A stretch of DNA of 43,778 bases, taken from an uncultured Mucilaginibacter sp. (GTDB taxonomy: Bacteria; Bacteroidota; Bacteroidia; Sphingobacteriales; Sphingobacteriaceae). The notes below the pieces were generated by a model, which saw only the letters and a list, made by a program, of their open reading frames with translations, searched no databases and was not told the origin of the DNA. The number at the start of each line of letters is the position of its first letter. Position 1 is the stretch's first letter. The stretch covers positions 1-43,778 of the forward strand of contig CAIPPO010000033.1 of the NCBI GenBank assembly GCA_903866915.1, in the 5' to 3' direction. The position numbers and the translations under genes were made by a program. This document shows, in pieces, positions 1 to 43,778 of this stretch.

Positions 1-71
1 CATGGTCGATAGTCCATGGTCAATTGAAAATTTATAATTGAACGGTCGTTTAGCTTCAAGTTAATCTGCTT

Positions 72-89
72 TCCCGATAACTATCGGGA
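72..89. repeat. Short dispersed palindrome, TCCCGATA type
   Basis: The arms TCCCGATA and TATCGGGA are perfectly complementary around an AC centre. The same arms recur at 1495-1512, and decayed relatives lie near 5351 and 5401. A GCCTGCAGGC palindrome follows at about 100-109. It looks like a small repetitive intergenic element and lies directly upstream of the 45-aa DUF2256 gene. No T-tract follows, so it is not a clear terminator. Confidence 0.6.
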
Positions 90-124
90 CAAACGAACAA
101 GCCTGCAGGCGGGCATGTCAGCGT

Positions 125-262
125 ATGAAAAACGTAAAAAAGGAAAATTTGCCGGTTAAAATATGCGTGGTTTGCAACAGGCCCTTTAGCTGGCGCAAGA
201 AATGGGAAAAAGTTTGGGATGACGTTAAATATTGTAGTGATAGGTGTCGAAATAATAAATAG
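125..262 (+). CDS. DUF2256 family small zinc-finger-like protein
   Basis: This 45-aa ORF starts with ATG and ends with TAG. It reads as a short Lys-rich leader, then [20 protein letters not shown], then a YCSDRC segment. The spacing C-x2-C ... C-x3-C together with the [22 protein letters not shown] pattern matches the DUF2256 family, whose members are typically 40-60 aa and presumably bind one zinc ion. The function of the family is unknown; I recall members lying near cryptochrome/photolyase genes, but none is visible here. The gene is short enough to be missed by length-filtered gene callers. It stands alone, with repeat-like DNA on both sides. Confidence 0.85.
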
Positions 263-393
263 GGGAGCTAAATGCGGAAGACGGTAGTCTGAAGTCTACT
301 TGCATATTGGTCCGTAGTCAAAGGCTAGGGACAGCGGTCGCAATTGAAATGCCGCCCCAAACTTTCAAATTTTCAAATCACCTAATTTTCAAA
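263..393. repeat. Intergenic low-complexity repeat fragments
   Basis: This stretch holds an AGTCTGAAGTC 11-mer (about 290-300) that recurs exactly near 26884, and two copies of TTTTCAAATCAC (about 368-397), a simple-repeat type also seen near 1325-1350. No gene or promoter is apparent. Confidence 0.45.
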
Positions 394-795
394 TCACTCC
401 TTCACCGCCGTCACAAACGACCCATCCTCACCAGTAGTTTCAAAAATGATATCCTTGTCGGTTAGTTTAGAGACGATGAACGGGAATACCCGCGTTTGGC
501 CACCGGGCAAAATTTCTTTGTAAACAATACTGTCGCCAGCCAGGGTATAGGTTCCGTGCGATAAAATGCCGCCGCCCCACCAAAGTTGCAGGCTGTCTTT
601 GCTCACCAGCAGGTAGGGTTTTTCCGTTTTTAATTCATCGCTTTTAACGCTGTCGGGCGGATGGGCGTTGGGGCTTTCAACTTTAATATAGTTCCACTTT
701 CCGTAAAGTTGGGCAGGGCTCAGTTTTATTTTTTGTTTGCAGGAAGCAAAAAGCAGGAGGGTTGCGCAGGCAAATAATATCGTTCGGTATATCAT
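394..795 (-). CDS. Small lipoprotein, lipocalin-like, hypothetical
   Basis: This 133-aa protein has an SpII signal peptide: a hydrophobic stretch at residues 4-17, then a lipobox ending in FASC with the lipidated Cys at residue 19. The mature part contains GKWNYIKVE near residue 32 and alternating hydrophobic strands (YLLVSKDSLQLWW, GTYTLAGDSIVYKE). That arrangement resembles the lipocalin-like small lipoproteins common in Bacteroidota, in which a GxW motif opens the barrel. It is probably anchored in the periplasm or outer membrane. No ligand or partner can be named, and it shows no operon link with its neighbours. The fold assignment is an inference from strand pattern and the GxW motif only. 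Confidence 0.7.
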   Translation of the reverse strand: MIYRTILFACATLLLFASCKQKIKLSPAQLYGKWNYIKVESPNAHPPDSVKSDELKTEKPYLLVSKDSLQLWWGGGILSHGTYTLAGDSIVYKEILPGGQTRVFPFIVSKLTDKDIIFETTGEDGSFVTAVKE

Positions 796-979
796 ATCTA
801 ATTGAAACCTTAAAAATAGTTATTATCGTTTGTTTTTAATGCTCCAGGCATTTTACACTGTTCGAATGCTATTCAAGTTGATTACTTATTCCCTTTTTTG
901 GACACGGTTTTAGAACACGATTTTCAGGATTTTTTTTAGATAAACAGGATTTTTAAGCTAAGAGACTTGTGCGGAGTGA

Positions 980-1315
980 TTAAGCCTTATTCGGCTCACT
1001 GATATGCGGTCTTTCAACCTCCATCAATTCTTTTTCCTTCAGCTGCTCAGTCGTACTGCTGGCATAATTCAGTTTCCTGAACCGCCAAAGCGCAAAAGCC
1101 GGTTCCTGCATGCGGCCGATGAGTTTAAAGTATTTGGGGAAATTGTGCACTTCTTCCAACAATACACCCGGTACGATGCCATTATTATCCAGTATCTCAC
1201 GTATCGTATATTCCTTATCCTTCGTGATCCAGATCTCGAAATCGCGCCTTACCTCCTCCGCCTTTTCCGGGTCGATACGGGCATCTATGCATATTACTTT
1301 GTCGCCGGGAATCAT
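980..1315 (-). CDS. Conserved hypothetical protein, 111 aa
   Basis: I chose the ATG at 1315, giving MIPGDKVICIDARIDPEK. The frame stays open upstream to 1378, but that extension translates simple-repeat DNA (TTGAAAATTTGATAATTTG), so it is unlikely to be coding. The protein begins with a compact strand-rich segment (GDKVICIDAR, residues 4-13; DFEIWITKDKEYTIREI, about 26-42) and ends in a charged tail (LKEKELMEVERPHISEPNKA). It has no signal peptide or membrane segment, so it is probably cytosolic. I recognise no named domain. It resembles small Bacteroidota-specific proteins of unknown function and stands alone. Confidence 0.6.
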   Translation of the reverse strand: MIPGDKVICIDARIDPEKAEEVRRDFEIWITKDKEYTIREILDNNGIVPGVLLEEVHNFPKYFKLIGRMQEPAFALWRFRKLNYASSTTEQLKEKELMEVERPHISEPNKA

Positions 1316-1493
1316 AGGGAAATTGGTAAATTGAAAATTTGATAATTTGAAAATGGACTTAACGAGACGGCAATCCAACTATGAACCAATCACCAAGACA
1401 CATTTACGTTTTTTAACTAAATTAACATATTTTACAGCATGTCAATTGATCGTACAAAATTTAACACCTGTTTCTGTTAATCCAAACACAACA

Positions 1494-1513
1494 ATCCCGA
1501 TAGCTATCGGGAT
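1494..1513. repeat. 20-bp perfect palindrome downstream of mlaD
   Basis: ATCCCGATAG and CTATCGGGAT form a perfect 20-bp palindrome, 15 nt beyond the stop codon of the MCE-domain gene on the minus strand. It is the same element as at 72-89. The minus-strand sequence after it is only mildly T-rich, so it may act as a weak terminator for the lipid-transport operon or may simply be a dispersed repeat. Confidence 0.6.
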
Positions 1514-1528
1514 AACTATAATAAGTAG

Positions 1529-2524
1529 TTACTTCCCACCCGCATTCTTCAAACTATCCTCCTGCGCCTTAGCCTTCTTCTTAAAATAGCCTTTCAGCAG
1601 AAAGTTATGTTGAGCGGCTTCGAGGTCGTCATTAAGTTTGACGGAGCTTTTTTGCAGGTTGTTAAGCGAGGTGCGAACCTGTTCGGCACCTTTGGGGTCG
1701 TTCAGTAATACGCCGAGGGCGTTGTCTGTAGTAGTTAGTTTTTTGCTGGCTGTGTTCAGGTTATCAACCAGGGTGTTGGCATTGGTTGTCGCTTTTTGTA
1801 GCTGCCCCAATGCTGCACGTATTTTATTGAAAGTGGTGGTATCGGTAAGCAGGTTATCGGTCAGCCCGCCCTTGGTATTCATCTTTTTGGCAAACACATC
1901 AAGTTGCCCTGCCAGTTGCGCAGCGGTTTGGGTAGTAGTTTGCAGGTTGCGTATGGCATTCTTTAGATTCAGAGCCATGGTGCTGTCGGCCAGTAATGCA
2001 CCAACGGTACCTTTACCCTGCAGTATAGCGTGGCTTAGGTTCTTGAAGTCGCTCGTAATAGCCAGCAGGTTCTCGTTGTTTTTTTGAAAGGTCTTCATGA
2101 TATCATCCGTTGATAATTCCTTTTCAACAGATAGGGTATCGTCTTCCTTAATGATCGGCGCCTGTGCGTTGCCACCTTCAATCACAATGATCTTGTTTCC
2201 GATCAACCCATCAGACCCAATTTTTACCTGGGCATTATCATGAATAAATTGTTGAGCCTCCTGGTCGACAGTCAGTTTTACAAATACCTGGGCAATACCA
2301 ACAAAGCGCATTTTAGTGATGGTGCCCACCTTAACCCCCGAAAACCAAACGCCATTGCCTGGCTTCAAGCCATTTACATCGTTAAAAACAGCATTGATGT
2401 GCACGGTTTTTGCAAAGGTTTTTTGCGATCCTCCGAGCGTAAAAACGCCGAGTACAAATACCACGAGGCCGAGGGATAAAAATATGCCGGTGATTACTGC
2501 TTTCCTGTTATCTGGTCTATCCAT
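1529..2524 (-). CDS. mlaD: MCE/MlaD family lipid-binding protein
   Basis: This 331-aa protein has one N-terminal membrane anchor (about residues 10-30, AVITGIFLSLGLVVFVLGVF) and then an MCE domain (about 38-120). The domain shows the pattern TVHINAVFNDVNGLKPGNGVWFSGVKVGTI, typical of MlaD, which forms a periplasmic ring that passes phospholipids between membrane transporters. A long helical C-terminal region follows (about 150-310, rich in LKNAIRNLQ/LNNLQKSS-like stretches). It is much longer than in E. coli MlaD (about 180 aa) and is a common layout in Bacteroidota. It ends in a Lys/Ala-rich tail. The gene lies 31 nt after the ATPase and is the last of the three-gene operon. Confidence 0.88.
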   Translation of the reverse strand: MDRPDNRKAVITGIFLSLGLVVFVLGVFTLGGSQKTFAKTVHINAVFNDVNGLKPGNGVWFSGVKVGTITKMRFVGIAQVFVKLTVDQEAQQFIHDNAQVKIGSDGLIGNKIIVIEGGNAQAPIIKEDDTLSVEKELSTDDIMKTFQKNNENLLAITSDFKNLSHAILQGKGTVGALLADSTMALNLKNAIRNLQTTTQTAAQLAGQLDVFAKKMNTKGGLTDNLLTDTTTFNKIRAALGQLQKATTNANTLVDNLNTASKKLTTTDNALGVLLNDPKGAEQVRTSLNNLQKSSVKLNDDLEAAQHNFLLKGYFKKKAKAQEDSLKNAGGK

Positions 2525-2555
2525 GTTAAAATGGTATGTATGCTTGGGTGTTTTA

Positions 2556-3329
2556 TTATTCTACAAAATTATATTCAAAAAACGGTTTTACACGCTTATC
2601 GTCGGTGTCAAACACTTCGTTGAAAGTGCCCACATGCTCAAATTTCCCATCGAGCAACATGGCAATACGATCGCCCGTGCTTTTGGCACAGGTAAGGTCG
2701 TGGGTAATAATGATCGACGAGGTATTGAAGCGTTGCTGTACTTCGTTGATCAGGTCATTTATTTCGATGCAGGTAATGGGGTCTAGTCCGGCAGTCGGTT
2801 CGTCATACAGCATGATCTCGGGGTTTAGTATCAACGTGCGTGCAATACCTACGCGCTTCCGTTGCCCGCCCGAGAGTTCAACTGGCATTTGGTTAATAGT
2901 GTGCAGCAAACCAACAGCATCTAAAACCGATTCTGTTGCTGTATCGATTTCTTTTCGCGTCATCCCTTTTCGGTTCCGCACCAGCGGGAACTCAAGATTT
3001 TGACGCACGGTCATACTATCATATAGCGCACTGGCCTGAAAAGAGAAGCCGATTCTAATCCTTAATTCCTGCAAATCCTTCTCGCGGATGGTATTCATAT
3101 CATGACCGAGCACGCTTACGTCGCCGCTATCGGCACGCAGCATTCCCGAGATGATCTTGATCAGTACTGATTTGCCCGTGCCGGAGCGTCCCAGCACCAC
3201 CAGGTTTTCGCCCTGATACAAGTCAAGATCGATACCCTGCAGCACCTTCATATCTCCGAACGATTTATACAGATCGCGGATGGTGATCACGGGGTTATTA
3301 TAATCGATTTTTGCCTTTACCTTTTCCAT
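2556..3329 (-). CDS. mlaF: MlaF-type ABC transporter ATP-binding protein
   Basis: This 257-aa ABC ATPase has Walker A GRSGTGKS (residues 47-54), signature LSGGQRKRVGIARTL, Walker B IMLYDEPTAGLD and a switch His in IIITHDL. The GRSGTGKS loop and the LSGGQRKRVG signature are characteristic of the Mla/Ttg2A/Mkl group, which powers phospholipid or hydrophobic-compound transport through an MlaE permease. Its start codon overlaps the permease stop codon by one base (TAATG), indicating translational coupling. It lacks the extra C-terminal domain of sugar importers. The direction of lipid transport cannot be read from the sequence. Confidence 0.92.
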   Translation of the reverse strand: MEKVKAKIDYNNPVITIRDLYKSFGDMKVLQGIDLDLYQGENLVVLGRSGTGKSVLIKIISGMLRADSGDVSVLGHDMNTIREKDLQELRIRIGFSFQASALYDSMTVRQNLEFPLVRNRKGMTRKEIDTATESVLDAVGLLHTINQMPVELSGGQRKRVGIARTLILNPEIMLYDEPTAGLDPITCIEINDLINEVQQRFNTSSIIITHDLTCAKSTGDRIAMLLDGKFEHVGTFNEVFDTDDKRVKPFFEYNFVE

Positions 3330-4138
3330 TACCTGAACCAGCCCGTTAATTGTACGATGATCATTTCTTCAATAAACACCAGGAACATTGCCGTAACTAC
3401 CGCACCATTAGCTGCCTTACCTACGCCTTCTGTTCCTTTATTCGAATAATAACCCTGATAGCATCCTACGATACCAATGGTAAAACCAAAAACGATCGAC
3501 TTGATGAGCGATGATTCAAAATCAAGGAAGGTGATCGGCTCAAAAACGGCTTCCATATAAGCCCGGTAGCTGGTTCCTTCGTTGCCTGATACATTCAGGT
3601 AACCCCCTAACAAAGCTATAAATGCAGTATAGGTAGCCAATATTGGTATCACAATTGTGGTAGCAAGCACGCGGGTACAAACCAGGTATTTAAAAGGCTT
3701 GGTACCTGAAACTTCCATAGCATCAATCTGTTCGGTAACGCGCATTGAGCCTAGTTCGGCACCAATACTTGATCCTACTTTTCCAGAGGCGATGAGCGCA
3801 GTTACCAACGGAGCCAATGCGCGCAAAATAGCGATAGATACCAGTGAAGGTAGCCAGGATGTGGCGCCGAAATTGGCTAATGATGGTCGGGATTGTTTTG
3901 TAAAAATAAAACCTACGATAAAGCCTGTAAGCGTTATCAGCGTAAAGGAGCGCACACCAGTTTCATAACACTGACGCATTACTTCCTTAAATTCGTAAGG
4001 CGGCATAAACGCTTCTTTAAAAAAACGGTAGATAAACGAGTTTATCTTAGCCATTTCGGCAAAGAAATTAGCAAGCCGCCTGAGGAAAGGAGAGCGGTTT
4101 TTTTTAAGTGGTGCAACTGTGCTTTCTGTGGTATCCAT
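3329..4138 (-). CDS. mlaE: MlaE-type ABC transporter permease
   Basis: I chose the ATG at 4138 (MDTTESTVAPL, 269 aa). A GTG at 4159 would add seven residues. The protein has an N-terminal amphipathic region followed by about five or six hydrophobic segments. It carries the MlaE family motif GSSIGAELGSMRVTEQIDAMEVSG, in which the EQxxAxxxxG element is diagnostic. It should be the inner-membrane subunit of the lipid transporter with the downstream ATPase and MCE protein. The stop codon shares a base with the ATPase start. No clear Bacteroidota promoter was found upstream. Confidence 0.92.
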   Translation of the reverse strand: MDTTESTVAPLKKNRSPFLRRLANFFAEMAKINSFIYRFFKEAFMPPYEFKEVMRQCYETGVRSFTLITLTGFIVGFIFTKQSRPSLANFGATSWLPSLVSIAILRALAPLVTALIASGKVGSSIGAELGSMRVTEQIDAMEVSGTKPFKYLVCTRVLATTIVIPILATYTAFIALLGGYLNVSGNEGTSYRAYMEAVFEPITFLDFESSLIKSIVFGFTIGIVGCYQGYYSNKGTEGVGKAANGAVVTAMFLVFIEEMIIVQLTGWFR

Positions 4139-4462
4139 TAGCGGGCGTAAAGGTATCACTTATCAGCGTATCCTATATCAAATGAATATAAATTCTTAGC
4201 AAGTTAATCTGAAAATTGATAAATAGTTAACAACAATCGCCCGGAAACGTTTTAAACTATTTTAAAAGATAATAGCCGGACACCGGTGGTTTAATGAATT
4301 TTTGGGAAAATAAAGATTTCCTCATTCGGTGCTGTTTATCGCGATAATAATACGCCGCATAAACTGGTCAAATCGTTAAGTATCGGCGTTTTGCAGTAAA
4401 TTATCTTTTTTGTGTTAAATTCGTACCATATCCTTCTTCAACTTTGAACTTCAATTTTTTGA
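4139..4462. promoter_or_regulatory. Divergent intergenic region, mla operon / araC-type gene
   Basis: This 324-bp stretch separates the minus-strand lipid operon from the plus-strand AraC regulator, so both promoters should lie here. The only promoter-like pair seen is on the plus strand: TTTG at 4390-4393 and TAAATTCG at 4416-4423, 22 nt apart, one mismatch from TANNTTTG. A 12-bp palindrome TTATCGCGATAA (4336-4347) and an AAACGTTT palindrome (about 4246-4253) could be operators. No gene is visible. Confidence 0.35.
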
Positions 4463-5341
4463 ATGATGAATAACAATATGATGCGTGAAATTACGCCGCT
4501 CACCCCAAGTGATTGTTTTACAATCTTTTCAAGGGTAAAGCAGAAATTTGATTTTCCGCTTCATTACCATGAAGAATTCGAGTTGAACCTGATTCTGAAT
4601 GCGAAAGGGGCAAAAAGAGTTGTAGGAGGGCATATTGAAGTTATTGATGAAGTTGAATTGGTTTTAGTAGGGCCCAACCTGTATCACGCCTGGTTTACTC
4701 ATCAATGTACAGGTGGTAATATCACTGAGGTCACTATTCAATTTCATAAAGATCTTTTTGACGAGAAATTTTTGAAGCGTAACCAGCTGAGCTTTATCAA
4801 AAATATGCTGGAGCGTTCGCAACGGGGTATTTTATTTTCGCAGGATGCGATACTGGCGCTGAAAGACCGACTGCTCGCTTTAGATAAAAAAACGGGCTTC
4901 GACTCGGTTTTGGAATTGCTTTCCATCTTGCATGATCTTTCCATTTCGCGCAATATGCGGGCACTTTCCGATCTGTCATTCACTAATGAAAAATTGAATT
5001 ACAATAGCCGGCGGATAGAAAAGGTATTTGAATTTATGAACAATAATTACAACAAACAAGTGACACTGGCCGAAGTATCGCGTATAGCCAATATGCCCGA
5101 AGCTTCATTCAGCCGCTTTATCAAAAAGCGCACCGGCAAAACCTTTATCGATAGTTTGAACGAGATCCGCCTGGGGCATGCGTCCCGGATGCTGATCGAT
5201 ACGACCAATACTATTGCCGAAATAGCCTATAAATGCGGGTTTAACAATATATCCAACTTCAATCGGATATTTAAGCGGAAAAAATTCTGCATCCCCAAAG
5301 AGTTCAGGGAGACTTATACCGGGAACAGGGTGTTTATTTAG
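4463..5341 (+). CDS. AraC family transcriptional regulator
   Basis: This 292-aa protein has an N-terminal cupin-like sensing domain (LHYHEEFELNLI, about residues 33-44, plus GPNLYHAW). Its C-terminal AraC DNA-binding region has two helix-turn-helix units: VTLAEVSRIANMPEASFSRF at about 200-220 and NTIAEIAYKCGFNNISNFNR at about 250-270. The start offers several ATGs in a row (4463, 4466, 4478, 4481); the first was kept. Genes of this type with a YHEEFELN N-terminus usually sit next to sugar-utilisation operons. Here the regulator precedes the symporter/phosphorylase genes and is the likely activator responding to a mannoside. That role is inferred from position. Confidence 0.9.
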   Translation: MMNNNMMREITPLTPSDCFTIFSRVKQKFDFPLHYHEEFELNLILNAKGAKRVVGGHIEVIDEVELVLVGPNLYHAWFTHQCTGGNITEVTIQFHKDLFDEKFLKRNQLSFIKNMLERSQRGILFSQDAILALKDRLLALDKKTGFDSVLELLSILHDLSISRNMRALSDLSFTNEKLNYNSRRIEKVFEFMNNNYNKQVTLAEVSRIANMPEASFSRFIKKRTGKTFIDSLNEIRLGHASRMLIDTTNTIAEIAYKCGFNNISNFNRIFKRKKFCIPKEFRETYTGNRVFI

Positions 5342-5530
5342 GGGTTGGTTGTCCCGATGGTTAGGGGGAGAGTTGATTCAGTTGATTCAGTTGATCAGTT
5401 GTCGCGATAGCTGGGTGGTTTGGTTAAGCTATTCTGGCATCCGATACAATCAAACGTTAAAAAAGTATTAGTTGGGTGTTATTTAACTACCTACTTTAGT
5501 CAATACCAGTTATTCGCAAAAAATCCTGAA
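5342..5530. repeat. Intergenic tandem 9-bp repeat
   Basis: AGTTGATTC occurs twice in tandem, followed by the degraded units AGTTGATC and AGTTG, between about 5371 and 5400. It is flanked by decayed fragments of the TCCCGATA palindrome (about 5351 and 5401). The region lies between the regulator and the symporter, where the mannoside-operon promoter and operator would be expected. No consensus promoter was recognised. Confidence 0.45.
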
Positions 5531-7363
5531 ATGAAGTTGTCTGTTTTTGATATTGCCATTATCCTGCTTTACCTGTCGAGCACTATTTTTATTGGCATCT
5601 GGTATCGGAAAAAGGCAAGTCAGAATAAAGATAGTTATATGCTGGGCGGTAAATCGCTGCCATGGTATAAACTGGGCCTGAGCGACGCTTCTGACATGTT
5701 CGATATCAGCGGCACCATGTGGATGGTAAGCCTTTGCTTTGTTTACGGCATGAAAAGTATCTGGATACCCTGGCTATGGCCCGTATTTAACCAGGTATTT
5801 TTGATGATGTACCTTTCGCGCTGGCTGCGTCGCTCCAATGCAACTACGGGCGCCGAATGGCTGCAAACCCGCTTTGGAAAAACAGGCCCGGGTGTTTGGG
5901 TTTCACATCAGGTGGTCATCGTATTCGCTTTGCTAAGCTGCCTCGGTTTTATGGCCTATGGGTTTATAGGGCTGGGGAAGTTCATCGAGATATTTGTGCC
6001 GTGGGATAATATCAAAGATTATATACCATTCTACGTTGCACCCCAATATGTGCCCCACGTGTATGGCGTAATATTCACGTTGTTCGCTATGTTTTACTCC
6101 ATTTTGGGTGGCATGCACAGTATTGTCACCGGCGATATGATCAAATACGGGATAATGACCGTTGCCTGTATCTGGATCGGATTTATTGCTGCCGGGCAGT
6201 TAAGTGGACATCATTTAAATGTTCCCAATGGCTGGTACAGTCCCTTCTTCGGCTCAAGGCTAGGGCTCGACTGGTCGAAAATTATCAAAGAAGTTAATTC
6301 AAAAATTCAGAGCGATGGGTATTCCCTGTTCGGTCTGTTTTTTATGATGATGACCTTCAAGGGCTTTTTTGCGGCATTAGCCGGACCGGCTCCAAATTAT
6401 GACATGCAGAAGATCCTGTCGACCCGCTCTCCTGAAGAAGCAAGTAAAATGAGCGGCTTTGTAAATATCATCCTGTTGCCTATCCGGTACACGCTGATTG
6501 TTAGCCTTACCGTACTCGGTCTGTTATATTACCACCAAATGAATTTAAAGGATGCAACCGGCTCCATTGATTTTGAACGGATATTGCCGGCAGTGATCAA
6601 TAATTTCCTGCCTGTTGGTTTGGTGGGCTTGTTGCTTGCGGGCTTACTCGGAGCTTTTATGAGCACCTTCAGTGGTACGATGAACGCGGCGCAGGCTTAT
6701 ATCGTCAATGATATCTATATCAAATACGTCAACCCAAAAGCTTCCACCAAAAAGATCATTTATATGAATTACCTGGTGGGTATCGCTGTGGTAGCGACAG
6801 GGGTTATGCTGGGCTTTTTTGTTAAGAACATCAATGGTACATTACAGTGGATAGTATCAGCACTCTATGGAGGGTACATAGCGGCAAATGTTTTAAAATG
6901 GCATTGGTGGAGGTTTAATGCAATGGGTTTTTTCTGGGGTATGGCGGCGGGAATTGTTACCGCAATGGTTTTCTCGTTATTAATTGACAATGCCGATTTG
7001 TTATACTGGTTCCCGCTATTGTTTGCTTTATCATTGGCTGGTTCAGTTTTAGGTTCTTACGTTTCGCCTCCAACCGACCTGCCCGTGTTAAAATTGTTCT
7101 ACAGCAATGTTCGTCCCTGGGGTTTTTGGGGTCCTGTTAAACAAGCAGTACTGGCCGATGATCCATCGTTCCAGGTTAACAAAAACTTTAAACTTAATAT
7201 GTTCAACGTAGTAGTGGGTACTATAGCCCAATGCTGCCTTACCATATTACCCATGTACCTGGTGTTGTGGCAAAAATTGCCTTTAATGTATACTATTGGC
7301 ATTTTAGCAGTGACCGTGATCATTCTGAAGAAAACCTGGTGGAATAAACTAAAAGATTATTGA
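5531..7363 (+). CDS. Sodium:solute symporter (SSS family), probable disaccharide importer
   Basis: This 610-aa protein has 13-14 predicted membrane segments. I chose the ATG at 5531 (MKLSVFDIAIILLYLSSTIFIG), where the first membrane helix begins. The frame extends to a TTG at 5420, but the extra residues look non-membrane and overlap repeat DNA. Family features include the GGKSLPWYKLGLSDASDMFDISGTMW loop near the first helices and a GLLLAGLLGAFMSTFSGTMNAAQAYIVNDIY segment matching the SSS Na+-site helix. It is followed after 55 nt by the mannosylglucose phosphorylase. In Bacteroides fragilis a comparable transporter gene lies beside the phosphorylase and epimerase, so the cargo is probably mannobiose or mannosylglucose. 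Substrate is inferred from context. Confidence 0.85.
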   Translation: MKLSVFDIAIILLYLSSTIFIGIWYRKKASQNKDSYMLGGKSLPWYKLGLSDASDMFDISGTMWMVSLCFVYGMKSIWIPWLWPVFNQVFLMMYLSRWLRRSNATTGAEWLQTRFGKTGPGVWVSHQVVIVFALLSCLGFMAYGFIGLGKFIEIFVPWDNIKDYIPFYVAPQYVPHVYGVIFTLFAMFYSILGGMHSIVTGDMIKYGIMTVACIWIGFIAAGQLSGHHLNVPNGWYSPFFGSRLGLDWSKIIKEVNSKIQSDGYSLFGLFFMMMTFKGFFAALAGPAPNYDMQKILSTRSPEEASKMSGFVNIILLPIRYTLIVSLTVLGLLYYHQMNLKDATGSIDFERILPAVINNFLPVGLVGLLLAGLLGAFMSTFSGTMNAAQAYIVNDIYIKYVNPKASTKKIIYMNYLVGIAVVATGVMLGFFVKNINGTLQWIVSALYGGYIAANVLKWHWWRFNAMGFFWGMAAGIVTAMVFSLLIDNADLLYWFPLLFALSLAGSVLGSYVSPPTDLPVLKLFYSNVRPWGFWGPVKQAVLADDPSFQVNKNFKLNMFNVVVGTIAQCCLTILPMYLVLWQKLPLMYTIGILAVTVIILKKTWWNKLKDY

Positions 7364-7367
7364 GCAA

Positions 7368-7395
7368 GCTGCCAGCCAGACAGGAAACTGGCGGC
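7368..7395. repeat. GC-rich hairpin between symporter and phosphorylase genes
   Basis: GCTGCCAG (7368-7375) pairs with CTGGCGGC (7388-7395) with one G-U pair and a 12-nt loop. It is not followed by a T-tract, so read-through is expected. It may be an intra-operon RNA-processing or stability element, or a member of the CCTGCC/GGCAGG repeat family. Confidence 0.4.
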
Positions 7396-7418
7396 AAAAA
7401 GATATTAAGTAATATACG

Positions 7419-8624
7419 ATGACTGAATTCGACCAAAGACTAAACCTATTAAACGAAAGCTATCGCCAACTGGTAAATAAGCCGAATAAAAAACTGGAGC
7501 CGGGCAACGGCATTTTCGACCGATATCAAAACCCTGTGCTCACAGCAGCACATGCACCCGTTTTCTGGCGATTTGACCTGAATCCTCAAACCAATCCTTA
7601 TTTGCAGGAACGCTTTGGTATCAATGCCGCTTTTAATGCAGGTGCCATCAAATGGCAGGGCAAATACCTGCAGGTAGCCCGCGTGGAAGGCTGGGACCGC
7701 AAATCGTTTTTTGCCGTGGCTGAGAGCCCGAATGGTATCGATAATTTCACCTTTTGGGACTACCCTATAGATATGCCAGAAACAGCCGAACCGGATACCA
7801 ATGTGTATGATATGCGCCTCACCGCGCATGAAGATGGTTGGATCTACGGCTTGTTCTGCACCGAGCGCCGCGACCCGGATGCTCCGGCCCACGATCAGTC
7901 GGCTGCTATCGCGGCATGCGGCATTGCCCGAACCAAAGACCTGACAAAATGGGAACGTCTGCCCGATTTGAAGACCAATTCGCCACAACAAAGGAATGTG
8001 GTCCTGCATCCTGAGTTTGTGAATAGTAAATATGCCCTGTATACCCGTCCGCAGGATGGCTTTATCAGCGCAGGTACAGGAGGTGGTATCGGCTTTGGGC
8101 TGGCCGATTCGATGGAAAACGCTTATGTAGCGGAAGAAGCAATCATCGATAATAAAATTTACCATACGGTTTATGAAGCTAAAAACGGGCAGGGCCCGGC
8201 TCCAATTCGTACCAAAAAAGGTTGGTTGCACCTGGCGCATGGCGTTAGAAATACAGCTGCGGGTTTGCGTTATGTGCTTTATCTGTTTTTGACTGATTTG
8301 AACAATCTGACCAAAGTGCTGTATAAGCCCGCTGGCTATTTTTTGGCACCTGAAGGGGAGGAGCGCTTCGGTGATGTATCAAACGTTGTATTTTCCAATG
8401 GGTGGATTGCTGATGATGATGGCACAGTTTATATCTATTATGCCTCCTCGGATACCCGGATGCATGTCGCAACAAGCACTATTGACAGGCTCCTTGACTA
8501 CGTGATCAATACACCTGAAGATGGTTTCCGTTCGGCGCTGTCGGTAAAAAGACTATCAGATGTGATTAGAAAAAACAAAGAGTTTTTAAAGGCGGATCAT
8601 CAGGATGCTATTCAGCCAAGTTGA
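7419..8624 (+). CDS. GH130 4-O-beta-D-mannosyl-D-glucose phosphorylase
   Basis: This 401-aa cytosolic enzyme has no signal peptide. It has the five-bladed beta-propeller pattern of GH130 subfamily 1 phosphorylases. The N-terminal helix ([16 protein letters not shown]) precedes the conserved [23 protein letters not shown] segment. The motif [13 protein letters not shown] places an Asp at residue 131, the number I recall for the catalytic acid of the B. fragilis enzyme. The reaction is mannosyl-beta-1,4-glucose + phosphate to mannose-1-phosphate + glucose. The 2-epimerase gene starts 6 nt downstream. Together the pair converts mannobiose to mannosylglucose and then splits it, saving one ATP per mannose. 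Confidence 0.92.
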
Positions 8625-8630
8625 GGTATA

Positions 8631-9839
8631 ATGAGTAAAAGTGCAAATGTCGAATTCCAGCTGTCGGAATTTGCCAAAGAACTCGGTATTGAACTAAGCA
8701 ATATTCTCGACTATTGGATCAACAATACCATTGATGAAAAAGAAGGCGGTTTTTTTGGCAAGATTGACGCTGGCAACCTTGTGGTACCCGGTGCGCCCAA
8801 AGGATCGGTACTCAATGCCAGGATATTGTGGAGCTTTTCGGCTGCTCACAATCTTAAGGCTAATCCGCAATATTTGTTGATAGCCGACAGGGCCTATCGA
8901 TACCTGATGAATTATTTCCTGGACGAGAAATTTGGTGGCGTTTATTGGACCGTTGACCATGCAGGAAATAAACTCGATACAAAAAAACAGGTTTATGCCA
9001 GTGCTTTTACTATTTATGCCTTCAGCGAATACTATAAGGCAAGTAAAAAGGCCGCAGTTTTACAACAGGCGATCGAATTGTTCGGCTTATTGGTCGACAA
9101 AAGCTTCGATAGCGAGAAGACGGGGTATCTGGAAGCCTTTACCGAAGACTGGCAAGCAATAAGTGACCTGCGCCTGAGCGCGAAAGATGCCAATGAAAAA
9201 AAAACCATGAACACCCACCTCCATGTTTTGGAGGCTTATACTAACTTATACCGTTTTTGGCCGAATCAAAACCTTCGGCACCACATCGTCTTGCTGCTCG
9301 AAAATTTCCTTGATCATTTTATCGATGCAGAAAAAGGACACCTTAATCTTTTTTTCGACGAAAATTGGCAATTACGTTCAACCCTGGTGTCATACGGGCA
9401 TGATATTGAAGCAACATGGCTTTTATTGGAAGCAGCCGAAGTTATCGGGGACAAAAACATTTTTGAAAAATTGAAGACAGTTGCTATCAGAATCAGTGAG
9501 GCAACGATCGAAGGACTAGACATTGATGGGGGTTTGTGGTACGAATATGAACCGGCCGAAAATCACCTTCACAAGCAAAAACATTGGTGGGTTCAAGCCG
9601 AGGCCATGGTAGGATTTTTTAATTCCTGGCAAATAAAAGGCGATGAAAAATACCTCGACTTATCGTGGAAGAGCTGGCAATTAATAAAGAATAAAATATT
9701 GGATAAACAGCATGGCGAATGGTATTGGGGAATAGATGAAAATGATCAACCTATGCATGGTGAAGATAAAGCAGGACTTTGGAAATGTCCGTATCACAAC
9801 ACCCGGGCCTGCATTGAAATCATACGCCGGGCAGGGTGA
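8631..9839 (+). CDS. Cellobiose/mannobiose 2-epimerase (AGE family)
   Basis: This 402-aa (alpha/alpha)6-barrel protein belongs to the N-acylglucosamine 2-epimerase family. Motifs seen in order are GGFFGKID (near 40), NARILWSFSAAHN (about 62-74), HLHVLEAYTNLYRFWPN, YGHDIEATWLLLEAAE (catalytic His region), KHWWVQAEAMVGFFN, and AGLWKCPYHNTRACIE near the C terminus (second catalytic His). The order and the roughly 400-aa length fit cellobiose 2-epimerases, which interconvert the reducing-end glucose and mannose of beta-1,4-disaccharides. It is cytosolic. It starts 6 nt after the phosphorylase stop, so the two enzymes are made together and act in sequence on imported mannobiose. Confidence 0.92.
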   Translation: MSKSANVEFQLSEFAKELGIELSNILDYWINNTIDEKEGGFFGKIDAGNLVVPGAPKGSVLNARILWSFSAAHNLKANPQYLLIADRAYRYLMNYFLDEKFGGVYWTVDHAGNKLDTKKQVYASAFTIYAFSEYYKASKKAAVLQQAIELFGLLVDKSFDSEKTGYLEAFTEDWQAISDLRLSAKDANEKKTMNTHLHVLEAYTNLYRFWPNQNLRHHIVLLLENFLDHFIDAEKGHLNLFFDENWQLRSTLVSYGHDIEATWLLLEAAEVIGDKNIFEKLKTVAIRISEATIEGLDIDGGLWYEYEPAENHLHKQKHWWVQAEAMVGFFNSWQIKGDEKYLDLSWKSWQLIKNKILDKQHGEWYWGIDENDQPMHGEDKAGLWKCPYHNTRACIEIIRRAG

Positions 9840-9913
9840 AAATTAACTGTACCGGCTAAATTATTAATGCCCAATTTGGTGAAAGCGAATAAACAAGCGG
9901 TAAAATAGAATAG

Positions 9914-9921
9914 TATATTTG
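9914..9921 (+). promoter_or_regulatory. Possible -7 promoter element before GH27 gene
   Basis: TATATTTG matches the Bacteroidota -7 box TANNTTTG and lies 33 nt before the alpha-galactosidase ATG. No TTTG is found at the expected distance upstream, so the promoter is tentative. It would let the alpha-galactosidase be transcribed apart from the epimerase. Confidence 0.3.
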
Positions 9922-9954
9922 ATCACCAATTATTTGATATCAAACTAAAAACTA

Positions 9955-11169
9955 ATGAGACGGATTTTTTTATTCGCATGCCTTGCAGCTTGCTGTGCTT
10001 TGCAATCTTTTGCACAGCAAAAGGAAAACTTGCTGGCCCCAACACCACCAATGGGCTGGAACAGTTGGAACATCTTTCAAACCAATATCAATGAACCGCT
10101 GTTGAAGGAAATGGTAGATGCCTATGTTTCTTCTGGTATGCGTGATGCGGGCTATACCTATTTTGTGCTGGATGATGGCTGGATGGGCATGGAAAGGGAT
10201 CAAAATGGCCAGCTGATTGCCGATCCGAAAAAATTTCCAAATGGCATGAAAGAATTTGCCGACTATGTGCATTCAAAAGGTATGAAGTTTGGTATCTATA
10301 ATTGCGCGGGTACTAAAACTTGCGCAGGCTACCCCGGAACACATGGGCATGAATATGAAGACGCCCGCCTGTACGCCTCCTGGGGAGTTGACTACCTGAA
10401 ATTTGATTGGTGTAATGCGGAAGGTATTGAAGCAAAAGAAGCCTATAAAACCATGAGCCTTGCACTTAAAGCAACAGGTAGACCCATTGTTTTCAGTCTC
10501 TGCGAATGGGGGTCAAACCGCCCGTGGTATTGGGCAGCGCAAGATGGACAGTTGTGGCGCACTACTGGTGATATTGGTCCTTATTTCAATAAAGCAGAAA
10601 AAAATAAAGATGGTTGGCGCCCTCTCTCAGTTCTCGATATACTCGACAGGCAGGATAGCATTCGCCAATATGCAGGTCCGGGCCATTGGAATGATCCCGA
10701 TATGCTGGAAGTAGGTAATGGGATGAAATTTAATGAAGACAAAGCACATTTTTCGTTATGGTGCATGCTGGCAGCACCGCTGATGGCGGGCAATAACCTC
10801 GAAAAGATGTCGCCGGAAACTACCGGAATTCTCACCAACAAAGATGCTATAGCGATAGACCAGGATCCACTGGGCGTTGGGGCATTCAGGTATTACCAGT
10901 TTGATGGCATAGAAATTTGGGTTCGGCCGCTCGCCAATGGCGATATTGCAGTTTGTTTCCTTAACAGGTCCGATCGTACACAAACAGTAACCTATGACTG
11001 GGCGGCTCACCTGATCAATGACAAGGTATCAAAAATGGATATCGACTTTAACCAAACAACGTATAAGCTCAAAGATATCTGGTCAAAACAGGATTTAGGT
11101 ACGACAAAGAAATTGTTTAAACAGGTTATTCCTTCAAATGATGTCATCGTACTGAGATTGATAAAGTAG
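9955..11169 (+). CDS. GH27 alpha-galactosidase, secreted
   Basis: This 404-aa protein has a Sec signal peptide (residues 1-20, ending SFAQQ). It has a GH27 (beta/alpha)8 domain that opens with TPPMGWNSWNIF (about 30-41) and continues with YFVLDDGWM. The nucleophile is Asp151 in DYLKFDWCN. The acid/base is predicted as Asp206 in LWRTTGDIG, equivalent to the RxxxD of human alpha-galactosidase A. It also has GPGHWNDPDML and the family's C-terminal beta-sandwich. The enzyme removes alpha-1,6-galactose and should work in the periplasm. It lies 115 nt after the epimerase, so it probably debranches galactomannan oligosaccharides before their import by the symporter. The substrate is inferred. Confidence 0.92.
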   Translation: MRRIFLFACLAACCALQSFAQQKENLLAPTPPMGWNSWNIFQTNINEPLLKEMVDAYVSSGMRDAGYTYFVLDDGWMGMERDQNGQLIADPKKFPNGMKEFADYVHSKGMKFGIYNCAGTKTCAGYPGTHGHEYEDARLYASWGVDYLKFDWCNAEGIEAKEAYKTMSLALKATGRPIVFSLCEWGSNRPWYWAAQDGQLWRTTGDIGPYFNKAEKNKDGWRPLSVLDILDRQDSIRQYAGPGHWNDPDMLEVGNGMKFNEDKAHFSLWCMLAAPLMAGNNLEKMSPETTGILTNKDAIAIDQDPLGVGAFRYYQFDGIEIWVRPLANGDIAVCFLNRSDRTQTVTYDWAAHLINDKVSKMDIDFNQTTYKLKDIWSKQDLGTTKKLFKQVIPSNDVIVLRLIK

Positions 11170-11303
11170 TGATGCTGTTTAGTGATTGGTTAAGCAGCGA
11201 TCAGTTAACTGGTGACTGGTTTATTTGTGATTGGTTAACTGTTGATTAGTAAATGGGTGACAAGTTAATTAGTGCCTAATGTCCACTAATACTACCAGCA
11301 CAA
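11170..11303. repeat. Degenerate GTGATTGGTTAACT repeat region
   Basis: Between about 11179 and 11270 the motif GTGATTGGTTAA or close variants (GCGATCAGTTAACTG, GTGACTGGTTTA, GTGATTGGTTAACTG, TTGATTAGTAA, GTGACAAGTTAA) recurs at irregular 14-25 nt spacing. No gene or clear hairpin is present. It separates the convergent alpha-galactosidase and MFS genes. Confidence 0.55.
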
Positions 11304-12452
11304 CTAAAGCCTGGTCCTGGCCGAAACCACCACCACACTAACACCCATACAAGCGATTAGCAGAAAGGATGCCCTTAACGTGGCAATACTGGCAATAAAA
11401 CCGATCAGAGGTGGTGCAAATAAGAAACCAAAGAACCCGATAGTGGAAACTGCGGCAATTGCCACGCCGGGAGCCATAGTTTTTGATTTACCGGCTGCAC
11501 TGTAAATCATTGGTACCACAGACGACACACCTAAGCCTACCAAAATAAATCCGAAAATGCCAGGTAACAGGTAGGGAAATACTACGGCAGTTAACAAACC
11601 GCCTGCAGTTAAACTGCCACTGATCATCAGAATATTCTTTAAACCAAAGCGGTGCGCAAACCAGTCGGCTACAAACCTGCCTGAAGCCATCGCCAGCATA
11701 AAACTGGTAAAACCGATACCGACCAGTTCTTTTGAAGGATGGATTACGTCACGGAAATAAATGGTACTCCAATCAAACATAGTGCCTTCACAAATCATCG
11801 AACAGAATGCGATAATGCCTAATTTGATCAATGAACTGTCGGGCATTACGAAAACTGGACCGCCGCCTGAACTTCGATCGTCATTGAGCGAACGAATAGC
11901 AATGAGTATGCTGGCAATGACTGACCCTGAAATGATAACAAAGTGGTGATATGGATCAATCTTTTCAGCGATCATGAGCGACCCGATTCCCGCTCCCGCA
12001 AAACCGGCCAAACTCCACAGACCATGAAATGAGGCCATAATAGGTTTTGAATACAGTTTTTCGACTGCTACTGCCTGCGTGTTGACCGAAATATTTACCG
12101 CATTGCTTGAAAAGCCAAAAAGAAATAAGCAGGAAAAAAGTTGCAGGCTGTTTTGAGCGAGCCCAAGGCTAATGAGCGTGACTCCATAAACTGTCAATGA
12201 ACCAACAAGCAGGTGCTTACTGCCAATTTTCGTGATGATCCAGCCCGAAAATGGGAGCGATGCCAACAAACCGACCGGTATTGCTAATAGAATACCGCCA
12301 AGTGCTGCAAGTGAAAGTCCCAGGTTCTGCTGTATATTGCCAATACGGGAAGCCCAGCTTGCGAAGCATAAGCCTGCCATGAAGAACATGGCTCCAACAG
12401 CTACTCTAAGTACTACCTTATCCCGGGAAGAATTATCCAATGTTGTATTCAT
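11304..12452 (-). CDS. MFS transporter, YbjJ-like
   Basis: This 382-aa integral membrane protein has about 12 helices. It begins after a short cytosolic tail with VAVGAMFFMAGLCFASWASRIGNIQQNLGLSLAALGGILLAIPVGLL, the N-terminal pattern of the YbjJ/FucP-related group of the major facilitator superfamily. It has a central loop at about residues 185-205 with a SSGGG stretch. Substrate cannot be read from the sequence; members of this group are often annotated as sugar or drug transporters. The upstream leader carries a TAAATTTG -7 box and a strong inverted repeat, suggesting dedicated control. It is convergent with the alpha-galactosidase, so it is probably not part of that operon. Confidence 0.85.
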   Translation of the reverse strand: MNTTLDNSSRDKVVLRVAVGAMFFMAGLCFASWASRIGNIQQNLGLSLAALGGILLAIPVGLLASLPFSGWIITKIGSKHLLVGSLTVYGVTLISLGLAQNSLQLFSCLFLFGFSSNAVNISVNTQAVAVEKLYSKPIMASFHGLWSLAGFAGAGIGSLMIAEKIDPYHHFVIISGSVIASILIAIRSLNDDRSSGGGPVFVMPDSSLIKLGIIAFCSMICEGTMFDWSTIYFRDVIHPSKELVGIGFTSFMLAMASGRFVADWFAHRFGLKNILMISGSLTAGGLLTAVVFPYLLPGIFGFILVGLGVSSVVPMIYSAAGKSKTMAPGVAIAAVSTIGFFGFLFAPPLIGFIASIATLRASFLLIACMGVSVVVVSARTRL

Positions 12453-12462
12453 GCAGTTCTTT

Positions 12463-12485
12463 CTTAGTGTTATAGATACACTAAG
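12463..12485 (-). promoter_or_regulatory. Inverted repeat in MFS gene leader, possible operator
   Basis: CTTAGTGT (12463-12470) and ACACTAAG (12478-12485) form a perfect 8-bp dyad with a 7-nt spacer. It begins 11 nt upstream of the MFS start codon and downstream of the -7 box at 12497-12504. The position suits a repressor site for a dimeric regulator. No regulator gene is adjacent. Confidence 0.5.
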
Positions 12486-12496
12486 CCTGTCTGTTA

Positions 12497-12504
12497 CAAA
12501 TTTA
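12497..12504 (-). promoter_or_regulatory. -7 promoter element of the MFS gene
   Basis: On the minus strand this reads TAAATTTG, an exact TANNTTTG match, about 45 nt upstream of the start codon. The -33 region shows GGTTTCC rather than TTTG, so the match is partial. Confidence 0.4.
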
Positions 12505-12541
12505 TCATATTTTGGCTGGAAACCGAATAGTTAATTGACAG

Positions 12542-13249
12542 CTAGGCGCAATCGCCGTCGGGTGAGCAACTTTCACCTTCAATTACGTTAATTACAGGTT
12601 GTGGTTTATCCTGTTGCCACTCTTTAAATGATTTTTCAAGAGTTTGGGTAAAGACGCCGACTTCCTGAGCGCCGGAAATCCCATATTTATTATTGAATAC
12701 AAAAAATGGTACGCCTCGTATACCCAGGTATTGTGCTTCTTCGACATCCTTTTTTACTTCAACAGCAAATGCATCACTTGATAGCACGTTTTTTACGAGA
12801 GCAGCGTCGAGCCCAATCTCGGCACCCAATAAAGCTAAGGTATCCGTATCATCAATATTCTTTCCTTCGGTAAAGTAGGCGCTAAACAGTGCTTCTTCGG
12901 CGGCATTGCCCAATTGATGGTGTTTAGCAAGGTGACTAAAACGATGTGCATTAAAACTATTGGCTACAATTGCAGTATCGAAATTATACTTTAACCCAAC
13001 GGCTGCTGCCATACCGGTAACATGGTCGTTCATATCGCGTGCATCTTCCAAAGTCCAGCCTTTTATATCGGCCAGGTATTGGTTGATATTTACATTGGGG
13101 TCGGTTTTCATAAAAGGGTTAAGCTGGAAACTTTTCCATTCAACCTCTAATTCTTCAGCGTGGCCAAACTGTTGCAGTGCTTGTTCAAAACGTCGTTTTC
13201 CGATGTAGCAAAAGGGACACATTACGTCGGACCAGATTTTAATCTTCAT
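12542..13249 (-). CDS. DsbA family oxidoreductase, FrnE-like
   Basis: This 235-aa thioredoxin-fold protein has the redox motif C11-P-F-C14 in IWSDVMCPFCYIGKRRFEQAL, directly after the first strand. An inserted helical domain follows (about 50-160, with NSFNAHRFSHLAKHH). The cis-Pro region is GIRGVPFFVFNNKYGISGAQ (about 177-196). This is the FrnE/2-hydroxychromene-2-carboxylate isomerase-related DsbA subgroup, which is cytosolic; no signal peptide is seen. The C terminus ends in CSPDGDCA, two extra Cys that could be redox active or metal binding. A TAGCTTTG box at 13270-13277 could serve as its promoter. Substrate is unknown. Confidence 0.88.
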   Translation of the reverse strand: MKIKIWSDVMCPFCYIGKRRFEQALQQFGHAEELEVEWKSFQLNPFMKTDPNVNINQYLADIKGWTLEDARDMNDHVTGMAAAVGLKYNFDTAIVANSFNAHRFSHLAKHHQLGNAAEEALFSAYFTEGKNIDDTDTLALLGAEIGLDAALVKNVLSSDAFAVEVKKDVEEAQYLGIRGVPFFVFNNKYGISGAQEVGVFTQTLEKSFKEWQQDKPQPVINVIEGESCSPDGDCA

Positions 13250-13269
13250 CTTTTTATAAGAGTATGATC

Positions 13270-13277
13270 CAAAGCTA
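13270..13277 (-). promoter_or_regulatory. Possible -7 element of the DsbA-like gene
   Basis: The minus strand reads TAGCTTTG, matching TANNTTTG, about 20 nt upstream of the start codon. No TTTG was found 19-21 nt further upstream. Confidence 0.3.
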
Positions 13278-13418
13278 CGCGATTTACCCTGTTATCTTAT
13301 GAGTTAAGTGCTAAAAACCAATATTTGATACTTACATGACCCCGCCGTTTTTCTAATTCATTTTAATATATTTATCCCTCTGTAAACCAATTTACATTTA
13401 CAACAATAAGCGTACCTG

Positions 13419-14618
13419 ATGAAGAGAAAAGAGCATTCCTCACTGTTTTGGATAAGCATGTTCGTGCTGTTCGTTCCCGGGTTGATACACGCTTATCTGT
13501 TAATGCCTTTCCCTGGCAGTCAAAATATCGAATCCATAAAATTATGCTACTATATTGAAAAAGTAATTTTCCCTCTGCGTATGCTGGGTGTAGTATTACT
13601 GCCCGTATACCTGTTCAGGTATTTTTCATCAAACAGTCGACTAAGTAAAATCGTAAAAATTACATTGTTGATTTTAGGATTGGGCAGTTTATATATTACT
13701 GATATAGCCTTTAAAGCTTCGAGCATGTTCGAAGAGCCCCGCAGTATCCGATTTGCCAATTCAATAAACAATAAAGTCCCTGAAAGTTATATCGTTTTAG
13801 GGGTAGTCAATAACGGCGTAGCAAAAGCTTATCCCCTGGTTTATCTGGGCTATCATCATAAAGTACAGGATAATGTTGGTGATTTACCAGTATTGGTTAC
13901 TTATTGTACCATGTGTCGAACGGGAAGGGTATACAGTCCTGTGGTTAATGGCGAAAGGCAAAATTTCAGACTGGTAGGAGCCAGACATTACAATGCCATC
14001 ATTGAAGATCAAAGTACCGGAAGCTGGTGGTATCAGGCAACGGGCGAGGCAGCGGTTGGGCCGTTAAAAGGCTCGTTTTTAAAAGAATTGCCTTATGAAC
14101 AGTCGTCGCTTAGTTCCTGGTTGGATAAGCATCCTGGTTCTTTGATATTACAGCCTGATGGTCATTTCAAGGATGATTATGAAGATTTGAAATATTACGA
14201 TGTCAAACAACCGGTTGACAAGGATTCGACTATAAAGAATAAGGATACACTATACCGAAAAACCTGGGTTGTTGGTGTGATAGCTGGTAAACAACCAAGA
14301 GCATATGACTGGCGTAAATTGCAGGAAATTTGCCTTTTGAACGATCAGATCGGTAATACTCCGGTGTTAATTGGGTTGGAAGATGATGATCAAACTTTCC
14401 ACGCTTTTAGCCGGCAGGTGGATGGTAAACAACTCAGTTTTAAACCTGATTCCAATGGAAATCTGGTAGACCAGGAAACGGCTTCTGTTTGGAATTGGGA
14501 TGGTAAATGTATCTCGGGTGCTGAAAAAGGCAGGCAATTAACTAAAATACAAGCCTACCAGGAATACTGGCATTCGTGGCAACATTTTCACCCGGCTACC
14601 ACTTACTGGAAAAAATAA
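13419..14618 (+). CDS. DUF3179 domain-containing membrane protein
   Basis: This 399-aa protein has three hydrophobic N-terminal segments (about residues 8-28, 45-67 and 78-93). A large DUF3179 domain follows from about 110 to the end. Family marks are SYIVLGVVNNGVAKAYPL, LVTYCTMCRTGRVYSP with its two Cys, VGARHYNAIIEDQSTGSWWYQ and RKTWVVGVIAGKQPRAYDW. DUF3179 proteins are widespread and of unknown function; a metal or redox cofactor at the CxxC is possible but unproven. The domain should face the periplasm. It appears monocistronic and converges on the DUF3347 gene with a shared terminator hairpin. Confidence 0.85.
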   Translation: MKRKEHSSLFWISMFVLFVPGLIHAYLLMPFPGSQNIESIKLCYYIEKVIFPLRMLGVVLLPVYLFRYFSSNSRLSKIVKITLLILGLGSLYITDIAFKASSMFEEPRSIRFANSINNKVPESYIVLGVVNNGVAKAYPLVYLGYHHKVQDNVGDLPVLVTYCTMCRTGRVYSPVVNGERQNFRLVGARHYNAIIEDQSTGSWWYQATGEAAVGPLKGSFLKELPYEQSSLSSWLDKHPGSLILQPDGHFKDDYEDLKYYDVKQPVDKDSTIKNKDTLYRKTWVVGVIAGKQPRAYDWRKLQEICLLNDQIGNTPVLIGLEDDDQTFHAFSRQVDGKQLSFKPDSNGNLVDQETASVWNWDGKCISGAEKGRQLTKIQAYQEYWHSWQHFHPATTYWKK

Positions 14619-14647
14619 CAGCGATGGGTCAAATGCCACCGCTGTTA
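14616..14647 (-). terminator. Hairpin terminator of the minus-strand metal locus
   Basis: TAACAGCG (14616-14623) pairs perfectly with CGCTGTTA (14640-14647), and TGG/CCA extends the stem inside. On the minus strand it is followed by six T, the run of A at 14610-14615 inside the end of the convergent DUF3179 gene. It fits an intrinsic terminator for the DUF3347 gene. The plus strand has only a weak T-rich tail. Confidence 0.7.
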
Positions 14648-14658
14648 CGTCAACAAAT

Positions 14659-15156
14659 TTATTTAGCTGCTGCGATGGTTTCTGTCACCTTACTGCAATT
14701 GGCCATCCCCATATAAGGATCCCTGCCTTTGTCGCTTTCGCTCATGAAATACTTTTTGGTCATCGAACAATATTGCCTGTACAGGGTTTGCTGGTTTAAT
14801 TTTAAACTTTTAACCAGCGTATAAAGGTTATCAGACAGCGAAGCAAAATGTTCGCGCTGGTGGGCTACCCTGTTTACTTCGCTGATGTGACGGCTATCAT
14901 ATTCCAATTTTGCGATTAGTGCATTTTGGCCAGCAGTCAAGTTTTTTAATGGCAAATCGTTTAATGAGGCCAGCAGCAACTTTGCTTTGGCCGATGCTGC
15001 ATCCCCATCGTTGCCCGCAAGTGCATTTTTTACCGAAAGGTAATTGCTGATAACGGCATTAACCGGTTTGCTAAGAACTCCGGTTTGCGCTGATATTGGC
15101 AAAATAAGAACTGTTAATGCAAAAATTGTCAGCGCAATTGACTTTAGATTTTTCAT
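14659..15156 (-). CDS. DUF3347 domain-containing secreted protein
   Basis: I chose the ATG at 15156 (MKNLKSIALTIFALTVLILPISAQ), which gives a clean Sec signal peptide and 165 aa. The frame is open upstream to 15222. The mature protein is helical and matches the DUF3347 pattern: VISNYLSVKNALAGNDGDAASAKAK, then HISEVNRVAHQREHFASLSDNLYTLVKSL, and a C-terminal QYCSMTKKYFMSESDKGRDPYMGMANC. The His pair and the CSM...MGMANC segment, where Cys and Met could bind copper, are typical of periplasmic DUF3347 proteins encoded near copper-handling systems. It lies 126 nt downstream of a metal-receptor-like TonB gene. Metal binding is inferred. Confidence 0.82.
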   Translation of the reverse strand: MKNLKSIALTIFALTVLILPISAQTGVLSKPVNAVISNYLSVKNALAGNDGDAASAKAKLLLASLNDLPLKNLTAGQNALIAKLEYDSRHISEVNRVAHQREHFASLSDNLYTLVKSLKLNQQTLYRQYCSMTKKYFMSESDKGRDPYMGMANCSKVTETIAAAK

Positions 15157-15282
15157 GTGTTTATGTATGAAATCGTTTATAAAATTAAATTGTTTCAGCG
15201 ACTGGAATTGTTTTTCGTTCACAAAATCCCTGCCTGCCGGCGTTTTTAAAAATGTGCCGGGCTGCTTTACTAACCAGGTTCA

Positions 15283-17766
15283 TCATTCAGTTGCCAGGAC
15301 TGCCTTTCGGCTATTTCCACCAAAAGGGAATACCAATTTAAAACTGATGTTTCTGCCCATATTGTAAATGCCCTGGTTTTGTTGAGTAACTGTAACCGGA
15401 GTTCCATTATTTGCCAGGAAGTATTGGGCCAGGTTTAAATGGTCGGCATAGGCTGCATTCGTTAAATTGGTGCAGTTAACATATAATGCAAAGATGGTTT
15501 TACCCGTTTTAGGATTCACAACCGTGGTGCCGACTCCTGCATTGAATATTGTATATGCAGCAGCGGGAATCTCAGTTGAGAAAGCACTGTATACATTATT
15601 CTGAGCCCAGTTATGCTGCAAGCCGACTTTTAGGTATGTGCCTTTAAAAACGGCATTATGCCCTTCATTAAACCGGAACTTAAATTCTGATTTCAGGTGA
15701 GGTGCCGGAATATAGGGCAAATGTTGTGTTGAATCAGTAGCATGAGGAATATGTGAATTGATATAGGTAAAACCGTTATCAATTTCCAGCCACCTTGCGT
15801 CTGCCGGATGAATGTTCAAAAATCCGGAAATACCTGATATATCAACACTATTGGTTGAAAGGTATTGATAGACTGGAAATCCACCCGACAGCGAATCAGT
15901 CCGGCCGGCAAAAATGAAATTGCTGATATGGTTATAAAAGCCATCGGCTTCAACGCTTACGTCATTGCCGTCGTATCCATAGGCAACATCTAACTGGTAC
16001 CCCTGCTCAGCTTTCAGGTGCAGGTTTCCAACTTCCACCAGGTTTGAGCCAATGTTCAACCCGTTACTTGTTAATTCATTGATCGCAGGGGCGCGGAAAC
16101 TTTTAGAAAGGTTTAGCTTCAGATAATTATTCTCGGGCAATTGATAGGATGCACCAATGCTCCCCGAAACACCTGTATAAGTATTGTTAAAACTCTTAAA
16201 TTGAACAGAAGAACCGGGTGTGCCTTGCGGTACGATATTACCGTCGCCATTTAATGACATAGCGTCGCCGATAAAATTGGTCAGGTCGTATCGCAAACCT
16301 CCGCTTAAGGTCAGGTCTTTTATTTTTTTCTCTACGATAACATAGCCTCCTATTTCAAAATTAGTGTAATTGGGTATTTCATAGTCGGGAACATAAGGTG
16401 CCGGAGGGGCATCACCGTTGTGCTGGAATTCGTAAAGCCCGTTAATGCCCGTTGTTAATTTTAAACCCGAACTGTCACCAGCGACCTGGTATTTGAACGA
16501 AAACGGAACATCGTCGACAATTAAATTACCCGAACCAAAAGTACCTGTATCAATATCATGGTGCACACTTTGCGTAAAACCAAAGTCCAATCCAAGATGT
16601 CCTTTACCGAGGTTGATACTGTTTTGCCACCAGGCCTGGTATTCGCCGAGGGTTTTGTCACTGGCTATGTTAGGCGTATAGGATAAGAAATCCGACCTCG
16701 TTGGGTAAGTTTTACCATTTTGGGGAAAGTCGAACATAAAACGGCCGGTACTGTCGCGGTTGCCATCGGGCAATTCAATACGGCGGTTGAGCAGTGCGAA
16801 TGTTAGCCGCGAATAGCCCCAGGTGCGGTTTATTCCCAGTACCAGCCGGGCATTAAACTGATTCCATGCGCTACCCCATACATAGCCATCTTTAGGGTTC
16901 GAGTAACTGTGCGCCTCCTCACCGCTGGCCAGCAGGCTCCAGACAAATCCCTGATGGTTCCCGGCGATATTTAAGGAGGTACCGAGATAGCCATTGTTGG
17001 TATGGTATTCGGTAAGGACACTACCTGCTATGGTTTCGTTTTGCGGTAAAGGTGCCGATTTAAAACTGATCACACCCGCTTCGGCACTTGCACCATATTG
17101 CAGGGAAGCAGGTCCCCTGATTACCTCGGCATCGTGTACAGCATAGGGATCGATGAGTATCCCATGATCGTCGCCCCATTGGAAATCTTCCTGTGGCACC
17201 CCATCCATCAGCACCAATACCCGGTCGAATCCCAAACCATTGATCTGCGGCTTGGTGGTGCCCGAACCCTCTGTTGTTTCGCTAACACCGGGTTGGGAAG
17301 CAACCAGATCGATCGCCGTATTCGCGGCATCTTCCAAAATCATTTTATGGGTGACAACGGTAATTGGAATGGGGGCACGCTGCCGTGTAGTAGTGTTGCC
17401 AAATGATGTTACGATAACATCCGAAAGTTCGAAATTTGACGCCGATAGTCTGAAATCGACAGAATAAATATTACCGAGATCAACGACCCTGGTTACGCTG
17501 GCATAGCCGATCATGCTTACCTGGATCAGGTATTCACCTTTGGGTAAGTGCCGGAGAAAATAAATCCCTTTTTCATCCGTGCTGGTGCCTGCTTTAAGAT
17601 CGGGGATCGTAATTGTTACGCCGGGAATAGGCAATCCGGTAGCTTTGTCAGTTACTTTACCGGTCACTTCCCTTGTGCCATCGGTTGATTTAGCCAGCAC
17701 CGGAAAATAAACCAACAGTAATAATAGGAGTATAAGCATGCTGACGAATGCTATTTTAATTTTCAT
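15283..17766 (-). CDS. TonB-dependent outer membrane receptor, ZnuD-like
   Basis: This 827-aa protein has a signal peptide (about 1-25) and then a carboxypeptidase regulatory-like domain (about 33-112, REVTGKVTDKATGLPIPGVTITI). Its plug domain starts near 120 and includes VLVLMDGVPQEDFQWGDDHG and EVIRGPASLQYGASAEAGVI. A 22-strand-type barrel follows, ending in aromatic-rich strands (RNISFKLVFPFGG). The barrel segments SKSFRAPAINEL and HLKAEQGYQLDVAYGY resemble ZnuD-type metal receptors. No SusD partner is present, which argues against a glycan role. Neighbours are a Cys/His small protein and DUF3347, so zinc or copper is the likely cargo. That is inference. Confidence 0.85.
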   Translation of the reverse strand: MKIKIAFVSMLILLLLLLVYFPVLAKSTDGTREVTGKVTDKATGLPIPGVTITIPDLKAGTSTDEKGIYFLRHLPKGEYLIQVSMIGYASVTRVVDLGNIYSVDFRLSASNFELSDVIVTSFGNTTTRQRAPIPITVVTHKMILEDAANTAIDLVASQPGVSETTEGSGTTKPQINGLGFDRVLVLMDGVPQEDFQWGDDHGILIDPYAVHDAEVIRGPASLQYGASAEAGVISFKSAPLPQNETIAGSVLTEYHTNNGYLGTSLNIAGNHQGFVWSLLASGEEAHSYSNPKDGYVWGSAWNQFNARLVLGINRTWGYSRLTFALLNRRIELPDGNRDSTGRFMFDFPQNGKTYPTRSDFLSYTPNIASDKTLGEYQAWWQNSINLGKGHLGLDFGFTQSVHHDIDTGTFGSGNLIVDDVPFSFKYQVAGDSSGLKLTTGINGLYEFQHNGDAPPAPYVPDYEIPNYTNFEIGGYVIVEKKIKDLTLSGGLRYDLTNFIGDAMSLNGDGNIVPQGTPGSSVQFKSFNNTYTGVSGSIGASYQLPENNYLKLNLSKSFRAPAINELTSNGLNIGSNLVEVGNLHLKAEQGYQLDVAYGYDGNDVSVEADGFYNHISNFIFAGRTDSLSGGFPVYQYLSTNSVDISGISGFLNIHPADARWLEIDNGFTYINSHIPHATDSTQHLPYIPAPHLKSEFKFRFNEGHNAVFKGTYLKVGLQHNWAQNNVYSAFSTEIPAAAYTIFNAGVGTTVVNPKTGKTIFALYVNCTNLTNAAYADHLNLAQYFLANNGTPVTVTQQNQGIYNMGRNISFKLVFPFGGNSRKAVLATE

Positions 17767-17856
17767 AAAAAGTTATCAATACAAATTAGCAAATGAGGTT
17801 ATTACGCTCCCTTATTGGGGAGGTAAACCCATGAAAAACATCAATAAATGAAGGTT

Positions 17857-18228
17857 TTATGCTAACTGAGGGGGACGGAAAATGGCGCCATGGCCCAGCC
17901 GCAAATAAATGCGCCCGTTTTTGATCGGCATGATGCCGATTATTTTGGTGAAGAATTTTACCTGGCCTGCAGGTTCAAAATAAGTTTGCTGCAGCAGGTT
18001 TTTTTGTGTTTCGCGCTCATTGGCTGCTTGTTTGTCATCCGCTTCCTTTATTTTTTTCATCAGGTAGCATTTGCCGTTACAATGAAGCCATGGCTTATTG
18101 CGGTTCTCGCACAGCTTGGTGGCAATATAATGCCGGTTGAGCTCGAATCCCGCATAAACAAAGAAGCGCGAAAAGCTACTGCATACGAGGCATGCAATAA
18201 GCAAAAACGCTGTGAGGCGGAATTTCAT
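17857..18228 (-). CDS. Small membrane-associated protein with HCNGKC motif
   Basis: I chose the ATG at 18228 (MKFRLTAFLLIACLVCSSFS), giving 123 aa. A TTG at 18252 would extend into the promoter -7 box. One hydrophobic segment (about 5-20) is a signal or anchor. It is followed by KLCENRNKPWLHCNGKCYLMKKIKEA, holding C40, H49, C50 and C54, and a charged linker. The protein ends in GHGAIFRPPQLA. I have seen this class of small Bacteroidota proteins beside TonB receptors, but it has no name I can give. The Cys/His cluster and the neighbours suggest periplasmic metal handling. It is first in the transcription unit, 90 nt before the receptor gene, directly after a consensus promoter. Confidence 0.72.
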   Translation of the reverse strand: MKFRLTAFLLIACLVCSSFSRFFVYAGFELNRHYIATKLCENRNKPWLHCNGKCYLMKKIKEADDKQAANERETQKNLLQQTYFEPAGQVKFFTKIIGIMPIKNGRIYLRLGHGAIFRPPQLA

Positions 18229-18232
18229 GCCG

Positions 18233-18263
18233 CAAAGGTAATAGCAAAGCAATTAATATCAAA
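18233..18263 (-). promoter_or_regulatory. Consensus promoter abutting the HCNGKC gene (leaderless candidate)
   Basis: On the minus strand TTTG (18260-18263) and TACCTTTG (18233-18240) are separated by 19 nt, a full match to TTTG-N19-TANNTTTG. Only four bases separate the -7 box from the ATG at 18228, so transcription should begin at or within a base or two of the start codon. Confidence 0.6.
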
Positions 18264-18310
18264 TTTAGATTAAATAATCGCGGCAGCTAATGCTATTAAA
18301 AAAACAAAAA

Positions 18311-18332
18311 CCCTTCCGTACAGACGAAAGGG
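18311..18332 (-). terminator. Intrinsic terminator after first small paralogue
   Basis: On the minus strand CCCTT-T-CGT and ACG-G-AAGGG form an 8-bp stem with a T/G mismatch and a CTGT loop, followed by TTTTTGTTTT. It lies 30 nt beyond the stop codon of the gene ending at 18363. Confidence 0.8.
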
Positions 18333-18362
18333 CCAGATCATAAGATCAAATTTTATTTTCGT

Positions 18363-18734
18363 TTATTTTTTATCAGCAGCGCGTTTCAGGGTAGTATGGA
18401 ATTTCATGCCCTGGTAATCAATATTCAGGCTAACTGAATCACCTGCCGCAAAATATTTGCCGGTATGCGGTATGCTCATTCCGCCAGCATCCAGCGCAAA
18501 TGAAATACTATCGCCTTTTACCTTACCCTCGGTCAAATCAACCGTTCCCTGTGGATTAGTGGCAGTACCGGTAAGCTTATCCCCATCAATTTTAAAGGTA
18601 TAGCTTAAAGGGAATTCCTGCCCGTCGGGCGTACTTAATGTGCCGCTCCAGTTGCCGTTCAAATCGGCAAACCAGGCAAATACTGCAGTAAAGCAACAAA
18701 GCAGTACCGCGGTGATCAATAGTTTTTTCTTCAT
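18363..18734 (-). CDS. Secreted small paralogue 1 of 3, hypothetical
   Basis: This 123-aa protein has a Sec signal peptide (KKKLLITAVLLCCFTAVFA, cleavage near residue 20). The mature domain of about 100 aa is predicted to be all-beta. It begins with ADLNGNWSGTLSTPDGQEFPLSYTFKIDG and continues with DKLTGTATNPQGTVDLTEGKVKGDSISF, ending KFHTTLKRAADKK. The same order of motifs (D-x-NGNW, PDGxEFPxSYxFKxDG, LTGxxxxxxG, GKxxGDSxxF, HTTLKR) is found in the next two genes, so this is a tandem family. The motif pattern is common in Bacteroidota secreted proteins and has no established function; it suggests a lipocalin-like small barrel. It has its own terminator. Confidence 0.82.
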   Translation of the reverse strand: MKKKLLITAVLLCCFTAVFAWFADLNGNWSGTLSTPDGQEFPLSYTFKIDGDKLTGTATNPQGTVDLTEGKVKGDSISFALDAGGMSIPHTGKYFAAGDSVSLNIDYQGMKFHTTLKRAADKK

Positions 18735-18802
18735 GGTTTGAGGGTTAAGTTTGTTGTAGTTTGTTTATAGACGCCCTGAGCGCTTTGATGTTACAGGGCA
18801 TA

Positions 18803-19165
18803 TTATTTATCAATAGTTCGTTTAAGGGTAGTATGAACCGATTTGGCACCAACCCGCAGGCTTATGGAGTCGCCATCGGCATAATACCGGCCTCTGTTTT
18901 TTATCTTCATGGTTTTGATGTTTCCGGTAAACCATAAGCTGTCGCCCTGAACTTTGCCATCAGAAATGTCGAAAGTGCCGAGCTGCGAGGTTATACTACC
19001 GGTAAGTGCTGTGCCGTCCACTTTGAAACTGTAGGATATCGGAAATTCGTTGCCATCTGGCCCTTTTAACCTTGCCGACCAATTACCATTGATATCGGCA
19101 AACCAGGCAAATGCTGTTAAAGCTGCGGCTGCGATGCAGGAGGAAGCTAATATTTTTCCTTTCAT
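18803..19165 (-). CDS. Secreted small paralogue 2 of 3, hypothetical
   Basis: I chose the ATG at 19165 (MKGKILASSCIAAAALTAFAWF), which restores a normal signal peptide and 120 aa. The frame runs upstream to 19246, but that part translates the terminator hairpin of the next gene. The mature part shows ADINGNWSARLKGPDGNEFPISYSFKVDG, LTGSITSQLGTFDISDGKVQGDSLWF and VHTTLKRTIDK, aligning along its whole length with its two neighbours. It is the most divergent around residues 80-105 (NIKTMKIKNRGRYYADGDSISL). Role unknown. A TATATTTA element about 25 nt upstream may be a weak promoter. Confidence 0.8.
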   Translation of the reverse strand: MKGKILASSCIAAAALTAFAWFADINGNWSARLKGPDGNEFPISYSFKVDGTALTGSITSQLGTFDISDGKVQGDSLWFTGNIKTMKIKNRGRYYADGDSISLRVGAKSVHTTLKRTIDK

Positions 19166-19216
19166 GTTTTGGCGAATTTGTTTTTCTAAATATAGAAATA
19201 AGTTTAAAAAAAAAAG

Positions 19217-19239
19217 CCCTGTGCATTTCTGCAACAGGG
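19217..19239 (-). terminator. Intrinsic terminator after third small paralogue
   Basis: On the minus strand CCCTGT-T-GCA, loop GAAA and TGC-ACAGGG form a stem of about 9 bp with one bulged T, followed by a run of ten T. It lies 30 nt past the stop codon at 19269 and upstream of paralogue 2, so the paralogues are at least partly transcribed separately. Confidence 0.85.
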
Positions 19240-19268
19240 ACTTCACTATGAACTGTTTGGGTTGAAAT

Positions 19269-19631
19269 TTATTTACTTGTATCTCTTTTGATCGTTAAAT
19301 GGGTTGATTGACCGCCAAAATCAATGTCAAGGCCTGCAGAATCGGTGTAAAATTTCCCTTTATGCGGGTAATCGGTGCCATCAACAGTAACCTTAAAGCT
19401 AAAGGTATCACCAGTAATTTTTCCGTTGTCGATAGAAACCAGGCCTGCCGGAGATTCAGCTGTGCCGGTTAACTTATCGCCGTCTACTTTAAAAGTATAC
19501 ACCACCTGAAGTTCGTTTCCATCAGGAGTCTTGATAACGCCTTTCCATTTTCCGGTCAGATCGGCTGCTACGGCCATAACAAAAAGGGCAAATGCAATCA
19601 AAGCCCCAGGTATCAATAATTTTCTTTTCAT
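19269..19631 (-). CDS. Secreted small paralogue 3 of 3, hypothetical
   Basis: This 120-aa protein has a signal peptide (KRKLLIPGALIAFALFVMAVA). The mature domain reads ADLTGKWKGVIKTPDGNELQVVYTFKVDG, then DKLTGTAESPAGLVSIDNGKITGDTFSF, DYPHKGKFYTDSAGLDIDFGG and STHLTIKRDTSK. It aligns end to end with the two genes before it, but has TGKW in place of NGNW and QVVY in place of FPxSY. It is divergently oriented to the GH127/hydroxyproline operon, with a 313-bp gap. It is secreted to the periplasm or beyond, and its function is unknown. Confidence 0.82.
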   Translation of the reverse strand: MKRKLLIPGALIAFALFVMAVAADLTGKWKGVIKTPDGNELQVVYTFKVDGDKLTGTAESPAGLVSIDNGKITGDTFSFKVTVDGTDYPHKGKFYTDSAGLDIDFGGQSTHLTIKRDTSK

Positions 19632-19944
19632 AATTGGTTTTATTTTCCGGAATTAAATGTAAGTTTTTTATTACAAAACCAAATAGACGGGTATGTTAAA
19701 TTTTCAACAGATTTAAATAAACTGGCCTCTCGTTATTTTCCTTATTTTGACCTATAAAATCTGAATTTGCAAAAATCAGGTTAAAATTTGCCTATATATG
19801 GGTAAGAAAACCGTTTGACCCCAATTGAATACCAGCTAACTTTGTTTACTGTGAAAGTTGATAATGCTTATTTGGTTTTAACTTGTTGATCAATCCATCT
19901 TTTGCTTAATACTAATTTCTTTGCCGCATTTCCTGATATACGCT
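19632..19944. other. Intergenic region with promoter of the arabinosidase/hydroxyproline operon
   Basis: This 313-bp gap holds the consensus plus-strand promoter at 19814-19844 and otherwise AT-rich sequence. No terminator, hairpin or gene is evident. The roughly 94-nt leader between the predicted transcription start and the ATG at 19945 shows no riboswitch-like structure to my reading. Confidence 0.5.
19814..19844 (+). promoter_or_regulatory. Bacteroidota consensus promoter of GH127-hydroxyproline operon
   Basis: TTTG (19814-19817) and TAACTTTG (19837-19844) are separated by 19 nt, a full match to the TTTG-N19-21-TANNTTTG promoter of Bacteroidota primary sigma factor. Transcription would start near 19850 and could run through six same-strand genes to 29204. 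Confidence 0.6.
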
Positions 19945-21954
19945 ATGAAAACTAAAATAGGTCTTTTGATTTGTTGTTGTTTAGGTTTTTCAGCCTACGG
20001 ACAAAAGCAGGATTATCCGATCCAGCCGGTTGCATTTACTAATGTGAAATTGACCGACCAGTTCTGGTCCTCACGTATTGAAACTAACCGAAAGGTAACC
20101 ATACCAGCATCATTTCAACGATGTGACAGCACAGGAAGGATAAAGAATTTTGTGATGGCGGCAGAGCACCGTGGCAAATTTTGCACGGTTTACCCTTTTG
20201 ATGATACCGATATCTACAAGACAATTGAGGGAGCATCCTATTCATTGGCCGAACATCCCGATCCGGCATTGGCACGATACCTTGATTCGCTGATTGCCAT
20301 TATTGGTAAAGCACAGGAGCCTGACGGTTATTTATATACCGCACGTAGTATCGATCCGCTAAACCCCGGTCCCTGGGCCGGTCCGGAGCGCTGGATCAAT
20401 GAACAGAAGATGAGCCATGAGCTCTATAACGCAGGGCATTTGTACGAAGCTGCTGCTGCCCATTATATTGCAACCGGCAAACGCAACCTGCTTGACATTG
20501 CTTTACGCAATGCCGACCTGCTGGTACGCATTTTTGGGCCGCAAAAAAAGCACGTTGCTCCGGGTCACGAAATAGTTGAAATGGGTTTGGTAAGGCTTTA
20601 CCGAATTTCGGGCAAGAAAGACTACCTCGACCTGGCAAAGTTTTTTATAGAACAGCGCGGACATAAAGATTATAACAAGAAAAGCAAAAACGAATATGAA
20701 AACGGCAAATATTTCCAGGACGATGTGCCGGTGATTGCACAAGATGAAGCCGAGGGACACGCTGTAAGGGCCATGTACCTGTATTCGGGTATGGCTGATG
20801 TTGCGGCATTGACCGGAGATACTTCATTCCTTAAAGCGATTGACCGCATTTGGGAAAACATGGTTGGCAAAAAAATGTATGTACAGGGAAGTATTGGCGC
20901 AGTAGGAGATGGTGAGCGGTTTGGCGAAAACTACGAGTTGCCAAATGCCACAGCATACAATGAAACTTGCGCAGCCATAGGCAGCGTTTTTTGGAACCAG
21001 CGTATGTTTTTGCTTCACGGCGATTCGAAATATATCGATGTGCTTGAAAAAACGCTCTATAATGGTTTGATATCGGGGGTAGGATTGGATGGAAAATCGT
21101 TCTTTTATACTAATGCCTTGCAGATCAGCAAAAATTTCAGAACCGAAGATACCGAACCAGAACGCTCGGGCTGGTTTACCTGTTCATGTTGTCCTACCAA
21201 TGTGGTACGACTGATCCCTTCAATTCCGGGTTATGTGTACGCGCAGAACGGAAATTCGGTATACATTAATTTGTTTATCAGCGGCACTGGTAACCTGGTT
21301 GTCAACAATAAAAAACTGAGCATTACCCAGCAAAATAACTACCCATGGGAGGGCGCCCTGCAATTTACGGTAAACCCTGAATCGCCATTGACGGCCACGA
21401 TCCGGATTCGCATACCGGGCTGGGCTCAAAATGAAGCGATACCATCAAGTCTTTATCAGTACGAAAGTCCTTCAAATCAAAAAGCTGAGATCAGGCTGAA
21501 CGGCCAGGTACTCGCCTATCAGGTAGAACATGGCTATGCCGTAATTAGCAGGAAATGGAAGAAGAATGATAGGATTGATGTGAATTTACCGATGGATGTG
21601 CGCCGTGTTGCAGCACTGGATAAAATCGATGATGATAAGGGTAAAGTAGCCTTGCAGCGTGGACCAATTATGTATTGTGCCGAATGGAAGGACAATAATG
21701 GGCAGGCATGTAATATAATCGTACCCCGTGATGCAGTTTTTAGCTCGGAATATGATGCCAGTTTGCTTAATGGCGTTCTGGTTTTAAAAGCAGCGGTGAA
21801 AAGCGTTCAGATAGATGCTTCCGGGCAAAATATAAACACGCAAAATACCACACTTACAGCTATTCCTTATTATTCATGGGCCAACAGGGGCAAAGGAGAA
21901 ATGACCGTGTGGTTTCCGGAACGGGTAACCGATCTTACACTTTTGACCAAATAA
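19945..21954 (+). CDS. GH127-type beta-L-arabinofuranosidase, secreted
   Basis: I chose the ATG at 19945, giving 669 aa with a signal peptide (MKTKIGLLICCCLGFSAYGQ). A TTG at 19921 is less likely. The protein starts with VAFTNVKLTDQFWSSRIETNR, typical of the DUF1680/GH127 family, followed by an (alpha/alpha)6 barrel and C-terminal beta-sandwiches. Active-site residues of Bifidobacterium HypBA1 have counterparts: Glu324 (acid/base), Glu340 and Cys342 in YNETC, and Cys415-Cys416 in CSCCPTNVVR (zinc-bound nucleophile Cys). HypBA1 releases arabinose from hydroxyproline-linked beta-arabinooligosaccharides. The hydroxyproline catabolic genes downstream make that substrate attractive here. Related families act on other beta-arabinofuranosides, so the substrate remains inferred. 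Confidence 0.88.
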   Translation: MKTKIGLLICCCLGFSAYGQKQDYPIQPVAFTNVKLTDQFWSSRIETNRKVTIPASFQRCDSTGRIKNFVMAAEHRGKFCTVYPFDDTDIYKTIEGASYSLAEHPDPALARYLDSLIAIIGKAQEPDGYLYTARSIDPLNPGPWAGPERWINEQKMSHELYNAGHLYEAAAAHYIATGKRNLLDIALRNADLLVRIFGPQKKHVAPGHEIVEMGLVRLYRISGKKDYLDLAKFFIEQRGHKDYNKKSKNEYENGKYFQDDVPVIAQDEAEGHAVRAMYLYSGMADVAALTGDTSFLKAIDRIWENMVGKKMYVQGSIGAVGDGERFGENYELPNATAYNETCAAIGSVFWNQRMFLLHGDSKYIDVLEKTLYNGLISGVGLDGKSFFYTNALQISKNFRTEDTEPERSGWFTCSCCPTNVVRLIPSIPGYVYAQNGNSVYINLFISGTGNLVVNNKKLSITQQNNYPWEGALQFTVNPESPLTATIRIRIPGWAQNEAIPSSLYQYESPSNQKAEIRLNGQVLAYQVEHGYAVISRKWKKNDRIDVNLPMDVRRVAALDKIDDDKGKVALQRGPIMYCAEWKDNNGQACNIIVPRDAVFSSEYDASLLNGVLVLKAAVKSVQIDASGQNINTQNTTLTAIPYYSWANRGKGEMTVWFPERVTDLTLLTK

Positions 21955-21969
21955 CCAACAAATCATATC

Positions 21970-24180
21970 ATGAGAAAGATCAGTTTATTATTAACATTAA
22001 TGGCGATTTCTTACTGGGCAATGGCGCAGGATATTGTTATTAAAAAAGGATGGAAATTAAAGATAGGCGACTCTGTTTCCTGGTCGGCAACAGGCTATAA
22101 TGACGCTGGCTGGCAATCAGCCAATGTAAGTTTGCCCTGGGAAGAACAGGGCTTTCCGCATACTGATGGTTTTGGCTGGTATCGGTTGCATGTGCGTATT
22201 CCTTCATCAATCAAAGAAAAAGCATTTTTAAAAGATAGTCTCCATTTTGATCTGGGCTACCTTGACGATGGCGGTGAGATTTATCTGAACGGTCAACTGG
22301 TTTATAAAAACTGGAAAACAGGCGATATAAAAAATGGCACTTATGGGCCGGGGTCTTTCAGTCTTGCGGTTAGCAACCCGGCTATTCAATGGGATGCTGA
22401 AAATATAATAGCGGTGCGTTTGTTTGATACCGGCGGTATCGGGGGTTTGTATGGTGAACGTTTCAGGTTACACATGGTTGATCTTACTGATAACGTGGAG
22501 ATCAGTACAGAAGGCGATTTTAGTTACGGCGCCGCAGGTTCACTTACCAAATCGGTTAAACTGATAGCGGCAGGAAAATATAGCTATAGTGGAACGCTTA
22601 ATGTTAAAGTTAGTGATCCGGAGACGGGTAATGCAGTTGTTAAGAAACAAATTGCAGCGGCGTTTTCCTACGGAAAACCCTTTAGTTATGTCTTAAACAC
22701 GGGCCCACTTGCCAAGAAATCCTATATAATTACCTATAAGTTTACAGACAAACGTTCGGCTAATGCCATTAAAAAATCGGAAGGGACGCCTTATATTTTA
22801 ACTCCTGCCATTTCTGCAAAAGTTAAGATCAATGGTCCGGATGTGTTTGGTGAGCGCCCGGGAAACCCTTTCCTGTATAAAATACCGGCAACGGGTCAAC
22901 AACCTATTACTTATAAAGCGGATGGCTTGCCAGCCGGATTAAAACTGGACGCCAGCACCGGCATCATCACCGGGGTGGTGGCTGATAAGGGTGACTACCC
23001 GGTAACCTTCACAGCAACCAACAAATCTGGCTCTGATCATAAAAAGTTTACGATCAAGATTGGCGACCTTATCGGCCTGACACCGGCATTAGGCTGGAAC
23101 AGCTGGAATGCTTTCGGCTTGAGCGTAAATGATGCACGGGTTAGGGTTGCTGCAAAGCAAATGGCCGACAAGTTGAGCGCGCATGGCTGGACCTATATCA
23201 ATATTGATGATGGTTGGGAAGCCCCGCAACGCGCGTCCGATGGTACAATTGTGACCAATCAGAAATTCCCGGATATGAAAGGTTTGACTGATTATGTGCA
23301 CAGCCTGGGATTAAGGATGGGCATTTACTCTTCTCCCGGTCCAAGAACGTGTGGCGGCTACCTGGGCAGTTACCAGCATGAGGATCAGGACGCGCAGACC
23401 TATGCCAATTGGGGAATTGATTATTTGAAATATGACTGGTGTTCTTACGGCGAGATCGCACCAGCCAGTCCGAGTTTAGATGAATACAAAAAGCCTTACC
23501 AGGTAATGCGCTCATCCCTGGATAAGGTGCATCGCGATATCCTGTTTAGCTTTTGCCAGTATGGTATGGGTGATTCGTGGAACTGGGCTGCGGAAGTGGG
23601 CGGTAACAGCTGGCGTACAACCGGGGATATTGAAGATACCTGGGCCAGTATGTCGCAGATAGGTTTCAGTCAGGATAAAGCTGCCCCGCATGCGCAGCCC
23701 GGCCATTTCAACGACCCGGATATGCTGGTGGTTGGTAAAGTGGGTTGGGGCGATAGTCAGCATAACAGCCGCCTGACGCCTGATGAGCAATATACCCATA
23801 TCAGCTTGTGGGCGCTGCTTTCATCACCATTGCTGATCGGATGCGATATGGGCAAGCTGGATAGGTTTACGCTGAACCTGCTGACCAACGACGGCGTATT
23901 AGCGATCAGCCAGGATGCTTTAGCTAAGGAAGCCCGGCAGGTTCGGAAGACGGACAATATTCAAATCTGGGTGAAAGAACTTGAAAATGGAGGTAAGGCC
24001 ATCGGTATTTTTAATACTTCGGATCAATACCAAACCGAGTCGCTGGATATCAAAGACGAGTTATTTAATGGTCATTTGAAAACTTTTGATGTATGGACAA
24101 TGCATTCAATTATTCCATCGGCTGGCAAATTTAATTTTAAGATCCCACCACATGGTGTCAAATTGATCCGGGTGCAATAG
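21970..24180 (+). CDS. Multidomain GH27 alpha-galactosidase, secreted
   Basis: This 736-aa protein has a signal peptide (1-20, ending WAMAQ). An N-terminal galactose-binding-like jelly-roll follows (about 25-170; WYRLHVRIP, DLGYLDDGGEIYLNG). Next come a linker beta domain (about 175-280), a putative Ig-like He_PIG domain (about 283-365; YKADGLPAGLKLDASTGIITG) and a GH27 catalytic domain from LTPALGWNSWNAFG (about 370) onward. The nucleophile is Asp489 in DYLKYDWC and the predicted acid/base is Asp553 in SWRTTGDIE. The gene is 15 nt after GH127, so the two are co-expressed. Removal of serine-linked alpha-galactose from extensin would fit the context; galactomannan or RG-II side chains are alternatives. 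Confidence 0.9.
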   Translation: MRKISLLLTLMAISYWAMAQDIVIKKGWKLKIGDSVSWSATGYNDAGWQSANVSLPWEEQGFPHTDGFGWYRLHVRIPSSIKEKAFLKDSLHFDLGYLDDGGEIYLNGQLVYKNWKTGDIKNGTYGPGSFSLAVSNPAIQWDAENIIAVRLFDTGGIGGLYGERFRLHMVDLTDNVEISTEGDFSYGAAGSLTKSVKLIAAGKYSYSGTLNVKVSDPETGNAVVKKQIAAAFSYGKPFSYVLNTGPLAKKSYIITYKFTDKRSANAIKKSEGTPYILTPAISAKVKINGPDVFGERPGNPFLYKIPATGQQPITYKADGLPAGLKLDASTGIITGVVADKGDYPVTFTATNKSGSDHKKFTIKIGDLIGLTPALGWNSWNAFGLSVNDARVRVAAKQMADKLSAHGWTYINIDDGWEAPQRASDGTIVTNQKFPDMKGLTDYVHSLGLRMGIYSSPGPRTCGGYLGSYQHEDQDAQTYANWGIDYLKYDWCSYGEIAPASPSLDEYKKPYQVMRSSLDKVHRDILFSFCQYGMGDSWNWAAEVGGNSWRTTGDIEDTWASMSQIGFSQDKAAPHAQPGHFNDPDMLVVGKVGWGDSQHNSRLTPDEQYTHISLWALLSSPLLIGCDMGKLDRFTLNLLTNDGVLAISQDALAKEARQVRKTDNIQIWVKELENGGKAIGIFNTSDQYQTESLDIKDELFNGHLKTFDVWTMHSIIPSAGKFNFKIPPHGVKLIRVQ

Positions 24181-24217
24181 TAATTCAGCAATTAATCAAA
24201 ACCACGATAAAACAAAA

Positions 24218-24234
24218 CGCTGCCTCGAGCAGCG
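24218..24234. repeat. GC hairpin between GH27 and DapA-like genes
   Basis: CGCTGC (24218-24223) and GCAGCG (24229-24234) flank a CTCGA loop. It is followed by GGAAAC and an A-rich stretch leading into the next ATG, not by T, so it is not a plus-strand terminator. It could mark an RNA-processing boundary between the glycosidase and amino-acid parts of the operon. Confidence 0.45.
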
Positions 24235-24248
24235 GGAAACAAAAAAAC

Positions 24249-25172
24249 ATGAAATTTGAATGGAAAGGGGTATTCCCCGCAGTTACAACCAAGTTCACAG
24301 ATAATGATGAACTGGATTTCGCAGCATTTGATCATAATATCAATGCGCAATTAGAGGCAGGCGTTGATGGATTAATTTTGGGTGGTTCATTAGGCGAGGC
24401 AAGTGTTTTAAGCGATGAAGAGAAATTTAACTTGCTGAAACATACCGTAGATTTTGTTGATGGCAAAGTACCGGTATTGCTCAATATAGCCGAACAAACT
24501 ACTAAAGCCGCTATTCATGTCGCCCAAAAAGCGGTTGATAATGGTGCCAGCGGATTGATGATGTTGCCGCCGATGCGTTATAAAGCTGATGATCATGAAA
24601 CAGTTGAGTTTTTTGCTGCGGTTGCTAAAAGCACGCACTTGCCGATCATGATCTATAATAATCCAGTGGATTATAAGATCGAAGTAACTTTGGATATGTT
24701 CGCACAATTGGCGGAATTTGATAATATCCAGGCGGTAAAGGAATCTACCAGGGATATATCTAATGTTACCCGGATGATCAACCGTTTTGGCGACAGGTTT
24801 AAACTATTAACAGGCGTCGATCCCCTGGCTATGGAAAGCCTGGTAATGGGTGCCGATGGCTGGGTTGCTGGTTTGGTTGATGCTTTCCCGAAAGAAACTG
24901 TAGCGATTTTTAGATTGGTAAAGGAGGGACGTATCCCTGAAGCGCTGGCCATATACCGTTGGTTTTTGCCTGTACTCGAACTGGATATTCATCCTAAATT
25001 GGTTCAATACATCAAACTTGCCGAAGTAGCAACAGGTATTGGTACCGAGAATGTCCGAGCCCCGCGTCTGAAGATAAAGGGAGCCGAGCGCGAACGGGTA
25101 TTGAAGATCATTAACGATGCTTTGGCAATCAGGCCAATTCTGCCTGAGGGTAGCTGGGGGCGGATAAGCTAA
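24249..25172 (+). CDS. DapA-family 1-pyrroline-4-hydroxy-2-carboxylate deaminase (predicted)
   Basis: This 307-aa TIM-barrel aldolase belongs to the dihydrodipicolinate synthase family. It has GGSLGEASVLS (about 45-55) in place of the GTTGE loop, Tyr136 in IYNNP and the Schiff-base Lys164 in AVKES. It is cytosolic. Enzymes of this family encoded with hydroxyproline epimerase and 2-oxoglutarate semialdehyde dehydrogenase convert pyrroline-4-hydroxy-2-carboxylate to 2-oxoglutarate semialdehyde plus ammonia. Family membership is clear; the precise reaction rests on the neighbours, since lysine-biosynthesis DapA and sugar-acid aldolases share the fold. It starts 68 nt after the alpha-galactosidase. 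Confidence 0.85.
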   Translation: MKFEWKGVFPAVTTKFTDNDELDFAAFDHNINAQLEAGVDGLILGGSLGEASVLSDEEKFNLLKHTVDFVDGKVPVLLNIAEQTTKAAIHVAQKAVDNGASGLMMLPPMRYKADDHETVEFFAAVAKSTHLPIMIYNNPVDYKIEVTLDMFAQLAEFDNIQAVKESTRDISNVTRMINRFGDRFKLLTGVDPLAMESLVMGADGWVAGLVDAFPKETVAIFRLVKEGRIPEALAIYRWFLPVLELDIHPKLVQYIKLAEVATGIGTENVRAPRLKIKGAERERVLKIINDALAIRPILPEGSWGRIS

Positions 25173-25206
25173 GCACAGCAGTAAAAGCAATTTTAACTAA
25201 TTAACT

Positions 25207-25293
25207 TAGTGTTCTCTGTGAAAATTCTCCATGAACTTTGTGGTTAATTTTTTTACCACATAACACGCAAAGAGCGCACAGAGATTCACAAAG
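25207..25293. repeat. Imperfect intergenic palindromic repeat
   Basis: TGTGGT (25239-25244) pairs with ACCACA (25255-25260) around a T-rich loop. The flanks CTCTGTG (about 25214) and CACAGAG (about 25277) extend the symmetry, giving an element of about 85 nt of the CTCTGTG...CACAGAG type. It occupies almost the whole gap between the DapA-like and dehydrogenase genes. A TTG at 25238 would put the dehydrogenase start inside it, which is another reason to prefer the ATG at 25301. Confidence 0.6.
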
Positions 25294-25300
25294 CCATACT

Positions 25301-26875
25301 ATGAAAACACAAACTCTAATTGGATATAAATACATTGAGGGCATGAAAACCTTTCGTGCCATCGATCCGTCGACGGGTAAGGAGCTGGAGGGAGATTTTC
25401 AGGCCGCCGGTAAAGAAGATGTCGGCAAGGCATTGGCTTTGGCAGAAAAAGCTTTTGCTGTATACCGTAACATCGACAAAGATACCAAGGCAACATTTTT
25501 GCTTGATATTGCGGCCGGGATTAATGCCATCGGCGATCAATTGATCGAACGCGCCATGGCCGAGAGCGGTTTGCCCATGGGCCGTTTGCAGGGGGAACGG
25601 GGCCGAACTACTGGCCAACTCACGATGTTTGCCAATCTGGTAAAAGAAGGTTCATGGGTTGAGGCGGTGATCGATAATGCGCAACCCGATCGACAGCCTG
25701 CCCCACGCCCGGATATTCGCAAACTGCTGGTGCCGATGGGGCCGGCGGTAGTATTTGGTGCGAGCAATTTCCCGCTGGCATTTTCTGTTGCCGGAGGCGA
25801 TACAGCTTCCGCATTGGCTGCAGGTTGCCCGGTTATCGTAAAAGCGCATCCTGCACATCCCGGTACCAGCGCATTGGTTGCTGAAGCGATCAAAGAAGCA
25901 GCTCAGAAAAACAATTTGCCAGAGGGCGTATTTTCCATGCTTTTTGATGATGGATATGCGATCGGCGAAGCACTGGTTAAACATCCTAAAACTAAAATAG
26001 TAACCTTTACCGGGTCATTCAACGGCGGCACTGCATTGGTAAAACTGGCGCAGCAACGCGAAGTGCCTATACCGGTATTCGCCGAGATGGGAAGCATAAA
26101 CCCAACTATTATTTTGCCTGCTGCGCTCGTGAACCGTTACCAGCAAATTGCTGAACAATATGCCGCATCCATTACTTTGGGAACCGGCCAGTTTTGTACC
26201 AACCCTGGTTTGTTGATCGCGGTTGAATCAGAAGCTACTAACAAATTCAAACATGCTTTAGGCGGCGCCATCGAAAAAATGGTGCCTTCAACCATGCTTA
26301 CGCCCGGTATCCATAATAATTATGCGAAGCTTTCAGCAGCAATTTTGTTAGAGAAAGGAGTTGGTTTGCTTGGAAAATCAGAAAGTGCCAATAGCAATAA
26401 AGCAAACCAGGCCGTACCATTAGTAGCTGAAGTTAGCGCAGCAGATTTTCTTAAAAACCCAAAATTGTGCGAGGAAGTATTTGGCCCTTTTTCATTATTG
26501 GTCATAGCTGAAAGCGCTGCCGAATTGCAACTGGTTATCGAAGCACTACCTGGACAATTAACCGCAAGTGTTGTTGCTGATGCGGATGACCTGGTTATTT
26601 ATAAAGAACCGATCAATAGCCTGGTAAATATTGCCGGTCGTGTTATATTAAACAATGTACCAACTGGCGTTGAGGTTGTTCCTTCTATGCAGCATGGCGG
26701 ACCTTTTCCTGCCACCAGCGATGGCCGTTTTACATCGGTAGGTACAGGTGCTATCAAGCGTTTTGTGCGGCCAGTGGCTTTTCAAAATTGGGCGCCTGAA
26801 TTATTGCCTCCTGAATTGAAAGATGGTAATCCGCTCGGTATTTGGCGGACAGTTGATGGTGTTTTTACAAAATAG
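25301..26875 (+). CDS. 2-oxoglutarate semialdehyde dehydrogenase, NADP type (predicted)
   Basis: This 524-aa aldehyde dehydrogenase starts at the ATG at 25301 (MKTQTLIGYKYIEGMKTF). It has the Rossmann region VFGASNFPLAFSVAGGDTASALAAGCPVIVKAHPAHPGTS (Asn157), the FTGSFNGGTAL loop, catalytic Glu262 in FAEMGSINP and catalytic Cys299 in GTGQFCTNPG. The AHPAHPGTS and AEMGSINP patterns mark the subgroup of 2,5-dioxovalerate (2-oxoglutarate semialdehyde) dehydrogenases, used in hydroxyproline, arabinose and glucarate pathways. It performs the last step, producing 2-oxoglutarate. Because arabinose breakdown can also produce this semialdehyde, it could serve both products of the cluster, although no arabinose dehydrogenase or dehydratase genes are present. 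Confidence 0.88.
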   Translation: MKTQTLIGYKYIEGMKTFRAIDPSTGKELEGDFQAAGKEDVGKALALAEKAFAVYRNIDKDTKATFLLDIAAGINAIGDQLIERAMAESGLPMGRLQGERGRTTGQLTMFANLVKEGSWVEAVIDNAQPDRQPAPRPDIRKLLVPMGPAVVFGASNFPLAFSVAGGDTASALAAGCPVIVKAHPAHPGTSALVAEAIKEAAQKNNLPEGVFSMLFDDGYAIGEALVKHPKTKIVTFTGSFNGGTALVKLAQQREVPIPVFAEMGSINPTIILPAALVNRYQQIAEQYAASITLGTGQFCTNPGLLIAVESEATNKFKHALGGAIEKMVPSTMLTPGIHNNYAKLSAAILLEKGVGLLGKSESANSNKANQAVPLVAEVSAADFLKNPKLCEEVFGPFSLLVIAESAAELQLVIEALPGQLTASVVADADDLVIYKEPINSLVNIAGRVILNNVPTGVEVVPSMQHGGPFPATSDGRFTSVGTGAIKRFVRPVAFQNWAPELLPPELKDGNPLGIWRTVDGVFTK

Positions 26876-26883
26876 AGGTGATA

Positions 26884-26949
26884 TAGTCTGAAGTCCTAAG
26901 TCCGAAGTCGGACTCAAGACTCAGTACTCTAGACTCAAGACTTAGAACA
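26884..26949. repeat. AGTC/GACT-type intergenic repeat
   Basis: The gap holds a run of AGTCTGAAGTC, AAGTCC, GGACTCAAGACTCAG and AGACTCAAGACTTAG units. AGTCCGA (26899-26905) and TCGGACT (26908-26914) form a perfect 7-bp hairpin. The first 11-mer is identical to one at about 290-300. This is a dispersed repeat sitting inside the operon. Confidence 0.6.
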
Positions 26950-27951
26950 ATGGCGAGTAAAACTTTTTTCTGTATAGATGCGCATACCTGCGGTAACCCG
27001 GTGCGTTTGGTTGCTGGTGGTGGCCCAAACCTTGAGGGTGCCAATATGAGCGATAAACGTCAGCATTTTTTGCGTGAATATGATTGGATACGCAAAGGCC
27101 TGATGTTTGAACCAAGGGGGCATGATATGATGTCGGGTAGCATATTGTATCCGCCGCATAATCCTGCTAATGATGTTGCTGTTTTATTTATAGAAACCAG
27201 CGGCTGTTTGCCGATGTGTGGGCATGGTACTATTGGTACGATCACGATCGCTATCGAAGAAGGCCTGATCGTTCCTAAAACTCCGGGTATTGTGAGGATG
27301 GAAACACCTGCAGGTCTGGTATTGATCAGTTACCGGCAGGAGGGGAGCAAGGTGAAGTCGGTTAAATTGGTCAATGTAGCCTCCTATCTGGCAGCCGAAG
27401 GCTTGGAAGTTGAATGTGCCGACCTTGGCCTGTTGACGATCGACGTAAGTTATGGTGGCAATTTCTATGCAATTGTAGATTCCCAGGCAAATTTTAAAGG
27501 TTTGGAAAATTATACTGCAGATCAGTTGATTTCATTTAGCAGGGTACTTCGGACAGGGATCAATGAAAAATACAATTTCGTTCATCCTGAAAATCCGACG
27601 ATCAATACCTGTACCCATATACTTTGGACTGGTGCAACACTATCGCCCGAAGCAACAGCACGCAACGCGGTATTTTATGGAGATAAAGCCATCGACCGTT
27701 CTCCCTGCGGAACAGGTACATCGGCGCGGATGGCGCAATGGCATGCAAAGGGGAAATTGAAAAAAGGGGATAAATTCATCCACGAAAGTATCATTGGCAG
27801 CCAGTTTATAGGTACGGTGGAAGATGAAGTTACTGTTGGCGGTAAACCGGCTATTATTCCCGGTATCGAGGGGTGGGCTAGGGTGTATGGTTATAATACA
27901 ATAAAAATTGATGATGAAGATCCGTATGCTTACGGGTTCCAGGTGATATAA
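26950..27951 (+). CDS. 4-hydroxyproline epimerase (proline racemase family)
   Basis: This 333-aa protein belongs to the proline racemase family. Both catalytic cysteines are present: Cys90 in PMCGHGTIG and Cys253 in SPCGTGTSAR. Their presence indicates an epimerase or racemase rather than the dehydratase subgroup, in which one Cys is Thr. The ends of the protein show FFCIDAHTCGNPVRLV and IIPGIEGWARVYGYNTIKID, typical of hydroxyproline 2-epimerases, which invert trans-4-hydroxy-L-proline to cis-4-hydroxy-D-proline. It is cytosolic. It sits between the dehydrogenase and the FAD enzyme that would oxidise its product. The gap to the next ATG is 2 nt. Confidence 0.9.
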   Translation: MASKTFFCIDAHTCGNPVRLVAGGGPNLEGANMSDKRQHFLREYDWIRKGLMFEPRGHDMMSGSILYPPHNPANDVAVLFIETSGCLPMCGHGTIGTITIAIEEGLIVPKTPGIVRMETPAGLVLISYRQEGSKVKSVKLVNVASYLAAEGLEVECADLGLLTIDVSYGGNFYAIVDSQANFKGLENYTADQLISFSRVLRTGINEKYNFVHPENPTINTCTHILWTGATLSPEATARNAVFYGDKAIDRSPCGTGTSARMAQWHAKGKLKKGDKFIHESIIGSQFIGTVEDEVTVGGKPAIIPGIEGWARVYGYNTIKIDDEDPYAYGFQVI

Positions 27952-27953
27952 TT

Positions 27954-29204
27954 ATGAGTAAAGCGATAATCATAGGTGGCGGTGTTATAGGTCTGTTTTC
28001 GGCCTATTACCTGCGTAAATCAGGTTGGGAAGTTGAAATTGTGGAGCAAGGCGATCTTTCCGATAATTGTTCATTCGGCAATGCGGGTATGATCACGCCA
28101 AGCCATTTTGTGCCGCTGGCAGCGCCGGGTATGGTGGAGCAGGGCATAAGGTGGATGTTTGACAGCAAGAGTCCCTTTTATGTCCGGCCATCGCTCAATC
28201 CTGAGCTGATCAGCTGGGGTTTGAAGTTTATCAAAAGCGCCACCAAAAAGCATGTCGAACGTTCGGCTCGTCCATTAACTGACATTTCCGTTTTAAGTAA
28301 ACAGCTTTACCTGGAGTTTGCAGCAGATTCAAAATTAGAATTCGGCATCGAAGATAAAGGCATATTGATGCTATTTAAAACCGCCAAAATGGTGGAAGAA
28401 GAGCAGCACCTGGCAGCGGAAGCCGCGGACCTTGGTTTGGATGCCCAATATTTGAGCCCCGAACAGTGCAGCGAATTGCAGCCAGGTATCAATTTAGATA
28501 TCGCCGGGGCCGTACATTACCATTGTGATGCCCATTTATATCCCAATCAATTGATGCGGGTATTGGTAAAATACCTGCAGGAGCAAGGCGTCAACATTCA
28601 CCGGAACACCAGGATCGATCACATCGATCATCAAATCGGAAAGATAACTGGTTTGAGAAGTTCCGATAAAGAATTTAAGGGCGATGCGTACGTCATCGCT
28701 ACCGGATCATGGTCGCCGGCCGTTGCCAGACTTACCGGTATCAAAGTGCCCTTGATGCCGGGCAAAGGTTATTCCTTTATGGTGCCGCAGGATGAAGCGA
28801 AACGAATGACCATACCGTCAATATTATGTGAGGCCCGGGTAGCAGTTACACCCATGAATGGCAGCATCCGCTATGGCGGTACCATGGAGGTGGGTAAGAT
28901 CAATCAGCAGATCAATATGAATAGGGTGCGTGGTATTGTTGAATCGGTGCCTAAGTATTTTCCCGATTTTAAACCTTCCCTTCCTGCCGAAAAAGATATC
29001 TGGTATGGTTTCCGGCCAGTTTCGCCGGATGGTATGCCTTATATAGGTTTATCGGCCAAATACAGTAACCTGGCTGTGGCTACCGGTCATGCGATGATCG
29101 GACTGAGTTTGGGTCCGGCTACAGGAAAGCTTATAGCTGAGGTATTGAGTGGTGAAGCAACTTCGGTTGATATGGAGGCTTATCGGGTTGAAAGGTTTGG
29201 GTAG
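27954..29204 (+). CDS. FAD-dependent D-hydroxyproline dehydrogenase/oxidase (DAO family, predicted)
   Basis: This 416-aa flavoprotein has an N-terminal dinucleotide fold AIIIGGGVIGLFSAYYLRKSGWEVEIVE (GxGxxG at about residues 8-13). It has the DAO-family SFGNAGMITPSHFVPLAAPGM segment, VIATGSWSPAVARL, and a C-terminal FAD-binding GHAMIGLSLGPATGKLIAE. DadA-like enzymes with this SFGNAGMI pattern include D-hydroxyproline dehydrogenases, which give pyrroline-4-hydroxy-2-carboxylate. No signal peptide is seen; electrons may pass to the quinone pool or oxygen. The start lies 2 nt after the epimerase stop, so the two are translationally linked. It is the last gene of the unit and faces a convergent gene 29 nt away. 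Confidence 0.87.
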   Translation: MSKAIIIGGGVIGLFSAYYLRKSGWEVEIVEQGDLSDNCSFGNAGMITPSHFVPLAAPGMVEQGIRWMFDSKSPFYVRPSLNPELISWGLKFIKSATKKHVERSARPLTDISVLSKQLYLEFAADSKLEFGIEDKGILMLFKTAKMVEEEQHLAAEAADLGLDAQYLSPEQCSELQPGINLDIAGAVHYHCDAHLYPNQLMRVLVKYLQEQGVNIHRNTRIDHIDHQIGKITGLRSSDKEFKGDAYVIATGSWSPAVARLTGIKVPLMPGKGYSFMVPQDEAKRMTIPSILCEARVAVTPMNGSIRYGGTMEVGKINQQINMNRVRGIVESVPKYFPDFKPSLPAEKDIWYGFRPVSPDGMPYIGLSAKYSNLAVATGHAMIGLSLGPATGKLIAEVLSGEATSVDMEAYRVERFG

Positions 29205-29233
29205 TGCGCCGCAAATATTTGTCGTAAGCGCAA

Positions 29234-30142
29234 TTATTTCGGAATGGTGTAATAATATATCGGTGCAAAAGCCCCCTCACTGGTGGTATAATAACCTTTG
29301 CCATCAAGGGTAAAACCGATGGCTTCACCCTGCTTTTCGGGTTTGTAGGGCAATTCGGTTGGCGTTTTCAACATCGTTTTCCAGACAGGTTCGTTATTGC
29401 TACGTTTCCAGTAATAAACCTTTTCGTAGCTTTTCAATAGTATTTGCTGACCATCGCGCGAGATATCACCAGCGGTGATCCACTTAAACGGTCTGAAACC
29501 GTTGAAATATAATTTGCACTTTTTACTGAGTATCAGGGTGTCGTTGGCCTTAAAGTTTAGTGGAGTTGTATAAACTGTAACCGAGTCGGACCTTTTCGAA
29601 ACGATATAGATCAGTTTTTCTATCGGGTCGATCATCAGGCTTTCTGCATCTTTAGGGCCATCGGGGTATTTGTAGTGTACCGGAACTACTTCCGCGTTTT
29701 TGATCAGACTGTCCTTGGCCCAATTTGGTTTTTCTTCAAACCGATAGATCGTGATGTACTTTCTCACGCCACGGTTATCACCAATATCACCAAGGTAAAC
29801 ATAGCTTTTGTTTTTATCCGGACCGATACCTACTGCTATATCCTCGCAATCAACGGCGCCAAGCGTTTGGCTGGGATCGCCCTTAAAATAGATCACATTT
29901 TTCAAGGTACCATCCGGGGTGATCGCAAAAAACCTGCTGGTGTCTCCGCTATCGTTATGGATATAGTAGATATCTTTCCGGATACCGGAAACAGCAATTC
30001 CCGATATCTCATCCATTTCCTTGATGCGTAAACGACCGGTGATATTAAGTTGTTGCGCATCATGCCTGTGCTCGGCAAAAGCCGCGAAAAATAAGATAAC
30101 AACAATAGGGATGATGATCTTTATTTTTCTTGAACGGCTCAT
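29234..30142 (-). CDS. Secreted beta-propeller-like protein, hypothetical
   Basis: This 302-aa protein has an N-terminal hydrophobic segment (residues 8-22, IKIIIPIVVILFFAAFA) acting as signal or anchor. The body has repeating strand-rich units: RIKEMDEISGIAVSG, YYIHNDSGDTSRFFAI, DCEDIAVGIGPDKNKSYVYLGDIGDN, PDGPKDAESLMIDPIEKLIYIVSKR and AGDISRDGQQILLKSY. These suggest a propeller related to SdiA-regulated or phytase-like proteins, with HNDSGD and DIGDN as acidic, possibly Ca2+-binding loops. Proteins of this kind are widespread in Bacteroidota without a known role. It is convergent with the hydroxyproline operon and probably unrelated. Confidence 0.72.
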   Translation of the reverse strand: MSRSRKIKIIIPIVVILFFAAFAEHRHDAQQLNITGRLRIKEMDEISGIAVSGIRKDIYYIHNDSGDTSRFFAITPDGTLKNVIYFKGDPSQTLGAVDCEDIAVGIGPDKNKSYVYLGDIGDNRGVRKYITIYRFEEKPNWAKDSLIKNAEVVPVHYKYPDGPKDAESLMIDPIEKLIYIVSKRSDSVTVYTTPLNFKANDTLILSKKCKLYFNGFRPFKWITAGDISRDGQQILLKSYEKVYYWKRSNNEPVWKTMLKTPTELPYKPEKQGEAIGFTLDGKGYYTTSEGAFAPIYYYTIPK

Positions 30143-30239
30143 TTATATATCCAAAGGAATTTTATGCAAAGAAAATCAAAAATGCTGATGATTTCCCTTT
30201 AATAGCTTACACAAACCCTATAACGGAAAAAAGGCCGTA

Positions 30240-30680
30240 TTAGTTTGTTGCGGCTACCAGCGCCGATCGTTCAAAATTTAATATTTCATCGGCGCTGCGG
30301 TAATCAGCAAGGCCTATTTCATGCAGATATTTGCAATTGCATGGATGCCCAGGTGAAACATATACCGGCATATCAAAACCCAGTTGCTGGTAATAGGGGG
30401 TGATAAATGCCTGAACCGGTAAATTATTCGCTGTCTCTATGATCGATGAGGTGAGCTTACGCAATGGTTTGAGCAGGAGTTTTACCTCGCAAACTTTGAA
30501 ACGATCGGTAAACGGGATCCAGCGATGAACATCATCAATGGCAACCAACAGGGCTCCTTGTCGTATGCCTTTAATGGTGCCAATACTCTCTTCTTCGTTC
30601 AAATAACTCCGTATCACCACCTGCTGTCCCAGGTAACGGCTGAAAATTATCAATTGTTCGGCTGCGCTTAATCGATCCAT
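30240..30680 (-). CDS. Conserved hypothetical cytosolic protein, 146 aa
   Basis: I chose the ATG at 30680 (MDRLSAAEQLIIFSRYLGQQVVI). Upstream in-frame codons to 30728 overlap a consensus promoter, which decides the start. The N-terminal half reads GQQVVIRSYLNEEESIGTIKGIRQGALLVAIDDVHRWIPFTDRFKVCEVKLLLKPL, strand-rich and resembling a small SH3-like or barrel domain. The C-terminal half holds GFDMPVYVSPGHPCNCKYLHEIGLADYRSADEILNFER, with a CNC pair. There is no signal peptide or membrane segment. I do not recognise a named family. It lies 67 nt after the desaturase gene but has its own promoter. Confidence 0.62.
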   Translation of the reverse strand: MDRLSAAEQLIIFSRYLGQQVVIRSYLNEEESIGTIKGIRQGALLVAIDDVHRWIPFTDRFKVCEVKLLLKPLRKLTSSIIETANNLPVQAFITPYYQQLGFDMPVYVSPGHPCNCKYLHEIGLADYRSADEILNFERSALVAATN

Positions 30681-30698
30681 AAATGCTAAATATATTAG

Positions 30699-30729
30699 CA
30701 AATATAAATGTTGCAGGTCAAAAACCAAA
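30699..30729 (-). promoter_or_regulatory. Consensus promoter of the 146-aa hypothetical gene
   Basis: On the minus strand TTTG (30726-30729) and TATATTTG (30699-30706) are 19 nt apart, an exact TTTG-N19-TANNTTTG match. Transcription should start about 12 nt before the ATG at 30680. Confidence 0.55.
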
Positions 30730-30747
30730 CAATAACAACTAAAAAAA

Positions 30748-31752
30748 TTAGTTAATTAATTCAGCTTCAAGGTCGGGTTTTGAAACGTCGGTAAGGGCCA
30801 CTTTGCCACGTTCTTTTCTTACGATACGGTTGTAAAGGGAAATTTCCTTTTCAAAAAGGAAGCGGAAAAATAGCATGGTCCATGACTTATGCGACTGCAG
30901 GGAATCGTAATATTCAGGTGCAGCGCGTTTCAGTTCTGGTAGCTTATTCCATGGGATAGAAGGGAAATCGTGGTGCTCATTGTGATAGCCAACGTTGAAC
31001 GCAACTGTATTTAATACACCGTAATAGCTATACGTTTCCTGTTCTGATTGAAAAGTAAGGTAGTGTTCCTGTACCCAGCGTGCGCCAAGGGGATGCAGGC
31101 CGATAGAGAACCAAAAACTAATAAACATAAAGGCAACCGCATGAAAGCCGATAAAATACCAAACAGCGGCTGTAAAGGCTATCTGCACAACAATGTTGAT
31201 CATCAGCCAGGTATCAAAAAATTTGATCTCCTTCAAACGTGAAACACGTGTTCCCTGAAAGATTGGGAAGAAAAGCAGCCAAAGCACTTTACCAATAAAA
31301 TAGTTATTGATCAGTTTTGCTTCCCAGCGGTTAGGTAAGTCGGCATCCAGTTCGTGAATACCCTGGAATGAGTGGTGTTTGATATGGTATTTCTCGAAAG
31401 AAATTGCACCCGGCATGATATGTGGCAGGTTGGCAAAAATTGCTGCCCAACGATTTGCGAGCGCATTTTTAAACAGCAATTGGTGCGCACACTCGTGGAT
31501 CATTACAAAAAGCGAATGGTTGGCAAAAGCCCCATAACAATAGGCAGCCGCAAAAACGATCCACCATGACTGGTCGCGAACCAACCAGGCTACACCCAGC
31601 ATAGAACCCACCAGGCCTATGATAGCGACCATGGTCAGCGGGTTTTTACCAATTAGATTTCTAACTTGAGGAAACTGTTTTAAGATTTTTTTAGTACGAA
31701 TACGATGTGGTTCAGATTCGGTAGAATAGACAAAATCAGTTCTAAATGCCAT
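30748..31752 (-). CDS. Sphingolipid delta-4 desaturase-like fatty acid desaturase
   Basis: This 334-aa membrane desaturase has the three His boxes HECAH (86-90), HIKHH (123-127) and HNEHH (257-261) that bind the di-iron centre. The N terminus (FVYSTESEPHRIRTKKILKQFPQVRNLIG) matches the lipid-desaturase N-terminal domain of eukaryotic dihydroceramide desaturases. The C-terminal third follows human DEGS1 closely: GLHP, EHY, ETYSYYGVLN, NVGYHNEHHDFPSIP and AAPEYYDSL. The family introduces the delta-4 double bond of sphingosine into dihydroceramide. Sphingolipids are native to Sphingobacteria, so the substrate is plausible. No sphingolipid-synthesis genes are nearby, and activity is inferred. Confidence 0.88.
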   Translation of the reverse strand: MAFRTDFVYSTESEPHRIRTKKILKQFPQVRNLIGKNPLTMVAIIGLVGSMLGVAWLVRDQSWWIVFAAAYCYGAFANHSLFVMIHECAHQLLFKNALANRWAAIFANLPHIMPGAISFEKYHIKHHSFQGIHELDADLPNRWEAKLINNYFIGKVLWLLFFPIFQGTRVSRLKEIKFFDTWLMINIVVQIAFTAAVWYFIGFHAVAFMFISFWFSIGLHPLGARWVQEHYLTFQSEQETYSYYGVLNTVAFNVGYHNEHHDFPSIPWNKLPELKRAAPEYYDSLQSHKSWTMLFFRFLFEKEISLYNRIVRKERGKVALTDVSKPDLEAELIN

Positions 31753-31938
31753 GCGTGTAGTTTATTTAATTACGGGTGTTATAATAAATATTATTTCGTT
31801 TTCAATTGCTTGAAAAGGATTGAGCTTAATAGTTTTATTTAGCTATTTAAAGGGGCTGCCTAAAAATTATCCGGCTCTAAATATAAACGTTAATTCTGTA
31901 ATAAAAACGTGATTTGAGGCATTTTTACACAAATAGTA

Positions 31939-34900
31939 TCAATGTGTTTGGTGGAATTTACCTGAACGATAGAAAATTTGAAGCATACTCGGCAGTACGA
32001 TCAGCAGCAAAGGTAAGGCGATAAGGAAACCGCCAATTACTGCAATTGCCAGGGGTTGGTGCAATTGCGCCCCAGCGCCAATACCCAGTGCTAAAGGCAT
32101 TAACGCAACAATGGCTCCGATAGCGGTCATTAATTTAGGTCGCAGGCGGGTTGATATGGCATATACTATAGCTTCGTTGATGTCCTGGTGTACGATGCCC
32201 GGGTGATTTTCCATGATCTCGAGCGCCCGTTGTTTGAATTGCAAAAAGGTAAATATGGCATTTTCGCCGATGATACCAACGATCATGATCAGCCCGGTAT
32301 AACTGCCAACATTTAGGGGCGTTTTGGTGATGTATAAAGCCATCAGACTTCCGGAAGTACCTAATATTGCTATGATCAAAATAAGCAAGGCTATGCGGAA
32401 CTGTTTGAACAGGAACAGGATAACGCCGAAGACCAATAAGCAGGCAACGATCAATATGGTCATTAATTCTTTGAACGATTGTTGTTGTTGCGCATAGTCG
32501 CCACCATATTCTATGTGGAAACCTTCGGGCAGATTTACATTTTGGGCTATACTTTTTTGTATGGCCGGCATTACGCTGCCAATATCGGCACTATCTAAAC
32601 GGGCAGTAACAATACCCATGGCCTGCAGGTTTTCGCGATTGATCTCAGCTTCGCCACCGGAAAGCTTTACCGTAGCAAGTTCATTGATCGGGATCAGTTT
32701 TCCTGCCGGAGTAAAAACAGTTTCATTCTTTATATCTTCAACTTTAAGTGTCCTGTTGCCGGGGTAGACCATTCTGATGGGCGACAATTGCTCACGCTCG
32801 AGGATATTTCCTATGATGTTGCCTTCCAGTGATGTTTGCAATTGAAACTGCAGGCTGGCCGGTGTAATATTATATTGAGCCAATTTACTATAGATCGGAT
32901 CGATACTCACTGAAGGGCCGGCAATGACTATACCATCCAAAACATCAGCAGTACCCTTTACGGTGCTGGTGGCTTTTGCTATTTGTTTTGAAAGCTCATG
33001 CAATTTATCCGGGTTGTCGCCAAATACTTTGATCTGAATTGGCTCGACAGATGTCGTCAGATCGCCAAGCATATCCGTTATTACCTGTCCGAATTCGATC
33101 ACCAAAGCAGGTTGGTTGACGGCTATCTTCTGACGAAGTTCGCTTATCACCTCGTCGGTAGTTCTGTCTCTTTTCTTTTTTAGCTGGATCAGGTAATCGC
33201 CGCGGTTAGGCTCAGTGATAAAGAAACCCATTTCGGTTCCCGTCCGGCGGGAGTAGGCATTAACTTCGGGAACTTTAACGATGATCTTTTCTACTTCACG
33301 TAACATCCTGTCTGTTTCTTCCAGCGATGTACCGGCGGGCGAATGGTAATCGAGCACGATACTACCTTCGTCCATATCCGGCAGGAAGCCGGTTTCCAGC
33401 AAGCCAGGTAATATGGCCAGTGCTGCAATGCAAACACCCATAATGATCAAACTTAACCAGGGGTGCAGGATAAACCATTTGACCCATTGTTGTTTTTTAA
33501 CCAGGTGTATCTCTTCCTTTTGATCGCGACTTATTTTCTTCTTATTTTTTCGGGTGAGCAATAAATAGATAACAGGCAAGCCGATCCATGTTACAAAGAA
33601 TGAACACACCAGCGTGATGATCATGGTGTTCGTCAGAATATTAAAATAAGCTCCGGCAACACCACTCATTAAAAAGAAAGGAACGAATATCACAATAGTG
33701 CTGACTGACGAACCTATCATAGCAGGGAAAAGGTAATCGATCGCTTTTTGCAGGATAGTGGATGTGGGTTCGTCAGGATGCTCTTCGTGGGTTCTATGGA
33801 TCTGCTCCACCACTACAATAGCATCATCAATGATCAAACCTATGGCTGCCGCTATAGCGCCCAGGGTCATGATGTTGAAGGTATAACCAAGCCCGTATAA
33901 TACCAACAGGGTAAGACCAAGTGTAACCGGTATGGTGATCAAAATGGTAGCGCTTGCCTTCAATGAACGAAGGAATATGACCGCAACAATAATAGCAAGC
34001 AGCAAACCTATCCAAAGACTGTCGCTTACGCTTTTGATCGAGTCGTTCACAAAATCAGCCTGAATATAATAGGGTTTTATGGTAACGTCCTTCGGCAATA
34101 GTTTTTGCAGATCGGTGACTTTGGCAGCCATATCAGATGATAGGGATACCAGGTTTGCATTGGGCTGTTTGATCACTGCGATGAGCACGCCCGGGTGTCC
34201 ATTTGCATTGATCTTTACGTATTCGGTCCCTTCATCAATATTAATTTGAGCAAAATCTTTCAGTCTTGTAATTCTCTTACGGTTATTGCCAATCACCAGG
34301 TTTGCCAACTGGTCCTTTGCGTTGATGGTGGCATCGGTAACAGTAAGATAGAAGAGTTTATAGTCGGATAAATACCCCTCAGATTTTACAAAATTGGTAT
34401 TGCTAAGCGTCGTACTGATGATATCAGGCGTTAAGCCAAGCGAACTCATTTTTTGCTTATCCAGCGTAAGCCAGTATTCTTTCGCCTTCCCACCAATTAT
34501 CCTGATCTCGGAAACCCCATCGACCTGTGAAAGAAAAGGTTTGATCGTATAGGTAGCCAATTGACGCAATTCGATGGGGCTACGGGTATGGCTTTCAAGG
34601 GTGTAGCCACTTACCGGCAGGATGGAAGGATTCATTTTCGCAACCGTAATATTTACGTCGGCGGGTAATTCATTTTTTACCTGATCGATACTGCTTTGGA
34701 TACGCTGCTGGGCGAGGTCGATATCAGAGCCCCAGTTTAAATAGGCAGATATTTCGCAACTACCGCGACCGGTAGTGCTTCTTACAGTTTGCAATTCAGG
34801 CACCTGTTTAATGGCGTTTTCTAACGGCTTGGTAACCGTAACCATCATTTTATTAACCGGCTGCAAACCTTCTTCAGCTATGATCTTTATTTTAGGAAAT

Positions 34901-35025
34901 GTAATCTCGGGGAAAAGCGAGGTCTGCATTTTTGAATACACAAACAAACCACTCATGATAATGAGTGAAAGCACCAGGCTAAGTGGTTTTTTGTGCGATA
35001 TGAAGAAATCCCTGATCGGTGTCAT
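31939..35025 (-). CDS. RND family efflux transporter permease
   Basis: This 1028-aa inner-membrane protein has the 12-helix, two-large-loop plan of AcrB/MexB-type pumps. It has an N-terminal helix (about 12-31), a periplasmic porter domain, and TM4 with the proton-relay pair Asp400-Asp401 in GLIIDDAIVVVEQ. The DD pair is the HAE (drug-exporter) signature; metal pumps of the CzcA/CusA group usually carry DG there. The second half repeats the layout (NVGSYTGLIMIVGIIGENAIFTFLQFK). Its start overlaps the adaptor stop by one base (TAATG). Adaptor and TolC genes precede it, completing a tripartite pump. Cargo is unknown. Confidence 0.92.
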   Translation of the reverse strand: MTPIRDFFISHKKPLSLVLSLIIMSGLFVYSKMQTSLFPEITFPKIKIIAEEGLQPVNKMMVTVTKPLENAIKQVPELQTVRSTTGRGSCEISAYLNWGSDIDLAQQRIQSSIDQVKNELPADVNITVAKMNPSILPVSGYTLESHTRSPIELRQLATYTIKPFLSQVDGVSEIRIIGGKAKEYWLTLDKQKMSSLGLTPDIISTTLSNTNFVKSEGYLSDYKLFYLTVTDATINAKDQLANLVIGNNRKRITRLKDFAQINIDEGTEYVKINANGHPGVLIAVIKQPNANLVSLSSDMAAKVTDLQKLLPKDVTIKPYYIQADFVNDSIKSVSDSLWIGLLLAIIVAVIFLRSLKASATILITIPVTLGLTLLVLYGLGYTFNIMTLGAIAAAIGLIIDDAIVVVEQIHRTHEEHPDEPTSTILQKAIDYLFPAMIGSSVSTIVIFVPFFLMSGVAGAYFNILTNTMIITLVCSFFVTWIGLPVIYLLLTRKNKKKISRDQKEEIHLVKKQQWVKWFILHPWLSLIIMGVCIAALAILPGLLETGFLPDMDEGSIVLDYHSPAGTSLEETDRMLREVEKIIVKVPEVNAYSRRTGTEMGFFITEPNRGDYLIQLKKKRDRTTDEVISELRQKIAVNQPALVIEFGQVITDMLGDLTTSVEPIQIKVFGDNPDKLHELSKQIAKATSTVKGTADVLDGIVIAGPSVSIDPIYSKLAQYNITPASLQFQLQTSLEGNIIGNILEREQLSPIRMVYPGNRTLKVEDIKNETVFTPAGKLIPINELATVKLSGGEAEINRENLQAMGIVTARLDSADIGSVMPAIQKSIAQNVNLPEGFHIEYGGDYAQQQQSFKELMTILIVACLLVFGVILFLFKQFRIALLILIIAILGTSGSLMALYITKTPLNVGSYTGLIMIVGIIGENAIFTFLQFKQRALEIMENHPGIVHQDINEAIVYAISTRLRPKLMTAIGAIVALMPLALGIGAGAQLHQPLAIAVIGGFLIALPLLLIVLPSMLQIFYRSGKFHQTH

Positions 35026-35972
35026 TATTGTACGATTTTTATTTTGGCCGTATCAGGTAAACCGTAATTGCCGGTAACAACTATCTTGTCACCTGGTTGG
35101 AATTTAGGCGACAATACTTCTATCCGGTCACCAGTCTCGATACCCCTGGTGATCGGAATTTTTACAGCTGTAGTTTGGTTGATCAGTTTCATCACCCAAA
35201 ATTCTGTTTGGGTTTCATTTGATAATACCGCATCTTTTGGCAGCGATTGGGTTTTGTTTTTTGCCGATTTAACGATCCGTGCTTTTGCTACCAGGTTTTC
35301 GGGTATTTGCTGCCCGCTGTTTACTTTTAAAACTACTGCCTGAGTTTGGGCAACCGTATCTACCGATGGCATAAACGAACTGACCGTGCCATCTAAATTT
35401 TGCCCCCCTGGCAGGCTAAGCCTGATATGCTCATTCAGATTTACATATTGCCGTAATTCGTAGGGTAACTGAAGCAGGAATACGAAACTTGAGCGATCGC
35501 TTATCGTAGCCAGAGCCTCGCCGTCCTGCACGTAATCGCCAAGCTGATGATTCATTTGTGATATGTACCCGTTTTTAGATGATTTTATCTTGCTTAATCC
35601 TGAAAACTTCAGCGTTGAGTCTAATACCGAAATACTGTTGCCGATCGCCTGGGCCTCTTTAGTTTTTATTTCAAACAATAGCTGCCCGATTTTCACTTCC
35701 TGACCCTGTTGGGTATTTACTTTAGTGATATAGCCGATAGCGTTTGATTTGACGTAGTTTTTTTGAAGAAATACCGAGGTTGCATTCAAGTCGATATAAT
35801 CAGTCATTGAATTTTGGTCGATCGTGGTTACCGTAACAGGTGTTTGGGCTTCAACCTTTGATGTATCTTCGTCGTCAGCTTTTTTGTTGCTGGTACAGGA
35901 GCTAAGCGCAATAGTTAAACCCGCAACTAAATAAAGCAGCTGACCGGTGTATTTGGCGATCTTTGTTTTCAT
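35025..35972 (-). CDS. RND periplasmic adaptor lipoprotein (MFP)
   Basis: This 315-aa protein has an SpII lipobox LSSC (Cys26). It has a lipoyl/barrel-sandwich split into AIGYITKVNTQQGQEVKIGQLLFEI and KIKSSKNGYISQMNHQLGDYVQDGEALATI, with only a short hairpin between the halves. A beta-barrel (HIRLSLPGGQNLDGTVSSF) and a membrane-proximal domain (RGIETGDRIEVLSPKFQPGDKIVVTGNYGL) follow. It links the inner-membrane RND protein to the TolC protein. It starts 1 nt after the TolC gene ends. The short hairpin is typical of compact Bacteroidota adaptors. Confidence 0.9.
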   Translation of the reverse strand: MKTKIAKYTGQLLYLVAGLTIALSSCTSNKKADDEDTSKVEAQTPVTVTTIDQNSMTDYIDLNATSVFLQKNYVKSNAIGYITKVNTQQGQEVKIGQLLFEIKTKEAQAIGNSISVLDSTLKFSGLSKIKSSKNGYISQMNHQLGDYVQDGEALATISDRSSFVFLLQLPYELRQYVNLNEHIRLSLPGGQNLDGTVSSFMPSVDTVAQTQAVVLKVNSGQQIPENLVAKARIVKSAKNKTQSLPKDAVLSNETQTEFWVMKLINQTTAVKIPITRGIETGDRIEVLSPKFQPGDKIVVTGNYGLPDTAKIKIVQ

Positions 35973-35973
35973 G

Positions 35974-37212
35974 TTACTTATTCCAGTAGTTTAATTGGTT
36001 GATCAATTGTAATTTACTGATCAGGGTTTGTGTTTTCAGGTTCCTTACGGTCAGGTAATTATTGATAGCTAATATCAGGTCGGCAATTTTAACATCACCG
36101 TTTTCCAGTAATTTAGTGTCCACTTTGATCAGCGTTTCTGAATATTTTATCTGATCTTCAATTTGTGGCATCAGTGTTTCATTTTCATTGATCTGCTGTG
36201 TCAGCTGGGCAATTTGCTGGCGGTATTGCACATTAAAAAAGGCTTTGTAATTTTCCCTGGTCTCCTCTTCCAGCGAAAATTTTTTGTATTGTAATTTCCG
36301 CTGCCCGCCATCATAAAGCGGTATCGATAAACCAAAGCCAAAACTGGTACCGAAATTTCTCCAGGCCTGTCCCATAAAGTCGCTGTTATAACCCGCGTCG
36401 GCAAAAATATTTGCTTTGGGTTTATAAGTATAGTCTAGCTGCTGGCGACTGTTGACGATCTTTAAACTGTCAAGCCGGTATTGCGTAAAAAATATACTGT
36501 TATTATTAGTAAATGGTACGATCCGCTCTAAACCAGGGTAGCTGAGTTCGGTTTGGGTGGTGTCTGCAATACCTGCCAGGTAGTTCAAGGTGGCGAAATC
36601 ATTTTTATATTGCAAACGGGCTTGCGATAATTGAAGTTCCTGTTGTTTTAACGTTACCAGGAAAGTCAGGTAATCGCTTTGATGGTAAACGTTATTCTGG
36701 GTAAGCTTTTTCAACACTTCTTCTTCCGAACTTAGTAGTGTAACGATCTCGCGGTTGAATTTTAGTTGTTGCTGGTCGCCATAGGTAGTAACATATTGTG
36801 CAGTTATAGCTTTTTTCAGATCCTGCTCAGATATCCTCGCCTGATTCATCGTTGATGCTGATTGCAGCGAAATGCCTTCCAACTGGGTATTGACGTTATT
36901 TTTACTGACAATAGCCTTATTGATACCTACCAGACCATTGAGCGTATGGGCATTAGTGATGGGTTCGGAATACCCTACGCTACCAATTGTAGGCGCATAC
37001 AAACCAGCACTTGTTAAAGCGACCTGGGGTTTGTAACCGGCTAACAATCTCAAGCTATCTAATTGATTAGAAGCTATCTGGTTACTGAGATCTTTAATAA
37101 GTGGACTATTGCTTTTGGCTAACTCAATATAGCGATCTAAAGTATTGATCGATTGCGCAAATGAATGGAAGGAAATAAATACGGTTAAAAAAACGCCAAA
37201 AAGCCATTTCAT
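35974..37212 (-). CDS. TolC family outer membrane efflux protein
   Basis: This 412-aa protein has a signal peptide (about 1-20, FGVFLTVFISFHSFAQ). It has the duplicated helical plan of TolC/OprM: LDRYIELAKSNSPLIKDLSNQIASNQLDSLRLLAGYKPQVAL in the first repeat, and DAGYNSDFMGQAWRNFGTSFGFGLSIPLYDGGQRKLQYKKF, with the conserved sIPLYDGGQR motif, in the second. Long periplasmic helices follow each. It forms the outer-membrane channel of the pump. It is the first gene of the efflux operon, 68 nt after the histidine kinase, so it may be co-transcribed with the regulators. Confidence 0.9.
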   Translation of the reverse strand: MKWLFGVFLTVFISFHSFAQSINTLDRYIELAKSNSPLIKDLSNQIASNQLDSLRLLAGYKPQVALTSAGLYAPTIGSVGYSEPITNAHTLNGLVGINKAIVSKNNVNTQLEGISLQSASTMNQARISEQDLKKAITAQYVTTYGDQQQLKFNREIVTLLSSEEEVLKKLTQNNVYHQSDYLTFLVTLKQQELQLSQARLQYKNDFATLNYLAGIADTTQTELSYPGLERIVPFTNNNSIFFTQYRLDSLKIVNSRQQLDYTYKPKANIFADAGYNSDFMGQAWRNFGTSFGFGLSIPLYDGGQRKLQYKKFSLEEETRENYKAFFNVQYRQQIAQLTQQINENETLMPQIEDQIKYSETLIKVDTKLLENGDVKIADLILAINNYLTVRNLKTQTLISKLQLINQLNYWNK

Positions 37213-37280
37213 TAAATACTGTGTTGAGGATTTTGCACTAAAATAAATATTTAATTCTGTAAAAATTTAGGATAAGCGGG

Positions 37281-38558
37281 TCAGAATCTAACGGTGAATA
37301 TATGTAAACCATTATTGAAAGTGTAAAGTAGTTCGAAACCAAGGTTTTCGCAAATCTGTTTTGATATGGTTAGGCCAAGGCCACTGCCTTCGGAGCTTGT
37401 AGATTTACTAAATCGTTTAAATACCTGCTCGGGTTGTAACGCAGTATTTTCACCGGTATTTTCTATAACCAGGTAATTTGCCATTAGGTTGATATTGATA
37501 TTACCACCCTGATAATTGTGCCTGATGGCATTGCTGAAAAGATTATTCAAAAGCACTTCTACCAGGTAGGGGTTTGTATCGAGTGCTTTTTCGCTCAAAT
37601 TAACATTTACAATTAGTTGCTTATCATTAAATATCTCCTCGAACTGAACAACCAGGTCTTCAACAATTGATGTCAGGTTAATGTTCTTATGGCCTTCGAC
37701 CAAGCGATTTTCAATCTTCACGAGCAGCAATAGCGACTGGTTAAGCCTCGTCAAACGAGATACGGCACTGTACAGGTCATTTAATAATTTGCTTTGCTGG
37801 TCTGAGAAATGCTCGGTTTGTAACAAGGTATCCAATTTGGAATTAATGACTGCAATTGGTGTAAGCAATTCGTGTGAGGCATTTTCTGTAAAAGTTTTAA
37901 GGTCCTTATAGTCGTTTTTTACCCGTGATGACATAGCGCTCACAGCCTGGTTCAGCTCTTTGAATTCGTCGATATTTGTTTCCGGTTGCGGAATGCTATT
38001 TGGATCGGATAGGTTAAATGAACGTAGTTCCAGCAGCAAATTATGGAACGGTTGCCATAGGCGATTAAGCAATAAACGGTTAGTCATGAAAAGTACCAAT
38101 AACAATAGCAGGATTACCCCCGAAGTGATACCAAAGATAATTGTAAGCAGATCCTCAGTTTCAACGGTCGATTTCACAATCAATATCTTGTAGTATTTAC
38201 CTCCTACCATAACCGAGCTAATCAGGCCGCGACCTGATTCAAAAACCTCATGACGGTGATGGCGGCCATGGTGCTCAGAGGGGAAATTACGGTACAAAGT
38301 ATCCAGATAGGCGCGCTTAACAATTCCCGGAGCCACTTCTTCAAACCGGATCTGCTGATCTTCCGACTCAAATACCTGAGGTAAAATATGATTGATGCGC
38401 ACATATTCAAATATTTCATGCTCTTCAACAGCCAGGTCTTTGTCTATGTCTTCTACCAATATCAGCTTTATGGCTACATAGTAAATGATGCCGGTAAATA
38501 ACATGACAACAATAGTGGTAACCAGCGTTACCCGGTTATATTTGGAAAGTAGTTTCAT
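37281..38558 (-). CDS. Sensor histidine kinase with His-rich periplasmic loop
   Basis: This 425-aa protein has two membrane helices (about 10-31 and 138-158) flanking a 105-aa periplasmic sensor. The cytosolic part has a HAMP-like linker, an H-box with His229 in ENASHELLTPIAVINSK, an N-box LLNNLFSNAIRHN and a G-box EGSGLGLTISKQI. The sensor holds SEHHGRHHRHEVFESG (about 94-109), with five His in eight residues, which suggests metal sensing. The start overlaps the response-regulator stop by 4 nt (ATGA). It likely phosphorylates that regulator and controls the adjoining efflux operon. Confidence 0.9.
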   Translation of the reverse strand: MKLLSKYNRVTLVTTIVVMLFTGIIYYVAIKLILVEDIDKDLAVEEHEIFEYVRINHILPQVFESEDQQIRFEEVAPGIVKRAYLDTLYRNFPSEHHGRHHRHEVFESGRGLISSVMVGGKYYKILIVKSTVETEDLLTIIFGITSGVILLLLLVLFMTNRLLLNRLWQPFHNLLLELRSFNLSDPNSIPQPETNIDEFKELNQAVSAMSSRVKNDYKDLKTFTENASHELLTPIAVINSKLDTLLQTEHFSDQQSKLLNDLYSAVSRLTRLNQSLLLLVKIENRLVEGHKNINLTSIVEDLVVQFEEIFNDKQLIVNVNLSEKALDTNPYLVEVLLNNLFSNAIRHNYQGGNININLMANYLVIENTGENTALQPEQVFKRFSKSTSSEGSGLGLTISKQICENLGFELLYTFNNGLHIFTVRF

Positions 38559-39232
38559 TGCTCAGTAAGTTTGTAGCCCATGCCGTAGGTTGCATGGATA
38601 TAGTCATTGCTTCCAGCCTCGAGTAACTTCTTTCGCAGGTTTTTGATGTGCGAATATATAAAGTCGAAATTATTGGCCATATCTATCCCATCTCCCCAAA
38701 GATGTTCGGCGATAGCATTTTTAGAAACTACTTTTTCTTTGTTTGCAACAAAATACAGCAAAAGGGCATATTCTTTACGGGTAAGCTTAACCGGCTGGTC
38801 ATTAACTTTGATCGATTTGGCCAACAGGTCGATAGCGATCTCATTAAACAAAAGGATATTACTCCCGTTGAACGATTTCCTTCGGATAATTGCTGATACC
38901 CTTGCCCTGAGTTCTGAAAGGTGAAATGGTTTTACGAGGTAATCATCCGCGCCCAGGTCAAGTCCTTCAAGCCTGTCGTCTAAAGAGTTTTTTGCCGAGA
39001 TGATCAAAATCCCGTCGTTGTATTCTTTTTGTTTAATTGTTTTTAAAATATCAATTCCATTACCGCCGGGGAGTGTAATATCCAATAAAATGCAATCATA
39101 GCGGTATAAGCTAACTTTAGCCAATGCTTCAGCATAGGTGGAAGCTATTTCACAAATGTTCCCTGCTTCGGCAAAATATTCTTCAATACTTTCCCGTAGT
39201 CCTTTTTCGTCCTCTATAATAAGTAACTTCAT
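38555..39232 (-). CDS. OmpR/PhoB family response regulator
   Basis: I chose the ATG at 39232 (MKLLIIEDEKGLRESI, 225 aa). The upstream frame to 39307 is AT-rich and not conserved-looking. The receiver domain has acidic residues in IEDE, phospho-acceptor Asp51 in CILLDITLPGG, Ser79 in LIISAK and Lys101 in LVKPF. A winged-helix DNA-binding domain follows (about 130-222; LTRKEYALLLYFVANKEKVVSKN, HIKNLRKKLLEAGSNDYIHATYGMGYKL). It is the first gene of the regulator-efflux unit, and the EamA gene diverges from it across 99 nt. Confidence 0.92.
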   Translation of the reverse strand: MKLLIIEDEKGLRESIEEYFAEAGNICEIASTYAEALAKVSLYRYDCILLDITLPGGNGIDILKTIKQKEYNDGILIISAKNSLDDRLEGLDLGADDYLVKPFHLSELRARVSAIIRRKSFNGSNILLFNEIAIDLLAKSIKVNDQPVKLTRKEYALLLYFVANKEKVVSKNAIAEHLWGDGIDMANNFDFIYSHIKNLRKKLLEAGSNDYIHATYGMGYKLTEQ

Positions 39233-39331
39233 TGAAAAATAATTTTTATAAAAATATAAACAGATTTTGTACAAATATTGTAATTGTGAATTCACATGCT
39301 GATGCAATTCAATATTTAATCTATTAAAACT

Positions 39332-39766
39332 ATGTGGTGGACTTACGCATTACTGTCGGCACTTTTTGCAGCGCTTACGGCTATTTTCGCAAAGATTGGC
39401 ATCAAAGGAGTCGATAGCGACCTTGCGACGGCAATCCGTACAGCAATTATTCTTTTCATTGCCTGGGGAGTGGCTTTTGCTAGGGGTAGTACAGCAAATA
39501 TCGGCGGACTTACGCGAATTAACTGGATATTCCTCGTGTTATCAGGCTGCGCTACCGGCTTGTCCTGGATTTTTTATTTCAAAGCGTTGCAGGTGGGTGA
39601 GGTCTCGCAAGTGGCGCCGGTTGATAAGCTTAGCGTTGCTTTAGCCATTGTACTCTCGGCTATTTTCCTGAAGGAAACACTCACCTGGCAAACTACCATA
39701 GGTGCTGTATTAATATTGGCAGGAACTGTAGTTATTATACTGCCCAGGCACTATTTTAATTTTTAG
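39332..39766 (+). CDS. EamA/DMT family transporter, single-domain
   Basis: This 144-aa membrane protein has about five helices and forms one EamA domain. The sequence starts MWWTYALLSALFAALTAIFAKIGIKGVDSDLATAIRT and ends LKETLTWQTTIGAVLILAGTVVIIL, the characteristic EamA repeat. Most DMT transporters carry two such repeats (about 290 aa); the single-repeat form is presumed to dimerise. It is close to the well-populated class of about 140-aa bacterial EamA proteins, so this is not a truncation. Substrate is unknown. It lies divergent from the response regulator. Confidence 0.85.
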   Translation: MWWTYALLSALFAALTAIFAKIGIKGVDSDLATAIRTAIILFIAWGVAFARGSTANIGGLTRINWIFLVLSGCATGLSWIFYFKALQVGEVSQVAPVDKLSVALAIVLSAIFLKETLTWQTTIGAVLILAGTVVIILPRHYFNF

Positions 39767-39851
39767 TCACCTAATTGTCACAGTGTAACAATCGCACTAC
39801 TAATAAATCTGTTACAGGATTTGTACAGATTTTCTGCGCAATTTCGCCCCG

Positions 39852-42359
39852 ATGTTGAGAAGAAATAATATAGTTGAGCGCATTTTATTAGTCATATTAG
39901 GTTTGGCCCTAACCGTTAATGCAAGTGCAAATAATAGCTTCAGTTTTGATGAAATCAAGGGGAAAATAACTGGCAAAGTTGTCGATTCGGCCACCCATTT
40001 GCCGGTTTCCTATGCTACCATCAGTATTTTTAAAGTTAACAACCCAAGTCCGGTTAACGGCGTAGTTTCTGACGATAACGGAGCTTTCACATTGACCAAT
40101 GTGTCTGAAGGATCTTATCGAATTGTTGTTAATTTTATAGGTTACCGCAAAAAGTCAATCAACAACATCGCCATCAGTAAAACCTCAGCCGAGGTTTCGC
40201 TGGGTACAATTTTTCTCTCGCCTTCAACTAACCAGTTAAAAACGGTCGAGATTGTAAGCAAGGCTCCCATTGTCGAAAATAAGATCGATAAACAAATTTA
40301 CAACGTAGCTAACGACCTAACTTCGCAAGGCGGTTCGGCGGCAGATGTGTTACCTAAATTGCCGCAGGTAACCGTAGATATTGACGGCAATGTTTCATTG
40401 CAAGGTAATAGCAACATACAGTTTCTGATCAATGGAAAGCCATCCAGCATTTTTGGTGCAAGCCTTGCGGATGCATTACAGTCGATCCCGGCCAGCCAGA
40501 TAAAAAGTATTGAAGTTATTACCAGCCCCGGTGCAAAATACGATGCAAACGGAACTGGCGGTATTATCAATATTGTTTTAAAAGAAAGTAGAATAGAAGG
40601 TGTAAACGGAAGCGTTAATTTATCGGCTGGTACGCGGCGCGAAAACGGTTCACTTAATCTGAATATCCGCAAGGGAAATTTTGCTGTAAATGCTTTCTTT
40701 AATGGTGGCGAACAAATCAATAGTACCACTATAAATAAAACCAACCGACTTTCATATAACGGTGCCCGGGATACGTCAACAAACCTGGCGCAAAATGGAA
40801 GCAGTAATTTCACCAGGGGAGGATATCAATCGGGCTTAAGCCTTAATTGGGATATTTCCAGGAAAGATCAACTGACTATTTCGGGCGGGTACAATTATTT
40901 CGAGAATCATAACTACGGCCTCACCAGTCAGGATCAGACTGCTAATGACCTGACTAATAATACAATTGCTTCTGATGTACAAAGTCTGCGCAACTCCGAT
41001 AGTCGTTTTGCCGGAAAATATTTTGATTATAGCGCGGCTTACAAAAGAACCTTTGCTAAAGAAAACCAGGAACTGGATATATTGATCAATTCAAGCAATG
41101 GCAATAACCAATCGAATTTTTCCCAGCAACAAACCTATTTGACCGGTGGTTATCCACCTTCTGGTTCGATTGGTAATAATCCGGGTAAAGATCATGAAAC
41201 GGAAATCTCGGTCGACTACACACAGCCTTTCTCCAAGAAATTTACTATTGAAACCGGAGCAAAAGCGACGCTTGAGAATATTAATAATACAGTAGTTACC
41301 GATACCTTGAAAAATGGTTTGTATGTGCCTAATACAAATCAAACCTATGGATTTAATTATAACCGTAAAGTTTATGCTGCTTATTTGTCGGCTACTTTTG
41401 CATTGTTCGGTGATTTTATAAATGGTAAAGCAGGTCTGCGCGACGAGTATACCAATACCACGGCCGATTTTCCCGGCACTAACATTCCGGGGTATAATAT
41501 TGTTGCACCATCGGCAGTGCTTTCGCATCAATTAGATGAGTCGCAATCAATAAAATTAAGCTATACCTATCGCATTGAACGGCCTGATTACGGCTCGCTG
41601 AATCCCTTCTATAATGTTAGCGATCCGCATAACATCAGCGCCGGAAATCCGAATCTAAAACCGGAAGAAGGCCATAATTATGAATTTGGCTACAGTAAAA
41701 ACTTCCAGCAGGGAGCCAATATTTATATTGGATTATATTACCGGTATAATACGAACGACGAGCAGACCTACACCACTTTTTATGATAGTTTAAAGGTGAA
41801 CGGCACTACCTATTCAAATGTTTCTTTTACTCAGAGAGCAAACATAGGCACCGAAACTACGGAAGGGCTTAGTTTATTTGCGTCATTACCGGTTACCAAA
41901 CAGTTCAGCCTTAGGAGCAATATGAATTTTTCGGACAGGATAACGACAAACCCGGGAAACCCAACAGTAAGCGGTTTTATTTACAGGATAAATCTTAATG
42001 CAACCTATGAATTCGGCAATGATCTGATTGCGGAGATTTTTGGTAATTACAATTCTTCGCAACGAACCATTCAGGGTACAAGGCCAATATTTGCTTTTTA
42101 TAACGCTGCGATCAGGAAGCAATTCATGAAGAAGAAGATCAGCATCGGCTTAACAGCCACCGATCCGTTTAATAAATATATCAACCAGAAATCTACTACG
42201 GCGGGCCCCAATTTTTACCAGTCAAATTTGCGCGAAGTACCGTTCCGGTCGTTCGGAATAACATTAGCCTATAAATTTGGTAAGCTCGAATTTAAAAAAG
42301 ATAAAAAAGACGACAATAATAACCTGCCGGATAATCCGGATGGCGGAGGTGGTAAATAA
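39852..42359 (+). CDS. TonB-dependent receptor-like outer membrane beta-barrel protein
   Basis: This 835-aa protein has a signal peptide (about 8-26, ILLVILGLALTVNASA). A carboxypeptidase regulatory-like domain follows (about 37-120; GKITGKVVDSATHLPVSYATISIF, GSYRIVVNFIGYRKKSI). The plug domain contains LPKLPQVTVDIDGNVSLQGNSNIQFLINGKPS and SIEVITSPGAKYDANGTGGIINIVL. The C-terminal half is a barrel of the outer-membrane beta-barrel 3 type (YTYRIERPDYGSLNPFYNVSDPHN, GNPNLKPEEGHNYEFGY). It ends with a Lys/Asp/Asn-rich, Gly-rich tail (KKDDNNNLPDNPDGGGGK). There is no SusD partner. Proteins of this subgroup often lie near two-component or efflux genes; ligand unknown. Confidence 0.87.
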   Translation: MLRRNNIVERILLVILGLALTVNASANNSFSFDEIKGKITGKVVDSATHLPVSYATISIFKVNNPSPVNGVVSDDNGAFTLTNVSEGSYRIVVNFIGYRKKSINNIAISKTSAEVSLGTIFLSPSTNQLKTVEIVSKAPIVENKIDKQIYNVANDLTSQGGSAADVLPKLPQVTVDIDGNVSLQGNSNIQFLINGKPSSIFGASLADALQSIPASQIKSIEVITSPGAKYDANGTGGIINIVLKESRIEGVNGSVNLSAGTRRENGSLNLNIRKGNFAVNAFFNGGEQINSTTINKTNRLSYNGARDTSTNLAQNGSSNFTRGGYQSGLSLNWDISRKDQLTISGGYNYFENHNYGLTSQDQTANDLTNNTIASDVQSLRNSDSRFAGKYFDYSAAYKRTFAKENQELDILINSSNGNNQSNFSQQQTYLTGGYPPSGSIGNNPGKDHETEISVDYTQPFSKKFTIETGAKATLENINNTVVTDTLKNGLYVPNTNQTYGFNYNRKVYAAYLSATFALFGDFINGKAGLRDEYTNTTADFPGTNIPGYNIVAPSAVLSHQLDESQSIKLSYTYRIERPDYGSLNPFYNVSDPHNISAGNPNLKPEEGHNYEFGYSKNFQQGANIYIGLYYRYNTNDEQTYTTFYDSLKVNGTTYSNVSFTQRANIGTETTEGLSLFASLPVTKQFSLRSNMNFSDRITTNPGNPTVSGFIYRINLNATYEFGNDLIAEIFGNYNSSQRTIQGTRPIFAFYNAAIRKQFMKKKISIGLTATDPFNKYINQKSTTAGPNFYQSNLREVPFRSFGITLAYKFGKLEFKKDKKDDNNNLPDNPDGGGGK

Positions 42360-42422
42360 AGGCTTTTAAAAAGCATCGTCAATTTAGTGTTAAGGCAGAA
42401 TTACCTATTTACGAAAAGTTAA

Positions 42423-42454
42423 TTTAAACTTGTTGGATAGTTAATGTAATTTTG
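42423..42454 (+). promoter_or_regulatory. Near-consensus promoter abutting the 80-aa gene
   Basis: TTTA (42423-42426) and TAATTTTG (42447-42454) are 20 nt apart. The -7 box is an exact TANNTTTG and the -33 box has one mismatch. Only five bases separate it from the ATG at 42460, so the transcript would be leaderless or nearly so. Confidence 0.45.
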
Positions 42455-42459
42455 ACGCT

Positions 42460-42702
42460 ATGGCCAAAAGTAATTTACCTACATATGCTATTGTCGAATT
42501 ATTAATAAGACTGGAAAAATACGATTCGGCAATTGGAGATTATAAAGACCATTCGGTATATGATGACGAAATTATTGTTAAAACATCAGGCGGAAGTATC
42601 CGTTTTCCGGAACACCTCATCATCCGCCAATTCGAAACGCCGGAACTCATATCTGATAACGAGTTGCTGAAAACGGCACAATGGTTTAAAGCTGCCATTT
42701 AA
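42460..42702 (+). CDS. Small hypothetical protein, 80 aa
   Basis: This 80-aa protein (MAKSNLPTYAIVELLIRLEKYDSAIGDYKDHSVYDDEIIVKTSGGSIRF then a helix-rich tail) has no signal peptide and no membrane segment. It is predicted to be helix-strand-helix: PTYAIVELLIRLEKYDSAI helical, EIIVKTSGGSIRFP a hairpin, and NELLKTAQWFKAAI helical. I do not recognise a family. It is preceded at the very start codon by a near-consensus promoter and followed by a long AT-only palindrome, so it appears to be its own transcription unit. Confidence 0.6.
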   Translation: MAKSNLPTYAIVELLIRLEKYDSAIGDYKDHSVYDDEIIVKTSGGSIRFPEHLIIRQFETPELISDNELLKTAQWFKAAI

Positions 42703-42761
42703 ACTGCAACTATATATTTAACCGCTTAATATTACTGCCTGATAGTGATTATATTGGAGGC

Positions 42762-42802
42762 ATAACTAAATTTTTAATTTTGAAAATTAAAAATTTAGTT
42801 AT
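42762..42802. repeat. 41-nt AT-only perfect palindrome
   Basis: Two 20-nt arms (42762-42781 and 42783-42802) are perfectly complementary around a single G. Apart from one C/G per arm and the central G, the sequence is A and T. It lies 60 nt after the 80-aa gene and 108 nt before the next start codon. It may act as a bidirectional terminator, since the arms contain T runs, or as a cruciform or protein-binding site. Confidence 0.7.
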
Positions 42803-42909
42803 AGATTTATTCTAACCAATTTCCAGGTATTTATATGTTCGTTTGCAGTTTGGTATAATCATTTTCGATGCCCTCTGAATCCGGAATATGCACCTTTATT
42901 TGAAGAACC

Positions 42910-43778
42910 ATGAAAAAGTCAGGCCTATTATTTGCGCTGTTAGTTTTTGTTACCAGTTGTACCCTTGCACAAGGTACCAGCCCGGTATTGCAGAACCTTG
43001 TAACTAAACTTAAAAATTTCGGCAACAATCATATTATCGAAAAAGCCTATCTCGGCTTCGATCGCCCATATTATTCAGCTGGCGATACTTTGTATTTTAA
43101 AGCTTACCTGTTGATCGGCGAACACCATGAAGTTTCCCAGGCTAGTGGCGTATTGCGGGTTGACCTTATTGGCGTATCTAATAACATCATCAAGAACAGG
43201 ATATTAAAGGTAAGTAATGGAACTGCAACTGGAGATTTTACCTTACCGGATACACTTAAAAGTGGGCTTTATCGAATCCGGGCTTTTACACGTTATATGC
43301 AAAACGCCCCCGAATACTTTTTTGATAAAACGGTGTATATTTCAGGAATCGGAAATAATTCATCTAATATTGATCAGCACCAGGGCAATGACCCCGATTT
43401 GCAATTCTTTCCTGAAGGAGGCGATCTGGTTAATTCGGTGATGTCGCGGGTTGCATTTAAAGCCATAGGGGTAAATGGCCTGGGTATAAAAGCTAAAGGA
43501 ACCATAATTGATAATACGAATGCGCCTGTTGCCGAGTTTGTTTCAAATGATCTGGGTATGGGTTCGTTTTATATCCAGCCCGAAGACGGCAAAACTTATA
43601 AAGCAAAAGTAACTTACGGTAATGGCAAACAAGCTGTAATTCCGTTACCTCAGGCATTGGCCAAAGGTATTTTATTGCGCACAAAGGACACATTGGGTAA
43701 GGTATCTATCGATATCGTTTGCAATAAAGGCTATCTGCAGGATAATATGAACAAAGATGTAAACCTGATCATTTATTC
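42910..43778 (+). CDS. Large secreted MG2-like protein, partial (3' end outside window)
   Basis: The ORF opens at the ATG at 42910 and is still open at the window edge (289 complete codons). It has a signal peptide (about 1-20, KKSGLLFALLVFVTSCTLAQ; a VTSC lipobox at residue 17 is also possible). It then has KAYLGFDRPYYSAGDTLYFKAYLL, a macroglobulin MG2-like strand pattern, LRVDLIGVSNNIIKNRILKVSNGTATGDFTL, YFFDKTVYIS, and DLQFFPEGGDLVNSVMSRVAFKAIG. This layout matches large (about 800-930 aa) Sphingobacteria proteins that often end with a TonB plug-like domain; that end cannot be seen here. Role unknown, probably cell-surface. Confidence 0.8.
   Translation, partial: MKKSGLLFALLVFVTSCTLAQGTSPVLQNLVTKLKNFGNNHIIEKAYLGFDRPYYSAGDTLYFKAYLLIGEHHEVSQASGVLRVDLIGVSNNIIKNRILKVSNGTATGDFTLPDTLKSGLYRIRAFTRYMQNAPEYFFDKTVYISGIGNNSSNIDQHQGNDPDLQFFPEGGDLVNSVMSRVAFKAIGVNGLGIKAKGTIIDNTNAPVAEFVSNDLGMGSFYIQPEDGKTYKAKVTYGNGKQAVIPLPQALAKGILLRTKDTLGKVSIDIVCNKGYLQDNMNKDVNLIIY

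Follow-up and report, generated by a model that had tools for sequence, protein, structure and literature searches.

Does a soil bacterium encode a homologue of the eukaryotic dihydroceramide delta-4 desaturases (the DES family), and on which of its lipids would such an enzyme act? The question is raised by an open reading frame in a 43,778 nt stretch of DNA (contig CAIPPO010000033.1, hereafter the window) from an uncultured species of Mucilaginibacter, a genus of soil bacteria. Bacterial sphingolipids have been described as simple, and desaturases are said to be absent (PMC12724326). If a DES family extends across the Bacteroidota, the range of lipids open to these bacteria would be different, unsaturated sphingoid bases would be less straightforward to use as a host marker in lipidomics, and there would be candidates to explain why the enzyme is shared between eukaryotes and bacteria.

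The reading frame and its product

The frame starts with ATG, has no internal stop and encodes 334 aa. Its conserved parts are given below, with invariance scored in an alignment (A1) of the window protein and 18 diverse bacterial relatives, 19 members in all.

30748..31752 (-), DES-family membrane desaturase, 334 aa (open frame, PF08557 and PF00487 matches, 19-member alignment, AlphaFold2 model)
31639..31743 (-), N-terminal Lipid_DES segment (PF08557), residues 4-38; P15-H16 and R19 invariant
31483..31497 (-), His box 1, HECAH, residues 86-90; H86 and H90 invariant
31372..31386 (-), His box 2, HIKHH, residues 123-127; H123, H126 and H127 invariant
30970..30984 (-), His box 3, HNEHH, residues 257-261; H257, N258, E259, H260 and H261 invariant
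30898..30915 (-), EYYDSL motif, residues 280-285; Y282 and L285 invariant

A preliminary description, made from the letters of this DNA, had proposed a bacterial homologue of the eukaryotic DES family that matches DEGS-type enzymes over its full length, with an N-terminal lipid-desaturase segment, three His boxes and an EYYDSL region. The segment, the boxes and the EYYDSL region are borne out, and the full-length match is supported by the two Pfam domains. The Pfam Lipid_DES domain (PF08557) matches residues 4-38 with E 9.5e-13 and 47.8 bits (cut-off 23), and FA_desaturase (PF00487) matches residues 63-283 with E 1.7e-27, also over its cut-off. A PF08557 search of 14 control genomes gave no matches, so the match in the window is far beyond chance, and within its own genome the protein is the sole significant match. 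The metal-ligand His positions of all three boxes are invariant among the 19 members. A provisional human DEGS1 sequence, taken as corroboration only, aligns over 322 aa with 38% identity (E 7e-81). No NCBIfam equivalog covers the protein, its sole match there being far below that model's cut-off, and the PDB sequence set gave no DES match. With both Pfam domains over cut-off, the window protein is confirmed, at the level of sequence, as a genuine member of the DES family.

The AlphaFold2 model built from A1 (pLDDT 82.6, pTM 0.84) was better than an alternative, A2 (pLDDT 64.9), which was set aside, and the A1 model was used for comparisons. Its predicted fold is of the membrane di-iron desaturase/AlkB type. 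AlkB aligns with Z 14.6 (rmsd 4.3, 262 aligned) and the stearoyl-CoA desaturase SCD1 more weakly (Z 6.6, rmsd 5.4, 197 aligned); both share the membrane di-iron fold with the model but are only 14-16% identical to the window protein and have other substrates. The model also matches two chains from FtsHi complexes of Chlamydomonas, with Z 18.2 and 17.3.

Distribution and gene neighbourhood

The DES gene is widespread in the Bacteroidota, and the window organism is no exception. PF08557 was found over cut-off in 40 of 395 genomes drawn across the phylum, and relatives were confirmed at 581 or more loci of public genomes. Among the matches listed, those with 69-84% identity belong to Mucilaginibacter species and Bacteroidetes MAGs, followed by relatives in the Chitinophagaceae (66-72%). 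Most complete Mucilaginibacter genomes carry the gene (31 of the 37 sampled genomes had a match). Three of the six without a match are incomplete assemblies (58-71%). In three near-complete Mucilaginibacter genomes SPT and SulA are present and DES is absent.

The genes on either side of the window DES lie on the same strand, and 186 bases separate it from the efflux permease upstream.

29234..30142 (-), 302-aa protein, second gene downstream of DES (PF01731 match below cut-off, E 0.0036)
30240..30728 (-), 162-aa protein, first gene downstream of DES, predicted TTG start
31939..35025 (-), upstream neighbour, RND efflux permease (profile match)
35025..35972 (-), RND adaptor, upstream of the permease
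35974..37212 (-), outer-membrane factor, upstream of the adaptor
37281..38558 (-), histidine kinase matching the PorY model
38555..39307 (-), response regulator, forming a two-component system with the kinase

A complete RND efflux set and a two-component system (31939-39307) thus lie directly upstream of DES. An RND homologue occurs within 4 kb upstream of DES at 26 of 80 public loci, all of them Mucilaginibacter-like and none from Chitinophagaceae. The 302-aa protein, which weakly resembles arylesterase/phytase-like beta-propellers, has a homologue on the DES strand, no more than 4 kb downstream, at 40 of the 80 loci, again all Mucilaginibacter-like; among the Chitinophagaceae loci of this set there are none. 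The 162-aa protein has no Pfam family over cut-off, even at E 5, and its homologues, on the same strand and within 4 kb of DES, were seen at 14 of the 80 loci and at none from Chitinophagaceae. Neighbourhoods were also compared across 30 stretches from the sampled genomes and 13 named loci, with Pfam searches on selected neighbours only. They vary between families. An operon link between DES and base synthesis was considered and rejected, as no recognised SPT or SulA stands beside any DES examined. In one genome of another class (G070, family f17) a PF04116 hydroxylase gene lies directly upstream of DES on the same strand (L186:10102-10605).

Long-chain-base synthesis and the substrate of the desaturase

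Both long-chain-base pathways are encoded in the window genome. Contig C193 carries an SPT that scores 734.8 bits on the Bacteroidota equivalog NF047600 (cut-off 640) and whose closest structures are of the Sphingobacterium type (3a2b, E 6.6e-186), which supports a capacity of this genome to make sphingoid bases. Directly downstream of SPT is a gene for a 372-aa GNAT acyltransferase; the GNAT fold is that reported for bacterial ceramide synthases, and by analogy the protein is a putative ceramide synthase. Further along the same stretch (L072) are genes for myo-inositol-phosphate synthase and PIP synthase, and the stretch also encodes a protein resembling phosphoinositol dihydroceramide synthase, whose 317 bits fall short of the cut-off of 480. 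A fatty-acid-hydroxylase-like gene (PF04116, L072:973-1620) adjoins the gene for this last protein and is a candidate sphingolipid hydroxylase. Contig C72 carries a SulA homologue, which matches a cysteate C-fatty acyltransferase structure (28eh) with E 3.8e-174. SulA starts the synthesis of sulfonolipids, which are ceramide analogues with a sulfonate head, and capnine, the product of the SulA pathway, is the sulfonate analogue of sphinganine. Since SPT and SulA are both encoded, N-acylated 2-amino-3-hydroxy bases of two kinds are probably produced by the organism.

The co-occurrence of the three genes was counted in 98 genomes of the window's class, 15 of which carry DES. All three genes are present in nine genomes; DES with SulA and without SPT in six (G146, G150, G249, G371, G387 and G391); DES with SPT and without SulA in none; SPT and SulA without DES in two; SPT by itself in seven, several of which may be anaerobic; and SulA alone in 74. 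The six DES carriers without SPT are 99-100% complete. In the alpha-oxoamine synthase tree, the genes fetched from G146, G371, G387 and G391 are only of the KBL and SulA types, and in G150 and G249 a match to SPT is absent at 1e-130 and SulA is present. Close homologues of the window DES are therefore not confined to genomes with SPT: in a tree of 37 DES sequences, the window protein falls in a clade of 15 rows (95/98), some from carriers that have SPT and some from carriers that lack it, and the DES of five of the six (all but G387) is placed there.

SulA is present in all 15 DES carriers of the class, but it is near-universal in the class (91 of 98), so this co-occurrence is not significant (p 0.59). 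SPT is found in 9 of the 15 carriers vs 9 of the 83 other genomes (p 9e-5; 0.09 without the window's genus), p-values that are only rough because genomes are not independent samples. Outside the class, eight carriers of family f24 have SulA, together with an enzyme of the SPT clade in each of the three examined. The 17 carriers of f17, f35 and f43 are without SulA, and each of the 13 examined encodes an SPT-clade enzyme; their scores on the SPT model for Bacteroidota, 477-526 bits, are below its cut-off of 640, and it is from the tree that we read them as SPTs. Enzymes from f17, f24, f35 and f43 (L208-L223; 477-526 bits) form a deep group of alpha-oxoamine synthases that joins SPT (98/94) and are possibly unrecognised SPTs. 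Every DES carrier examined encodes some long-chain-base synthase. As far as checked, DES is thus uncoupled from SPT and from SulA, and never from long-chain-base synthesis. Loss of DES within Mucilaginibacter was considered as a test of the substrate and is uninformative, because SPT and SulA are both present in all 28 genomes of the genus that were checked.

Recognition of the backbone that all these bases share would produce such a pattern. In the best reading, to which we give about an even chance, the enzyme desaturates N-acylated long-chain bases at the delta-4 position and accepts either head group. The delta-4 reaction on an N-acylated base is itself likely. The window protein would be an integral-membrane di-iron desaturase that uses O2 and electrons to place a double bond, probably trans, between C4 and C5 of a long-chain base of the 2-N-acylamino-3-hydroxy type. 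For this enzyme we infer an N-acylated rather than a free base as substrate, with the shared backbone being read more than the C1 head group; its substrates in the window Mucilaginibacter would then be dihydroceramide-type lipids, N-acylcapnine (a sulfonolipid), or both. Counted against this reading are the association of DES with SPT in the class, the near-universal SulA of the class sample, the below-cut-off scores of the SPT-like enzymes outside the class, the Mucilaginibacter genomes that have SPT and SulA without DES, and the lack of an operon link. The preliminary description took a delta-4 desaturase to imply sphingosine-type lipids. The presence of SPT agrees with this, but with SulA in the genome and six carriers of the class without SPT the implication is not secure, and the true target may be a sulfonolipid instead of, or besides, a ceramide.

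Two readings narrow the substrate to one of these lipids. An enzyme restricted to dihydroceramide, giving sphingosine-type and perhaps iso-branched bases, would account for the SPT and inositol-sphingolipid cluster of the window genome, for SPT in all 28 Mucilaginibacter genomes, for the SPT-DES association in the class (weaker once the genus is removed), and for the SPT-clade enzymes found, where examined, in the SulA-less carriers outside the class. It does not sit well with the six near-complete or complete carriers that have SulA and no SPT, the five placed ones all in the window's clade, nor with the absence of DES from all seven SPT-only genomes of the class, several of them perhaps anaerobes; the statement, in a 2025 Sphingobacterium paper, that bacterial sphingolipids stay simple without such desaturases (PMC12724326) also speaks against it, and we regard it as rather improbable.

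The opposite restriction is equally tentative: the window's clade may consist of delta-4 desaturases dedicated to sulfonolipids (N-acylcapnine), and may supply the missing enzyme behind delta-4-unsaturated bacterial sulfonolipids such as flavocristamide A. Flavocristamide A and the sulfonolipids of Cyclobacterium marinus and Salinibacter have a double bond beside the hydroxyl-bearing carbon of the base. To our knowledge, no DES-family enzyme has a known role as a sulfonolipid desaturase, and the exact chemical phrases for delta-4 sulfonolipid structures were not found in the literature searched. The sulfonolipid pathway (SulA/CapB, CapC and N-acylation) yields a 2-amino-3-hydroxy base with an amide, the same backbone as dihydroceramide. 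Passages describing SulA/CapB, CapC and the sulfobacins (in PMC9304779, PMC11211663 and PMC10191378) name no sulfonolipid desaturase, and the assignment of this step to the window DES is our proposal. If the target is a sulfonolipid, the enzyme would provide a further tailoring reaction for a class of bioactive lipids that is known to trigger choanoflagellate colony formation (PMC3463246).

The head-group-tolerant reading also has to be weighed against enzymes of a different kind. Desaturation of another lipid (phospholipid acyl chains or aminoacyl lipids), the DES-like N-terminus being retained by descent only, would agree with the lack of an operon link to base synthesis and with the annotation of the only plasmid match, a distant cyanobacterial protein (26% identity), as 'fatty acid desaturase'. 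It is made unlikely by the DES-specific N-terminal segment, over cut-off in 40 of 40 sampled carriers, and by the base synthase in all carriers examined. Least probable is a C4-hydroxylase, or a bifunctional hydroxylase/desaturase, giving 4-hydroxy bases: the eukaryotic DES family includes C4-hydroxylase activity (mammalian DEGS2 is bifunctional) and sequence cannot separate the two reactions for the window DES, but the hydroxylation could come from another protein, the PF04116 hydroxylase encoded near the genes for inositol sphingolipids.

Relation to the eukaryotic enzymes

The window DES and eukaryotic DEGS1/DES have in common the PF08557 and PF00487 domains, the three His boxes and the EYYDxL region and, as judged with the provisional DEGS1 sequence, would be colinear over the full length. 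The DES of f24, f17, f35 and f43, all from other classes, likewise have both Pfam domains over cut-off. A scan of viral contigs for giant-virus or eukaryotic DES found none; since no eukaryotic or viral DES was found in the databases searched, the eukaryotic side of the 37-sequence tree is represented by the provisional human DEGS1 sequence, serving only as a clade marker. In this tree DEGS1 groups with three sequences of f24 (L003-L005; 94/85), to which it is 43-49% identical, and lies outside the window's clade (38%). Independently of this marker, L003 scores higher on PF08557 than the window protein (65.6 vs 47.8 bits). Together, the grouping and the score make a part of f24, a family in another class of the phylum, more promising than the window lineage for tracing where the eukaryotic enzyme came from. 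The preliminary description held that the window gene bears on that origin; the bacterial sequences nearest DEGS1 in this tree are those of f24.

The window DES has the short motifs HPLGARW.QEHY and SIPWN, where the eukaryotic-like counterparts are HP..GHFI.EHY and NIPG; some f24 sequences (L003-L006) differ from the window DES in having GHFI and IPG-type motifs. The split between GARW/IPWN and GHFI/IPG was considered as a predictor of the head group and rejected, because SulA-only genomes have GARW/IPWN and so do genomes that lack SulA. A second DES-family paralogue is present in the Mucilaginibacter genomes G415 and G413 (L238:8898-9989 and L239:9103-10113) and is 35-36% identical to the window DES; it has the eukaryote-like motifs HP.AGHFI.EHF and NIPG, and in L238 its PF08557 match is over cut-off.
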